A DNA stretch of 64,000 nt from Micromonospora sp. 15K316 (GTDB taxonomy: Bacteria; Actinomycetota; Actinomycetes; Mycobacteriales; Micromonosporaceae). Where the stretch lies: positions 1 to 64,000 of the forward strand of contig NZ_SMKG01000003.1 of NCBI RefSeq assembly GCF_004348525.1, written 5' to 3'. The notes beneath the pieces are model-generated. The model had not been told where the DNA came from and searched no databases. It saw only the letters and a program-made list of their open reading frames with translations. Position numbers and translations under genes: made by a program. This document shows, in pieces, positions 1-64,000 of the stretch. The first letter of the stretch is position 1. The number at the start of each line of letters is the position of its first letter.

Positions 1-15
1 GGGCGGGCATCCGGC

Positions 16-642
16 TCAGCCCCGGGTGGAGCGGCGGACGGTACGGGGCCGGCGCAGCGTGACGAGGGCGACGATCAGCCCGGCGACGGCCAGCGCCACC
101 CCGAACGGCACCAGCAGCCCCCCGGTGAAGCCACCCGCGGTGCCGCCGTACCCGGTGGCCGGGCCTCGGCTGGGCTTCACCGACTTCACCACCTGGAGCA
201 TCGTCGAGGCGGTCTCGCCGTCGCGGCACTCGAGCTTCACGCGGTAGTTGCCCGGACGGGTGCGCTCCCGCACCATCGGCGCGGCGGTGAGCAGCCCCCG
301 CTGCGGCTGCACCTGGACGCGACCGAACGCGTCCGACACCACGATCGCGGGGACCGAGTTGTCCCGGCAACTGGCCTTGACGCCGACCAGGAAGCCCGGC
401 TGGACGGTGCTCGGGCTGACCTCCACGAAGACGTCCACGATCGGGTTCGGCTGGGGTGCGGCGACCGGGTCCGGCTGCCCGCCGGGCTCCGACGCCCCGG
501 GTTCGGGGGCGGCCTGCGAGAAGGCGGCGGGTGAGGCGGTGACCTGCGTCGGCGGCCCCTCGACGGCCGCCTCCCGTCCGGCCGCCACCACCAGCAGCAG
601 GCCGGCGATCATGGCCGACAGGACGAATTCACCGCGGGTCAT
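16..642 (-). CDS. Secreted, C-terminally membrane-anchored protein of unknown function
   Basis: The 208-residue product has an N-terminal hydrophobic signal (about residues 7-22), a Pro/Ala-rich linker to about residue 68, a probable beta-sandwich domain (about 70-153) with two cysteines in CRD contexts (SCRD, ECRD) that could pair, a Gly-rich linker, one transmembrane helix (about 175-197) and an Arg-rich cytoplasmic tail. This is the layout of an actinobacterial cell-surface protein held by a C-terminal helix; there is no LPXTG motif ahead of the helix. The ATG is preceded by a strong GGAGGAGG ribosome site. No family is recognised beyond the architecture, so the role is unknown. The gene lies 111 bp from, and divergent to, trmB. 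Confidence 0.75.
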   Translation of the reverse strand: MTRGEFVLSAMIAGLLLVVAAGREAAVEGPPTQVTASPAAFSQAAPEPGASEPGGQPDPVAAPQPNPIVDVFVEVSPSTVQPGFLVGVKASCRDNSVPAIVVSDAFGRVQVQPQRGLLTAAPMVRERTRPGNYRVKLECRDGETASTMLQVVKSVKPSRGPATGYGGTAGGFTGGLLVPFGVALAVAGLIVALVTLRRPRTVRRSTRG

Positions 643-753
643 GCGCGATGCCTCCTCCCGACGCCGGGTGGCCGGACGGGCAGCGGGCTGCCCGTCCGCC
701 GTACGAGATGGATCCTCTCATTCCTGGGCGAACATCACATCCGATCCGGCGGG

Positions 754-1494
754 ATGGTCGCGTACGCTCAGGTCGCTGTGACCTCCATCGACCATGACCC
801 CACGCGCGCCGCGCCGCGGCCACCCCTTCGGACGATCCGCACCTTCCATCCTCGGCGGGGCCGGATGACCGGGCGGCAGGCCGACGCGCTGGACCGACTC
901 TTCCGGGCGTACGGCCTGGACGTGCCGGACGGACCCGGCGCCCCGATCGACCTGGCCGGCCTCTTCGGCCGGACGGCGCCGGTGGTGCTGGAGATCGGAT
1001 CGGGCATGGGCGACACCACCGCGGCGATGGCCGCCGCCGACCCGGATCGAGACTATCTGGCGGTCGAGGTGCACACGCCGGGAATCGCCAACCTGCTCGA
1101 CCTCGTCGAGCGGCACGTCCTGCGCAACGTGCGGGTGGCGAAGGGCGACGCGCTGGAGCTGGTGCGCCGGCTGCCGTCCGGCTCGCTCGACGCGGTGCAC
1201 GTCTTCTTTCCCGACCCGTGGCCGAAGGCGCGGCACCACAAGCGACGGCTGATCCAGCCGACCCACGTGGCCCTGCTGCGCGACCGGCTCACGCCCGGTG
1301 GCGTGCTGCACTGCGCCACCGACTGGGCCGAGTACGCCGAGGCGATGCGGGAGACGCTGGACGCCGACCCGGAGCTGGTCAACCCGCACGAGGGCTTCGC
1401 GCCCCGCCCGGCGCACCGGCCGGTGACGAAGTTCGAACGGCGCGCCCTGCTGGCCGACCGCCCCGTCGCCGACCTGATCTACCGCCGCCGCTGA
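754..1494 (+). CDS. trmB: tRNA (guanine-N7-)-methyltransferase TrmB
   Basis: Transfers a methyl group from SAM to N7 of guanine 46 in the variable loop of tRNA. The SAM-binding motif VLEIGSGMGD sits in the first third of the protein and the family signature PDPWPKARHHKRR is intact, followed by the CATDWAEYA segment typical of TrmB. At about 246 residues the length is normal for actinobacteria. The start is uncertain: the ATG at 754 gives the longest form, while an in-frame GTG at 778 gives VTSIDHDPTR, which resembles N-termini I know from this family; neither has a good ribosome site. The gene stands alone, divergent from the secreted protein upstream. Confidence 0.93.
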   Translation: MVAYAQVAVTSIDHDPTRAAPRPPLRTIRTFHPRRGRMTGRQADALDRLFRAYGLDVPDGPGAPIDLAGLFGRTAPVVLEIGSGMGDTTAAMAAADPDRDYLAVEVHTPGIANLLDLVERHVLRNVRVAKGDALELVRRLPSGSLDAVHVFFPDPWPKARHHKRRLIQPTHVALLRDRLTPGGVLHCATDWAEYAEAMRETLDADPELVNPHEGFAPRPAHRPVTKFERRALLADRPVADLIYRRR

Positions 1495-1711
1495 CGGAGC
1501 CGCCCGCGCCACCGCCGCCACCGAGCGCGCGGCCCCGACTCGGCCGCCGCCGCTGACCGAGTCCCCCGCTCCACCACCACCGCCGCCGAGGGTTGCCCTG
1601 GCTCCGCCGCCGCGCCGCCGAGGAGGTGGCGGCGGGGCGGGCTGTCGCTTTCTGATGATCCGTCACCCCGGTTGGCGGAAGGCGTCATGATCCAGGCACC
1701 ATTGACGGGCT

Positions 1712-4216
1712 ATGACGCTCACCGCCGCGCTGCCCGCGACCGCCGACCCCGACACCCTCTACGACGCCTTCGCCGGCTGGGCCAAGGAGCGTGGCCTCGA
1801 CCTCTACCCCCACCAGGAGGAGGCGGTGATCGAGATCGTCTCCGGCGCCAACGTGATCATGAATACGCCGACCGGCTCCGGCAAGAGCCTGGTCGCGATC
1901 GCGGCGCACTTCGCGGCCCTGGCCGACGACCGGACGACCTTCTACACCGCCCCGATCAAGGCGCTGGTCTCGGAGAAGTTCTTCGCCCTCTGCGAGGTCT
2001 TCGGCGCCGAGAACGTCGGGATGCTCACCGGCGACGCCAGCGTCAACGCCGACGCCCCGATCATCTGCTGCACCGCAGAGATCCTGGCGAACCTCGCACT
2101 GCGTGAGGGCAGCCGGGCCGACGTCGGCCAGGTGGTCATGGACGAGTTCCACTTCTACGCCGAGCCCGACCGCGGCTGGGCCTGGCAGGTGCCACTCATC
2201 GAGCTGCCACAGGCCCAGTTCATCCTGATGTCGGCCACCCTCGGCGACACCACCCGCTTCGTCGACGACCTGACCCGGCGTACCGGGCGGGCGACCGCCG
2301 TCGTCCGCTCGGCCGAGCGTCCGGTCCCGCTGCTCTTCTCGTACGCGATGACGCCGCTGCACGAGACGCTGGAGGAGCTGCTGGAGACGAAGCAGGCCCC
2401 GGTCTACGTCGTGCATTTCACCCAGGCCGCCGCCCTGGAACGCGCCCAGGCGCTGATGAGCGTCAACGTCTGCACGCGCGCCGAGAAGGACATGATCGCC
2501 CAGGCGATCGGGAACTTCCGGTTCACCTCCGGCTTCGGCAAGACCCTGTCCCGGCTGGTACGGCACGGCATCGGCGTACACCACGCGGGCATGCTGCCCA
2601 AGTACCGCCGGCTGGTCGAGACCCTCGCCCAGGCCGGGTTGCTCAAGGTCATCTGCGGCACCGACACCCTCGGCGTCGGCATCAACGTGCCGATCCGCAC
2701 CGTGCTCTTCACCGGCCTGTCCAAGTACGACGGGGTGCGCACCCGGCTGCTCAAGGCGCGGGAGTTCCACCAGATCGCCGGGCGCGCCGGCCGGGCCGGC
2801 TTCGACACCATCGGCCGGGTCGTGGTGCAGGCGCCGGAGCACGTGATCGACAACGAGAAGGCCCTCGCCAAGGCGGGTGACGACCCGAAGAAGCGGCGCA
2901 AGGTGGTCAAGAAGAAGCCGCCGGAGGGCTCGATCGGCTGGGGTGAGGCGACGTTCCAGCGCCTCGTCGATGCCGAGCCGGAGCCGCTCACCTCCAGCTT
3001 CCAGGTCAGCCACTCGATGCTGCTCAACGTCATCGGACGGCCGGGTGACGCGTTCGCCGCCATGCGGCACCTGCTCACCGACAACCACGAGGACCGGGCC
3101 GCGCAGCGCCGGCACATCCGCCGGGCGATCGCCATCTACCGGGCGTTGCGCGCCGGTGGGGTGGTCGAGGAGCTGGCCGAGCCGGACGAGACCGGCCGCC
3201 GGGTCCGGCTCACCGTCGACCTCCAGCTCGACTTCGCCCTCAACCAGCCGCTCTCCCCGCTGGCCCTGGCCGCCGTCGAGCTGCTGGACCGGGAGTCCCC
3301 GTCCTACGCCCTTGACGTGCTGTCGGTGATCGAGTCGATCCTCGACGACCCGCGCCAGGTGCTCTCCGCGCAGCAGTTCAAGGCGCGCGGCGAGGCGGTC
3401 GCCGCGATGAAGGCCGAGGGCATCGAGTACGAGGCCCGCCTCGAACTGCTCGACGAGGTCACCTGGCCCAAGCCGCTCGCCGAGCTGCTGGAGTCGGCGT
3501 ACGAGATGTACCGGCAGGGGCACCCGTGGGTGGCCGACCACCAGCTCTCCCCCAAGTCCGTCGTACGGGACATGTACGAGCGGGCGATGACCTTCTCCGA
3601 GTACGTCCAGTTCTACGGGCTGTCCCGCTCCGAGGGGCTCGTCCTGCGCTACCTCGCCGACGCGTACAAGACGCTGCGGCAGACCGTCCCCGAGGACGCC
3701 AAGACCGAGGAGCTGATCGACCTCATCGAGTGGCTCGGCGAGCTGGTCCGGCAGGTCGACTCCAGCCTCATCGACGAGTGGGAGCGGCTGCGCAACCCGT
3801 CCGACGTCGACGAGGTCGCCGCCTCGCTCGACGACCGGCCCGCGGCGGTGACCCGCAACGCCCGGGCGTTCCGGGTGCTGGTGCGCAACGCGCTGTTCCG
3901 CCGGGTCGAGCTGGCCGCCCTACGCCGCTGGGACCTGCTCGGCGACCTCGACGGTGGGCACGGCTGGCACGCCGACGCCTGGGCGGACGCGCTGGAGCCC
4001 TACTTCGACACGTACGACGCCGTCGGCACCGGGCCGGATGCCCGCGGCCCGGCCCTGCTCATGATCGACCAGGGCCGGGAGCGGTGGACCGTCCGGCAGA
4101 TCCTGGACGACCCCGAGGGCGATCACGACTGGGGCATCAACGCGGAGATCGACCTGGCCGCGTCGGACGAGGCCGGCGAGGCGGTCGTCCGGATCACCTC
4201 CGTCGGGCAGCTCTGA
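1712..4216 (+). CDS. DEAD/DEAH-box helicase with C-terminal DUF3516 (Ski2-like)
   Basis: A superfamily 2 RNA helicase of 834 residues. Visible motifs are Walker A NTPTGSGKS (51-59), a DEFH Walker B variant (144-147), SAT (174-176) and the motif VI region HQIAGRAGRAGFD. After the two RecA-like domains comes a basic linker (KKRRKVVKKK) and a long helical C-terminal region that matches what I know as DUF3516, a module found on actinobacterial Ski2/Mtr4-like proteins. It probably acts in RNA processing or turnover; the substrate is not known from sequence. The ATG at 1712 lacks a convincing Shine-Dalgarno. The preceding 217 bp is low-complexity GCC/GCG-rich DNA with imperfect repeats that may end trmB transcription. 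Confidence 0.9.
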   Translation: MTLTAALPATADPDTLYDAFAGWAKERGLDLYPHQEEAVIEIVSGANVIMNTPTGSGKSLVAIAAHFAALADDRTTFYTAPIKALVSEKFFALCEVFGAENVGMLTGDASVNADAPIICCTAEILANLALREGSRADVGQVVMDEFHFYAEPDRGWAWQVPLIELPQAQFILMSATLGDTTRFVDDLTRRTGRATAVVRSAERPVPLLFSYAMTPLHETLEELLETKQAPVYVVHFTQAAALERAQALMSVNVCTRAEKDMIAQAIGNFRFTSGFGKTLSRLVRHGIGVHHAGMLPKYRRLVETLAQAGLLKVICGTDTLGVGINVPIRTVLFTGLSKYDGVRTRLLKAREFHQIAGRAGRAGFDTIGRVVVQAPEHVIDNEKALAKAGDDPKKRRKVVKKKPPEGSIGWGEATFQRLVDAEPEPLTSSFQVSHSMLLNVIGRPGDAFAAMRHLLTDNHEDRAAQRRHIRRAIAIYRALRAGGVVEELAEPDETGRRVRLTVDLQLDFALNQPLSPLALAAVELLDRESPSYALDVLSVIESILDDPRQVLSAQQFKARGEAVAAMKAEGIEYEARLELLDEVTWPKPLAELLESAYEMYRQGHPWVADHQLSPKSVVRDMYERAMTFSEYVQFYGLSRSEGLVLRYLADAYKTLRQTVPEDAKTEELIDLIEWLGELVRQVDSSLIDEWERLRNPSDVDEVAASLDDRPAAVTRNARAFRVLVRNALFRRVELAALRRWDLLGDLDGGHGWHADAWADALEPYFDTYDAVGTGPDARGPALLMIDQGRERWTVRQILDDPEGDHDWGINAEIDLAASDEAGEAVVRITSVGQL

Positions 4217-4222
4217 ATCCAC

Positions 4223-5215
4223 TCACGACACGGGGTTGGGCACGCCGAGGTAGGGGAAGTACGCCAGCATGTCGTCGTGCGGCTGGAGCCCGGTCGGGGG
4301 CAGCTTGCCCTTGGTCAGCCAGGCGAAGCGGTAGCTGAAGACGTCGTCGACGAGGGCCCGACCGTTCGGGTAGGCGGCGGGCTTCGACCGGTCGTAGGGA
4401 AGGATGTCGGGTAGGCATTGGAGGGCGGTCGTCCTGGCCTCCTCCGGCGAGTAGCCGCCCTTCTCCAGCAGCTGGGACCACGGGCCCAGGTAGTTCGCCA
4501 CGTCGTCGGCGGGCTGCCGCGAGTTGTACCGGTTCTTCTCGCCGTCGGGGTTGATGAACGGGTTGATGGTCGGGTGCCCACCACGGTCCATCTGCTCGAG
4601 CATCCCGTCGTCGCGGCGCCGGCTGATCGACGCCCACACCCCGATCGTCGTCCCGCCGAGCAGGTCGGAGGGGACGTCCAGCGCGATGCTGTCGACGTTG
4701 TTGTTGGCGAAGTCGTCGTTCCCGGTCCACTTCATCCCGTGCAGGGCGCCCTCGACATCGGCGAAGAACGGGTCGCTGCGCAGCCCGGCCCAGAGCCGCA
4801 TCGGGCCCGGCTCGTCGACGGGGACGGGCTGGACCGTGCCGTCGAAGCTGACCGGGAAGGACTCGGCGATCACCTGGCCGGCGGGCTCCGGCTGTCGGGC
4901 GTCGGCCCCCGTGGCGTACCAGGCGGTCCCCGTCTGGCGGCCGTTGTCGTACTCGGAGAAGGTGAACGTGAAGGCGATGTCGGCCTGCGCGTCGCCGTCG
5001 GTGTCGATGTTGATCCGGTAGACCGCGCCGGGATAGAACTCCGGGCCGGTGGTGGCCGGCGGTACCGGAGGCGGGGCGACAGTCGGGTTCGCATCGATGA
5101 TCAATATCGTTCGGTCGGGGTCCTCCATCGAGGTGAAGGCGAACAGGTCGGTGAGTTCGAGCCGGCGGTCGTCACCCGGAAACCCCAGGTTGTCGGCGCT
5201 GAAGTGGTTGGACAT
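4223..5215 (-). CDS. DUF4331 family protein
   Basis: The 330-residue product begins MSNHFSADNLGFP and has the DUF4331 hallmarks: an early LTDLFAF segment, a DGDAQADIAFTF beta-strand block, and FFADVEGAL followed by an FANNNVDSIALDVP block. Members are widespread in actinomycetes and are thought to be beta-rich, often exported proteins; here no signal peptide is visible, so a cytosolic location is likely. The biochemical role of the family is unknown. The ATG has a GAGGAG ribosome site. The stop lies only a few bases from the end of the convergent DUF3516 helicase, so no independent terminator separates the two genes. Confidence 0.85.
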   Translation of the reverse strand: MSNHFSADNLGFPGDDRRLELTDLFAFTSMEDPDRTILIIDANPTVAPPPVPPATTGPEFYPGAVYRINIDTDGDAQADIAFTFTFSEYDNGRQTGTAWYATGADARQPEPAGQVIAESFPVSFDGTVQPVPVDEPGPMRLWAGLRSDPFFADVEGALHGMKWTGNDDFANNNVDSIALDVPSDLLGGTTIGVWASISRRRDDGMLEQMDRGGHPTINPFINPDGEKNRYNSRQPADDVANYLGPWSQLLEKGGYSPEEARTTALQCLPDILPYDRSKPAAYPNGRALVDDVFSYRFAWLTKGKLPPTGLQPHDDMLAYFPYLGVPNPVS

Positions 5216-5399
5216 GGTGCTCCTCGGTAGCGGAGGGAGTCCGGCAGCGCCTGTGGCCGCTGGGCACGGCTGCTGGGCGCGTTCACGTGGGGACGCTAGT
5301 GAGCCCGACGGTTAATCACAGGCGTTTCGTGGACTCGCGCCCGACCGGGTGAACGGCCGGTTCCGCCCTTTTCGTGCACTGGGCGATGTCAGCCCCGTC

Positions 5400-5421
5400 G
5401 ATTAGAATGTATGTACTAATC
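5400..5421. promoter_or_regulatory. Operator-like palindrome upstream of the 5448 gene
   Basis: GATTAG and CTAATC form 6-bp arms around a 10-bp A+T-rich centre in otherwise very G+C-rich DNA, 26 bp ahead of the GTG start at 5448. A TAGAAT hexamer inside it could serve as a -10 element. That this is a promoter/operator is inference from position and symmetry. Confidence 0.35.
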
Positions 5422-5447
5422 ACGGCTGCTGAGCTGGGAGGACGCCC

Positions 5448-6092
5448 GTGACCGCGCCCACCTCCACCCCCCTCACCCCGTACGCGACGCTGCTCGGCTT
5501 CACCCGCTACGTCGACCGCACCGGCCCCACGAAGGCCACCTTCGTCGGGGGCCTGCGCAAGCAGCGGGCGAGCCGGCACGGCTTCAACCCACACGGCCAG
5601 TTCGTCAAGGCGCTCAAGGCCGACATCGCCTTCCACACCGGCGGCACCCACCTCGACCAGGTGGCCGACCAGGTCAAGCCCCGCTGGCGTCCGCTCTACC
5701 AGGCGCTGGTGCCGGGCGCGACTGCCTGGCTGCGCTCCCTCGGCGAGCCCGCCTCGATCGATCTGGCTCAGACCCGCGACGCCCTCGCCATGCTCGGCGA
5801 CCTGCCCGTCAAGATCAACCCGCAGTTCGGCGTACGGCACGCCGACGGGCGCGTCGAGGCGATCCGTCTGCACTTCGACGAGACCCCGCCGAGCGAGGAG
5901 GCGGTGCTCGCCACCCTGCACCTGATGGCCCGCCACATGGACGCCGTGCTCCCGCACGCCGAGCCGGTCCTGGTCGACGTGCGGCGTGGCCAGGCGTACC
6001 GGATGCCCGAGGGCGTCAAGCCCGACCAGGTCGAACGTTGGCTCGCCGGCGAGGCCGCCGCGTTCCGCGCCCTCTGGTCCACCGCCGCCTGA
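5448..6092 (+). CDS. Conserved hypothetical protein, 214 residues
   Basis: I do not recognise the family. The protein is soluble with no signal or membrane segment. It begins with a basic segment containing FVGGLRKQR and HGFNPHGQFVKALKAD, then alternates helices and strands; the C-terminal half contains KINPQFGVRH and an IRLHFDET strand. The GTG start at 5448 follows a GGGAGG ribosome site 8 bp upstream and an A+T-rich palindrome (5400-5421). The gene stands alone between the divergent DUF4331 gene and a DUF559-type gene. Codon use is typical of the neighbours, supporting a real gene. Confidence 0.75.
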   Translation: MTAPTSTPLTPYATLLGFTRYVDRTGPTKATFVGGLRKQRASRHGFNPHGQFVKALKADIAFHTGGTHLDQVADQVKPRWRPLYQALVPGATAWLRSLGEPASIDLAQTRDALAMLGDLPVKINPQFGVRHADGRVEAIRLHFDETPPSEEAVLATLHLMARHMDAVLPHAEPVLVDVRRGQAYRMPEGVKPDQVERWLAGEAAAFRALWSTAA

Positions 6093-6114
6093 CCCACCCC
6101 ACCTCGGTCGCGTT

Positions 6115-6181
6115 CCGCGCAACATCCGGGCAGTCGCTACCTCCGCCTCGGCGAAGGCACGGCGTCCCGGATGTTGCGCGG
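6115..6181. repeat. Large inverted repeat, copy 1 of a palindromic repeat family
   Basis: A perfect 16-bp inverted repeat (CCGCGCAACATCCGGG at 6115-6130, its complement at 6166-6181) encloses a 35-bp loop. The arm shares the core CCGCGCAAC..TCCGGG with the palindrome at 7166-7245 on the other side of the DUF559-type gene. Both loops include a CCGCCTCGG stretch. It may act as a terminator for the 5448 gene, but relatedness to the second copy suggests an interspersed repeat. Confidence 0.7.
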
Positions 6182-6256
6182 ACATCCGGGTCGGGGTGCC
6201 ACCAGGGTTATCCACAGGGTCTGCGCAGGGGCCTGCCTGGCATCCACAGTGGCGGC

Positions 6257-7150
6257 ATGCCCGTCTCACCTCGTCGCCCCGTTCCCTTGCGGGGGCGCGT
6301 CTTCCGCGGCTCCGACGCCGTCGCCCGAGGGCTCCTGACCCGGGGCGAACTACGCAGCCGAGCGTGGCGACCGCTCTTCCGGGACGTCTACGCCGACGCC
6401 CAGCTGGCGGTCTCGCACCACACTCGCTGCCTGGCGGCGGCGCGGTGGGTGCTACCCGACCAGGCCGCGATCGCCGGACGAAGCGCGGCCGCCCTCTACG
6501 GGATCGGTTCGGTGGGCCCGGCACAGCCACTCGACGTCCTGGTGCCGATGGGGCACCGGTTCGGACCTGTCACCGGGCTCGACATCCACACGGCGGCGTC
6601 GACCGAGGCCGATCTGCGAGTCCGCGCCGGAATTCGGGTGACCACGGCAGTGCGCACCTGCTGGGATCTGGCCCAGTGGCTTCCGGTCGAGGAAGCGGTG
6701 GCGCTCGTCGACGGATTCGTCCGGCAGCGGCTGGTGGGGGTCGACACCGTGCAGGGCTACGCGCGCGCCCGGACGGGGCTACGCGGGTGGAAACGGATGC
6801 TCCGCGTCGCGGATCTGACGGATCCGGGAGCGGAGTCACCTCCCGAGTCGGTGCTGCGGGTTCGACTCGTGATGGCGGGTCTACCGAGACCGGTCACCCA
6901 GTTCGTGGTGGAACGGGACGGTAGGTTCCTCGCCCGGGTCGACCTCGCGTGGCCGCAGTTCAAGGTCGCGGTCGAGTACGACGGCGTCTGGCACCACGAT
7001 CCCGAGCAGCTGCACCGCGACCGCCGTCGCCTGAACCGCCTCGTCGGCCAGGATTGGACGGTGTTGCACGTGACCGCGAAGCGCCTCAAGGAGGACTTCG
7101 AGGGCGTCGTGACCGAGATACGCCAGGCGCTCCGCTCCCGAGCCCGCTGA
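6257..7150 (+). CDS. AbiEi/DUF559-type protein with Vsr-like endonuclease fold
   Basis: 297 residues in two parts. The N-terminal half (RGLLTRGELRSRAWRPL, RDVYADAQ, AALYGIG) resembles the winged-helix AbiEi-like module common in actinobacteria. The C-terminal part (about 195-290) carries a DUF559/PD-(D/E)XK pattern: Glu197 in PPESVLR, Asp229 in RVDLAWP and Glu240 in VAVEYDG, then a Trp/His-rich helix. I infer a nuclease-like fold but no known substrate. The reading frame is open further upstream to 6038, but the ATG at 6257 gives the family's usual N-terminus and avoids reading through the inverted repeat at 6115-6181. Such genes are frequent, multicopy and poorly understood in Micromonosporaceae. 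Confidence 0.8.
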   Translation: MPVSPRRPVPLRGRVFRGSDAVARGLLTRGELRSRAWRPLFRDVYADAQLAVSHHTRCLAAARWVLPDQAAIAGRSAAALYGIGSVGPAQPLDVLVPMGHRFGPVTGLDIHTAASTEADLRVRAGIRVTTAVRTCWDLAQWLPVEEAVALVDGFVRQRLVGVDTVQGYARARTGLRGWKRMLRVADLTDPGAESPPESVLRVRLVMAGLPRPVTQFVVERDGRFLARVDLAWPQFKVAVEYDGVWHHDPEQLHRDRRRLNRLVGQDWTVLHVTAKRLKEDFEGVVTEIRQALRSRAR

Positions 7151-7165
7151 CGCCGGCCAGAACGG

Positions 7166-7245
7166 CAAGATCCGCGCAACTTCCGGGAAGTTGCCGCCTC
7201 GGAGCGAGCCGAAGCAGCAACTTCCCCGAAAGTGCGCGGATCTTG
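7166..7245. repeat. Large inverted repeat, copy 2; also possible bidirectional terminator
   Basis: Two 29-bp arms (7166-7194 and 7217-7245) match at 26 of 29 positions. The left arm is itself a near-perfect hairpin (CAACTTCC-G-GGAAGTTG). The core resembles the repeat at 6115-6181. Lying between convergent genes, it could terminate both. Confidence 0.75.
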
Positions 7246-7284
7246 AGGCAGGACCCCGGGTGGATCTTGCGGATCTGGGGGGGG

Positions 7285-8235
7285 TTAGGCGGTGAGGTGC
7301 TTTTGGAGGTCGTCGAGGATCTTGTTGGCGGCGCCGACACCGATGCCGGTCATCCAGACCTCGTCGGGCACGACGTACACCTTGTTGGCCTTGACCGCCG
7401 AGAGGTTCTTCCAGAGGCTGCCGCCGGTGACCTTGGCCTGCTCGGCGGCGGCCTTCTCGCCGAACGCCGTAACGAAGATGACGTCACCGTCGACCTCGCT
7501 GATCCGCTCGGGGCTGACCTCGTCGAAGCGCTTGTCCTCCTTGTTCGCCAGCAGCTGCCGCTCGGGGCGGGCGAGCCCGGCGTCACCGAGCACGATGCCG
7601 GAGAAGGAATCCGGGCCGTAGACCCGGATGCTGCCGGGGCGGAAGCGGACGATGGAGATCTTCTGCGCGGCGGCGGCGCCCAGCTTCGCGCCGAACTCCT
7701 TGGCCCGGGTCTCGTACTGCGTCAGCAGGTCCTTGCTCTCCTGCTCCTTGCCGAGCGTCTTGCCGTCGAGGAGGAAGTTCTCCTTCCAGGTGATGCCGAC
7801 CTTCTCGGTGAACACGGTCGGCGCGATGGCGGAGAGCTCGTCGTAGAACTTCTCCTGGCGGAACTTGCTGCCCAGGATGAGGTCCGGCTTCAGGGCGTTG
7901 ATCGCCTCGATGTCGGGCTCGCTGATCTGCCCGACGTCCTTGATGCTGGCGAGCTTCTCCTCGCCGAAGTAGGTCGGCCAGCCCTTCGCCTCACCCGTGT
8001 TGGTGGCCCCGACCGGGGTCAGGCCGAGCGAGAGCATCGTGTCGATCTTGTCGCTGTCGAGCACGACGACGCGCTGCGGGTGGGCGGGCACCTTGGTGGT
8101 GCCCATGGCGTGGGTGATCTCCCGGGTCTCCCCGCCGGCGTTGCTGCCGGCAACCGGGTCGCTCTCACCGCACGCGGTGAGTCCGACGCCGAGGGCGACG
8201 GCCGCGGCGAGAGCGGCGACGAGACGACGACGCAT
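7285..8235 (-). CDS. Iron-siderophore ABC transporter substrate-binding lipoprotein
   Basis: Captures a ferric siderophore outside the membrane and hands it to the permeases encoded upstream. The 316-residue protein has a lipoprotein signal with lipobox LTAC (Cys22), then the two-lobed periplasmic-binding FhuD/FepB fold: VPAHPQRVVVLDSD, SEPDIEAINALKPDLIL, and a C-terminal VYVVPDEVW segment. The ATG at 8235 overlaps the TGA of the ATPase gene as TGATG, so translation is coupled. The frame continues upstream inside the ATPase gene without meaning. It is the last gene of the iron-regulated operon that begins at 11348. The exact siderophore cannot be told from sequence. Confidence 0.92.
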   Translation of the reverse strand: MRRRLVAALAAAVALGVGLTACGESDPVAGSNAGGETREITHAMGTTKVPAHPQRVVVLDSDKIDTMLSLGLTPVGATNTGEAKGWPTYFGEEKLASIKDVGQISEPDIEAINALKPDLILGSKFRQEKFYDELSAIAPTVFTEKVGITWKENFLLDGKTLGKEQESKDLLTQYETRAKEFGAKLGAAAAQKISIVRFRPGSIRVYGPDSFSGIVLGDAGLARPERQLLANKEDKRFDEVSPERISEVDGDVIFVTAFGEKAAAEQAKVTGGSLWKNLSAVKANKVYVVPDEVWMTGIGVGAANKILDDLQKHLTA

Positions 8236-9167
8236 CAGTGTCCTTCCGAAGGGTACGAGCCGGCGAGGGCGGTCGCGCCGCCGGCTGGGGTTCCACCGGT
8301 GGATCCGGTGGGTGAGCTGGCCTCGGGGGCCGCGGCGGCACCGGCCGGAGCCGGCTCGGGCGTCCGCGCCGCCGGGTCGGCCAGGGTGGGGCTGGTGAGC
8401 GCGGGCACCACCAGCGGCGCGCCGGTCACCGGGCAGGGCACGACCACGCAGTCGAGCCCGAAGACCTCGCGGACCAGGTCCGCCGTGAGGATCTCGCGCG
8501 GCGGCCCGGCGGCCACCACGGCGCCGGCCCGCATGGCGACCAGGTGGTCGGCGTACCGGGCGGCCTGGTTGAGGTCGTGCAGCACGGCGACGACGGTCCG
8601 GCCCCGCTCGACGCGCAGCCGGTGCAGCAGGTCCAGCACCTCCACCTGGTGGGCCAGGTCGAGGAAGGTGGTCGGCTCGTCGAGCAGCAGCGCCTCGGTG
8701 TCCTGGGCGAGCGTCATGGCGATCCACACCCGCTGGCGCTGCCCGCCGGAGAGCGTGTCCACCGGCCGGTCGGCGAGGCCGGCGACGTCGGCGAGGGCCA
8801 TCGCGCGGTCCACGGCCGAGCTGTCCTCCTCCGACCACTGCCGCCACCAGCGTTGGTAGGGCTGCCGGCCCCGGCCGACCAGGTCCGCCACGGTGACCCC
8901 CTCGGGCACCAGCGGGCTCTGCGGCAGCACGGCGAGCCGCCGGGCGACCTCCCGGGTGGGCAGCTCCTGGATGGCCTTGCCGTCCAGCAGCACGGCGCCA
9001 CGGCGCGGGACGAGCAGCCGGGCCAGCGTCCGCAGCAGGGTCGACTTGCCGCAGGCGTTCGGTCCGACGATCACGGTGAACGCATCGGCGGGCAGCTCCA
9101 GGTCCAGCCCGTCCAGCACGGTCCGCTCGTCGTAGCCGGCGACCAGGTCGCGGGTGGAGAGCATCAC
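8235..9167 (-). CDS. Iron-siderophore ABC transporter ATP-binding protein (FecE/FepC type)
   Basis: Powers siderophore import. Walker A GPNACGKST (35-43), Q-loop LPQSPL, signature LSGGQRQR (139-146), Walker B LLLDEPTTFLD and the H-loop LHDLN are all intact. The start is either GTG 9167 or the adjacent ATG 9164; the GGGAGG site favours the ATG. The protein is 310 residues, about 50 longer than usual, because of an Ala/Pro/Thr/Gly-rich C-terminal tail from about residue 255 with no recognisable domain. Gene order permease-permease-ATPase-lipoprotein and overlaps on the downstream side place it in one transcription unit with iron boxes at 11370-11414. Confidence 0.93.
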   Translation of the reverse strand: MMLSTRDLVAGYDERTVLDGLDLELPADAFTVIVGPNACGKSTLLRTLARLLVPRRGAVLLDGKAIQELPTREVARRLAVLPQSPLVPEGVTVADLVGRGRQPYQRWWRQWSEEDSSAVDRAMALADVAGLADRPVDTLSGGQRQRVWIAMTLAQDTEALLLDEPTTFLDLAHQVEVLDLLHRLRVERGRTVVAVLHDLNQAARYADHLVAMRAGAVVAAGPPREILTADLVREVFGLDCVVVPCPVTGAPLVVPALTSPTLADPAARTPEPAPAGAAAAPEASSPTGSTGGTPAGGATALAGSYPSEGH

Positions 9168-9210
9168 GCCTCCCGAAGGGTGGTCGACGAATGGGGAAGG
9201 GGACGGTGGG

Positions 9211-10305
9211 TCACGACGACCTCCGGCGGCCGCGGAGCAGCAGGTACATCAGGTACGGACCACCGATGGCGGCGGTCAGCACGCCGGCGGGCAGCTGCGT
9301 CGGGGCGAAGAGCCGCCGCCCGACGAGATCGGCGAGCACGAGCAGCAGCGCGCCCATCAGCGCGGCGCAGACCAGCGGTGGGCGTTCGGCGCGTACCAGC
9401 CGGCGGGCCACCTGCGGGGCGACGAGGGCCACGAAGTCGACCGCGCCGACCTGGGCGGTGACCATCGCGGCGACGAGCACGCCGGTGCCGGCGAGCGCGA
9501 TCCGGCGGGACACCGGGCGCAGTCCGATACCCCGGGCGGTGTCGTCGTCGAGCGCGCTGCTGTTCAGCGCCCAGCCCGCCCAGGCCAGCACCGGCAGGAG
9601 CAGGAGCAGGGTGCCGCCGATCCAGGCGGCCTCGGTCCAGCCCTTGCCGGCCAGGGTGCCGATCAGCCAGATCTGGGCGCGCTGCCCGTCGATCGCCTCG
9701 GCGGTGAGCATGACGATCTCGGTGAGCGCCTTCAGGGCGAACGCGACCGCCACGCCGGCCAGCACGAACCGCTGCGCGGCCAGCCCGTGCCGGGCGCCGA
9801 GGGCGAGCACCAGGGCGGCGGCGACCAACCCACCGGCGAGGGCCGCCGGCCCGACGACCACCGCCGCCGCGCCGCTGGTCAGCGCCACCGTCGCGGCGAG
9901 GCCGGCGCCCTGGGTGACCCCGATGACGTCCGGGCTGGCGAGGGGGTTGCGCGCCACGCTCTGGATCAGCGTGCCGGCCACCCCGAACGCCGCGCCGGCC
10001 ACGGCGGCCAGCACGACCCGGGGCAACCGCAGGTCGAGCACGACGAGGTCGTACGGGGTGCCGGCGCCGGAGAGCGAACGCAGCACGTCTCCCGCGGCGA
10101 CGTACGGGGTGCCGAGGGAGAGGCTGAGCACGGAGGCCACCGCCAGCAGCACCAGCAGTACGGCGGCGACCAGCACGGAGCGGCGACGGATCTGCACGCT
10201 CAGCGAGCCGATCCGCAGGAGTGAGCGGCCGGGCAGGCGGACGATGCCGGGCGTGACGCCGCGGGACTCGACGGCGGAGGTCCGCTCGCGGCTGGGGGCG
10301 GTCAC
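9211..10305 (-). CDS. Iron-siderophore ABC transporter permease (FecCD family)
   Basis: A 364-residue inner-membrane permease of the FecCD/BtuC family, expected to have about ten helices. Family motifs include LRLPRVVLAAVAGAAFGVAGTL, cytoplasmic-loop RNPLASPDVIGVTQGA, and the C-terminal ATPase-contact region VDFVALVAPQVARRLV. A roughly 40-residue N-terminal extension precedes the first helix. The GTG start at 10305 overlaps the upstream permease stop as GTGA; the frame is open further upstream but that part is antisense-like noise within the neighbour. It pairs with the 10302-11348 permease to form the heterodimeric channel. Confidence 0.92.
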   Translation of the reverse strand: MTAPSRERTSAVESRGVTPGIVRLPGRSLLRIGSLSVQIRRRSVLVAAVLLVLLAVASVLSLSLGTPYVAAGDVLRSLSGAGTPYDLVVLDLRLPRVVLAAVAGAAFGVAGTLIQSVARNPLASPDVIGVTQGAGLAATVALTSGAAAVVVGPAALAGGLVAAALVLALGARHGLAAQRFVLAGVAVAFALKALTEIVMLTAEAIDGQRAQIWLIGTLAGKGWTEAAWIGGTLLLLLPVLAWAGWALNSSALDDDTARGIGLRPVSRRIALAGTGVLVAAMVTAQVGAVDFVALVAPQVARRLVRAERPPLVCAALMGALLLVLADLVGRRLFAPTQLPAGVLTAAIGGPYLMYLLLRGRRRSS

Positions 10306-11348
10306 GCGGTCACCACCTTCGCGCGGCGGACCAGGAGGGCGAGCAGGGGCGCGCCGACCAGGGCGGTGATGATGCCGGCCGGCACCTCGCCGGGCGGGTC
10401 GATGAGCCGCCCCACGATGTCGGCGCCGAGCAGCAGGGCCGGTCCGAGCAGCGCCGAGACGGTCAGGGTCCAGCGGTGGTCGGCGCCGACCAGCGCGCGG
10501 GCCAGGTGCGGCACGGCCAGACCGACGAACGCGACCGGCCCGGCGGCGGCCACGGCGGCGCCGGTGAGCAGCACGGCGGCGATCCCGCCGCCGAGCCGGA
10601 CCAGGCCGACGCGGTTGCCGAGCCCGCGCGCCACGTCGTCGCCGAGGGCCAGCGCGTCGAGGCCACGGGCGACCAGGGCGGCCAGGGCGAGTCCCGCGAG
10701 CACGAACGGCAGCACCTGCACGGCGACGGAGAGGTCGCGTCCGGTGAGCCCGCCCACCACCCAGAACCGGTACTCCTCGAAGGTGCGGGCGTCGATGCTG
10801 AGCAGGGCGAACACCACGGAGCCGAGGCTCGCGTCGAGCGCGGCGCCGACCAGCGCGAGGGTGACCGGGCTGGCGCCCTCGCGGGCGCGGGCGGCCACGG
10901 CGAAGACCAGCAGCCCGGCGAGGAAGGCGCCGCCGATGCCGAACCAGACGTACCCGGCGAGCGTGCTCACGCCGAACACGGAGATGGCCAGCACCACACC
11001 GAAGGACGCGCCGGCGCTGATGCCGAGGATGCGCGGCTCGGCCAGCGGGTTGCGGGTGAGGGCCTGGAGGAGCACGCCGGCGACCGCGAGCGCCACGCCC
11101 ACGGCGAGACCGAGGGCGGTACGCGGCAGACGCAGCTCGCGGACGATGGTGCTCGCCTCGCCGCCGTCGGGCGACACGAGGGCGTGCCACACCTGGTCGA
11201 CGGGGATCGGCCGGCTGCCGAGGGCGAAGCTGGCCAGCACGGTGAGCAGTAGCACCAGCGCGGCGGCGGAGGTGACCGCGATCCGGCGCCCGCGACGGGT
11301 GCCGGTGCGGCGGCCGGGGTCGACCGGCCGGCTGAGAAGGGTGGTCAC
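10302..11348 (-). CDS. Iron-siderophore ABC transporter permease (FecCD family)
   Basis: First gene of the siderophore import operon, 348 residues. It shows the family segments LRLPRTALGLAVGVALAVAGV, RNPLAEPRILGISAGASFG and VAFVGLAVPHLARALVG, with about ten hydrophobic helices and a C-terminal GEVPAGIITALVGAP loop that contacts the ATPase. Translation starts at GTG 11348 behind a CAGGAG site. Twenty-one bases upstream begins a pair of iron-box palindromes, so repression by an IdeR/DmdR-type Fe(II) regulator is expected. The stop overlaps the next permease start by 4 nt. Confidence 0.93.
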   Translation of the reverse strand: MTTLLSRPVDPGRRTGTRRGRRIAVTSAAALVLLLTVLASFALGSRPIPVDQVWHALVSPDGGEASTIVRELRLPRTALGLAVGVALAVAGVLLQALTRNPLAEPRILGISAGASFGVVLAISVFGVSTLAGYVWFGIGGAFLAGLLVFAVAARAREGASPVTLALVGAALDASLGSVVFALLSIDARTFEEYRFWVVGGLTGRDLSVAVQVLPFVLAGLALAALVARGLDALALGDDVARGLGNRVGLVRLGGGIAAVLLTGAAVAAAGPVAFVGLAVPHLARALVGADHRWTLTVSALLGPALLLGADIVGRLIDPPGEVPAGIITALVGAPLLALLVRRAKVVTA

Positions 11349-11369
11349 GAAGCTCCTGCGGATTCGCGC

Positions 11370-11414
11370 TTAGGTACGCCTTACCTTAGCCGACCCGGTT
11401 AGGCGCACCTAACC
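11370..11414. promoter_or_regulatory. Two tandem iron boxes (IdeR/DmdR1-type operators)
   Basis: TTAGGTACGCCTTACCTTA (11370-11388) and GGTTAGGCGCACCTAACC (11397-11414) both resemble the actinobacterial iron box TTAGGTTAGGCTAACCTAA. The second has perfect 7-bp arms GGTTAGG/CCTAACC. They lie directly upstream of the first permease start, where bound Fe(II)-regulator would block the promoter. Confidence 0.85.
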
Positions 11415-11499
11415 GGCAACCCTTCATCGAACCTCGTTGACCTGCGCGGACGACCGCGAACCGGGCACCGGCGGGCACGTACCCCCCTAGGGTGGGGGG

Positions 11500-11859
11500 A
11501 TGCGATACGACCAGCACACGGTCGTCCTGCTGGCGTACCCCCCGGACGCCCCGCAGATGCCGCCCGAGGCGTTCGACCGGCTGCACGCCGCGCACCTGGC
11601 CCACCAGGCCGGGCTGGTGGAGCAGGACCTCGTCCTCGCGGCCGGCCCCTTCGTGGCCGCGGACGACGAACGGCTCCGCGGCTTCGTGGTGCTCTCCGTG
11701 CACCCGGACATGGCGCGTGAGCTCTTCCACAACGATCCGGCGGTGCGCGCCGGGCTGCTGGAGGCGCGGGTGATGAGCTGGATGGTCCCCGAGGGCAACC
11801 TCCGGTTCGAGGGCGTGCCGGTGCCGCGTTCGATGCTCGAGGCGGCGGCCGGCGACTGA
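11500..11859 (+). CDS. YciI-like domain protein
   Basis: A 119-residue single-domain protein of the YciI/YCII family, dimeric alpha/beta-barrel proteins related to small oxygenases and dehydratases. Supporting segments are VVLLAYPPDAP, LHAAHLAHQAGLVEQ, the strand LVLAAGPF, and the helix-strand GFVVLSVHPDMARELFHNDPA, followed by the ARVMSWMVPEGNL strand. A reaction cannot be assigned. The ATG follows a G-rich ribosome site inside a CCCCCC/GGGGGG palindrome. It is divergent from the iron operon, and the shared 150-bp gap holds the iron boxes, so iron effects on this gene are possible but unproven. Confidence 0.85.
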   Translation: MRYDQHTVVLLAYPPDAPQMPPEAFDRLHAAHLAHQAGLVEQDLVLAAGPFVAADDERLRGFVVLSVHPDMARELFHNDPAVRAGLLEARVMSWMVPEGNLRFEGVPVPRSMLEAAAGD

Positions 11860-11887
11860 CCCGCGGACCGTGTTCCGGCGGTCCCGG

Positions 11888-12328
11888 TCAGTCGCCGGGT
11901 CGCGGCGCCGGCACGGGCTCGGCCGCCGGTTCGATCTGGTGGTCGGCCCAGACGTACGTCTCGGGGAGCAGGTCACCGATCGACACGACGCGCGGCGCGT
12001 CCGTCGGCCCGACGATCACCCGGATCGACGGGAAGTAGTCGCGCAGCACCTGCCGGCATCGCCCGCAGGGCGGGATCACCCCCCGCCCCCGGTCGCCCAC
12101 GGCGACGATGGTCTCCAGCTCGGTCGCGCCCTGGGTGGCGGCGGCGCCGATCGCGACCACCTCGGCGCAGGGCCCGCCGGTGAAGTGGTAGACGTTCACG
12201 CCGGTGAAGACCCGGCCGTCCGCGGTACGGGCCGCGGCGGCCACCGTGTGGTTCTCGCTGCGGCAGCGCAGCTTCGCGACGGCTGTCGCGGCCTGCACCA
12301 GCGCCCGGTCGGTGTCCCGCATCTCCAT
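11888..12328 (-). CDS. Cytidine deaminase family protein, blasticidin-S-deaminase-like
   Basis: A 146-residue zinc deaminase. Cys54, Glu56, Cys88 and Cys91 (GGPCAE and PCGRC) form the CDA-family zinc/catalytic set. As I remember the Aspergillus terreus blasticidin-S deaminase, the stretch FTGVNVYHFTGGPCAE is identical, as are CGRCRQVL and the C-terminal pattern LLPxxYVW, and the four catalytic residues carry the same numbers. Ordinary bacterial cytidine deaminases differ in these segments. It may therefore detoxify blasticidin-like aminoacyl-cytosine nucleosides, or be a cytidine deaminase of the same subfamily. The ATG at 12328 has a GGGGGAG site; the frame is open further but lies opposite hrpA. 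The last ~16 residues (Pro/Ala/Glu) are an extra tail. Confidence 0.88.
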   Translation of the reverse strand: MEMRDTDRALVQAATAVAKLRCRSENHTVAAAARTADGRVFTGVNVYHFTGGPCAEVVAIGAAATQGATELETIVAVGDRGRGVIPPCGRCRQVLRDYFPSIRVIVGPTDAPRVVSIGDLLPETYVWADHQIEPAAEPVPAPRPGD

Positions 12329-12446
12329 GCCGCTCCCCCGATGGTCGATCGGCGGCCACTCTAGCCGGGGCGGCCGGGCGGGCCGCGCGCTGCGGGCGGT
12401 AAACCAGGAGGCGGCTCCCGAGCCGCGGCCTATCCTTGGCCACGAC

Positions 12447-16487
<4,041 letters not shown>

Positions 16488-16511
16488 GCCGACCCCTGAC
16501 CGGGGGTGTGG

Positions 16512-16544
16512 CGCGGGGCGCAGCGGGAAGACGCTCGCCCCGCG
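16512..16544. terminator. Hairpin downstream of hrpA
   Basis: CGCGGGGCG and CGCCCCGCG form perfect 9-bp arms with a 15-nt loop, 25 bp after the hrpA stop. There is no T-run, as is usual for high-G+C actinobacterial terminators. Confidence 0.45.
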
Positions 16545-16582
16545 TGCCGTCCGGGCGCGCCGACGGCTGAGGAGAAGAGCTC

Positions 16583-17605
16583 GTGCCCACCGCCTCCGCG
16601 CCGCCCGGATCGACTCCCACCACCGCGACCGGTGCCCGGCCGGCCCGCGCCGCCGGCCTCGTCCGCCTCGGCGGGCTGGTCTGCGCGGCGGCGGCGATGC
16701 TCCTCTTCGGCGTCCTGCACCTGCCCGGGCAGCCGGTGCACCCGGTGCGCGACACGGTCAGCGACTACGCGCTGTCGCGGCACGGCTGGCTCTTCGACCT
16801 GGCCGTCCTGACGCTGGCCGCGGGATCGGTCCTGCTGCTGGCCCCGGCGCTGCGCCGGTCGGGGCCGCCGACCTTCCGGCGGGGGCGGCTGCCGGCGGCG
16901 GTGGGGCCGGCCGGACTGGCCGCCTGGTGCCTCGGGCTGGTGGTCCTGGTCGTCTGCCCCCGCGACGCGCCGGGGGTACCGGTGACGATCACCGGGGAGA
17001 TCCACCGCTGGGCGGCGGTGGCCGCGCTCTCCGGCCTGCCCGTGGGGGCGCTGCTCGTCGCCGTACGGCATCCGGGGCGGCTCGCCCGCGCGGTGGTGGC
17101 GGGCGCGGTCGGGTGCGTTGTCGCGCTGGTCCCCTTCGTGGCCGCCTACCTGGTGGGTTCGCCGCTGCGCCCGTTCGTCGGCCTGCTCGAACGCCTCGTC
17201 TGCCTCGCCGAGGTCGGCCTGCTGCTGCTCGTCGCCCACCTGGGCGACCGTCACCGGGTCACGCCGGCCTACCGCGCTCGCGGCCGGGTCACGCCCGCCT
17301 ACAGCGGTTCCACACCCGGCGGGAGCTCACCGTCGGCGGTCGCGTCGCGGACGTACTCCAGCAGGATGCGGCGTAGCTCCCGGCCCGCGTTGGTGGGCAC
17401 CACGTCCCGGCGCCGGGCCACCGCGATGGTCCGGGTCACGCCGGGCGGGGCGAGCCGGGTGATGCGTACGCCGGGGCGGCGGGCGACCACGATGCCCGGC
17501 ACCAGCGCGATGCCGAGCCCGGCCTCGACGAAGCTCAGCACCGCGTCCATCTCGCCGCCGTCGACGGCGAAGGTCGGCTCGAAGCCGGCGGCGCGGCACG
17601 CCTGA
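16583..17605 (+). CDS. DUF998-like integral membrane protein with long antisense 3' overlap
   Basis: The core (about residues 25-215) has six hydrophobic helices and family features of DUF998: HPVRDTVSDYALSRHGW after the first helix, a VVCPRD loop, and EIHRWAAVAAL. The function of DUF998 is unknown. The GTG start has a GAGGAGAAG site. After about residue 230 the frame has no stop and runs 307 nt opposite the convergent LysR gene, giving a Ser/Arg/Thr-rich tail that does not look like a natural membrane-protein tail. The tail start is marked by a tandem repeat (17254-17272 and 17284-17302). The true stop may have been lost; the core is certain, the tail is not. Confidence 0.7.
   Translation: MPTASAPPGSTPTTATGARPARAAGLVRLGGLVCAAAAMLLFGVLHLPGQPVHPVRDTVSDYALSRHGWLFDLAVLTLAAGSVLLLAPALRRSGPPTFRRGRLPAAVGPAGLAAWCLGLVVLVVCPRDAPGVPVTITGEIHRWAAVAALSGLPVGALLVAVRHPGRLARAVVAGAVGCVVALVPFVAAYLVGSPLRPFVGLLERLVCLAEVGLLLLVAHLGDRHRVTPAYRARGRVTPAYSGSTPGGSSPSAVASRTYSSRMRRSSRPALVGTTSRRRATAMVRVTPGGASRVMRTPGRRATTMPGTSAMPSPASTKLSTASISPPSTAKVGSKPAARHA
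17254..17302. repeat. Tandem duplication at the 3' end of the DUF998-like gene
   Basis: Two 19-bp copies (17254-17272 and 17284-17302) match at 18 of 19 positions with a 30-bp period, encoding VTPAY twice. The second copy touches the LysR stop codon. Confidence 0.7.
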
Positions 17606-18234
17606 ATGGTGGCGTCGCGCAGGTCGTAGCCCTCCCGGAACATCACCATCGGCCGGTCGCGCAGGTCGGTGATGCGCAGCTCGCCGTCGGCCGGGCCGGC
17701 CGCCGGGTCCGCCACGGAGGCGACCACGAGGCTCTCCCGCAGGATCGGGTCGACGCGCAGCCCGGGGTCCGCGCCCTGGCCCGGCATGATGATCAACGCG
17801 AGGTCCAGGTCGCCGCGGAGCAGGTCGCGGACCAGGTCCTGCGAGCCGCCCTCCTCCACCCGCAGGTCCACCGCCGGGTGCGCGTCACGGAACCGGCGCA
17901 GCACCGGCGGGGCGAGCGAGGTGGCCAGGCTCGGGGTGGCGCCGAGCCGGACCCGCCCGCGCCGCAGCCCGACCAGCTCCTGCACCTCGCGGGTGGCGGT
18001 GTCGACGTCGGCGAGGATCCGTCTGGCCAACGGCAGGAGCACCTCTCCCGCCGCGGTGAGCGCGATGTTGCCTCTTACTCGTTCGAAGAGCGGCGCCCCC
18101 AGGTCGCCCTCCAGGGCGTGAATTTGCTTACTCAGCGACGGCTGGGTTATGCCGACGATGTCGGCGGCTTGGGTGAAATGTCGTACTTCGGCCACCGCCA
18201 CGAAGTACCTGAGCTGATGCAGCTGCATGCTCAT
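17299..18234 (-). CDS. LysR-family transcriptional regulator, divergent from sdhCAB
   Basis: 311 residues with an N-terminal winged helix (QLRYFVAVAEVRHFTQAAD, recognition segment ITQPSLSKQIHALE) and a two-subdomain effector-binding region (about 90-300) containing GRVRLGATPSLATSL and GIALVPGIV. It starts at ATG 18234 (second possible start ATG 18228). The T-N11-A palindrome at 18233-18247 overlaps its start codon and lies about 60 bp upstream of the sdhC start, the classic LysR arrangement for autorepression and control of the divergent genes. Control of succinate dehydrogenase is therefore likely but inferred from position; the ligand is unknown. Confidence 0.9.
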   Translation of the reverse strand: MSMQLHQLRYFVAVAEVRHFTQAADIVGITQPSLSKQIHALEGDLGAPLFERVRGNIALTAAGEVLLPLARRILADVDTATREVQELVGLRRGRVRLGATPSLATSLAPPVLRRFRDAHPAVDLRVEEGGSQDLVRDLLRGDLDLALIIMPGQGADPGLRVDPILRESLVVASVADPAAGPADGELRITDLRDRPMVMFREGYDLRDATIQACRAAGFEPTFAVDGGEMDAVLSFVEAGLGIALVPGIVVARRPGVRITRLAPPGVTRTIAVARRRDVVPTNAGRELRRILLEYVRDATADGELPPGVEPL

Positions 18235-18247
18235 AGCCTATGGCTAT
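18233..18247. promoter_or_regulatory. LysR-type T-N11-A operator between regulator and sdhC
   Basis: ATAGCC-TAT-GGCTAT is an interrupted palindrome with 6-bp arms and a T-N11-A core. It overlaps the ATG of the LysR gene and precedes sdhC. Confidence 0.65.
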
Positions 18248-18305
18248 CAAGACTGCGCTGTCGATGCATTGGACGACTGATCTAACTGCTCCTAGCGTCG
18301 GCGCT

Positions 18306-19001
18306 GTGGTAGTCACGACGACGAGAACCCGGTCGCCGATCCGCTCCAACGTCGGCCTCAAGGCCGTCATGGCGGTGTCGGGCATTTTCTTTGTGCTGTA
18401 CCTGATCGCGCACATGGTCGGAAACCTGAAGGCCTTCGCGGGCGAGACGGCGTTCGACCACTACGCGCACTGGCTGCGCGACATCGGCAAGCCGCTGCTG
18501 CCCGGCGTCTGGTTCCTCTGGATCCTGCGCTTCGCGCTCACGGTCTCCGTCGTCGCGCACATCTGGTCCGCGACCGTGCTGGCGCTGCGGGCGCGCGCCG
18601 CCCGCCCGGTGCGGTACGCCCACCGCCCGAAGATCCAGGGCAGCTACGCGGCCCGCACGATGCGCTGGGGTGGGGTGATCATCCTGCTCTTCGTGATCTA
18701 CCACCTGCTGGACCTGAGCGTGGGCACGTTGAACCCGGTCGGCGACGGCAGCAAGCCCTACAGCAACGTGGTGGCCGACTTCGCACCGGAGCGCTGGTAC
18801 GTCACCCTCTTCTACACCCTGGCGATCGTCACGCTGGGCTTCCACCTCCGGCACGGAGTGTTCAGCGCGCTGCGCAGCCTGGGGCAGCAGACGCCGAAGG
18901 GCGAGCGCTGGGCGCGCGCCTCCGCGCTGGCCGTCGCCATCCTGATCAGCGGCGGCTTCCTGGTGATCCCGTTCGCCGTACTCACCGGATTGGTGTCCTG
19001 A
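18306..19001 (+). CDS. sdhC: Succinate dehydrogenase cytochrome b subunit (SdhC, Sdh1 type)
   Basis: Membrane anchor of complex II; carries heme and passes electrons to menaquinone. About 231 residues with five hydrophobic helices: [71 protein letters not shown] and a C-terminal helix. Histidines in helices (AHMVGN, VAHIW, YHLLD, GFHLRHG) are candidate heme ligands. The GTG at 18306 gives [15 protein letters not shown]; a longer ATG form from 18240 would add 22 residues and overlap the LysR operator, so I prefer the GTG, though its ribosome site is weak. Only one base separates its stop from the sdhA start. Confidence 0.88.
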
Positions 19002-19002
19002 C

Positions 19003-20940
19003 ATGGAACTTTTCACCGAGGGCGACCCGATCGCCGACACCAAGGCTCCCGACGGCCCGATCGAGACCCGCTGGGAACGCCACCGCTTCGAGTCCAAGCT
19101 CGTCAACCCGGCCAACCGCCGGAAGATGAGCGTGATCGTGGTGGGCACCGGCCTGGCCGGCGGCTCGGCCGCCGCCACGCTGGCCGAGCAGGGCTACCAG
19201 GTCAAGTCCTACTGCTACCAGGACAGCCCGCGCCGGGCCCACTCCATCGCCGCGCAGGGCGGCATCAACGCCGCCAAGAACTACCGCAACGACGGCGACT
19301 CGGTGCACCGGCTCTTCTACGACACGGTCAAGGGCGGTGACTTCCGCTCCCGCGAGTCGAACGTGCACCGGCTGGCCGAGGTCTCGGTCAACATCATCGA
19401 CCAGTGCGTCGCCCAGGGCGTACCCTTCGCCCGCGAGTACGGCGGCCTGCTCGACACCCGCTCCTTCGGCGGCGCCCAGGTGCAGCGCACCTTCTACGCC
19501 CGGGGCCAAACGGGTCAGCAGCTGCTGCTCGGCGCGTACCAGGCCCTCGAGCGGCAGATCGGCCTCGGCAACGTGGAGATGAACGCCCGGCACGAGATGC
19601 TGGAGCTGATCGTCGTGGACGGCCGGGCCCGGGGCATCGTGGTCCGGGACATGGTCACCGGCGAGATCACCACCGAGTTCGCGGACGCCGTGGTGCTCGC
19701 CTCCGGCGGCTACGGCAACGTCTTCTACCTCTCCACCAACGCCAAGGGCTGCAACGTCACCGCCACCTGGCGGGCCCACCGCAAGGGCGCGTACTTCGCC
19801 AACCCCTGCTACACGCAGATCCACCCGACCTGCATCCCGGTCTCCGGCGACCACCAGTCGAAGCTGACCCTGATGAGCGAGTCGCTGCGCAACGACGGCC
19901 GGGTCTGGGTGCCCAAGGCCAAGGGCGACGACCGCAACCCGAAGGACATCCCCGAGGACGAGCGGGACTACTACCTGGAGCGGATCTACCCCTCCTTCGG
20001 CAACCTGGTGCCCCGGGACATCGCCTCCCGGGCCGCGAAGGCGGTCTGCGACCAGGGTCGCGGTGTCGGCCCCGGCGGGCTCGGCGTCTACCTCGACTTC
20101 GCCGACGCGATCGGCCGCCTCGGCCGCAAGGCCGTCGAGGCCAAGTACGGCAACCTCTTCGAGATGTACGAGCGCATCACCGGTGAGGACCCGTACGAGG
20201 TGCCGATGCGGATCTACCCCGCGGTGCACTACACGATGGGCGGGCTCTGGGTCGACTACGACCTCCAGTCGACCATCCCCGGCCTCTTCGTGATCGGTGA
20301 GGCGAACTTCTCCGACCACGGCGCCAACCGGCTCGGCGCGTCCGCGCTGATGCAGGGCCTCGCCGACGGCTACTTCGTGCTGCCGAACACGATCGCCAAC
20401 TACCTGGCCGCCGGCCCGTTCGAGAAGGTCGACGGGAGCCACCCGGCGGCGGTCGAGGCCCGGCAGGACGTGGAGGATCGTCTCCAGCGACTGCTGTCGA
20501 TCAACGGCGACCGGACCGTCGACTCGTTCCACCGCGAGCTGGGCCAGATCATGTGGGACCACTGCGGCATGGAGCGCACCGAGGCCGGCCTGCGCAAGGC
20601 GATCGACGAGATCCGCGCCCTGCGCGAGCAGTTCTGGCAGCGCGTCCGGGTACTCGGCGACGGCGAGGGGCTCAACCAGTCGCTGGAGAAGGCCGGCCGG
20701 GTGGCCGACTTCTTCGAGCTGGCCGAGCTCATGTGCATCGACGCCCTGCACCGCGAGGAGTCCTGCGGCGGCCACTTCCGGGCCGAGCACCAGACCTCCG
20801 ACGGCGAGGCCCAGCGCGACGACGAGCGCTTCTCGTACGTGGCGGCCTGGGAGTTCACCGCCACCGACCAGCCGTCGGTGCTGCACAAGGAAGACCTGCA
20901 GTTCGAATACGTCCACCCCACGCAGCGGAGCTACAAGTGA
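19003..20940 (+). CDS. sdhA: Succinate dehydrogenase flavoprotein subunit
   Basis: Oxidises succinate to fumarate at a covalently bound FAD. 645 residues, matching the Sdh1-type flavoproteins of actinobacteria. The N-terminal GTGLAGG dinucleotide-binding motif starts at 48; [11 protein letters not shown] (79-89) contains the expected FAD-linking His80; [17 protein letters not shown] and the catalytic Arg region GDFRSRE are present, as is the C-terminal FAD motif [20 protein letters not shown]. The ATG at 19003 follows the sdhC stop by one base, and the stop overlaps the sdhB start as GTGA, so C-A-B are translated as a unit. Confidence 0.96.
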
Positions 20941-21698
20941 ACCTGACCCTGCGCATCTGGCGCCAGACCGGCCCCGAGGACAAGGGTCGGATGGTGACGT
21001 ACCAGGTCGACGACGTCTCCCCGGACATGTCGTTCCTGGAGATGCTCGACGTGCTCAACGAACGCCTGATCCTCGCCGGCGAGGACCCGGTGGCCTTCGA
21101 CCACGACTGCCGCGAGGGCATCTGCGGCATGTGCGGCATGATGATCAACGGTATGGCGCACGGGCCGCAGCGCGGCACCACCGCCTGCCAGCTGCACATG
21201 CGGCAGTTCTCCGACGGCGACACGATCGACATCGAGCCGTGGCGGGCCCAGGCCTTCCCGGTGATCAAGGATCTGGTCGTCAACCGCGGCGCCTTCGACA
21301 AGATCATCGCGGCCGGCGGGTACATCACCGCGCCCACCGGCAGCGCCCCCGAGGCGCACGCGACGCCGGTCGCCAAGGCCGACGCGGACGCGGCCTTCGA
21401 GGCGGCGGCCTGCATCGGCTGCGGCGCCTGCGTGGCGGCCTGCCCGAACGGCTCCGGCATGCTCTTCACCGCCGCCAAGGTCACCCAGCTCTCGCTGATG
21501 CCGCAGGGCCAGCCGGAGCGCTACACCCGGGTGATCGGCATGCTGGACGCGCACGACGAGGCGGGCTTCGGCGGCTGCACCAACGCCGGCGAGTGCACCG
21601 TGGCCTGCCCGAAGGGCATCCCGCTGAACACCATCGGCCGGCTCAACCGGGACTTCCTCACCGCCACCAAGAAGGCGGCCGGCAAGCCCGGCTCCTGA
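20937..21698 (+). CDS. sdhB: Succinate dehydrogenase iron-sulfur subunit
   Basis: Carries electrons from FAD to quinone through three clusters. 253 residues: plant-type ferredoxin domain with Cys58, Cys63, Cys66 and Cys84 ([2Fe-2S]), then the dicluster domain with Cys159/162/165/169 ([11 protein letters not shown]) and Cys214/220/224. The spacing fits one [4Fe-4S] and one [3Fe-4S] cluster. The GTG start overlaps the sdhA stop by 4 nt. A strong hairpin (21717-21748) follows, marking the operon end. The gene order C-A-B and all three sizes resemble M. tuberculosis Sdh1 (from memory). Confidence 0.96.
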
Positions 21699-21716
21699 CC
21701 GGTCAGTCCGTACGAC

Positions 21717-21748
21717 GGGCCGCCGCACCCTGCCGGGTGCGGCGGCCC
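21717..21748 (+). terminator. Terminator of the sdhCAB operon
   Basis: Perfect 14-bp arms GGGCCGCCGCACCC and its complement around a TGCC loop, beginning 18 bp after the sdhB stop and followed by AATCGTTTC. Confidence 0.85.
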
Positions 21749-21800
21749 AATCGTTTCCCCGGCCCCCGTCGGAGCCCACCGCCGGGGCGGTCACCACCGG

Positions 21801-22766
21801 TCAGGGCAGTTGGCCCGGCCGGTCGACGATCGCGACCCGGAGCCGTGCGGCCGCAGCGTGCAGCGACTCCTTGCCGCCGCGTATCACGGACCCCCGGTAG
21901 CCCAGGTAGACGTGGGTGTCCCGGTCGAAGATGAGATCGTGGTTACCGCCGATCACGCCGGGCATCCGGATCGCCACCCCGTGGCGGCCTGCGGCGTCCA
22001 CCACGTCACCCGAGATGACCACCGCTCCGGGCTCCCGCGCCAGCAGTTCGTAGAGCGCCGCCAACGCACGGGGCGGCACGTAGCCGTCGAGCATCGACCG
22101 CGCCGTCGTGTACGCCATGCTCTCGCTGCCGTACACGGCCTCCTCGTCGGCGCCCTCCGGCAGGTGCAGGTCGACCGGGTGTTCCCGCAGGTAGCGCAGC
22201 AGTTCGTCCGGGTTTGTGGGCAGATCGCCGTGGTAGGCGGGCGACGGAAGCTCGTCGAGCTCCTTGGTGGGGTCCGCCGGATCGCCCGGACGCAGCACCT
22301 TCAGCTCACCCCACCCGTTCGGCTCGTTCTCCGGCCGGTACCGCGCCTGCACGTGCGCGAGCCCCCCGGCCGACTCCCATCTCTGCACCCGATGGGTGAG
22401 GTACGGGCCGCTGTCCGGCAACTCCCGTGTCGTCGCCAGTTCCTCGGTGAAGACGTACTGGTCGGGTCGGGCGGTGAGCTCGGGCTGCTCCCGGGCGGCG
22501 TCGGCCGCCAGCCGGAAGATCTCCGCCGCGCTGGCCGTCGGCGGTGGGCGGTCGCCCACCCCCACCGTCTGGACCGCCAGCGCCCCGACGGTCAGTACGA
22601 CCACCAGCCCGAACGCGCCGGCGAGACGCCGACCGCGCGGGAACCGGGTGCGGTGTCCGATCGGGCGGGCCGCCGGAACCGTCTCGGCCCGCCGGACGAC
22701 GTGCGCCCTCAGATCCGTGAGGAGCTGCTCCTCGAAGCCGAGCGGCGGCTCTTCTCTCCTGGTCAT
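21801..22766 (-). CDS. CU044_5270 family protein, putative anti-sigma/sensor partner
   Basis: 321 residues with a short cytoplasmic N-terminus (FEEQLLTDLRAHVV), one transmembrane helix (about 48-68) and an extracellular domain with AAEIFRLAADAAREQPE, DQYVFTEELAT and a C-terminal GVIGGNHDLIFDRDTHVYLGY strand pair. This matches the CU044_5270 family, which in actinomycetes is regularly encoded just after an ECF sigma factor, as here (19-bp gap). A role as membrane-bound regulator of that sigma factor is inferred from gene pairing; the N-terminus lacks a clear ZAS zinc motif. Confidence 0.82.
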   Translation of the reverse strand: MTRREEPPLGFEEQLLTDLRAHVVRRAETVPAARPIGHRTRFPRGRRLAGAFGLVVVLTVGALAVQTVGVGDRPPPTASAAEIFRLAADAAREQPELTARPDQYVFTEELATTRELPDSGPYLTHRVQRWESAGGLAHVQARYRPENEPNGWGELKVLRPGDPADPTKELDELPSPAYHGDLPTNPDELLRYLREHPVDLHLPEGADEEAVYGSESMAYTTARSMLDGYVPPRALAALYELLAREPGAVVISGDVVDAAGRHGVAIRMPGVIGGNHDLIFDRDTHVYLGYRGSVIRGGKESLHAAAARLRVAIVDRPGQLP

Positions 22767-22785
22767 GGCGTCATCTCCGTTCTCA

Positions 22786-23355
22786 TCAGGCGAGGGTGGC
22801 GGCCGGGCGGGCCAGCACGGCCCGGACGACGCGACGGGCGCGATGCAGGCGGACCCGGGCGGCCACCGGGGAGAGCCCGAGCACCGCGGCCGCCTCCGCG
22901 ACGGTGAGGCCGTCCACCGCGACGAATTCGATGAGCGCCCGGGTCCGCTCGGGCAGCTCGCTCAACGCCCCATGGGTGCGGCGGGCCGCCGACTCGGCGT
23001 CGATCCGCTCCTCGATGCGGGCGATGTCGTCGGCGTCCAGGTCCCGCCGCCCGGCGATCCGGCCGGTCACCCGCAGCCGTCGGGCCGCCCGACGCCGCTC
23101 GTCGGCGACCACGTTGCGGGCCACCCCGAACAGCCAGCCGAGCTGGCCACCCCGGTCCGGTCGGTAACCGGCCGCCGATTCGATCACCGCCAGGAACACG
23201 TCGGCGGTCAGGTCGGCGGCGAGGTGCGGGTCGTCGACCCGCCGCGCCACGAACCGGCCCACCGCCGCCACGTGCCGCCGGTAGAAGGCCTCGAAGGCCA
23301 CGGGGTCGACTCCGATGCGGGAGATGTCGCCCTCCGCTGGGTCAGGGTCATGCAC
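22786..23355 (-). CDS. ECF-type RNA polymerase sigma factor
   Basis: 189 residues with sigma region 2 (YRRHVAAVGRFVARRV, DLTADVFLAVIESA, LGWLFGVARNVVADERRR) and region 4 (LSELPERTRALIEFVAVDGLT, then helix-turn-helix VAEAAAVLGLSPVAARVRLHRA). It directs transcription from a small set of alternative promoters. The GTG at 23355 follows a GAGAGGA site; the frame is open further upstream but the extra N-terminus is Pro-rich and lacks family similarity. It forms an operon with the membrane protein encoded at 21801-22766. Confidence 0.92.
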   Translation of the reverse strand: MHDPDPAEGDISRIGVDPVAFEAFYRRHVAAVGRFVARRVDDPHLAADLTADVFLAVIESAAGYRPDRGGQLGWLFGVARNVVADERRRAARRLRVTGRIAGRRDLDADDIARIEERIDAESAARRTHGALSELPERTRALIEFVAVDGLTVAEAAAVLGLSPVAARVRLHRARRVVRAVLARPAATLA

Positions 23356-23501
23356 AGGCCGTCCTCTCTGGTAGCCGTTACACCTCTTCTTCGTACGGCG
23401 GGGCACGACCGTTACCGGATCCGGCCCCGGCTCGGATCCCGCCGGTTCAACTCCGCCCGCCCGGGTAGCAGTTCGGGGAGGCCACCCGGAGGGAAGCGGA
23501 C

Positions 23502-24686
23502 ATGAAGGCACTGACCTGGCAGGGCAAACGGGACGTACGGGTCGCGGAGGTGCCCGACCCGCGGATCGAGGAGCCGACCGACGCCGTCGTGCGCATCACC
23601 TCGACCGCGATCTGCGGTTCCGACCTGCACCTCTACGAGGTTCTCGGACCGTACCTGGAGCCGGGCGACATCCTCGGCCACGAGGCCATGGGCGTCGTCG
23701 AGGAGGTCGGTGCCGGGGTGACCCGACTCAAGCCGGGCGACCGGGTGGTGGTGCCCTTCAACATCGCCTGCGGCACCTGCTGGATGTGCCGGCGCCAGCT
23801 GTACGCCCAGTGCGAGACCACCCAGGTCCGCGCCGAGGGCAAGGGGGCCGCGCTGTTCGGGTACACCCGCCTCTACGGCTCGGTGCCCGGCGGCCAGGCC
23901 GAGTACCTGCGGGTGCCGCACGCCGAGTTCGGCCCGATCACCGTCCCGGAGACCGGCCCCGACGAGCGCTGGCTCTACCTCTCCGACATCCTGCCCACCG
24001 CCTGGCAGGCGGTGAAGTACGCCGACACCCCGCCCGGCGGCACGCTCGCCGTCTTCGGACTCGGCCCCGTCGGGCAGTTCTGCGCCCGGGCCGCCCAGCA
24101 CCTCGGCGTCGGCCGGGTGATCGGCCTCGACCTGGTGCCGGAACGGCTGGAGATGGCCCGCCGGTACGGCGTGGAGGTGCTCGACGTGCGGGACGTCGAC
24201 GACGTGCCGGGCACGCTGATCGACCTGGTGGACGGGCGCGGCCCGGACGCGGTGATCGACGCCGTCGGCATGGAGGCGCACGGCTCCCCCGCCGGCAAGC
24301 TCGCCCAGGCCGCCGTCGGCCTGCTCCCCGACCGGCTCGCCCAGGCGATGACCGACCGGGTGGGTGTGGACCGGCTCGCCGTGCTGCACGCCGCGCTCAA
24401 ATCAGTCCGCCGCGGCGGCACCGTCTCCCTCTCCGGCGTCTACGGCGGCGAGCTGGACCCGCTGCCCCTGATGGAGATGTTCGACCGGGGCGTGCAGCTG
24501 CGGATGGGCCAGTGCCACGTACGCCGCTGGGTCGACGAGATCCTGCCGCTGCTCGACCGGGACGACGACCCGCTCGGCGTGGCGGACCTGTGCAGCCACC
24601 GGATGCCGCTGCAGCGGGCGCCGGAGGCGTACGAGATGTTCCAGGCCAAGCGGGACGGCTGCGTGAAGGTGGTACTCGAGCCGTGA
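23502..24686 (+). CDS. Zinc-dependent alcohol dehydrogenase (MDR superfamily)
   Basis: 394 residues of the medium-chain dehydrogenase family. Catalytic zinc ligands Cys38, His60 and Glu61 and structural-zinc cysteines 90, 93, 96 and 104 (CGTCWMC...C) are present, and the NAD(P) fold carries GLGPVGQ. The large insert after the nucleotide-binding motif (DAVGMEAHGSP onward) is typical of formaldehyde-dehydrogenase-like MDR proteins that do not use glutathione. The substrate is not known. The ATG has a GGAGGGAAG site. The stop overlaps the next gene's GTG by GTGA, so it is co-translated with an SDR enzyme. Confidence 0.9.
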   Translation: MKALTWQGKRDVRVAEVPDPRIEEPTDAVVRITSTAICGSDLHLYEVLGPYLEPGDILGHEAMGVVEEVGAGVTRLKPGDRVVVPFNIACGTCWMCRRQLYAQCETTQVRAEGKGAALFGYTRLYGSVPGGQAEYLRVPHAEFGPITVPETGPDERWLYLSDILPTAWQAVKYADTPPGGTLAVFGLGPVGQFCARAAQHLGVGRVIGLDLVPERLEMARRYGVEVLDVRDVDDVPGTLIDLVDGRGPDAVIDAVGMEAHGSPAGKLAQAAVGLLPDRLAQAMTDRVGVDRLAVLHAALKSVRRGGTVSLSGVYGGELDPLPLMEMFDRGVQLRMGQCHVRRWVDEILPLLDRDDDPLGVADLCSHRMPLQRAPEAYEMFQAKRDGCVKVVLEP

Positions 24687-25627
24687 GCCGGGTGGTGGTG
24701 GCCGTCGGCGCCAGCAGCGGGATCGGTCGGGTGGTGGCCCGGGAGTTCGCCCGCCGCGGCGACCGTCTGGTGCTCGCCGCCCGCGCCCCGCAGGCCCTCG
24801 ACGAGGTACGCGCGGAGTGCGCGGCGCAGGGCGCCGAGGTGCTCGTCGTGCCGACGGACATCACCGAGCCCGGGGCCCTGGAGGCGCTCGCCGCCGCCGC
24901 GGTCGAGCGGTTCGGCCGCATCGACGTCTGGGCGCACACCGCGGCGGTCACCGCGTACGGGCGCTTCGACCGGCTGCCCGGGCGGATCTTCGACCAGGTG
25001 GTCCGGACCGACCTGCTGGCCGCCGCGGAGGCGGCCCGGGTGGCGCTGCGCCACTTCCGGTCCACCGGCTCGGGCACCCTCGTGCTCACCGGATCGGTGC
25101 TCGGGCACATCACGGCGCCGTACATGAGCGGATACGTCGCCGCGAAGTGGGGGCTGACCGGCCTGGTCCGCACGCTCCAGCAGGAGCTGCGCGACGCGCC
25201 GGAGATCCACGTGTGCCTGGTCAGCCCCGGCAGTGTGGACACCCGCATCTACCAGCGGGCGGCGAACCACCTCGGCCTCGCCGGTCGGCCACCCCCGCCG
25301 ATCGCCACGCCGGAGCGCGTCGCCCGGGCGGTCGTGGCGTGTGCCGAACGGCCGCGCCGGGAGGTGTCGATCGGCCGGCTCAACCCGTTGATGCGGGTCG
25401 GCTTCACCTGCCTGCCCGGCCTGTACGACGTACTGGTCGGGCCGCTGATGCGGCGGCTCGGGCTGGCCGACGAGCCGGTGGCCGCACACGACGGGGTGGT
25501 GTTCGAGCCGGATCCGGGCAGCGAGACGGTGCGCGGCGACTGGCTGCCCGACCTCGGTCACCTCATGCGCACCGCCACCGCGCTGCCCGTCGCGGTCGGC
25601 GCGCGCCTCCTGAGACGGGCGCGGTGA
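24683..25627 (+). CDS. Short-chain dehydrogenase/reductase with C-terminal extension
   Basis: 314 residues. Cofactor motif GASSGIGR (9-16) and catalytic Ser138, Tyr151 and Lys155 (YVAAK) make this an active classical SDR. The C-terminal part after about residue 225 (ATPERVARAVVACAERPRREVSIGRLNPLMRV) is the hydrophobic extension seen in SDRs that act on lipid or membrane-associated substrates. The GTG start overlaps the MDR stop, so the two enzymes probably act in the same route. The substrate is unknown. Confidence 0.9.
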   Translation: MSRVVVAVGASSGIGRVVAREFARRGDRLVLAARAPQALDEVRAECAAQGAEVLVVPTDITEPGALEALAAAAVERFGRIDVWAHTAAVTAYGRFDRLPGRIFDQVVRTDLLAAAEAARVALRHFRSTGSGTLVLTGSVLGHITAPYMSGYVAAKWGLTGLVRTLQQELRDAPEIHVCLVSPGSVDTRIYQRAANHLGLAGRPPPPIATPERVARAVVACAERPRREVSIGRLNPLMRVGFTCLPGLYDVLVGPLMRRLGLADEPVAAHDGVVFEPDPGSETVRGDWLPDLGHLMRTATALPVAVGARLLRRAR

Positions 25628-25713
25628 AGAGCCGACGGGATCACGCTCGTCGATCGATTCGCCTAGTCTGGCAGGCCGGGGATCATCCGGGTGCGCCACG
25701 ACGGGAGAGACGA

Positions 25714-26742
25714 TTGACTATCAGGGTTGACCGCAGGACAGCGCTCGGGCTCGGCACGATGGCGACCGCCGGCACCGTGCTCGGCACGGCCGCGCCGGCC
25801 TCCGCCACGAGCAGCGGGACCGAGCCGGACCTCGACGACGGGGTCGCCGCCACGCCGGAGCGGGTCGCCGCCCGGGTGGCGCAGGCCTACCGGCGGGAGA
25901 CGACGCGGGCCGGCGGGAACTGGCAGGCCCAGATCAGCGTCGCCGGCTCCGGCGGGACTCCCGTGGTGGCCGTGGCGGACGAGCCCGACCAGCGGCTCGA
26001 GGCGTACAGCGTCAACAAGATCGCGGTGGCCACGGCGGTGCTCGACAAGGTGGATCGCGGGCTGCTCAGCCTCGACCAGCGGCTGGAGGTGACCGCCGGG
26101 ATCGTGGTGCCGGGCGGCGACGGCATCTTCAGCCTCGACAACGCCTACCCCAGCTCGGTCACCCTCGGGCACGCCCTCGCGGCCCTGCTCACCGTCTCCG
26201 ACGACACCGCCGTCCGGCTCTGCGGTCTGGTCTGCCCCGCCGCCGAACTCAACGCCATCCTGGTCGCGAAGGGCTTCCCGAACACCCAGGTCGAGCCGGT
26301 GGCCAACCCGAACCGCTTCTTCCTCGGCACCAGCACCCCGCGGGAGACCCACGAGCTGCTGCGGGCCCACGTGGCCGGCACCCTGCTCTCCCCGTCCTCC
26401 ACCGCGTTCCTGCTCGACCTGCTCCGCTCCCCCATCGCCTTCACCGACGGCGTCCGGCGCACCATGTCGTCGCAGGAGCGGGCGCGCGTCGCCACCAAGG
26501 CGGGCTGGTTCGGCACGGCGCGGCACGAGGCGGGCGTCATCTTCGACTCGGCCGGCACGGCGGTCCTGACGTACGCGCTCTTCGCCGACGGTCAGGCCGG
26601 CGCCGACGACTTCGGCGCCACCCACCCCGCCGTGCAGGCCCGCGCCCGGCTCGGCAGGATCATGATGGACGCCACCGCGCGGCTGGCCGGCAGCGGCCGA
26701 CGCCACCAGCCCAGCCCCCGGCTGCCGAGCAACGGCGGCTGA
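25714..26742 (+). CDS. Tat-exported serine hydrolase (class A beta-lactamase-like)
   Basis: 342 residues with a twin-arginine signal (VDRRTALGLG, cleavage expected near residue 31 after PASA). The DD-peptidase/beta-lactamase fold shows SVNK (Ser99, Lys102), an SDD equivalent of the SDN motif (162-164) and KAG in place of KTG (262-264). I see no clear Glu166 omega-loop (ExxLN), so it is not certain that it hydrolyses beta-lactams; a cell-wall or esterase role is equally possible. The start is a TTG at 25714 after a GGGAGAGA site. It ends before a strong hairpin. Confidence 0.85.
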   Translation: MTIRVDRRTALGLGTMATAGTVLGTAAPASATSSGTEPDLDDGVAATPERVAARVAQAYRRETTRAGGNWQAQISVAGSGGTPVVAVADEPDQRLEAYSVNKIAVATAVLDKVDRGLLSLDQRLEVTAGIVVPGGDGIFSLDNAYPSSVTLGHALAALLTVSDDTAVRLCGLVCPAAELNAILVAKGFPNTQVEPVANPNRFFLGTSTPRETHELLRAHVAGTLLSPSSTAFLLDLLRSPIAFTDGVRRTMSSQERARVATKAGWFGTARHEAGVIFDSAGTAVLTYALFADGQAGADDFGATHPAVQARARLGRIMMDATARLAGSGRRHQPSPRLPSNGG

Positions 26743-26757
26743 GCGTCGCCGACGCAC

Positions 26758-26790
26758 GCCACCGCGCTCCGCGATCGGGAGCGCGGTGGC
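26758..26790 (+). terminator. Terminator after the serine hydrolase gene
   Basis: Perfect 13-bp arms GCCACCGCGCTCC (26758-26770) and GGAGCGCGGTGGC (26778-26790) with a 7-nt loop. Confidence 0.75.
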
Positions 26791-26867
26791 GCTCGGTGGC
26801 TGTTTCCGGTGAGCGGCGCCGGGGCGGGTGGTTACCGTGTAATGCGGGAGAGCCGGAGGGGACGAGC

Positions 26868-28016
26868 ATGCGCGACGCGGCGGGACGACGGGAACTCGAA
26901 CGCTCCCCCGGGCGGCGGCTGGGCGGGGCGGCGGCGCTGGCGGCGCTGACCGGGCTCGCCTGGGCCGCCCGGGACGTGCCGCTGGCACTGGGCGGCCGGC
27001 TGACCGGGGCCCGGGCCGAACGGGCGGCCCGGTCACCGCAGTTCCGCGACGGCACCTTCCGCAACCCGCCGGATGCCCGCTCGGCGACGGCCGAGCCGGG
27101 GCGCAACCTGCTCTGGGAGCTCTTCTTCGGCAAGCAGAAGCGCCGCCCGAGCGCACCCGTTCCGCTGCTGCGTCCGCCCGCCGCGCCCGAGGGCGCCGGG
27201 TCCGGGCGGGAACTCAACGTGATCTGGTACGGCCACGCCTCGGCGCTGATCGAGATCGAGGGCCGGCGGGTGCTGCTCGACCCGGTCTGGAGCGAACGCT
27301 GCTCGCCGTCGGCGCTGGTCGGCCCCCGAAGGCTGCACGAGCCCCCCGTCCGGCTCGACGAGCTTCCCGCGCTGGACGCGATCCTCATCTCCCACGACCA
27401 CTACGACCATCTCGACCTGCCCACCGTGCGCGGGCTGCTGGCCGGCCAGGACGCGCCGTTCGTGGTGCCGCTCGGAGTCGGGGCGCACCTCGACCGCTGG
27501 GGGGTGCCGGCGGAGCGGATCATCGAGTTGGACTGGTCGGAGAGTCACCGGGTGGGCAATCTGACGCTCACGGCCACCGCCGCCCAGCACTTCTCCGGCC
27601 GGGGGCTGCGCCGCGACGGCACGCTCTGGAGCTCGTGGGTGATCGCCGGGGAGCAGCGCCGGGTCTTCTACACCGGCGACTCCGGCTACTTCGCCGGTTA
27701 CGCCGCCATCGGCGCCGAACACGGCCCCTTCGACGCGACGCTGATGCAGATCGGCGCGTACGACCGGGCCTGGCCGAGCATCCACATGTACCCGGAGGAG
27801 GCGGTCGACGCCCACCTCGACCTGCGGGGCGGCCTCTTCATCCCGGTGCACTGGGCGACCTTCAACCTCGCCCTGCACGACTGGGCCGAGCCGGTGGACC
27901 GGCTCTGGGCGGAGGCGAAGGCCCGGGACGTCCGGCTGGCGGTGCCCCGCCCGGGCGAACGGGTGCCGGTGGACGACCCACCACCTGTCGACGGCTGGTG
28001 GCAGGCGGTGGCCTAG
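26868..28016 (+). CDS. MBL-fold metallo-hydrolase (NAPE-PLD/UlaG-like)
   Basis: 382 residues. After a hydrophobic N-terminal helix (about 17-45) the metallo-beta-lactamase fold begins at NVIWYGHASALIEI and carries the zinc motif HDHYDHLD (176-183), a distal AQHFSGRG histidine, YTGDSGYF and a C-terminal PVHWATF histidine. The order and the HWATF ending match the NAPE-phospholipase-D-like/RomA branch, which suggests a phosphodiester or lactone substrate, possibly at the membrane. The ATG at 26868 follows GGAGGGGAC. Its stop codon shares CTAG with the convergent dGTPase-like gene. Confidence 0.88.
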   Translation: MRDAAGRRELERSPGRRLGGAAALAALTGLAWAARDVPLALGGRLTGARAERAARSPQFRDGTFRNPPDARSATAEPGRNLLWELFFGKQKRRPSAPVPLLRPPAAPEGAGSGRELNVIWYGHASALIEIEGRRVLLDPVWSERCSPSALVGPRRLHEPPVRLDELPALDAILISHDHYDHLDLPTVRGLLAGQDAPFVVPLGVGAHLDRWGVPAERIIELDWSESHRVGNLTLTATAAQHFSGRGLRRDGTLWSSWVIAGEQRRVFYTGDSGYFAGYAAIGAEHGPFDATLMQIGAYDRAWPSIHMYPEEAVDAHLDLRGGLFIPVHWATFNLALHDWAEPVDRLWAEAKARDVRLAVPRPGERVPVDDPPPVDGWWQAVA

Positions 28017-29533
28017 AGCACGAAGGCGTCGGTCCAGAGCGCCCCGGAGCGGCCGGAGAGCGCGTCCAGCATCGCCACCGCCTGGCCGTCGGTCAGTTGG
28101 GCGACGAAGTCGATGATCGCCCGGCCCCGGGCGCGTCCGATGCGATCCGGCGTCCGCGGATGCAGCTCCGCCTCGGCCAGCTCCACGAGATCGTGCAGGC
28201 GCCGCGGCAGGCGGGACTCCTCCTCCGGGTCGAGCAGCCACTCCCAGAGCGCCTCCACCAGGGTGCCCAGCAGCCGGGCCTGCCCGCGCTGGTGCAGCGC
28301 CAGGTCGGGGCGGGCCAGCACGAACCGGTGGTGCACGAACTTGAGCACCTGCACCTCGTGCCACTGGGCCGGGGCGAGCAGCACGTGCCCGGAGCGCACC
28401 GCCGGGCGCCCGGTCACGGTGACCGCCTCGACGAACCGGGTGGACCAGCGGGCGGAGAAGCGCGCCACGTACTGCTCGGCCTCGATCGAGCCGTCGAAGG
28501 GCAGCGCGAGCAGCCCGTCCACCAGCTCCTCCCGGACGTGCTCGACCGCCGCGGCGAAGGCGTCGTCGTCGGCCACCCAGGCGTCTTTGCGGTGCAGCTG
28601 CCGGCGGAGTCGCTCGATCGCCGCGCCGGGCCGCCGCGCCGCCGTGGCCAGCGCCGCGTCGGTGATCGCCCGGAAGTGCCCGGCCTCCCGCTGCCAGGCC
28701 ATCAGCTCGGCGGAGACGGCGCCCTGCTGGAGCACGCCGACCCGGTAGAAGTCCTCGACGTCGTGGATGGCGTACGCGATGTCGTCGGCGGTGTCCATCA
28801 CCGACGCCTCGACGGTCTGCTGCCAGTCCGGAATCAGGCCCGCGAACGGCTCCCGGGCCTGCCGGAGATCGTCGATCTCGGTCCGGTACGCGCCGAACTT
28901 CGCCGACCCGCTCTCCGGGTCGTGCGGCGGCGGGGTCGCCCCGCGCGGTGGCGGGTCCATCAGCCGCGGGTGCGGGTCCGGATGGTCGAGCCGGGTCCAC
29001 GGGTACTTCAGCAGGGCGGCGCGCACGGCCGCGGTGAGGTCGAGCCCGGTGGTGGCCGCGCCGCGGATCTCGGTGCTGGTCACGATCCGGTACGACTGCG
29101 CGTTGCCCTCGAAGCCGTCGGCGAGCCCGAGCCGTTCCCGGGCCAGCCGGTCCAGGACCCGCTCCCCGAGGTGCCCGAAGGGCGGGTGGCCCAGGTCGTG
29201 GGCGAGCGCCGCCGCCTCCACCACGTCCGGGTCGCAGCCGCCCAGCCGGTCGCACAGTTCACGCTGGCACTTCTCGGCGGTGAGCCGTTCGGCGATCGCC
29301 CGCGCCACCTGGGCGACCTTCAGGCTGTGGGTGAGCCGGTTGTGCACCAGCAAACCGGAGCCGACCGGGCTGATCACCTGGGTGACCCCGCCGAGGCGGG
29401 CGAAGAACGGCGAGGCCACGATCCGGTCACGGTCGGCCCGGAACGGGCTGGCCGCGAGGTCACCGAGGGCGCGGGCGCTGCCCCCGAAGAGCCGCCGCGC
29501 CCGGGGCTCCACAGGTGGTTCCATGATCGCCAC
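28013..29533 (-). CDS. dgt: dGTPase-like HD-domain triphosphohydrolase
   Basis: 506 residues of the dNTP triphosphohydrolase family: His69 in NRLTHS, His112-Asp113 in AHDLGHPPFGH, the EGNAQSYRI motif and MDTADDIAYAIHD with the fourth metal ligand. It would split dGTP or other dNTPs to nucleoside and triphosphate. A Pro-rich insertion (PDPHPRLMDPPPRGATPPP) interrupts the region after the KYPW motif. The start is GTG 29533 or ATG 29524; neither has a clear ribosome site. It is divergent from tex (53-bp gap) and ends within the 4-bp CTAG shared with the metallo-hydrolase. Confidence 0.9.
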   Translation of the reverse strand: MAIMEPPVEPRARRLFGGSARALGDLAASPFRADRDRIVASPFFARLGGVTQVISPVGSGLLVHNRLTHSLKVAQVARAIAERLTAEKCQRELCDRLGGCDPDVVEAAALAHDLGHPPFGHLGERVLDRLARERLGLADGFEGNAQSYRIVTSTEIRGAATTGLDLTAAVRAALLKYPWTRLDHPDPHPRLMDPPPRGATPPPHDPESGSAKFGAYRTEIDDLRQAREPFAGLIPDWQQTVEASVMDTADDIAYAIHDVEDFYRVGVLQQGAVSAELMAWQREAGHFRAITDAALATAARRPGAAIERLRRQLHRKDAWVADDDAFAAAVEHVREELVDGLLALPFDGSIEAEQYVARFSARWSTRFVEAVTVTGRPAVRSGHVLLAPAQWHEVQVLKFVHHRFVLARPDLALHQRGQARLLGTLVEALWEWLLDPEEESRLPRRLHDLVELAEAELHPRTPDRIGRARGRAIIDFVAQLTDGQAVAMLDALSGRSGALWTDAFVL

Positions 29534-29586
29534 GCTAGCGCGGCAGAATGCTGGGCGGAAACCACACGCGAAGGCGGATCGAGATC

Positions 29587-32004
<2,418 letters not shown>

Positions 32005-32598
32005 GCCACCGCCCGGCGCGGGCGTCAGCGTCAGCCGGGCCGGGACGTCGTCGACGACCGCCCGGTAGATGAACGGCCGTCGAGTGGGGCTTGCCCGACC
32101 CCGCCCCGCTCGGCGGCCGAGGCCCGCGCGCTTCCGCGTCGCGCCGGGCGCGCGACGGCCGACCCGACACGCAGCGCACGGCCGACCCACCGGACACGCA
32201 GCGAACAGCCGACCGGCCCGGCGCACGATGCATGGCGGATCGGCCGATCCCTGAGGGGCACCGGCCCCAGAAGCCGACCGAGCGGATCCGACGAGCGCCG
32301 CACCGGAGTCCGTCGGTCCCCGACAGGCAGGCACCGCCGCGCCGGCATCTTCGACAACTCCACGCTGGTGCTGACACTGCTGGAGGTTGTACTTCGGGCG
32401 TCCTTTGGAGCTGATGTCGTTTCCGCATCAGGCGATGACGTAGCCGATTCAGCCCCACAGCAACCCAGGTGAGAGTGGCACGACAGCCGGCGGCCTGAGG
32501 CCGTCCCGCACCCCGCCCTCGCGCGGCGCCGCGCAGGCCCACCGCACGACCGGCGGACGGACGACGGGCGGCGGAGCGGCGGGGCGTACCGTCGGGGC
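32005..32598. other. 594-bp stretch without a convincing gene
   Basis: No open frame here has both a start with a ribosome site and gene-like composition. The first part is very G+C-rich with an internal tandem repeat (32166-32214). From about 32340 to 32472 the base composition drops and one plus-strand frame reads IFDNSTLVLTLLEVVLRASF, then GADVVSASGDDVADSAPQQPR, to a TGA at 32470-32472. That looks more like real protein than the surrounding frames but has no credible start, so it may be a gene remnant. Transcription signals for the next gene (32599) must lie at the right end. Confidence 0.5.
32166..32214. repeat. Two-copy tandem repeat, 27-bp period
   Basis: Copies at 32166-32187 and 32193-32214 match at 20 of 22 positions; a partial third copy lies just upstream. 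Confidence 0.6.
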
Positions 32599-33066
32599 GT
32601 GAGCGGCGACGACGGCCTGGACTGGGCGCAGCGGCAGCGGCGGGCGGCTCGGGTCCACGCGGAGGCCGACGCCCGGCGGCGGGCGGCGGAGCACGCGGAG
32701 GCCGCCGAGATCGTGGCCTGGTTCGTGGCCGAGGCGAAGCGGCGGGGCCTGCGGCCGACCCCGCTGACCGCCCGCTCCTGCGCCGGCCGGGGCAGGTACC
32801 GGACGCGGCTCACCGGCTGGTACGTGGACCGGGCGCGGACCCGGGCAATCGACGTCGACGGGCGCTGGCACCTGCTGACCGTGCCGGGTGGCCTGCGGGC
32901 CCGGCTGCTCGGCGCCGAGCCCGAACCCAGCCCGCCGCCGCTGATCGTCGGCGAGGGCGGGCGTGACGGGGAGTCGGTCCCGCTGCGGGCCCTGCTCAGC
33001 AGGCGACTGGACGCCGGGGACGATGAATCGGATTCCCCCACCGGAGCTGCCGCACCGCAGGGGTGA
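32599..33066 (+). CDS. Small conserved hypothetical protein, 155 residues
   Basis: No family recognised. The N-terminus is a long charged helix rich in Ala, Arg and Glu (RAARVHAEADARRRAAEHAEAAEIVAWFVAEA), followed by a basic region (KRRGLRPTPLTARSCAGRG) and a small beta-rich core (YRTRLTGWYVDRA, RTRAIDVDGRWHLLTVPGG), then an acidic disordered tail. It is soluble, with no export signal. GTG start at 32599. The third-position G+C pattern and folded-looking core support a real gene. It sits just upstream of the polysaccharide locus, separated by 244 bp. Confidence 0.65.
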   Translation: MSGDDGLDWAQRQRRAARVHAEADARRRAAEHAEAAEIVAWFVAEAKRRGLRPTPLTARSCAGRGRYRTRLTGWYVDRARTRAIDVDGRWHLLTVPGGLRARLLGAEPEPSPPPLIVGEGGRDGESVPLRALLSRRLDAGDDESDSPTGAAAPQG

Positions 33067-33310
33067 GCAGCCGCTGCTCCATCGCCCGTCCGGGCAGCCC
33101 ACTCCGCCCGTCCGTCCGTCCGGTGTCTGCCGCTCGTCCCCCGATCGCGCGCAGCCGCGACGGCGGGCGGCGCAGCCGTGACCATCAGGCGCGTTTCGAG
33201 GTTGATGGGGCGTAGCAGCCGGACTGTCGGCATTCGCCACCGCCGCGAGGTCCAAGCCTGATAGAACGTCTTAGGCGGTTTGTCCCGGATTGTCCCTTGG
33301 AGGCTGAGCG

Positions 33311-33994
33311 GTGCCCGTACCCCATACCGTGATCGCTCCCCCTGGCCCAGCCACCCGTAGGCCTTACGACCGGGCCAAACGACTGCTGGACGTTCTCGGG
33401 GCGGCGATCCTGCTCGTGCTCACCGCACCGCTGATGGTGCTGGTGGCGCTGCTGATCGCCATCTCCCTCGGGCGACCGGTGTTGTTCCGGCAGTGCCGGC
33501 CCGGCCGGGACGGCGCTCCCTTCGTGCTGACGAAGTTCCGGACCATGCACCCGCCGGACCGGGGCCGGACGGGCGACGCCGACCGGTTGACCCCGCTGGG
33601 CCGCTGGCTGCGCGCGACCAGCCTGGACGAACTACCCACCCTCTGGAACGTGCTGCGCGGGGAGATGAGCCTCGTCGGTCCCCGGCCGCTGCTCCCCGAG
33701 TACCTGGAGCGCTACTCCCCCTGGCAGGCCCGCCGGCACGAGGTGCGGCCGGGCGTCACCGGGCTCGCGCAGGTACGCGGCCGCAACGGCCTCGACTGGG
33801 ACGAGAAGCTCGACCTCGACGTGCGGTACGTGGACAGCCGGAGCTTCCGGCTCGACCTGTCGATCCTCAGCGCGACGGTGCTGACCGTGCTCCGCCGCGA
33901 CGGCATCAACGCCGAGGGGAGCGCGACCGCCCACGAGTTCCTCGGCGCGCACGGCCGGCCGGCGCCGGCGCAGCGGGATCGGACAGCGGTATGA
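33311..33994 (+). CDS. PglC-like monotopic phosphoglycosyltransferase (initiating sugar-phosphate transferase)
   Basis: Transfers a phospho-sugar from its UDP form to undecaprenyl phosphate, the first committed step of lipid-linked glycan assembly at the inner membrane face. 227 residues: a re-entrant hydrophobic helix (about 25-52, with the helix-breaking TAP), KFRTMH, the catalytic Asp106-Glu107 pair in SLDELPTLWN, and GPRPLLPEY. The size is that of the minimal PglC fold without the N-terminal domains of WbaP/WcaJ. The neighbours make diacetylbacillosamine, so UDP-diNAcBac is the likely substrate. GTG start after a TTGGAGG site; the stop overlaps the next start as ATGA. Confidence 0.9.
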   Translation: MPVPHTVIAPPGPATRRPYDRAKRLLDVLGAAILLVLTAPLMVLVALLIAISLGRPVLFRQCRPGRDGAPFVLTKFRTMHPPDRGRTGDADRLTPLGRWLRATSLDELPTLWNVLRGEMSLVGPRPLLPEYLERYSPWQARRHEVRPGVTGLAQVRGRNGLDWDEKLDLDVRYVDSRSFRLDLSILSATVLTVLRRDGINAEGSATAHEFLGAHGRPAPAQRDRTAV

Positions 33995-35142
33995 CGAGCC
34001 GGACGGTCCACCTGTCACCGCCCGACGTCGGGCCGTTGGAGGAGTCGTACCTGATCGAGGCGCTGCGCTCTGGCTGGGTGGCGCCCGCGGGCCCGGCGCT
34101 CCAGGCGTTCGAGGGCGAAGTCGCCGCGCGCGTCGGCACGGCCGGAGCGGTCGCCGTCAGCTCGGGCACCGCGGCCCTGCACCTGGCCCTGCTCGGCGTC
34201 GGCGTCGGCCCCGGCGACGTGGTCGTCGTGCCCACCCTGACCTTCATCGCCACCGCCAACGCGGTGCGGTACATCGGGGCGCGTCCGGTCTTCGTGGACT
34301 GCGACCCGCAGACCGGCAACGTGGACGTGGGTCTCGTCGCCGACCTCCTGCACCGGCTGCGTACGCGGGGCGAGCGGGTGGGCGCGGTCGTTCCGGTGGA
34401 CATGTTCGGCAGTTGCGCCGACTACGCGGCGTTGGAGCCGCTCTGCGCGGAGGCCGGGGTGCCGCTGGTCGAGGACGCCGCCGAGGCGCTCGGCGCGAGC
34501 CACCGGGGCAGGTCCGCTGGCTCCTTCGGGCAGGTCGGCGCGATCTCTTTCAACGGCAACAAGATCATGACCACCTCCGGCGGCGGGATGCTCGTCTCCG
34601 ACGACGTCGCGCTGCTTGCCCGGGCGCGGCATCTCGCGACCCAGGCCCGGGAGCCGACGCCGTACTACGAGCACCGGGAGCTCGGCTACAACTACCGGCT
34701 GAGCAATCTGCTCGCCGCGCTCGGCCGCGCCCAGCTGGTCCGCCTGGAGGGGATGATCGGCCGACGCCGGCAGCTGCGCGACAGGTACGCCAAGCTCTTC
34801 GCCCCGATGCCGGGCGTACGGCTGCTGGGCACGGAGGACGCCGACTCGAACTGCTGGCTCACCGTCATCACCGTCGACCCGGAGCGCTCCGGCTGGCGGG
34901 CCGCGGACCTGGCCGCCCACCTGGCCCGGCGGGACATCGAGACCCGGCCGGTGTGGAAACCGATGCACCTGCAGCCGGTCCACGTCGCGGCGGAGAGCCT
35001 GCTGACCGGCGCGGCGGAACGGCTCTTCGACCACGGGCTCACCCTGCCCAGCGGCAGCGCCCTGAGCGAGCCGCAGGTCGCCCGGGTGTTCGCCGCGATC
35101 GACGAGTTCCTCAGCACGGGTACGGGAGGGTCGGCGGCGTGA
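33991..35142 (+). CDS. PglE-like sugar-nucleotide aminotransferase (DegT/DnrJ/EryC1/StrS)
   Basis: PLP enzyme of 383 residues expected to aminate the C4 keto group of UDP-4-keto-6-deoxy-GlcNAc. Family motifs: SGTAALHLAL, PTLTFIATANAV, VPVDMFG, EDAAEALGA and SFNGNKIMTTSGGG with PLP-binding Lys191. The sequence ending WKPMHLQPV also fits the PglE/LegC branch. ATG 33991 overlaps the previous stop by 4 nt; the frame open from 33493 lies inside the PglC-like gene. It is co-translated with the PGT before it and the acetyltransferase after it. Confidence 0.9.
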   Translation: MTSRTVHLSPPDVGPLEESYLIEALRSGWVAPAGPALQAFEGEVAARVGTAGAVAVSSGTAALHLALLGVGVGPGDVVVVPTLTFIATANAVRYIGARPVFVDCDPQTGNVDVGLVADLLHRLRTRGERVGAVVPVDMFGSCADYAALEPLCAEAGVPLVEDAAEALGASHRGRSAGSFGQVGAISFNGNKIMTTSGGGMLVSDDVALLARARHLATQAREPTPYYEHRELGYNYRLSNLLAALGRAQLVRLEGMIGRRRQLRDRYAKLFAPMPGVRLLGTEDADSNCWLTVITVDPERSGWRAADLAAHLARRDIETRPVWKPMHLQPVHVAAESLLTGAAERLFDHGLTLPSGSALSEPQVARVFAAIDEFLSTGTGGSAA

Positions 35143-35783
35143 CGCTCGACCTGGTGGTGGTGGGCTGCGGTGGGCACGGCCGGGAGGTGGTCACCATCGT
35201 CCGGGCGGTCAACGAGGCCGCCGGGCGGCCACTCTGGCGCCTGCTGGGCCTCGTCGACGACCATCCCAGCGAGGTGAACCTGAAGCGGCTGCAGCGGCTC
35301 GACGTGCCTTACCTCGGCGGAGTCGACCGGCTGCGCGACGCGCCGGGCGAGCCGCACCACGTGATCGGCATAGGCGACCCGCGGGTCCGGCGCGCGGTGG
35401 GCAGGCGGATCGACGGGTACGGCACGCCTGCCGCGAGCCTGGTCCATCCGGACGCCACGATCGGCTCCGACGCCCGGTGCGGTCCCGGTTTCGTGGCCTT
35501 TGCGGGCGCCCGGGTCACCACGAACGTCACCGTCGGCCGGCACGTGCACCTCAACCAGAACGCCACAGTGGGCCACGACTGCACCTTCGCCGACTACGTC
35601 TCCGTGAACCCGCTCGCCGCGGTCTCCGGTGAGTGCCACCTGGCGGAGGGCGTACTGGTCGGCACCACGGCCGCGGTGCTCCAGGGGCTGCGCATCGGCC
35701 GGGACAGCACCGTCGGGGCCGGCGCCTGCGTGGTGCGGGACGTGCCCGATCAGACGGTGGTGAAGGGCGTACCGGCCCGCTGA
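35139..35783 (+). CDS. PglD-like sugar N-acetyltransferase (left-handed beta-helix)
   Basis: 214 residues. N-terminal Rossmann-like UDP-binding domain starts VVVGCGGHGREVV; the C-terminal half has hexapeptide repeats of a left-handed beta-helix. His146 in NATVGHDC matches the catalytic histidine position of Campylobacter PglD as I recall it (EHEC). It would acetylate the 4-amino group to finish UDP-di-N-acetylbacillosamine. GTG at 35139 overlaps the aminotransferase stop as GTGA. The three-gene unit ends here; a less G+C-rich leader of 144 bp precedes the dehydratase gene. Confidence 0.9.
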   Translation: MTLDLVVVGCGGHGREVVTIVRAVNEAAGRPLWRLLGLVDDHPSEVNLKRLQRLDVPYLGGVDRLRDAPGEPHHVIGIGDPRVRRAVGRRIDGYGTPAASLVHPDATIGSDARCGPGFVAFAGARVTTNVTVGRHVHLNQNATVGHDCTFADYVSVNPLAAVSGECHLAEGVLVGTTAAVLQGLRIGRDSTVGAGACVVRDVPDQTVVKGVPAR

Positions 35784-35927
35784 CCGATGACTGGATCTGC
35801 TCGACGATCAGTCCAGCGAACATGAAAGCGCCCAAATCAACACGAATGGCATGTAACAAAGACAGAGGGTAAGGAATCCTCCTGCCGCGCATGGGAAGCG
35901 GCCGGGAGACGGGACAGGAGCCATTAC

Positions 35928-37802
35928 ATGCCGCAGGACACAGCGAGCATCGAACGCACGGACCAGCGAACACGCCGGAGCACGGCTCGGCGTCGCACCG
36001 CCGGTTTCCTCGCCACCGACACCACAGCCTGGGTGGGAGGCTTCATCACGGCCGTCTGGACCCGGTACGAGTTCCAACTCCCCGCGGAGCAGCTCAGCCG
36101 CGCCGCCATCATCGGGGTGGGCGCCGCCGTGATGTACGTGGCGGTGGCGGCGCTGCGTCGCCTCTACAGCGGACGGCACCCGCTCGGCAGCCTCCAGGAG
36201 GTGCAGGGTGTCGCCGGGACCACCATCACCACCGCCGGGATCGTGCTGCTCGGCCTCCTCCCGTCCGCCGACCGGCCGGTGCCGGCGAGCACGCCGCTGG
36301 TCGGTGGCGCGTTGGCCCTGCTCTTCATGCTCGGCGCGCGGTTCGCGTACCGCCACCGGCGTGACCTGGCCATGCGGCCGGACGTCCGGTCGTCGACGCC
36401 GGTGCTGCTGTTCGGCATGGGGGACGCCGGGCAGGGGCTGCTGCGGGCCATGCTCAGCGACCCGCGCGGCCGGTACCTGCCGGTCGGCGCGCTCGACGAC
36501 GACCCGGACAAGCGCGACCTGCGCATCGGCGGGGTACGTGTGCTCGGTGGGCGGCAGGACATCGCGGCGGCGGTCCGGCGTACCGGCGCGAGCTCCGTGA
36601 TCTTCTCGGTGGCCAACGCCGACGCCGCGCTGATCCGCGAGATCCGCGAGGCCACCCTCCGGACCGGCGCGGCGTTCAAGGTGCTCCCCCCGGTACGGGA
36701 CCTCGTCGACCACCGGATCACCGTCACCGACGTGCGTGACGTGCAGATCAGCGACCTGCTCGGCCGCCGCCAGGTGGTCGGTGACCTCTCCCTGAGCACG
36801 AACGGCCTGACCGGACGGCGGATCCTGGTCACCGGGGCGGGCGGGTCGATCGGCTCCGAGCTCTGCCGCCAGGTGATGAAGGCCGACCCGGGTGAGCTGA
36901 TGATGCTGGACCGGGACGAGTCCGCCCTGCACGGCCTGCAGATGTCGCTCTCCGGCAAGGCCCTGCTGGACGGACCGGAGCTGATCCTCGCCGACCTGCG
37001 CGACGACGAGCGGATTCGACGGATCATCCGGGAACGCCGGCCCGAGATCATCTTCCACGCCGCGGCGCTCAAGCACCTCACGCTGCTCCAGCGCCACCCC
37101 GGCGAGGCGATCATGACGAACGTCTGGGGCACCCTCTCGGTGCTGGACGCCTGCCGGGACGTGGCGAAGTTCGTGAACATCTCCACGGACAAGGCAGCCG
37201 ACCCCATCAGCGTGCTCGGCTACTCGAAGCGGATCACCGAGCGGTTGACCGCACACGCCGCCTCCCGGTTCCCGGGAACCTTCCTCAGCGTCCGGTTCGG
37301 CAACGTGCTGAGCAGCCGTGGCTCCGTGGTGACCGCCTTCCAGCGGCAGATCGAGACCGGGAAGCCGCTGACCGTCACCCACGCGGACGTGACCCGCTAC
37401 CTGATGACCGTGCAGGAGGCCGTGCACCTGGTGCTCCAGGCCGCCGAGATCGGGCGCGACGGTGAGGCCCTGGTGCTCGACATGGGTGAGCCGGTCCGGA
37501 TCGCCGACCTGGCCCGCCAGATGGCCGAACAGGCGGCCAGCCCGGTGCCGATCGTCTACACGGGACTGCGCCCCGGCGAGAAGCTGCACGAGGACCTCTT
37601 CGGCACCGGGGAGATCGACACCCGGCCGTTCCACCCCCTGGTGTCGCACGTCGCCGTGCCCGCGCTGGACCCGATGGAGGTGAGCGGGCTCGACCCGTAC
37701 GCCGAGCCGGCGAAGGTGATCGAGCAACTCACGCTCCTCTCCGCCCAGCCCGTCGGTCCGGTCGTGGACAACCCGGTCGACGTACGGCTGTCGTCGCGCT
37801 GA
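35928..37802 (+). CDS. PglF/WbpM-like membrane NDP-sugar 4,6-dehydratase
   Basis: 624 residues: four N-terminal transmembrane helices (about residues 25-140), a CoA-binding-like domain (VLLFGMGDAGQGLL), and a C-terminal SDR domain with GAGGSIGSE (about 302-310) and the catalytic STDKAADP...GYSKR segment (from about 416). This class removes water from UDP-GlcNAc to give UDP-4-keto-6-deoxy-GlcNAc, which is the substrate of the PglE-like enzyme encoded just upstream. The ATG follows an AGGAG site. It completes the bacillosamine set PglF/E/D/C. The stop is followed by an 8-bp-arm hairpin (37816-37852) and a strong palindrome. Confidence 0.92.
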   Translation: MPQDTASIERTDQRTRRSTARRRTAGFLATDTTAWVGGFITAVWTRYEFQLPAEQLSRAAIIGVGAAVMYVAVAALRRLYSGRHPLGSLQEVQGVAGTTITTAGIVLLGLLPSADRPVPASTPLVGGALALLFMLGARFAYRHRRDLAMRPDVRSSTPVLLFGMGDAGQGLLRAMLSDPRGRYLPVGALDDDPDKRDLRIGGVRVLGGRQDIAAAVRRTGASSVIFSVANADAALIREIREATLRTGAAFKVLPPVRDLVDHRITVTDVRDVQISDLLGRRQVVGDLSLSTNGLTGRRILVTGAGGSIGSELCRQVMKADPGELMMLDRDESALHGLQMSLSGKALLDGPELILADLRDDERIRRIIRERRPEIIFHAAALKHLTLLQRHPGEAIMTNVWGTLSVLDACRDVAKFVNISTDKAADPISVLGYSKRITERLTAHAASRFPGTFLSVRFGNVLSSRGSVVTAFQRQIETGKPLTVTHADVTRYLMTVQEAVHLVLQAAEIGRDGEALVLDMGEPVRIADLARQMAEQAASPVPIVYTGLRPGEKLHEDLFGTGEIDTRPFHPLVSHVAVPALDPMEVSGLDPYAEPAKVIEQLTLLSAQPVGPVVDNPVDVRLSSR

Positions 37803-37815
37803 TAGCTGGTCCTCC

Positions 37816-37852
37816 CTGGCGGCGCCGGGGCCCGGCGGCATGCCCGCCAGGT
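37816..37852 (+). terminator. Hairpin just after the PglF-like gene
   Basis: CCTGGCGG and CCGCCAGG form 8-bp outer arms with an inner GCCGGG/CCCGGC pairing, 14 bp after the stop codon. Confidence 0.45.
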
Positions 37853-37935
37853 CCCGGCGCTTCCTGGCCCGTGGTCGCGGCCGTCCGCCCGCTGGTCGAG
37901 CCGGGGTTCGCGCGGCCCCGAAACCTCCGCAGAAA

Positions 37936-37980
37936 CGAATCTCGGACAGTTACCGCGGAACGGTAACTGTCCGAGATTCG
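37936..37980. terminator. Perfect 20-bp inverted repeat between convergent genes
   Basis: CGAATCTCGGACAGTTACCG (37936-37955) is followed by a 5-nt loop CGGAA and its exact complement (37961-37980). It sits between the PglF-like gene and the convergent CapG-like gene, as expected for a bidirectional terminator. The unusually long perfect stem with modest G+C could instead be a regulator site or repeat element. Confidence 0.7.
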
Positions 37981-38006
37981 CGAGTGCCGGGGCGCCGGCC
38001 GGCCGG

Positions 38007-39131
38007 TCAGCGGCGGATGCCCGCCCAGTCGTGGTGCCGGCGGACGGTGGAGAGGATGAAGTCGACCACGCGGCGGGATGTGTCGGGGATGCGGTAGTCG
38101 GCCGGGCAGGGCACCCCCTGCGCGGCGACCTGGTCCACGGTGACCTGCACCGCCTCCACCACGCCCTCCGGGTCGAGCCCGGTCATGATGATCCCGCCGG
38201 CGTCGAGCGCCTCGGGCCGCTCGATCGACTCCCGGAGCGTGACCGCCGGGAAGCCGAGGATCGCGGCCTCCTCGCTGATCGTCCCGCTGTCGGAGAGCGT
38301 GCAGAACGCCTGGGTCTGCAGGTGCACGTAGTCGATCAGACCGAAGGGCTCGTGGAAGGCGATGCCCTCGAGCGCGTCGGCGTCGGGCGCCAGCGTCTCC
38401 AGCCGCTTGCGCGTACGCGGGTGCGTGGAGACGAGCACCGGGTGACCCCAGCGGTCGTGGACCGCCCGGAGACAGTCCAGCAGCAGTTGCAGCCGGGCCG
38501 GCGAGTCCACGTTCTCCTCGCGGTGCGCGCTGACCACGAAGTAGCGTCCGGGCTCGAGTTCGAGCTGCCGAAGGATGTTCGAGGCGGCGATGTCCGTCCG
38601 GTAGTGCTCCAGCACCTCGCGCATGGGCGAGCCGGTGAGCAGGATCCGCCGCGGGTGCAGCCCTTCGGCGAGCAGGTTGCGGCGGGCGTGCTCGGTGTAG
38701 ACCAGGTTGAAGTCGGCGACGTGGTCGACCAGCCGGCGGTTGGTCTCCTCCGGCACGTTCAGGTCGAAGCAGCGGTTGCCGGCCTCCATGTGGTAGACCG
38801 GCACCCGCATCCGCCGGGCCATCAGCGCGGCGATGCAGCTGTTGGTGTCGCCGAGCACCAGCAGCGCGTCCGGCCGGTACTCGGCGATCGCCGCCTCCAC
38901 CCCGACGAGCACACCGCCCAGCACCCGGCCGAGCGACGACGTGTCGACGCGCAGGAACCGGTCCGGCTCGCGCAGCCGCAGTTCCGTGAAGAAGACGTCG
39001 GAGAGGGTGCTGTCCCAGTTCTGTCCGGTGTGCACCAGCACGTGGTCGACCGTCTCGTCGAGCCGGGCGATCACCCGGGACAGTCTGATGATCTCCGGCC
39101 GGGTGCCGACCACCGTCATGATCCGGGTCAT
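38007..39131 (-). CDS. CapG/FnlC-type UDP-HexNAc 2-epimerase
   Basis: Non-hydrolysing 2-epimerase fold of 374 residues: VVGTRPEIIRLSRV, VHTGQNWD, LVLGDTNSCIAA, HMEAGNRCFD and SDSGTISEEAAILG. In UDP-L-FucNAc synthesis the CapG/WbjD/FnlC enzyme turns UDP-2-acetamido-2,6-dideoxy-L-talose into UDP-L-FucNAc; the HMEAGNRCFD variant and neighbouring CapF- and CapE-like genes favour this over plain UDP-ManNAc synthesis. ATG at 39131 overlaps the upstream stop (ATGA). It is the last gene of the minus-strand FucNAc operon. Confidence 0.88.
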   Translation of the reverse strand: MTRIMTVVGTRPEIIRLSRVIARLDETVDHVLVHTGQNWDSTLSDVFFTELRLREPDRFLRVDTSSLGRVLGGVLVGVEAAIAEYRPDALLVLGDTNSCIAALMARRMRVPVYHMEAGNRCFDLNVPEETNRRLVDHVADFNLVYTEHARRNLLAEGLHPRRILLTGSPMREVLEHYRTDIAASNILRQLELEPGRYFVVSAHREENVDSPARLQLLLDCLRAVHDRWGHPVLVSTHPRTRKRLETLAPDADALEGIAFHEPFGLIDYVHLQTQAFCTLSDSGTISEEAAILGFPAVTLRESIERPEALDAGGIIMTGLDPEGVVEAVQVTVDQVAAQGVPCPADYRIPDTSRRVVDFILSTVRRHHDWAGIRR

Positions 39132-40366
39132 GCCCGTCCTCCCTCTGCTGCCGCCTTGGTCAGAATGTCCTCGAACTGGTCGACGCCCACCCGCAGCGAC
39201 ATCCGTTCCTGATAGACCTGCCGGGCCCGCCGTCCCATCTCCTCGCGCACACCGTCGGGAAGGGCGGCCGCCTCGGCGAACCGCTCGGCGAGCGCCCGCC
39301 AGTCCTCCGGGGGGCAGGTGAGGCCGACGTCTGTCGACCGGACCAGCGCGGCCGTGTCGCCGGACACCGAGGCGATGACCGGGGCCCCGCAGGCGAGCGC
39401 GGCCTGCAGCTTCGACGGGACGGCGGCGCGCAGGGCGGGCACGTCGCGCAGGCAGAGTAGCTGCCACTGTGCGGCCGCGTAGAGCTCGGCCATCTCCTCG
39501 GCCGGTCGCCGGCCGACGAAGCGGACGTTCTCGGCGCCGAGTTCGGCCGCGAGACGGCGGGCCCGGGTCTCGTCGGCCCCGGAGCCGACCAGCACCAGGT
39601 CCACCCGGTCCCGCACGGCGGCCGCCGCCCGGATGGCCGTCTCCAGACCTTGGAGCAGGCCGAGGTTGCCGGCGAACATCACCGTGCAGCGCCCCCGGTG
39701 ACCGAGCACCGCCCGGGCGCCGTCGGTGGCCGCCACCGGGCGGAAGAGCGCGTCGTCGGTCCAGTTCCAGACCACTCGGACCTTGGCCGGGTCGGCGCCG
39801 CGCGCCACCACCCGTTCGGCCATCGTGGGCGAGATGGCCACGATGCTGTCCGCCGACCGGTACGTCCGGCGCATCAACCCGCCGAGCGTCCGCTCCAACG
39901 CGCGCCCGCCCCGTCCGGTGGGCGCCATGCCCGACTGCACCACCGACTCGGGCCACAGGTCCTGCACGTGCAGCACGACAGGCGTCCGTCGTACGGCCCG
40001 CGCCAGGGTCGCCGCCGCGATGGAGGTGGGCGGCGGGTGGTAGACGTACGTGACGTCGACGCCGGCGAGCCACCGCACCCCGGCCGCCGCGCTGGTGGCG
40101 CCGAAGGAGAGATGGCTCAGTGCCCTGCGCAGGGCCGACGTGTCGTGACTCGGATAGGCGGGCACCCTCCGTACCGCCACCGCCCCGTCGGTCTCCCGGT
40201 GCCGCCAGCGTTGCCGCCAGCCGGGGAAGACCCGCCCGTACGGGTAGCTCGGGAAGGTGGTGAGCACCCGCACCTCGTGACCGCGCTCGGCCAGCTGCTG
40301 AGCCAGGTTGCCCGGGATGAAGACTCCCTCGGGCGGGTACCACTGGCTGATCAGGCCGATCCTCAC
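39128..40366 (-). CDS. WbuB-like GT4 glycosyltransferase (likely L-FucNAc transferase)
   Basis: 412 residues with GT-B fold: N-terminal RIGLISQWYPPEGVFIPGNLAQQLAE, a central LHVQDLWPESVVQSG, and C-terminal MFAGNLGLLQGLETAI, NVRFVGRRPAEEM and PSKLQAALACGAPVIA, matching the WbuB/WcaI-like group of GT4. It sits between CapF- and CapG-like genes, so it probably adds L-FucNAc to the lipid-linked acceptor on the cytoplasmic side. GTG at 40366 overlaps the previous stop as GTGA and the stop overlaps the CapG-like ATG. Confidence 0.88.
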   Translation of the reverse strand: MRIGLISQWYPPEGVFIPGNLAQQLAERGHEVRVLTTFPSYPYGRVFPGWRQRWRHRETDGAVAVRRVPAYPSHDTSALRRALSHLSFGATSAAAGVRWLAGVDVTYVYHPPPTSIAAATLARAVRRTPVVLHVQDLWPESVVQSGMAPTGRGGRALERTLGGLMRRTYRSADSIVAISPTMAERVVARGADPAKVRVVWNWTDDALFRPVAATDGARAVLGHRGRCTVMFAGNLGLLQGLETAIRAAAAVRDRVDLVLVGSGADETRARRLAAELGAENVRFVGRRPAEEMAELYAAAQWQLLCLRDVPALRAAVPSKLQAALACGAPVIASVSGDTAALVRSTDVGLTCPPEDWRALAERFAEAAALPDGVREEMGRRARQVYQERMSLRVGVDQFEDILTKAAAEGGRA

Positions 40367-41490
40367 GCGCCGACCACCACCGGCGCGGTGCGTGCCTCCT
40401 CGACCGGCTCGGGCCAGGTGTCCGGCCGGTCCGGGTCGAAGAGCTCGTTGGTCCAGAACTGGGTGAGCAGCTCGTCGGAGCCGGTGTTCACCAGCTTGTG
40501 CACCCACATGGTGGGCATGTCGACCAGCACCGGCTCGTCACCACTGACCGGGAAACGCAGCACCTCGGTGTCGCCCACGCGCCGCAGGCTGATCTCGGCC
40601 GAGCCGCGCAGCACCACGAACCGCTCCACCTTCGCGAGGTGGAAGTGTTCGCCCCGGGTGACGCCGGGGCGGGTGGTGGAGCAGAAGGTCTGCCCCGCGC
40701 CGCCGTGCACCTTCACCGTCTCGACCAGGGCGCCGCGGGCGTCGGCGCGCCGCGGCAGCGGGATCGGGTAGTGGGCCGGGAAGCAGTGCGACCGGTAGGT
40801 GTTGAACAGCCGCACGTCGTGCCGGTCCGACAGGGACGGGACCTCACCGGTGCGGTAGGTGGCGGCCATCGCCACGAGCCGGTCGGCCAGGCTCCGTACG
40901 CCGGTCCGCAGCGGCGGCAGGTCCGGTTCCCACGATCCGCCCGCCGGCACCCCGGCCAGCCGGGCCGCCGCGTCGGTGACGTGCACGAGTTCCAGCTCGC
41001 GATCGGCGTGCACCTCCGGCTGCCCGCCCTCGGCCAGCACCCGGCAGAAGGTCGCCACCGCGGAGTTGTAGTAGGGACGGCCGTGCTCGCCGTAGAGGTT
41101 CGGCAGGAGAAGGTCGTCGAGGGGCAGGCCGGTGTCGGCGAGGATGCCGGCCGCGGTGGCCTTCGAGTCGCCGTACGGGGTGCCGTTGCCGGCCTGCACC
41201 GAGTTGGCGAAGACCACTGATGCCGGCGGGACGGCCGCCTGGCGCAGTCCGTCGGCGAGCTGCGCGGCGAGCTGCACGTTGCCGGCCGCCACGTCGGCGG
41301 GCTCGCCCCGGTTGACCCCGGCCAGGTGCAGCACCCGGTCGACGCCGGCGACCTTGGCCGCCACCGTCGCCGGGTCCGCGAGGTCGGTACGGCTGATCAC
41401 GGCCGGCGCGGGCCAGCCCAGCGCGTGCAGCAGCACCCGTACGTGCCAGCCGAGAAAACCGCCGGCTCCCGTGACGGCCAGCCTCAGCAC
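40363..41490 (-). CDS. capF: CapF-like bifunctional reductase/epimerase (SDR + cupin)
   Basis: 375 residues. N-terminal SDR domain: VTGAGGFLGWHV (7-18), Ser97 and Tyr106-x3-Lys110 (YGDSK). C-terminal cupin domain (about 250-365) with metal-site His282 and His284 in GEHFHLAKVERF. In S. aureus CapF the cupin epimerises and the SDR reduces the 4-keto-hexose to the L-talose form in UDP-FucNAc synthesis. It starts at GTG 41490, overlapping the stop of the CapE-like gene by 7 nt. The two-domain fusion is diagnostic for this pathway. Confidence 0.93.
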   Translation of the reverse strand: MLRLAVTGAGGFLGWHVRVLLHALGWPAPAVISRTDLADPATVAAKVAGVDRVLHLAGVNRGEPADVAAGNVQLAAQLADGLRQAAVPPASVVFANSVQAGNGTPYGDSKATAAGILADTGLPLDDLLLPNLYGEHGRPYYNSAVATFCRVLAEGGQPEVHADRELELVHVTDAAARLAGVPAGGSWEPDLPPLRTGVRSLADRLVAMAATYRTGEVPSLSDRHDVRLFNTYRSHCFPAHYPIPLPRRADARGALVETVKVHGGAGQTFCSTTRPGVTRGEHFHLAKVERFVVLRGSAEISLRRVGDTEVLRFPVSGDEPVLVDMPTMWVHKLVNTGSDELLTQFWTNELFDPDRPDTWPEPVEEARTAPVVVGA

Positions 41491-42524
41491 GCCAGCACCG
41501 GATCCCGCAGGGCCAGCTCCGCCCGCACCTCCGGCAGCGTCTTCAGCAGCTCCACAATCTCGGGTACGTCGAGGCGCGGCGCGTTCGCCGAGTTGAAGTC
41601 CTCGGTCGGCTCGTCAACGAGCTCCCCCTCGGAGACGTAGAGGGCGTAGTTCAGGTTCCGCGCGTCCAGTGGCACCCGGAGGAACTCGCCGAAGTCCTCG
41701 GCGTGGATCAACTCCTCCCGGCTGGCCAGGGTCTCGTCCAACTTCTCGCCGTGCCGTACGCCGATCGTGTCGAACTTGGCGGGCACGTCGAAGAGCTGGC
41801 AGATCGCCTCGGCCAGGTCGCCGATGGTGCAGGCGGCGGCCTTGCGGACGAAGATGTCGCCGGGCCGGGCGTGCGCGAAGGCGTGCTCGACCAGCTCCAC
41901 CGAGTCGGCCAGCGACATCAGGAAACGGGTCATCCCCGGGTCGGTCACGGTGAGCGCCCGCCCGGCCTTGATCTGCTCGATGAAGAGCGGGATCACCGAT
42001 CCGCGCGAGTACATGACGTTGCCGTACCGGACGCAGGAGACGGTGGTGGCGCTGTGGGGGTTGTTCCGGGCGTGCGCCTGGGCGACCTTCTCCATCATCG
42101 CCTTACTCATGCCCATGGCGTTCACCGGGTGTACGGCCTTGTCGGTGCTGAGCACCACGACCGAGCCGACGCCGGTGCGCTCGGCCGCCTCGATGACGTT
42201 GGCGCTGCCCAGCACGTTGGTCCGGACCGCCTCCAGCGGGAAGAACTCGCAGGAAGGCACCTGCTTGAGCGCGGCCGCGTGGAAGACGTAGTCGATGCCC
42301 CGGCTCGCCTTGAGCACCGAGTCGTAGTCCCGTACGTCCCCGACGTAGTAGCGGACCCGGTCGTCGCCCAGCACCCGCCGCATGGCGTCCTGCTTGGCCT
42401 CGTCCCGGCTGAACACCCGGACCTCGCCGACGCCTTGTTCCAGGAGCCGGCGCACCATGGTCTGGCCGAAGGACCCGGTGCCGCCGGTGATGAGCACGCG
42501 GCGTTTGATCGTCGTGGAAGTCAC
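41484..42524 (-). CDS. capE: CapE/FnlA-like UDP-GlcNAc inverting 4,6-dehydratase
   Basis: First enzyme of UDP-L-FucNAc synthesis, soluble, 346 residues. GGTGSFGQ (14-21) binds NADP; the active site is STDKA (126-130) followed by Met137 and Lys141 (AMGMSKAMMEK). Met in place of the usual SDR tyrosine is known for CapE, so this is the expected form. The C-terminal half has RHGEKLDETL and RNLNYALYV. GTG 42524 follows a GGAGCTCGA site; the longer frame upstream is Arg/Pro-rich and unlikely. It begins the four-gene minus-strand operon capE-capF-GT-capG. Confidence 0.93.
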   Translation of the reverse strand: MTSTTIKRRVLITGGTGSFGQTMVRRLLEQGVGEVRVFSRDEAKQDAMRRVLGDDRVRYYVGDVRDYDSVLKASRGIDYVFHAAALKQVPSCEFFPLEAVRTNVLGSANVIEAAERTGVGSVVVLSTDKAVHPVNAMGMSKAMMEKVAQAHARNNPHSATTVSCVRYGNVMYSRGSVIPLFIEQIKAGRALTVTDPGMTRFLMSLADSVELVEHAFAHARPGDIFVRKAAACTIGDLAEAICQLFDVPAKFDTIGVRHGEKLDETLASREELIHAEDFGEFLRVPLDARNLNYALYVSEGELVDEPTEDFNSANAPRLDVPEIVELLKTLPEVRAELALRDPVLAC

Positions 42525-42763
42525 TCGAGCTCCGTTCGTCGTGGGCGGTGGCACCGGCCGAGCCCGCTGGGCCCAGGGGCAGCAGCCACATTCCCGGCAA
42601 CGAGCCACCCGCCGGTGAAGAAACGGATAATCGGGGACGATTCGCAAGGCGTGACACTGCCGGCAATCTCTCGTTGAGCCTCTGGCAGCCGCCGTCCACA
42701 GACTGCGCGCCCGCATCGGGCGTCGAGTCGGCCACTTCCCTCGACGCGACCAGAAGGGCATAG

Positions 42764-43969
42764 ATGAAGACGATCAGCCGTAGCTTGTTGCTCTGCGATC
42801 TGGCGCCGTACCGCCACTCGACCCGGACCCGCAAGATCGCGAGCACGGTCGCGCCCGGGCGGCCGGGCGAAGTCAGCGCGATCACCCTCTCCCGGGTCGG
42901 CCGGCTCGGGATGAGTGACCATCCCGGGCTGTCTGTGATCGACGGTGTCGAGGTCGAGCAACTGCCCGTGCGTGAGATCGAGGACCGGCGCACCCTCACC
43001 GCCTCGGTTCGCAACCTGCTGGTGGGGTATCTACCAGCGCTCTGGCGACTCCGTCGACGGGTACTCGCCACGCCGGCCCGGACGATCCTCGTGGGTCACA
43101 GCGCACTCTTCTGGCTCGGCCTCGCCCATCGTCGGCGCTGGGGCAGCCAGGTGATCATCAGCAGCCGCGAACGACCCGGAGGTGTCCGCACCAAGGGTTC
43201 ACTGGCCACGTGGTTCTCGCGGGTTGAACCGTGGATGATCCGGCGGGCTGCGCGCCGGCACGTTTTCACCGTCGTAGCGGTCTGTGAGAGTCACGCCGCC
43301 GGGTTCCGCGAGCTCGGCGTCAGGGACGTGCTGGTGGCGCGGAACGTGCCCATGGCCTCCTTCGCGCCGGATTTCGCGCCCCCGCCGGGCGGCCACGAGC
43401 TGCGGGTCGCCTGCGTCGGCAGCCTCTACCCCGGGCGGGGGATCGAGGCGTTGATCGACGCCGTGGTCGCCGCACGGGCCGCCGGCGCGCCGGTGCGGCT
43501 GACCATCACCGGTCCGGCCGGTGCCGAGTACCGGCAGTCGCTGCGCGACCGCATCGACGCCGCCGAGGCGGGGACGTACATCCACCTGGAGGGCGCCTGT
43601 GCTCCCGCCGAGGTGGTCCACTGCTACCAGCGTGCGCACGTCGGCACCGCGCTCTACGAGGCCGTCGACGCGGCCAACGACTCGCTCTCCAACAAAATCT
43701 TCGAGGGGGTGGTGGCCGGCCGCCCGGTGATCGCCGGGAACCTTCCCGAGAACAGTGCGCTGGTGGAGCGCCACCAGCTGGGCTGGACCTGCCCGGTCGC
43801 GGTCGGCCCGCTGCGGGACCTGCTGGTCGACCTGGCCGGCGACCTGACGGGGGTACGGGCGCGCGCCGCGCACTGCCACCACGTCGGTCGCACCGAGTTC
43901 ATCTGGGAGATCGAGACCTTGCCACTGCAGAAGCGCCTGATCGGCGCCGAAAGCCTCACCCACAGCTAG
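42764..43969 (+). CDS. Glycosyltransferase family 4 protein
   Basis: 401 residues, GT-B fold: N-terminal half with LLCDLAPYRHSTRTRKIAS and a hydrophobic acceptor-binding stretch; C-terminal half with RVACVGSLYPGRGIEALIDAV, IHLEGACAPAEVVHCYQRA and DSLSNKIFEGVVAGRPVIA. The donor sugar cannot be deduced, though the adjacent UDP-GlcNAc 2-epimerase suggests ManNAc or a derivative. ATG at 42764, divergent from capE with a 239-bp shared promoter region. Only 7 bp separate its stop from the next gene. Confidence 0.87.
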   Translation: MKTISRSLLLCDLAPYRHSTRTRKIASTVAPGRPGEVSAITLSRVGRLGMSDHPGLSVIDGVEVEQLPVREIEDRRTLTASVRNLLVGYLPALWRLRRRVLATPARTILVGHSALFWLGLAHRRRWGSQVIISSRERPGGVRTKGSLATWFSRVEPWMIRRAARRHVFTVVAVCESHAAGFRELGVRDVLVARNVPMASFAPDFAPPPGGHELRVACVGSLYPGRGIEALIDAVVAARAAGAPVRLTITGPAGAEYRQSLRDRIDAAEAGTYIHLEGACAPAEVVHCYQRAHVGTALYEAVDAANDSLSNKIFEGVVAGRPVIAGNLPENSALVERHQLGWTCPVAVGPLRDLLVDLAGDLTGVRARAAHCHHVGRTEFIWEIETLPLQKRLIGAESLTHS

Positions 43970-43976
43970 GAGAGCG

Positions 43977-45053
43977 ATGTCGGTCCAGGTTCTACACGTC
44001 ACCGGCGCCCGACCGAACTTCCCGAAAGCCGCTCCGGTCATCCGTGCGCTGCACCAGCGGGACGTCGAGCAGCAGCTGGTGCACACCGGCCAGCACTACG
44101 ACGAGCGGATGTCCGACGTCTTCTTCCGGCAGCTCGACCTTCCCGAACCGGACGTCAACCTCGGCGTGGGGTCAGGTAGTCACGCGGTGCAGACGGCCGC
44201 CATCATGACCGGTCTCGAAGCCCTCCTGCTGCGCGAACGTCCACGCCTCCTGGTGGTCTACGGCGACGTCAACTCGACCCTGGCCGGCGCGCTCGTCGCC
44301 GCGAAGCTGGAGATCCCCGTCGCCCATGTCGAGGCCGGGCTGCGCAGCTTCAACCGTGCCATGCCGGAGGAGATCAACCGGCTTGTGACCGATCGTCTCG
44401 CGGACCTGCTCTTCGCCACGAGCCCGGACGCGGTGGCCCATCTCGCCGCCGAAGGCGTCAGCGCCGAACGGATCCACTTCGTCGGTAACCCGATGATCGA
44501 CACTCTGCTGGCCAATCTGGAGCGGCTCGACGTGACACGCGTTCGCGCCACCGCCCGGCTGCCCGAACGCTACCTGGTCGCGACCCTGCACCGCCCCGCT
44601 AACGTCGATGACGCGAGCGACGCCGCCGAGCTGACCAAGGCGATCCACGCTGCGGCCGACCAGTTGCCGCTCGTCATGCCGGTACACCCGCGCGGACGCG
44701 CCACCCTCGCGGCGGCGGGGATGTTCGACCACCCGCAGGTGCGGGTCGTGGATCCTCTGGGTTATCTCGAATTCCTCAGCCTGGTCCGCGGAGCAGCCGC
44801 CGTCATCACCGACTCCGGCGGGGTACAGGAGGAGACCACCGTGCTCGGTGTCCCGTGCCTCACCCTGCGGCCGGACACCGAACGGCCGGTGACCATCTCG
44901 CACGGCACGAACCGGCTGGTCGACCGGGCCGACCTTCCCGCAGAGGTACGTATCGCGCTGGCCTCGCCGCGGCCGGCCGAACCGGTCACGCCGCCACTGT
45001 GGGACGGACGGGCCGGCGGTCGGATCGCCGACGTGATCGTCGATTTTCTGTGA
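43977..45053 (+). CDS. wecB: UDP-N-acetylglucosamine 2-epimerase (non-hydrolysing)
   Basis: 358 residues, giving UDP-ManNAc from UDP-GlcNAc. Motifs: VTGARPNFPKAAPV, VHTGQHYDERMSD, VVYGDVNSTLAG, HVEAGLRSFNRAMPEEINR, TLHRPANVD and SDSGGVQEETTVLG with the expected catalytic acids. It is clearly different from the CapG-like paralogue at 38007-39131, which has HMEAGNRCFD at the same place. It follows the GT4 gene by 7 bp (AGGAGAGCG site) and probably feeds it. No UDP-ManNAc dehydrogenase is present in the window. Confidence 0.92.
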   Translation: MSVQVLHVTGARPNFPKAAPVIRALHQRDVEQQLVHTGQHYDERMSDVFFRQLDLPEPDVNLGVGSGSHAVQTAAIMTGLEALLLRERPRLLVVYGDVNSTLAGALVAAKLEIPVAHVEAGLRSFNRAMPEEINRLVTDRLADLLFATSPDAVAHLAAEGVSAERIHFVGNPMIDTLLANLERLDVTRVRATARLPERYLVATLHRPANVDDASDAAELTKAIHAAADQLPLVMPVHPRGRATLAAAGMFDHPQVRVVDPLGYLEFLSLVRGAAAVITDSGGVQEETTVLGVPCLTLRPDTERPVTISHGTNRLVDRADLPAEVRIALASPRPAEPVTPPLWDGRAGGRIADVIVDFL

Positions 45054-45146
45054 GGTGCGCTGATCCCGGCGGTCGGGGCGAACAATGGCACTATCGCGCG
45101 GCACCGCCCGAACGATGCGAGGGCCCCGAACGACATCGGCCCGACG

Positions 45147-46580
45147 TCAGGTGACCACCCCTGCCCGGGAGCGGCGAGAGACCGACGCCTGAGTTCCAGA
45201 GGACTCCAACGACGCCGAGGGCCGCCCCTTGGTGACCACCCAGAGCGACAGCAGCCAGCCGGCCACGTACGAAATCGCCGCCGACACCCCGAAGGCCCAC
45301 ACCGCCGCCAGGGCCGACGCGCCCGACCAGGCTGCCGCGCAGGTTGCGCCGGTCACCAACACCACACGCCCCGCATCCCAGACCAGTTGCAGACCCTGCC
45401 TGTCGAAGACGACGAGCGTCTGCGACAGGGGGGAGGCGACGAGCTGCGTCGCGACGAAGACCGCCAGTGCCTGCGCGTAACGGCCGCTGTTCAGCCATTC
45501 CTCGCCGAACAGCGCCGAGAAGGCCGACGGCGCGCCGAAGATCAGAGCCAGGAGTCCCACAGCTGCGGCCACCGCGAGCTGCCGGCTCGCCTTGACGAAC
45601 AGCAGCCTCGGACGTTCCTCGTCACCGCCTCGCGCGGCGCGGGACAGCTCCGCCAGGTAGACCTGAGCCACCGCCATCCCGAGCAACGCCGCCGGCATCG
45701 CCAGAATCCGCTGGGTCAGGCCGAGCCAGCCCGCAACCTCAGCGCCATAGTGGTAGGCGATGAGCAGGACGGGCAGCTGCAGTCCGACGACGTTGAGCAG
45801 CCCGGACGGCGCCAGCAGCAGCGGGAAGCGACGGTGGCGCACGGCCGTCTCCCACAGGGTGGGCCGGCGCGCCGTGACAGGCTCATCCACCGATCGTCGA
45901 CGCGCTCCGCGTGCCAGGCTGAGTGCGCCGACACACTGGCCGATCGCCAGTCCCAGCGCCATCCCGCCGGACCGCACTCCGGCCACGCCGACGCCGACCT
46001 GCGTGACCAGCATCGCGCTGTACTGGAGCAGATTGCGTCGGCCGATAGCGCCGTACCGCCGGTACCGGATCGCCAGCTGATTCAGCACGAGGACAGCGCC
46101 CATGGCGGCCGCGGTCCACGGCGTCAACCAGAGCCAGAAGCGGAGCGCGGGCTGGCTGAAGAGTTCTGCGATCTCATCCCTCGCCGCCGCCACGACGACC
46201 GTTCCCACCACCCCGGTAGCGAGTGCCATGACGAGTCCGAGGGCCACGAGGGCGTGCGCGTCGCGGTCCCGCTCCGGGAGCGGCACCGCCAGCTCGAACC
46301 GGCCGGCAGCCACCGTCCCGAGTATCGCCGCGAGGGTGGACAGCACCGCGAAGACCCCGAAGTCCGAGGGACTGTACAGGCGCGCGAGCAGCGGCGCGGC
46401 AAGTAACAGGAGCAGCTGACCAGCGGCGGTGCCGCTGACGATGCTCAACACGCCCCGGCGGCTGTCGCCCAGCCGACCGCGAACCGCTGCGTAGAGCGCA
46501 GAGGCAGCACGCGCCCGGCCGCTGAGCGAGGGGGCACTCTCGGGGGCGGAAGCCTGCTCTCGCCGGAGCGATCCGGTCAA
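45147..46580 (-). CDS. Wzx-type polysaccharide flippase
   Basis: 477 residues with about twelve hydrophobic helices, MATE/PST superfamily (polysaccharide biosynthesis protein). The first helices SIVSGTAAGQLLLLLAAPLL and RLYSPSDFGVFAVLSTLAAI are characteristic, and GRFELAVPLPERDRDAHALV follows. It moves undecaprenyl-PP-linked repeat units to the outer face. The start is TTG 46580, overlapping the polymerase stop as TTGA, so flippase and polymerase are co-translated. It is convergent with wecB. Confidence 0.88.
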   Translation of the reverse strand: MTGSLRREQASAPESAPSLSGRARAASALYAAVRGRLGDSRRGVLSIVSGTAAGQLLLLLAAPLLARLYSPSDFGVFAVLSTLAAILGTVAAGRFELAVPLPERDRDAHALVALGLVMALATGVVGTVVVAAARDEIAELFSQPALRFWLWLTPWTAAAMGAVLVLNQLAIRYRRYGAIGRRNLLQYSAMLVTQVGVGVAGVRSGGMALGLAIGQCVGALSLARGARRRSVDEPVTARRPTLWETAVRHRRFPLLLAPSGLLNVVGLQLPVLLIAYHYGAEVAGWLGLTQRILAMPAALLGMAVAQVYLAELSRAARGGDEERPRLLFVKASRQLAVAAAVGLLALIFGAPSAFSALFGEEWLNSGRYAQALAVFVATQLVASPLSQTLVVFDRQGLQLVWDAGRVVLVTGATCAAAWSGASALAAVWAFGVSAAISYVAGWLLSLWVVTKGRPSASLESSGTQASVSRRSRAGVVT

Positions 46581-47989
46581 GGGCGCCAGGTCCCGTACCG
46601 CAGTCGCGACGAGTGGCGGGGTGCGTAGGCAAGCCCGGTGACCATTCCGGCGAATGCCGGCCTCGGCAGCGGTCTCCTCGTCAGCGCGGTCGAACGACGA
46701 CTGAGGTGCCGTTGACCCGAGCTGGTCCGACTACCCCAGTACCACAGACCCAGATAGGCGACCAGGCCGACGTTCAGCGGCGTCTCGAGGCCTCCCGCCA
46801 TCCACGTGCCGAGAACGACCGTGACCCCGGAGAACCCCACGAGTTCCAGGGAGTTGTAGCTGGCGGCACGCATGGTCCGCTGAGTGAGAAGTTGAAGGAG
46901 CACCCCGAGTAGCGCGGCGATGAGAATCAAGCCCATGGTGTCGACGTTGTAGTGGATCGAGCCCCACAACGAGGGTGGCGATGTCCCACGGGTCGACCCG
47001 TACATCGTGTAGAAGACCTCGGCGCTCAGGGTGCTGCCACGATTGCCCGGCAGGACGCCGGCCAGCCCGTCGAGCCACTCGCCGCCGTTACGGACAGGGC
47101 TGCCGGAGGTGTAGTTGAAGGCGGCGAGTCCCGACACCTGGTTGTCGTTGATGAAGCGCGCGAAGAGGTCGTTCATGGCAGCCCGAATCGGACTCTCGGT
47201 GCTGCCGGCGCTCCTCGCCAGCACGTAGGTCGACAGCAACATGAGCGGTAGACCGATGACCACCGGAACCAACAGAGCCGCTCGAGGCAGCCGCCGACGG
47301 TTGTGCAGAAACGTGTAGACCATCACGGTCAGCAGGAAGAGCACCAACGCGCCGCGCTGACCGGTAGCCATGAGCGCGAGGAGGGCGACGGCGGAGAGAG
47401 CGATCGAGGCCACCCGGGCGAGGAGCCCGCCCCGACTGAACGACCAGACGACCAGAACGAGAGCCAGCGACGGCAGTATCACGTTCTTGAACTGATTGAC
47501 GTAGCCGGGAAAGAAGTAGGCGTTGCCCGCGTACGACTCGAGGCGGAGTGTGGCGATGTCCGCCGGAAGGCCGTTGAGCTGGCCCCGCAAACCCTCGATG
47601 AAGGCGCTGTAACCGACCGCGGTGAAGTAGGCAGCCGTCACGACGATCGAAATCACGACCACGGCCAGGATCGTCGGTGTCGGCCGCACCAGCGAAACCC
47701 GGTAGGCCGAGTAGGTGACCCTCGGCTTGGCCGACGCCGCCTCGCTGTGCTTGACCCAGAGGTAGGTGACCAGGCTGGCGCCGATGTAGAGAGCGATGGC
47801 AGCAGCCATGAGCTGTCCGTAGAAGACCTCGGTGTCAGACGCCGGGTTGATCAGTCGGAGCGTGCCGTAGAGCATCAGCAACTGACACACCACGAACAGC
47901 CCGTCCGGCGAGAGGATGCCGTACCGCCGAATTGCGACAAGGTAATGAACAACAGCCAATCCAAGGACCGGCAAAAACAGCAGAATCAT
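46577..47989 (-). CDS. Wzy-type O-antigen/exopolysaccharide polymerase
   Basis: 470 residues with ten or more hydrophobic helices and a large extracellular loop (about 255-330) containing NYTSGSPVRNGGEWL and TMYGSTRGTSPPSLWGSIHYN. The RGALVLFLL helix and overall topology fit the O-antigen polymerase class (OPSP-like). It would join repeat units at the outer face. Sequence similarity in this class is weak, so the call rests on topology and on the flippase it is coupled with. ATG 47989. Confidence 0.82.
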   Translation of the reverse strand: MILLFLPVLGLAVVHYLVAIRRYGILSPDGLFVVCQLLMLYGTLRLINPASDTEVFYGQLMAAAIALYIGASLVTYLWVKHSEAASAKPRVTYSAYRVSLVRPTPTILAVVVISIVVTAAYFTAVGYSAFIEGLRGQLNGLPADIATLRLESYAGNAYFFPGYVNQFKNVILPSLALVLVVWSFSRGGLLARVASIALSAVALLALMATGQRGALVLFLLTVMVYTFLHNRRRLPRAALLVPVVIGLPLMLLSTYVLARSAGSTESPIRAAMNDLFARFINDNQVSGLAAFNYTSGSPVRNGGEWLDGLAGVLPGNRGSTLSAEVFYTMYGSTRGTSPPSLWGSIHYNVDTMGLILIAALLGVLLQLLTQRTMRAASYNSLELVGFSGVTVVLGTWMAGGLETPLNVGLVAYLGLWYWGSRTSSGQRHLSRRSTALTRRPLPRPAFAGMVTGLAYAPRHSSRLRYGTWRP

Positions 47990-48139
47990 TCTCGGCCCCC
48001 GTTCTCCACCGACGTTGACTCAACGAGAGGCCTCCGTTCAGGTCACGGTGCCCGCGTCCCGCCGACGCCCGCTACGCGAATGCCGCCGGTCCGGATGATC
48101 CGCCCGCCTCGGCGACCCGATTTGTGGTGAGCTGTACCC

Positions 48140-49063
48140 ATGGACCGCAGGCTGCTCGGGCTGGTGCTGCACCCGACCCGGGATGCCACCGAGATCATCT
48201 CGATCATCGCCGACTGGGCGGCCCGGCACGGAAAGGGTCTCGCCGTACGCGAGGAGGACCGGCACCGCGTGCCCGCGAACGTCGAGGCGTTCCCCACCGG
48301 CGAACTCGTCAAGCGGGTCAGCGCGCTCATCAGCATCGGCGGGGACGGCACGATGCTCGGCGCCCTCCGGTCGACGGTCGACAACCCGAAGCCGGTGCTC
48401 GGCGTGCATCTGGGGCGGCTGGGCTTCCTGGTGGAGGTGGAACCACCCGAGCTACCCGAGGCGCTGGACCGACTCACGCAGAAGAAATTCACCGTGGAGG
48501 CACACAGCTGCCTGGCCTGCGACGTCTGCGGCGACGACGTGGTGGCGTTCAACGACATCGCACTGATCCGCCGCCCCGGCACGGGCCTCGTCATCGCCAC
48601 CCTCGCCGTGGACGGTCAGCGCTACGGCTACTACCGCTGCGACGCGCTCGTGGTGAGTACGCCGACCGGCTCGACCGCGTACAGCTACGCGGCGGGCGGC
48701 CCGCTGGTCTCGCCGGCCACCCAGGCGGTGGTGGTCACCCCTTCGGCCCCGATGGCCGGCATCAGCCGCTCCGTGGTGCTCTCCCCGGAGGAGAAGGTAC
48801 GGCTGGAGCTCACCCCCGACTCCGGGCCGGTGGCGGTGGAGGTGGACGGCCGGGTCTTCCGGGAGGCGACCTCCGAGGGGGCGATCGACATCACCTACCG
48901 CCGGGAGGCCGGGATGGTGGTCCGCCTCGACCCGCGCCGCTACCAGGAGCGCAACCAGCTCAAGCTCAGCCTGATGGATCTGCCGTTGCTGCCCGACCAG
49001 CTCCGCGAGCTGCTCCCGCAGACCTTCCGCGAGCAGCTCGACCGCCGGGAGATACCACGCTGA
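48140..49063 (+). CDS. nadK: NAD kinase
   Basis: Phosphorylates NAD to NADP. 307 residues: GGDGT (67-71), NDIALIRRPG, and VVSTPTGSTAYSYAAGGPLV are the catalytic/NAD-binding motifs; the C-terminal VEVDGRVFRE strand is typical. It is not in the usual actinobacterial tlyA-nadK-recN context, so it may be a second NAD kinase in this genome (inference). It is divergent from the wzy gene across 150 bp and convergent with pgm. Confidence 0.93.
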   Translation: MDRRLLGLVLHPTRDATEIISIIADWAARHGKGLAVREEDRHRVPANVEAFPTGELVKRVSALISIGGDGTMLGALRSTVDNPKPVLGVHLGRLGFLVEVEPPELPEALDRLTQKKFTVEAHSCLACDVCGDDVVAFNDIALIRRPGTGLVIATLAVDGQRYGYYRCDALVVSTPTGSTAYSYAAGGPLVSPATQAVVVTPSAPMAGISRSVVLSPEEKVRLELTPDSGPVAVEVDGRVFREATSEGAIDITYRREAGMVVRLDPRRYQERNQLKLSLMDLPLLPDQLRELLPQTFREQLDRREIPR

Positions 49064-49150
49064 CCGGGACGGCCGCGACCGGCGGAGGCACGCGGCCCGG
49101 CACGGGAGCACCTTCCTGGCCCCTCCCGCGCCGGCGACCGCGCGAACGGC

Positions 49151-50794
49151 TCAGGCCTGCTTGAGTACCTCGGTGACCAGGTCCTTCGCCTCCTGCTGGA
49201 TCCGGGTCAGGTGCTCCGTCCCGTGGAACGACTCGGCGTAGATCTTGTAGACGTCCTCCGTGCCGGAGGGCCGGGCCGCGAACCAGCCCGACTCGGTGGT
49301 GACCTTGAGCCCGCCGATCGGCGCGCCGTTGCCGGGGGCCGTGGTGAGCGTCGCGGTGATCGGCTCGCCGGCCAGCTCGGTGGCGGTCACCTGCTCCGGG
49401 GAGAGCTTGCCCAGCACGGCCTTCTCCTCCCGGGTCGCCGGGGCGTCGATCCGGGCGTACGCCGGCGCGCCGAAACGCTCGGCGAGCTCGGTCCAGTGCT
49501 CGCTGGGAGTCCGGCCGGTCGTCGCGATGATCTCCGCAGCGAGCAGGCAGAGCAGGATGCCGTCCTTGTCGGTGGTCCAGGTGCCACCGTCGCGGCGCAG
49601 GAACGAGGCGCCGGCGCTCTCCTCACCGCCGAAACCGACAGCCCCGTCGAGCAGGCCGGGCACGAACCACTTGAACCCGACCGGCACCTCCAGCAGCGGC
49701 CGGCCGAGGTCGGCGGCGACCCGGTCGATCATCGACGAGGAGACCAGGGTCTTGCCGACCGCGGCCGCCGGGCCCCACTGGGACCTGGTCCGGAAGAGGT
49801 GACCGATCGCCACGGCCAGGTAGTGGTTGGGATTCATCAGGCCGCCGTCGGGGGTGACGATGCCGTGCCGGTCGGCGTCCGCGTCGTTGCCGGTGGAGAC
49901 CTGGTAGTCGGCGCGGGCGGCGATCAGCGACGCCATCGCGTTCGGCGAGGAGCAGTCCATCCGGATCTTCCCGTCGCCGTCGAGGGTCATGAACCGCCAG
50001 GTGGGGTCGACCGTCGGGTTGATGACGGTGAGGTCGAGACCGTGCCGCTGGGCGATCTCACCCCAGTAGTCGACGCTCGCCCCGCCCAGCGGGTCGGCGC
50101 CGATCCGCACCCCGGCGGCGCGGATCGCGTCGACGTCGATCGCCGCCGGCAGGTCATCCACGTACCGGCCGAGGAAGTCGTACGTCCCGGTGGTGTCGGC
50201 GGCGCGGGCCCGGGCGTACGGGATCCGGCGGACCCCGGCGAGCCCCTCGGCGAGGATGGTGTTGGCCCGCTCCTGGATCCACTTCGTGGCGTCGGTGTCG
50301 GCAGGTCCCCCGTGGGTCGGGTTGTACTTGAACCCGCCGTCGTCGGGCGGGTTGTGCGACGGGGTGATCACGATGCCGTCGGCGAGCCCGCCGGTGCGTC
50401 CCCGGTTGTGGCTGAGGATGGCGTGCGACACCGCCGGGGTCGGGGTGTAGCCGTCCCGGCTGTCGAGCAGCACGGTGACGTCGTTGGCGGCGAGCACCTC
50501 CAGCGCGTCGACCGCGGCGGGGGTGGAGAGGGCGTGGGTGTCCCGGCTCAGGAAGAGCGGGCCGTCGACGCCCTGCTGCCGCCGGTAGTCGCAGAGCGCC
50601 TGGGTGACCGCGACGATGTGGTCGGAGTTGAACGCGCGGCGCAGGCTCGACCCCCGGTGGCCGGAGGTGCCGAAGGAGACCCGCTGCGCCGGGTCACCCG
50701 GGTCCGGGTGCTCGGCGTAGTAGGCGGTCACCAGCCGGGGCACGTCGACCAGGTCGGCGGGCTGGGCCGGCTGACCGGCACGGGGGTGGGCCAC
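49151..50794 (-). CDS. pgm: Phosphoglucomutase (alpha-D-glucose phosphate-specific)
   Basis: Interconverts glucose-6-P and glucose-1-P. 547 residues, one more than E. coli Pgm. The phosphoserine Ser146 lies in [16 protein letters not shown], at the same number as E. coli. Also present are [11 protein letters not shown] near the N-terminus, the metal-binding [15 protein letters not shown] and the phosphate-binding [17 protein letters not shown] 50794 has a strong GAGGAGG site 8 bp upstream; the frame open further is inside glgC. It supplies glucose-1-P to GlgC encoded 77 bp upstream, so this is one glycogen operon. Confidence 0.95.
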
Positions 50795-50871
50795 TGCGGC
50801 AACCTCCTCGGACGGGGTGGACGCCGTTCTCTTCCCGGCGGCGCCCGGTTCCATGCGTACGGCGATCGGCG

Positions 50872-52104
50872 TCACGGCTCGACGCGCTGGCCCTTGCCGA
50901 TCACCACGACCCCATTGTCGGAGACAACATAGCGTTGCCGGTCCTTCTCCAGGTCGACGCCGATCTCGGCGCCCTCGGGTACGAAGACGTTCTTGTCGAG
51001 GATCGCGCGGCGGACCACGGCGTGCCGGCCGATCTCCACCCCCTCCATGAGCACCGCGCCGTCGACGTGCGCCCACGAGTGCACCCGCACCTTCGGGGAG
51101 ACGACCGAGTTCTCGACGAGCGAGCCGGAGATCACCGCGCCGGGCGAGACGAGCGAGCCGACCGCCCGCCCGACCCGCTCCCCCCACTGGTGGACGAACT
51201 TGGCCGGCGGGTACGGGGGCTGCTCGGTGTAGATGGGCCAGTCGAAGTTGTAGAGGTTGAAGACGGGGTGCACGTTGATCAGATCCATGTGCGCGTCGTA
51301 GAACGAGTCGAGGGTCCCCACGTCCCGCCAGTAGCCGCGGTCGCGGTCGGTGCTCCCCGGCACCTCGTTGTCCTTGAAGTCGTAGACGTTCGCCTCGCCC
51401 CGCTCGACCAGCATCGGGATGATGCTGCCGCCCATGTCGTGCTTGCTGGTGTTGTCCTCCGCGTCGCGCTCCACCGCCTCGCAGAGCGCCTTGGTGGTGA
51501 AGACGTAGTTGCCCATCGAGGCGTAGATCTGGTCGGGGGCGTCGGGCAGGCCGACGGCGTCGGTGGGCTTCTCGCGGAACGCCCGGATGCGCCGGCCGTC
51601 CTCGCCGACCTCGATGACGCCGAACTGGTCGGCCATCGAGAGCGGTTGCCGGATCCCGGCGACAGTGACGCCCGCGCCGGAGGCGATGTGGGCCTCCACC
51701 ATCTGCCGGGGGTCCATCCGGTAGATGTGGTCGGCCCCGAAGACGATCACGTAGTCGGGCTGCTCGTCGTTGATCAGGTTGAAGCTCTGGTAGATGGCGT
51801 CCGCCGAGCCGGCGAACCACCACGGGCCCCGGCGCTGCTGGGCCGGCACGGGGGTGACGTAGTTGCCGAGCAGCGTCGACATGCGCCAGGTCTTGGTGAT
51901 GTGCCGGTCCAGGGAGTGCGACTTGTACTGGGTCAGCACGACGATCTTGAGGTAGCCGGCGTTGGCGAGGTTGGAGAGGACGAAATCGACCATCCGGTAC
52001 ATCCCGCCGAACGGGACGCCCGGCTTGGCCCGGTCCGCGGTCAACGGCATGAGGCGCTTGCCCTCTCCGCCGGCCAGGACGATCGCGAGCACCTTGGCAG
52101 CCAT
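50872..52104 (-). CDS. glgC: Glucose-1-phosphate adenylyltransferase
   Basis: Makes ADP-glucose from ATP and glucose-1-P. 410 residues: [26 protein letters not shown] with the nucleotidyltransferase core, [25 protein letters not shown] (glucose-1-P site) and a C-terminal left-handed beta-helix ([20 protein letters not shown]). The ATG at 52104 lies 70 bp from the divergent GlgM/GlgA start, so the two share a promoter region. Its product feeds both GlgM and any glycogen synthase. Confidence 0.96.
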
Positions 52105-52174
52105 GGTCAGACGCTAACCAGCCACGTACGACTTCACCACTCGTACGGTCGGACTTCTGCACTAGGGTGCGGGA

Positions 52175-53395
52175 ATGACCGACTCCGCCCCCTCAGCCGG
52201 CCAGCTGCGCGTCGATCTGCTCACTCGTGAATACCCGCCGGAGGTGTACGGCGGAGCCGGCGTCCACGTCGAGTACCTCGCCCGCGAGCTGCGCCGACTC
52301 GCCGACGTACGGGTGCACTGCTTCGGCCTGCCGCGCACCGAGCCGGGCGTCACCGCGTACGCCGAGCCCCCGGGGCTGACCGGGGCGAACGCCGCGCTGC
52401 GCACCATGGGCGTGGACCTGGAGATGGCCGCGGGTTGCGCCGGCACCGACGTGGTGCACAGCCACACCTGGTACGCGAACCTGGCCGGGCACACCGCGAA
52501 GCTGCTGCACGGGGTGCCGCACGTGGTCACCGCGCACAGCCTGGAGCCGCTGCGACCGTGGAAGGCCGAGCAGCTCGGCGGCGGCTACGCGCTCTCCTCG
52601 TGGTGCGAGCGCACGGCCGTGCTCGCCGCCGACGCGGTCATCGCGGTCAGCGAGGGGATGCGGCGGGACGTGCTCACCGCCTACCCGGAGGTCGACCCCG
52701 ACCGGGTGCGGGTGGTCTACAACGGCATCGACACCACCCAGTACGCGCCGGATCCGGGCACGGACGTGCTCGACCGGCTCGGCATCGACCCGGCGCTGCC
52801 CAGCGTGGTCTACGTCGGCCGGATCACCCGGCAGAAGGGGCTGCCGTACCTGCTGCGCGCCGCCCGGGAGCTGCCGGCCGACACCCAGCTGGTGCTGCTG
52901 GCCGGCGCGCCGGACACCGCGGAGATCGCGGCCGAGGTGGAGGGCCTCGTCGCGGAGCTGCGGGCGAGCCGGTCCGGGGTGATCTGGGTGGCCGAGATGC
53001 TGCCGAAGCACGAGGTGATCCAGGTGCTCACGCACGCCACGCTCTTCGTCTGCCCGTCGATCTACGAGCCGATGGGCATCGTCAACCTGGAGGCGATGGC
53101 GTGCGAGACGGCGGTGGTGGCCACCGCGACGGGCGGCATCCCGGAGGTGGTGGCCGCCGGTGAGACGGGCCTGCTGGTCCCCATCGAGCAGGCCGCCGAC
53201 GGCTCCGGGCGACCGCTGGATCCGCAGCGCTTCGTCGCCGACCTGGCCGCGCGGATGAACGAGCTGCTGGGCGACCCGCAGCGGGTGGCGGCGTTCGGGC
53301 AGGCGGGCCGGCGCCGCGCGGTCGAGCACTTCTCCTGGGACGCAATCGCGGCGCGGACGCTGGAGATCTACCGGTCGGTGGGCGCCGCCGGCTGA
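52175..53395 (+). CDS. glgM: Actinobacterial GlgA-type ADP-glucose glucosyltransferase (GlgM, maltose-1-phosphate synthase)
   Basis: 406-residue GT4 enzyme. Motifs: [27 protein letters not shown] split over the N-domain, [34 protein letters not shown] and [17 protein letters not shown] with the donor-binding glutamates. This short actinobacterial class, long annotated as glycogen synthase, was shown in mycobacteria to make maltose-1-phosphate from ADP-glucose and glucose-1-phosphate (established for GlgM). Location directly before glgE, which uses maltose-1-phosphate, supports that reading. Confidence 0.9.
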
Positions 53396-53433
53396 GCCGC
53401 GCGGAAGCGGATCACACGCAGTAGGTTGGCGGG

Positions 53434-55517
<2,084 letters not shown>

Positions 55518-55530
<13 letters not shown>

Positions 55531-57632
55531 TCGCCGGCCACTTCCACGACCCGCACTCGGTGCTCGGTGCGCACCCGGCCGACGGCCGGACCACGATCCG
55601 TACCCTGCGCCGGGGCGCGACCGACGTCGCCGCGCTTGTCGACGGCGAGCGCCACCCGATGAAGCGGGTCCACGACGCAGGTGTCTTCGAGACCACCGTG
55701 CCGGGCACCGTGCTCGACTACCGGGTCGAGGTCGACGGGGCGGCCCACGACGACCCGTACCGCTACCCGCCCACCCTCGGTGAGCTGGACCTGCACCTGA
55801 TCGGCGAGGGGAGGCACGAGCGGCTCTGGGAGGCGCTCGGCGCGCGGGTCTTCGACGAGGGGGTCGCGTTCGCCGTGTGGGCGCCGAACGCGCGCGGCGT
55901 GCGGGTGGTCGGCGAGTTCACCGGTTGGGCCCCGGACGACGGCTGGCCGATGCGTTCGCTCGGCTCCAGCGGCGTCTGGGAGATCTTCGTGCCGGGGGTG
56001 CGGGCCGGCGCCCGCTACAAGTACCGGGTGCTGGGCGCCGACGGCCACTGGCGGGACAAGGCGGACCCGCTCGCCGCGTACGCGGAGGTGCCGCCGGCCA
56101 CCGCGTCGGTGGTGCACCGCTCGACGTACGAGTGGTCCGACGCGGCCTGGCTCGACCGGCGGGCGAAGGCGCTGCCGCACCAGGAGCCGATGAGCGTCTA
56201 CGAGGTGCACCTCGGTTCGTGGCGGCCCGGTCTCGGCTACCGGGAGCTGGCCGAGGAGCTGACCGAGTACGTCACCGGGCTGGGCTTCACCCACGTGGAG
56301 TTCCTGCCGGTGATGGAGCACCCGTTCGGCGGCTCCTGGGGTTACCAGGTCAGCGGCTACTACGCGCCGACGTCGCGCTTCGGTGACCCGGACGAGTTCC
56401 GCCACCTGGTGGATCGGCTGCACGCCGCCGGGATCGGCGTGATCCTCGACTGGGTGCCGGCGCACTTCCCCCGCGACGAGTGGGCCCTCGCGCGCTTCGA
56501 CGGCACCCCGCTCTACGAGCATCCCGACCCGCGCCGGGGCGAGCATCCCGACTGGGGCACGTACGTCTTCGACTTCGGTCGCCGCGAGGTGCGCAACTTC
56601 CTGGTCGCCAACGCGCTCTACTGGCTGGAGGAGTTCCACGTCGACGGGCTGCGGGTCGACGCGGTCGCCTCGATGCTCTACCTGGACTACTCCCGTCCGG
56701 AGGGGCAGTGGGCCCCCAACCAGTACGGCGGCCGGGAGCACCTGGAGGCCATCGCCTTCCTCCAGGAGGTCAACGCGACCGTCTACAAGCACCACCCGGG
56801 TGCGCTGATGGTCGCCGAGGAGTCGACGGCCTGGCCGGGGGTGACCCGACCCACCTCGGACGGCGGGCTGGGCTTCGGGTTCAAGTGGAACATGGGCTGG
56901 ATGCACGACACCCTGCTCTACACCTCGAAGGACCCGATCTACCGCCAGCACCATCACCACCAGCTGACCTTCTCCCTGGCGTACGCCTGGAGCGAGAACT
57001 ACGTGCTGCCGATCAGCCACGACGAGGTGGTGCACGGCAAGGGCTCGCTGGTCGGCAAGATGCCCGGCGACACCTGGCAGAAGCTGGCCAACGTGCGGGC
57101 GCTGCTGGCGTACATGTGGGCGCACCCGGGCAAGCAGCTGCTCTTCATGGGCTGCGAGCTGGGCGACGACCGGGAGTGGAGCGAGGAGCGCGGCCTCGAC
57201 TGGTACCTGCTGCACGACCCGGCGCGGGCCGGCGTGCAGCGGCTCGTCGCCGACCTGAACCGCCGCTACCGGGAGACCCCGGCGCTCTGGGCACAGGACA
57301 CCGACCCGGCCGGGTTCCGCTGGATCGCCGGGGACGACGTCGCCAACAACACCGTCTCGTTCATCCGGATCGCCCCGGACGGGCAGACGCTGGTCTGCGT
57401 GGCCAACTTCTCCGCGCAACCGCTGCCCGACTACCGGGTCGGCCTGCCCGCGGCCGGCACCTGGCGGGAGGTGCTCAACACCGACGCCCAGCCGTACGGC
57501 GGCTCCGGCGTGGGGAACCTGGGCGAAGTGCACGCCGAGGACGTGCCGTGGCATGGCCTACCGGCGTCCGCGGCGCTCCAGGTGCCCCCGCTCGGCGTCC
57601 TCTGGCTCAGCCCTGGTGACAGTTCTCGGTAG
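55518..57632 (+). CDS. glgB: 1,4-alpha-glucan branching enzyme
   Basis: 704-residue GH13_9 enzyme that makes alpha-1,6 branches. Two N-terminal beta-sandwich modules (first with [10 protein letters not shown]; second [20 protein letters not shown]), then the barrel: [11 protein letters not shown], nucleophile Asp381 ([14 protein letters not shown]), acid Glu434 ([10 protein letters not shown]) and [13 protein letters not shown]. The 53-residue spacing of the two carboxylates equals that in known branching enzymes. ATG 55518 overlaps glgE by 13 nt; the frame open from 54375 lies inside glgE. It closes the glgM-glgE-glgB operon. No TreS or maltokinase gene is in the window. Confidence 0.96.
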
Positions 57633-57654
57633 ACGCTACGCCGCGGAGGCGGTG

Positions 57655-57873
57655 TCACTCCGCCACGTAGACACCCTTACCGGGATGTCCCACGACCAAC
57701 TCTCGGTCCTTCAGGATCGTCATGACTCGGTTGATCGTGGAGATGTGGACGGCGTACTGCTCGGCCAGCTCGCGGGTGGACGGCAACTTGACGCCAGGCG
57801 CCAGCTCCCCAGACTTGATCTTCTCCGCGATCTCGTTGGCGATGCGCCGGTAGTCAACCTTCTCGGTCGGCAT
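57655..57873 (-). CDS. Minimal GntR-type winged-helix regulator, 72 residues
   Basis: Only the GntR DNA-binding domain is present: YRRIANEIAEKIKSGELAPG, KLPSTRELAEQYAVHISTINR (helix-turn-helix) and the wing RELVVGHPGKGVYVAE. There is no effector domain. Such stand-alone GntR heads are common near actinomycete integrative elements and defence-like loci. ATG 57873 with a GGAG site; a longer start at 57921 would add 16 unrelated residues. The 248 bp upstream holds repeated, operator-like DNA (57886-58022), so autoregulation and control of the divergent 58122 gene are likely. Confidence 0.82.
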   Translation of the reverse strand: MPTEKVDYRRIANEIAEKIKSGELAPGVKLPSTRELAEQYAVHISTINRVMTILKDRELVVGHPGKGVYVAE

Positions 57874-57885
57874 GAGTCGATCTCC

Positions 57886-58022
57886 GTCGGTTCCCTGGCT
57901 TCGGCAGGCCAATCTGATCACGGAGAACCTGTTCCAGCAAGTTTCTAGTTATGGCAGGTAGCACTTGACCTGCTCCTACAAGTTGGAATAGGTTCTCTTC
58001 AGTCGGTTCCCTGGTTTCGGCA
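57886..58022. repeat. Direct and inverted repeats in the GntR promoter region
   Basis: Direct repeat copies at 57886-57906 and 58002-58022 match at 20 of 21 positions (GTCGGTTCCCTGG core). Between them an inverted repeat pairs 57924-57936 (AGAACCTGTTCCA) with 57984-57996 at 12 of 13 positions, and a GCAGGT/ACCTGC pair with an 8-nt spacer (57955-57974) lies inside. The nesting suggests several regulator sites or a recombination site. Confidence 0.65.
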
Positions 58023-58121
58023 AACTCCCGGGTTCCGGCGGCACACCCACCTGGGGAGCACGACGCATGGACCCTGCCTCCCAGGTGGGCCCCAATCGTC
58101 ATCCCGGAGAGGGTCCCAGCC

Positions 58122-58325
58122 GTGCCGATCGATGAGCCGGTGAGCAGGGCAGCTGAAGTGTTCGCCGCTATGAGGACATTGGAGGCTCATTGGACTCGGG
58201 CGCTCGACCATCCATGGCGGGTAGGTGGATGCCTGCAATGCCAGGGCCGTAACACCTGTCGTCAGCTTGACTGGTCCTTGGCGGTCGTGGCGGACGTCGC
58301 GTCCGTCATGTTGCAGAAGGCGTAG
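58122..58325 (+). CDS. Small Cys-containing hypothetical protein, 67 residues
   Basis: No family recognised. The product has an N-terminal helix (DEPVSRAAEVFAAMRTLEAHW), a central WRVGGCLQCQGRNTCRQLDW with CxxC and a third cysteine that could bind a metal, and a C-terminal helix (SLAVVADVASVMLQ). GTG start after a GGAGAGGG site. The mix of helices and clustered cysteines is more protein-like than the overlapping minus-strand frame. It is divergent from the GntR-type gene across the repeat region. Confidence 0.55.
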   Translation: MPIDEPVSRAAEVFAAMRTLEAHWTRALDHPWRVGGCLQCQGRNTCRQLDWSLAVVADVASVMLQKA

Positions 58326-58378
58326 GAAAGCATCCCCACCCACCCAGCAGCGGGCACCAGTGGCGGGGCAGACAATCG

Positions 58379-58885
58379 CTAACTACTCATTTCCCTACTC
58401 AAAGACTTGAACCTCAGCCAGAGCAGCAAGCCTAAGACAAATTCGACGAGACCGATAACAACACTGTTCCGCCAGCCGTTCCGCGTTTCTTTTGTCGACA
58501 TTAGGCGTACGCCATTTGTCCCGCCAGGGACCGCTCTCAACTCAACGCCATCCCCCACTTCGAAGCGGCGCCCAGCAGTGTTCTCGTCTAGCGGTCCTAT
58601 GACAGCGACGCGCTCCACCCCGTCACTATCAGCGAATCGGATTGCCACACTCTGACCACCGAGTTGAAGTTCGGTGACAGAGACCACCCGGCCCATGACC
58701 GTCCGCCCCTGGGTATTTGCAACCCGCTCAGTCTGGACTGTGTGCAGGTACCCAGCGACCCCGATGATGGCGAAGAGTAATCCCACCACCATAAGCACAG
58801 GGCCACCCGCCCCCTTTTCCAGGGCAGCCGCGAGCCTCCCCAGCCGCCCAGCGCTCCGCCTCACTCGCCCACCGACATAGACCAA
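58379..58885 (-). CDS. DUF3592-like membrane protein
   Basis: 168 residues: basic N-terminus, transmembrane helix about 28-48, an extracytoplasmic beta-rich domain (GRVVSVTELQLGGQSVAIRFADSDG, GDGVELRAVPG), and a second helix about 138-157. This is the layout of DUF3592 proteins, whose function is unknown. The DNA is much lower in G+C (58441-58500 is 31/60 G+C) than the chromosome around. TTG start at 58885, overlapping the upstream gene by 25 nt. Its place downstream of the RHS gene makes it a candidate immunity or partner protein (inference). Confidence 0.75.
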   Translation of the reverse strand: MVYVGGRVRRSAGRLGRLAAALEKGAGGPVLMVVGLLFAIIGVAGYLHTVQTERVANTQGRTVMGRVVSVTELQLGGQSVAIRFADSDGVERVAVIGPLDENTAGRRFEVGDGVELRAVPGGTNGVRLMSTKETRNGWRNSVVIGLVEFVLGLLLWLRFKSLSREMSS

Positions 58886-59112
58886 ATTAGCAGCTGCATC
58901 ACCTTGACGGCCTGCCAGGACAGGCTAGCCAGAAGCAGGCCCAGGCCGGTCCAGAACAAAATCTTCACAGCACGCTCAACCGACACCCGGTCCTTTGGAT
59001 CAGACTTGCGTAAGACCCGTTCCGCGATAATTGGTCGAAACACAGGAGCGAAGCAGACAGCCGCGACGATCACACCGAACACATTAAGAAACTTCGCAAG
59101 ACCAACAGACAC
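58861..59112 (-). CDS. Small two-helix membrane protein, candidate immunity protein
   Basis: 83 residues, unrecognised. Two hydrophobic helices (about 5-27 and 47-70) flank a charged loop (RVLRKSDPKDRVSVERAV). GTG start directly abuts the TAA of the small frame upstream, and its end overlaps the DUF3592-like gene by 25 nt, so the three are one unit downstream of the RHS gene. Base composition is low in G+C like the RHS tip. Position fits an immunity protein that sits in the membrane; there is no direct evidence of this. Confidence 0.65.
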   Translation of the reverse strand: MSVGLAKFLNVFGVIVAAVCFAPVFRPIIAERVLRKSDPKDRVSVERAVKILFWTGLGLLLASLSWQAVKVMQLLIWSMSVGE

Positions 59113-59295
59113 TTAGTCATCAAGCCTTTCAGAATCCCGGACCGGCGGCGCATTTGGCACCAAACTCATAGTCCGAGATCGAAAAGGAAGGAGAGCATGA
59201 CGCCGCCAGAAATCCCGACTCCGTATGAATTCCACGACTTCCCGGACGTAGTCGTCCCATGCCCATAGCAGCCGCCTGGCCCGCTTCCACCACAC
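59113..59295 (-). CDS. Possible 60-residue protein overlapping the RHS 3' end
   Basis: The frame encodes a Trp/Arg-rich N-terminal helix (MWWKRARRLLWAWDDYVREVVEF), a basic middle and an acidic tail. Its TAA abuts the GTG of the next membrane-protein gene, which favours translation, but it overlaps the RHS coding frame by 130 nt and no family is known. An alternative is a short ORF from ATG 59169 that overlaps the RHS stop as ATGA (18 residues), acting only as a coupling peptide. Confidence 0.3.
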   Translation of the reverse strand: MWWKRARRLLWAWDDYVREVVEFIRSRDFWRRHALLPFRSRTMSLVPNAPPVRDSERLDD

Positions 59296-62200
59296 ACCTT
59301 CGTCGTCACGTTAGTTCCCTTTTCCGCCCGCGTGGCGGTAGACCATCCGATAACGGCATATTGTGCGGCCCCACCACCCTTCAAAAGAGAACGCCAATCC
59401 TTCAACTCAGTCAGAGACTTATTGAAGGTACCGGAGCCACTGAAGTGCCATTCATTGTTGGTCCATTCTGCCTCAACGCACACAATCATATAACAGCCGC
59501 CAACGTCGATAAACATATGACTGTCGACGTACTCCTTACAGAGAAGCCATTGCAGCGAAGTGCCACACCCGGCAGTGTTCCAGAATTCGTTCGGGTCGTC
59601 GGACCGCAGATAGTTCGGCATAGCGCCAAACATCGATCCCACAGCAGCCCTGCAGCGCTCGGAACCTGGGGCACCAGCGCAAGGATTATTCGGCTTGGTC
59701 GGGCCACCCTTGCCACCACCACCCGGTCGACGCCGGTCAACTGGCGGTACATACTTTCCCGGCTTAGGCTTCGTGCTGGTCTTGTGGTTCTCCTGCCCCC
59801 ACGAGACGTTGTCGGTCGATCCACAACCGTGCGGGCAGCCCGTCGACGGGTTGTAGCCGTAGCAGTCGAAGTGCGCACAGTCGTCCGGGATCAATCCGGT
59901 GGGATCGCTCGAACTGACCGGCGTGTTGTCGGCGTAGGCGTAGCCGTTCCACTGCTGAGGGTCGCCAGCATCTTGCAGGGGGTCGACCGAGATGAAGCGG
60001 CCGGCTGCCGGGTCGTAGGCGCGCGCACCCACGATAGTCAGCCCGGTGGGGCTCATCGGCTTGTTGAGGAAGCCGCGGTTATCGGGTGCGGTGACGGCGG
60101 CGCCGCGCGGTCCGCCGTACGGGGTGTACTGCCGCCACGTCGGGTTCTGGGCGGTGTTGTCGAGGTAGAGCGACGGCGTGCCCTGGTGGTCGGTGACCAC
60201 GAAGGTGTACGCCGTACCACTGCCGGAGCGGACGCAGGTGCCGCCACCGGGCAGGTCGTAGTAGCGGTTGCCGCTGACGACGCCGGTGGCGGTGTTGAGG
60301 ATGTGCTGCTGCCCCGGCAGGTAAAGCGTGTTCTTGCCGGGCTCCTTTTGGAGCATCAGGTTGCCGTCGGCGTCATAGATGAAGGTGTTGTCGCCGCTGG
60401 TGCCACCGGTGACCTTGGTGAGCTTGCCGGCGTCGTCCCAGGTGAGGGTCTGGTTGCCCTGGGCGGCGTTGCGACCCGTGGTGTTGCCGGCGGCGTCGTA
60501 GGTGTAGCTGCCGGTGCCGGTGGCCGCCCCGGTGGTCGTGGTGGAGGTCAGGGTGTGCGGCTTGTTCTGACCGTTCCCGTCATAGGTGTAGGTGGTGGTG
60601 GTGTCACCGGCGGTACCGACGCCGTGGTCGACCTGCTTGGTGCGGTTGCCGATGACGTCGATGCTCCAGCTCGTCCAGTAGGCGCTGCCACCACCGATGC
60701 TGTTGCCGACCATGCTCTTGCTGCTGACGGTGGGCGTGACCGCACAGTCGTCGGTGGCGGTCCAGGCCTCGGTAAGGCGGGCGAGACCGTCGTAGCCGTA
60801 GCACTGGGTTTCGGCGGGGGTGCTGGCACCGTTCCGCTTGCTGATCTTCCGGGTGATGTTGCCGGCCAGGTCGTACTTGTACTCCTGCTCGTCTACCGTC
60901 GACGGGGTTGTCTTGTTCCGGGTGACGAGCTGGTTGGTGAGCCGACCGGTGTGCGGATCGTAGGTATTGGTGACGTAGGCAGCGCTCGTCGAGATACCCA
61001 GGGATTGCTGGTCGACCCGGCCCCAGGCGTCGTAGCTGACATCGGTGGTGTAGCTGTTGAGCCCAACAAGACGCTCCGGCATGTCGAACTCGTTGTAGCC
61101 GTGGACCACCGTCTCCGACGGGAGGCCACCCTTCGCCGGGTACGTGTCCGTCAACGGCAGGCCCAGGACCGAGGTGTACGTGTGGCCGAAGGCGTAGGAG
61201 CCGGCCAATGCACCCTCGGCGTCAGGGATGGTAACCGTCGTCCCGAGGCTGTTGCCGAAGACGTCGAACGCCTTCTGCTGGCTGGTGTACGCCTGCCCAC
61301 CGCGGTAGGCGATGGTGGTGGTCAGCTTGCCGATCGCCCTGGTCACCCCCGCGACGGCGTTGCTGTTGTCGTACACCCACGCCGCGCGCTGGTTCGCTGC
61401 GGCCTGGTTCGCCACCGTGGCGGCGAACTCTGCGGTCTTCCGGTCCAGCGCGTCGTAGGTGTAGGAGAGGGTCTTGCCCCGGCTGTCGGTCGTTTCGACG
61501 AGGTTGCCGTTGGCGTCGTAGCGCATCGAGCTGTTACCGGCGTCCGGGTCGGACTTCGCCACCACCTGGCCGAGCAGGTTGTAGGTCGAGGTCCAGACGT
61601 TGTTCTTGGCGTCGGTCAGCGTCGACTGGTTGCCGTGGCTGTCGTAGCCGTACTTGCTCACGGTCGCCGTGCCGCCGGTGGCAGTGAAGGTGCCGGTGAA
61701 GGTGTCGGCCGGAGTGGTCACCGTGGGACGAGCGGTGTATTCGTGCAGCTCCGATTGCCGTCCCAGCGGATCGGTGAGAGCGGCCTTGACGACGCCGCCC
61801 TCCGGTGGCACGACGGTGGTGCGGTCACCGGCGTGGACGGTCGTGGTCGTGGAGACGGTGACGCCGTTCTTCGCCGCCTGGACGATCACCGCTCGGCCGA
61901 GGCCGTCGTAGGTGGTGAACGTCTGGTTGGGCACCTGCTTCTTCAGCTCCGCCGCCGAGACCGGGGTGCTCACCGCCGGGTCGGCGGCGTCGTCCCACCA
62001 GCCGTTGTACGACGCCCGCGCCCAACCTCGGCTGTCGTAGAACGTGTCGGTGATCATCCGGCCGCCGTTCGGCACCGCCGTCTGCGTCTGCCGCGTCCGC
62101 AGCAGGGCGTCGTACAAGCTCACCGACGTGATGTAGGCGTTCGAGTTGGTCAGCTTCTGGCTGGTGACCGCGGTGACACCGGTCTTCGAGACGGTGTAGG

Positions 62201-64000
62201 CGAACTTCAGGTTCGCGAGGCTGCTCGTCGCCCGGTTGTTCAACCACACCGCCGTGTTGCGGCCGAGCGCGTCGTACTGCTGGCGCGCCACGACCGCGTT
62301 CGGGTCGGTGGCGGTCAGCGTGCTGCCGCGCCTCGGGTTGACCGTGCTGGACGCGGTCTGGTTCAACGCGTTCGTCGTCGACGTGCCGGTGACCAGTCCG
62401 ACGCTGTTCATCGTGTAGGCGGTCGAGGTCTTGTTGCCCTTGGCGTCGTACGACTCGGTGATCCGGCCGTACGAGTCGTAGGCGGTCCGCCCGGCGGTCT
62501 GCCAGGCGTAGGCGTTCGAGGCCCAGTCCTTGGCGACCTGGGTCAGGGTGACGTCACCCTTGGTCGGGGCCTTCGGCTGGGGGAAGGTGGTGGCGAAGCT
62601 GGTGTCGTCGTAGAAGGTCCGCTCCGCCTTCACCACCTGAGCGGGCCGGTCGACAGTCGCCGGCGCGGTCAGCGTGTTGGCGCCACCCGGCTCCGACGCG
62701 GGGCTGCCCTGGGTGAAACCGCCGCAGGCGACGGAGACCGTCTCGGTCTGGCTGACCAGGCCGGCCAGGTTCTTGCCGGCGTTGACCGGTGCGTAGGTGT
62801 AGCTGGTGCACTGGTCGTAGGCGGCGTTGGTCGGGACCGAGTAGGTGTAGGTGTGCTTCAGCTCGCCGAAGGTGGGGCTGGTGGTGTCGGCGTCGTAGCT
62901 GTTGTCGCTACCCGTGTACCGCCAGGTGGTCGAGCCGCCGCTGGTGACGGCCTGCCGGCTGTACGTCTTGATCGGTGCGACCCACTGCGCGGTCAGCGCC
63001 GGCAGGCCGGTGCGTGCCCGCGTCGCGGTGGCGCCGGAGACCCAGTAGGAGTTGATGGTGGAGGAGTCGACCCGGCCGCCCTCACCGAGATACTGGGTGC
63101 TCTCCAGCTCCTTACCGGCGAGCTCGTTGACGTCCTCATGGGTGCCACCGGCGGAGTCGGTCAGGTTGACCACGGTGGTGTTGTTGTTCTTGCTCATGCC
63201 GCGGTAGTAGGTGGCCTCGGACTGCGTGCGCCGATCGTTGACGCCGTCGCCGTTGAAGGTCTGCACCTTCGCGTAGCCGCGGAACTGGCCGTAGGTCCGG
63301 TACTTGGCCTTGACCACCTCGTTGTCGTCGAAGTGCCAGGCCGCACCGTCGAGGTACTTGTAGCTGGTCTTCAGCGCGGGCGCCCCACCGGTCGGGTCGG
63401 TGGAGACGACCTGGGTGACGGCGTACTTGTTGAACCAGTCACGGGTCTGCTCGGTGAAGCCGTCCGGGGTCCAGTACACCGGGTAGCAGGACTTGGTGTT
63501 CGACGCTGGGGAGACGGTCACCGGTGCGGTGCACGGGTTGGGCAGCTCGTAGCTGGGAGAGATCACCGAGCCGCTCTCGGTGGTGATCGCCGAGATGCGC
63601 TGCCGGTAGAAGTTCGGCAGACCACCCGTCACGTCCACCCGGTTGGCCAGCTTCACACCGACGAAGGAGACCGAGGGCAGCGAGATCGCGCTGGTGGAGC
63701 CGCCAGCGCTGAGGTCGTGCCCCGTGCGCGTGATCGAGCTCAGCCACAGGGTCGGAGAGGTGCCGTCCCCGGTGGCGGGCATCGTGTGGGTGAAGGCGTA
63801 CGAGTCGACCTTCTCATGCTGCGAGGTGGCGGTGTTGTACTGCTGCGCCTCGATCGACGTCAGCCGGACCGTCGAGAAGAACGACGGGCCCCAGCTGTCG
63901 CAGTCGGTGCCCGCGTTGCAGACCAGGTCGAACGGCACGTCCGGCCAGTTCGCCTTCGTCGACGAGTTCAGCGGCTGGCAGGTCCCGGAGAGGCAGCGGT
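59166..64000 (-). CDS. RHS/YD-repeat protein with Cys-rich C-terminal tip (5' end outside window)
   Basis: Partial: the frame is open to the window edge, with 1,610 residues visible. The visible N-terminal part is beta-rich; YD repeats follow (YDALGRN, YGYDSHGNQ, RYDANGNLVETTDSRG, YTYDALDRKT), then the RHS core boundary (TFVVTDHQGTPSLYLD, YDPAAGRFISVDPL, DPTGL). In polymorphic toxins the sequence after this point is the variable effector. Here it is 241 residues with twelve cysteines, a disordered Pro/Lys/Gly linker (KPKPGKYVPPVDRRRPGG), then a Gly-rich beta segment ending GISGGVMLSFLFDLGL. No known nuclease or deaminase motif is seen. G+C falls from 77% in the core (62281-62340) to 45% at 59401-59460, marking a separate origin for the tip. 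Confidence 0.9.
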   Translation of the reverse strand, partial: RCLSGTCQPLNSSTKANWPDVPFDLVCNAGTDCDSWGPSFFSTVRLTSIEAQQYNTATSQHEKVDSYAFTHTMPATGDGTSPTLWLSSITRTGHDLSAGGSTSAISLPSVSFVGVKLANRVDVTGGLPNFYRQRISAITTESGSVISPSYELPNPCTAPVTVSPASNTKSCYPVYWTPDGFTEQTRDWFNKYAVTQVVSTDPTGGAPALKTSYKYLDGAAWHFDDNEVVKAKYRTYGQFRGYAKVQTFNGDGVNDRRTQSEATYYRGMSKNNNTTVVNLTDSAGGTHEDVNELAGKELESTQYLGEGGRVDSSTINSYWVSGATATRARTGLPALTAQWVAPIKTYSRQAVTSGGSTTWRYTGSDNSYDADTTSPTFGELKHTYTYSVPTNAAYDQCTSYTYAPVNAGKNLAGLVSQTETVSVACGGFTQGSPASEPGGANTLTAPATVDRPAQVVKAERTFYDDTSFATTFPQPKAPTKGDVTLTQVAKDWASNAYAWQTAGRTAYDSYGRITESYDAKGNKTSTAYTMNSVGLVTGTSTTNALNQTASSTVNPRRGSTLTATDPNAVVARQQYDALGRNTAVWLNNRATSSLANLKFAYTVSKTGVTAVTSQKLTNSNAYITSVSLYDALLRTRQTQTAVPNGGRMITDTFYDSRGWARASYNGWWDDAADPAVSTPVSAAELKKQVPNQTFTTYDGLGRAVIVQAAKNGVTVSTTTTVHAGDRTTVVPPEGGVVKAALTDPLGRQSELHEYTARPTVTTPADTFTGTFTATGGTATVSKYGYDSHGNQSTLTDAKNNVWTSTYNLLGQVVAKSDPDAGNSSMRYDANGNLVETTDSRGKTLSYTYDALDRKTAEFAATVANQAAANQRAAWVYDNSNAVAGVTRAIGKLTTTIAYRGGQAYTSQQKAFDVFGNSLGTTVTIPDAEGALAGSYAFGHTYTSVLGLPLTDTYPAKGGLPSETVVHGYNEFDMPERLVGLNSYTTDVSYDAWGRVDQQSLGISTSAAYVTNTYDPHTGRLTNQLVTRNKTTPSTVDEQEYKYDLAGNITRKISKRNGASTPAETQCYGYDGLARLTEAWTATDDCAVTPTVSSKSMVGNSIGGGSAYWTSWSIDVIGNRTKQVDHGVGTAGDTTTTYTYDGNGQNKPHTLTSTTTTGAATGTGSYTYDAAGNTTGRNAAQGNQTLTWDDAGKLTKVTGGTSGDNTFIYDADGNLMLQKEPGKNTLYLPGQQHILNTATGVVSGNRYYDLPGGGTCVRSGSGTAYTFVVTDHQGTPSLYLDNTAQNPTWRQYTPYGGPRGAAVTAPDNRGFLNKPMSPTGLTIVGARAYDPAAGRFISVDPLQDAGDPQQWNGYAYADNTPVSSSDPTGLIPDDCAHFDCYGYNPSTGCPHGCGSTDNVSWGQENHKTSTKPKPGKYVPPVDRRRPGGGGKGGPTKPNNPCAGAPGSERCRAAVGSMFGAMPNYLRSDDPNEFWNTAGCGTSLQWLLCKEYVDSHMFIDVGGCYMIVCVEAEWTNNEWHFSGSGTFNKSLTELKDWRSLLKGGGAAQYAVIGWSTATRAEKGTNVTTKVCGGSGPGGCYGHGTTTSGKSWNSYGVGISGGVMLSFLFDLGL

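Follow-up and report, generated by a model that had tools for sequence, protein, structure and literature searches.

Do the two related palindromes that bracket a DUF559-family gene of Micromonospora belong to that gene? The question arises in the window, by which we mean the whole 64-kb stretch of DNA analysed here, where palindromes of one family adjoin a single AbiEi/DUF559-type gene on either side (Table 1). A first-pass annotation had recognised this arrangement correctly and left two readings of it: coincidence with an abundant repeat, or a mobile unit in which a nuclease-fold protein spreads with its palindromes, as RAYT/REP pairs do.

Table 1. Features of the locus, in positions of the window.
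Feature	Position	Strand	Description
Anchor, upstream neighbour	5448..6092	+	In 121/121 genus genomes; no Pfam match; outside the unit, fixes the site
Upstream palindrome	6114..6182	.	17-nt perfect arms 6114-6130/6166-6182, 35-nt spacer; dispersed-repeat family 'type A'
DUF559-family gene, 297 aa	6257..7150	+	Predicted AbiEi-like fold and Vsr/EDxHD-type nuclease fold
N-terminal domain, residues 4-189	6266..6823	+	AbiEi-antitoxin-like fold: 6y8q Z 11.2, rmsd 5.8 Å over 167; 1zel Z 8.2
C-terminal nuclease domain, residues 193-297	6833..7147	+	3hrl Z 12.5; 3r3p Z 12.4; 1cw0 Z 10.4; conserved E197, D229, E240, H246, D255
Downstream palindrome	7166..7245	.	Arms 7166-7202/7209-7245 (37 nt, 86% complementary), 6-nt spacer; same family as upstream
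Convergent downstream neighbour	7285..8235	-	Periplasmic binding protein (PF01497); outside the unit

Both inverted repeats are real, with small corrections to their description: the upstream one, annotated at first as 6115-6181 with 16-bp perfect arms, extends to the limits given in Table 1, and the downstream one had its coordinates right but was credited with arms of 29 bp (26/29). The upstream palindrome (69 bp) ends 74 nt before the ATG of the gene, and the downstream one (80 bp) starts 15 nt past its stop codon. Their first 30 nt are 83% identical in register (family D10), the common in-register part being TCCGCGCAAC(A/T)TCCGGG...CTC. This shared core had been seen correctly; the CCGCCTCGG put forward as a common loop motif is not a shared loop, because its register differs by 6 nt from one palindrome to the other. 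Folded as single-stranded DNA, the palindromes reach z = -6.3 (upstream) and -9.0 (downstream), with 0/200 shuffles folding equally well, and in the list of close inverted repeats for the full window they take entries 1 and 11. The 6.96-Mb genome has only five exact copies of the core CGCGCAACWTCC, three of these at the window locus, where two are the arms of one palindrome. A scan for terminators of the T-run type (stem plus T-run) found no site in 5900-7500. A known RNA family is rejected as the identity of the palindromes, since nothing in Rfam passed its gathering score and the sub-threshold matches were to microRNA families only (21.6 vs 74 and 20.6 vs 70 bits). Elsewhere in the window, a 20-bp perfect inverted repeat with a 5-nt loop (CGAATCTCGGACAGTTACCG, 37936-37980) is unrelated to them in sequence.

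The window protein passes the Pfam cut-off for DUF559 (27.8 vs 20.6 bits), and its AlphaFold2 model, built from 26 aligned homologues, has a mean pLDDT of 93.4. In this model the N-terminal part resembles the AbiEi antitoxin of S. agalactiae (6y8q) and Rv2827c of M. tuberculosis (1zel), while the C-terminal part matches NGO0050 (3hrl), the catalytic domain of the EDxHD homing endonuclease I-Bth0305I (3r3p; 2.7 Å over 96) and Vsr (1cw0). Foldseek alone returned no match at E 0.001 or better for the model, with 1zel and 3r3p ranked at the top; searching the PDB by profile recovered 3hrl (2.4e-6) and 3r3p (0.0028). Residues E197, D229, E240, G243 and D255 are invariant, and H246 nearly so, in 14 members down to 29% identity, and the same conservation holds in 26 members, with H246 in at least 90%. 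By our mapping, which follows the order of residues and not superposed side chains, the conserved E, D, H and D would be the EDxHD residues of homing endonucleases. With E197, D229 and D255 invariant and a match to 3r3p, the protein thus carries a Vsr-like catalytic domain with the conserved E, D, H and D, and the Vsr-endonuclease likeness of the C-terminus, proposed at first sight, is borne out by the predicted structure. Among 14 family members Pfam recognises MTES_1575 in 14, DUF559 in 12 and AbiEi_1 in 8; Pfam and PADLOC scans gave DUF559/MTES_1575/AbiEi and no Y1_Tnp.

The convergent gene downstream matches Peripla_BP_2, and the one after it (8235-9167) encodes an ABC transporter ATPase; its AAA_21 match, whose description reads 'putative AbiEii toxin' (35.2 bits), belongs to a set of generic ATPase matches scoring below ABC_tran (102.9 bits). 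By Pfam, the window locus has neither an AbiEii/DUF1814 toxin gene beside the DUF559 gene nor a methyltransferase among adjacent genes. Named close homologues are mostly from Micromonospora, the nearest being that of M. musae (88%). Homologues occur in 106 of 121 genus genomes (E 1e-20) and in 237 of 394 Actinomycete genomes, covering 102 of the 137 genera sampled (E 1e-12), often with several per genome. The window genome also has a fourth DUF559 gene (contig C144, about 10818-11009), which gave no tblastn match to the window protein; behind it, reading by eye, there is only a short hairpin TTGATCTTGGTACGAAT...ATTCGCACCAAGATC.

Bracketing was assessed at 136 homologous loci, 137 having been fetched across Actinomycetes and the fourth gene just described, with no match to the query, dropped before the count. 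The statistics come from a model-free inverted-repeat scan and are independent of our palindrome model R1, which was trained on bracketing palindromes and so finds these by construction. Of the 136 loci, 110 have at least one gene end with a palindrome no more than 250 nt away, and 58 have one on both sides; the remaining 26 have none at threshold. Palindrome density is 2.57/kb near gene ends, 0.118/kb elsewhere outside the gene and 0.016/kb inside it, an enrichment of about 22-fold. The expectation that copies might cluster near DUF559/AbiEi-type genes therefore held. Most palindromes span 50-89 nt (127/161), and the downstream one begins before the end of the stop codon in 18/86. The bracketing pairs (n=48, many from one clade) comprise 19 in inverted orientation, 5 direct and 24 ties. 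At one locus of a M. endolithica-like genome (L049:2413-2955) four similar palindromes stand behind the gene, spaced about 150-170 nt apart, which looks like tandem amplification of the element. A second family of 73-79 nt palindromes, containing GCTCTGCTTCA...TGAAGCAGAGC, is found in several Micromonospora at a neighbouring gap, about 580-950 nt downstream of the gene (L042, L054, L055, L058 and L310).

We also compared the two flanks of each gene directly, whether or not they held a palindrome, against a null of random pairings of flanks. Matches exceed the 99th percentile of this null at 66 of 131 loci and the 95th at 87; by protein identity, the 99th is passed by 35/54 loci at 55% or more, 3/25 at 43-55% and 28/52 below 43%. 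The window's own two flanks score 38, between the 95th (33) and 99th (57.5) percentiles. Flanks displaced by 600 nt gave 0/127 above the 99th and 7/127 above the 95th. Control genes from 400 kb of one genome (G105) gave 0/317 and 5/317, with palindromes on both sides of 2/317 and downstream of 49/317; these stretches still include G105's own gene copy, which scores 96 with homology-set ends and is absent from the above-threshold set of 317, so that gene calling in the control is imperfect. A chance meeting of gene and abundant repeat, to which the high copy number of G105 lends some colour (in 400 kb, 10 places including the two that bracket its own gene; about 150 copies by extrapolation), is extremely unlikely in view of the 22-fold enrichment and of the matched flanks at 66/131 loci vs 0/317 control genes. 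The coincidence reading of the first-pass annotation can therefore be set aside.

The palindromes differ in sequence between protein clades and tend to agree on both sides of one gene; an exception is L038, the nearest relative, where the upstream and downstream palindromes belong to two different types and the flanks score 35. The window genome holds three dispersed families, each with its own bracketed gene: 'TCCGCGCAAC(A/T)TCCGGG...' for the window gene, 'TGATCATGA(A/G)GTT(A/G)TTG...' on either side of a gene on contig C7 and 'GAAGTCGGGGT(A/G)TC...' on either side of a gene on contig C187. A similar picture comes from 17 paralogous loci in three genomes of one genus, perhaps Mycobacterium (G123, G278 and G408). 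There, the match between flanks lies above the null 99th percentile in 12/17 and above the 95th in 14/17, the inverted-repeat scan finds a palindrome near an end in 13 and on both sides in 6, and the types that could be read differ between paralogues. For one type in G278 (that of L206), the two bracketing copies are 95-100% identical to the query and the only five dispersed copies found are diverged, at 74-89%.

Using a covariance model built from 26 elements, we located the type of the window gene at 17 places in its own genome at E 1e-4, the two bracketing ones included; the copy on contig C133 fits the C187 type better. C7-type palindromes occupy 21 places (E 1e-3) and C187-type ones at least 40 (40 of 88 candidates scored). 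Sampled dispersed copies are intergenic in 50 of 52 cases, and the 28 with both neighbours called lie between convergent (13), tandem (13) or divergent (2) genes. An even spread at gene ends with no link to this gene family would have spoken for ordinary terminators; the location half of that pattern is true, but the absence of a link is not. Several copies sit within about 120 nt of the starts of contigs of the window genome (C407, C190, C135, C223, C247, C404, C227, C160, C296 and C386), which suggests that assemblies break at such hairpins; draft assemblies therefore probably undercount the palindromes. One dispersed copy (C108:5867-5960) has an extra half-unit inserted, which shows that nesting or rearrangement of elements can occur. 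The exact points at which lone dispersed palindromes had inserted were not located, the neighbouring sequence being too diverged, and we saw no clean insertion site or target duplication.

Across the genus, 92 of 121 genomes have hits of the window palindrome family at E 1e-4. The family is present in all 61 genomes with a close homologue of the gene vs 31/60 without, in counts that ignore phylogeny and use a threshold for 'close homologue' (best E below about 1e-71) picked after seeing the tables. At least 10 strand hits occur in 56/61 vs 18/60, and the median is 29 vs 1; at most the best 39 candidates per genome enter these counts, which saturate and are hence lower bounds. Two genomes with copies split over two hits (G004 and G029) were kept in the 'remote' class. 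Many palindromes without a close homologue are seen in G091, G092, G044, G064 and G078, of which G091 has 38 hits and no homologue.

At the main site the geometry was followed in 33 loci with both neighbours, 30 of them with a scored upstream palindrome. In the 11 loci nearest the window (within L037-L057, and L062), the upstream palindrome lies 70-75 nt from the start codon and 13-76 nt from the anchor stop; over all 30 loci the ranges are 54-122 and 13-225 nt. Since the distance to the start is steadier than that to the anchor stop, the upstream palindrome goes with the DUF559 gene and not with the neighbour. We then read the site in 40 of the roughly 68 genus genomes without the gene there, both neighbours being kept in part of them. 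A single family palindrome, with both neighbours in place, remains in six (G063, G091, G064, G023, G088 and G006), and G116 has a shortened one, again with both neighbours. In G118 two palindromes enclose a stretch that matches 27 codons close to the end of the gene, in G060 the gene is broken, and in G053 the site is cut by a contig end. At the remaining 30 sites no palindrome of types A-D was recognised next to the anchor, where an ordinary GC-rich hairpin is often seen, and the downstream neighbour falls within the sequence read in 7/30; among these readings, the hairpin of G047 may belong to another type and the palindrome of G008 is 326 nt away. Comparison of strains for presence or absence of gene and repeat, as had been suggested, thus finds the whole unit, a lone palindrome, a decayed gene or neither at the window's site.

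Close homologues occupy at least three chromosomal sites in the genus, with 44 of 53 at the main one. From these placements the gene itself is mostly inherited in place, and loci within a clade are therefore not independent. Signs of movement, likewise read from sequence, are the three or more sites, the lone palindromes, the decayed copies and two gene copies in Phytohabitans maris. The latter lie in different surroundings and show 91.4% identity over 941 bp. What they have in common runs from position -40 through the gene and ends shortly after the stop, leaving out the flanking palindromes; with their differing downstream palindromes, they indicate that gene and palindrome can part. Two P. 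maris scaffolds (L334 and L335) share 3394 identical bases, one ending right behind the gene and the other running on into a palindrome. Spread on plasmids or phages is rejected, the family being found in 5/72,556 plasmid records and 1/50,697 phage records; of two plasmid records opened, one (H1) has housekeeping-type neighbours and the other (H2), 11.85 Mb long, carries no annotation in the part concerned, and both look chromosomal. Of the proposed mobile unit, in which the nuclease-fold protein would spread with its palindromes as RAYTs do with REPs, the linkage, the dispersal and the co-occurrence are upheld, and spreading of the gene is less supported, given 44/53 at one site.

We now propose a nuclease-palindrome unit in the window, consisting of a chromosomal gene with an AbiEi-like and a Vsr/EDxHD-like part, set between two palindromes of its own, in an arrangement like that of a REPtron and built on a non-HUH nuclease. 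This reading, which we consider probable with some reserve, brings together bracketing, matched flanks, paralogue-specific types, dispersed intergenic copies, co-occurrence, predicted fold and conserved active site. The protein would bind its cognate palindrome as a dimer through the AbiEi-like part, and the nuclease part would cut or nick it, perhaps in an extruded hairpin form. Repair from another copy could then spread palindromes to new intergenic sites, keep the bracketing pair alike and at times remove the intervening gene, so that a single palindrome stays behind. An additional role as transcription barriers may explain why copies at convergent gene ends are tolerated, and autoregulation through the upstream copy, as well as use of dispersed copies as terminators, may exist alongside. 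AbiEi proteins are described as binding inverted repeats, by which AbiEi antitoxins autoregulate (PMC7319586), and I-Bth0305I as dimerising on a target of nearly 60 bp (PMC3943268), a length close to the spans of most palindromes here. We would give even chances to the wider proposition that AbiEi-Vsr fusion nucleases form an HUH-independent class, selfish or domesticated, each recognising, maintaining and spreading its own long palindrome across Actinomycetes chromosomes, with several pairs per genome.

A more conventional account would make the palindromes ordinary regulatory parts, the upstream one an operator for self-repression by the AbiEi-like protein and the others terminators or members of a regulon, with no nuclease-driven spreading. 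It draws on the autoregulation of AbiEi antitoxins through inverted repeats (PMC7319586), the fairly fixed distance from upstream palindrome to start, the share of convergent, tandem and divergent positions among dispersed copies and the other GC-rich hairpin behind the anchor at many unit-free sites. An operator role leaves the conserved nuclease active site unexplained, however, and neither the matched palindrome directly behind the gene nor the dozens of dispersed copies sit well with it; the region has no T-run terminators, and control genes often carry a downstream palindrome (49/317) yet never matched flanks above the 99th percentile. We hold this account to be unlikely. Ordinary terminators as the whole story are rejected, since the palindromes track the DUF559 gene over the upstream stop and control genes have no matched flanks.

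Insertion sequences that insert into REPs offer the model for another explanation, in which the repeats are independent and the nuclease gene homed into them, with the repeat as target and, in the flanking pair, that target duplicated or shared. Lone palindromes without the gene at the same site would fit, as would the P. maris copies, common from -40 to just past the stop and without common flanking palindromes, and a homing endonuclease is among the closest solved catalytic domains. Against homing stand the fairly constant spacing from palindrome to start codon, the overlap of the downstream palindrome with the stop codon in 18/86 and the few palindromes in genus genomes lacking a close homologue (median 1 vs 29 strand hits); it is also difficult to see why individual paralogues should each own a repeat family if the protein had no part in maintaining the repeat. 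On balance this origin is rather improbable. That a conventional HUH transposase (RAYT) spreads the palindromes, with the DUF559 gene a bystander, is very unlikely: the window genome does encode one Y1_Tnp protein (PF01797, C310:33381), but the 3351-base locus around its gene contains no palindrome, and all three families bracket DUF559 genes.

How does the nuclease-palindrome unit compare with known systems? REPs are preceded by a conserved tetranucleotide, GTAG or CGTC. A REPtron is described as a tnpA-REP gene beside its REPs, dispersed palindromes of 20-50 nt, the gene being mostly single copy and housekeeping-like (PMC8266576). Like it, the unit has one chromosomal gene with palindromes of its own type on either side, intergenic dispersed copies whose abundance correlates with the gene, mostly vertical inheritance and rarity on plasmid records. 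In contrast, its enzyme is a predicted Vsr/EDxHD-fold nuclease with an AbiEi-like domain and not HUH/Y1, its palindromes are mostly 50-89 nt long, and there are several paralogue/palindrome pairs per genome. It is therefore not a REPtron member, the defining HUH enzyme being absent; it would be a REPtron variant if any gene keeping its own palindromes counted as that kind. I-Bth0305I shares the fold of the catalytic domain and conserved residues in EDxHD order, but here no intron is seen, the gene is free-standing between palindromes, the DNA-binding part is AbiEi-like and one protein faces many dispersed sites. Type IV AbiEi antitoxins share the N-terminal fold, in a family that binds inverted repeats, whereas the window gene has no Pfam toxin match in two adjacent genes, a nuclease domain, and palindromes on both sides and dispersed. 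Vsr shares the C-terminal fold; unlike this mismatch endonuclease, the window gene lacks an adjacent methyltransferase match and is tied to palindromes. As far as seen, the unit is neither an intron homing system nor a recognised toxin-antitoxin pair.

We rate the nuclease-palindrome system as a new kind, because the known families tested either fail a defining feature or cover one domain only. Among the matches listed from open PubMed Central full text, which leaves most subscription papers outside, none describes cognate palindromes accompanying DUF559 or AbiEi-nuclease genes; with matches listed in part and that scope, priority is not certain. A term search of the portion of the main text available for two REP surveys (PMC3733652, PMC6006769) found no mention of Actinobacteria, Micromonospora or Mycobacterium.

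Homologues of the protein are present in most of the Actinomycete genera sampled, and the family's Pfam name still reads 'unknown function'. A nuclease recognising such long palindromes would be of interest for DNA-cutting engineering. The upkeep of a repeat family by one chromosomal gene is described as a question still open for REPs (PMC8266576), and three pairs in one genome make a test bed with built-in controls for it. If it is true that these proteins keep their palindromes alive and spreading, the REP/RAYT arrangement would have a second, unrelated origin, and a share of the gene-end hairpins in Micromonospora and its relatives would be accounted for.
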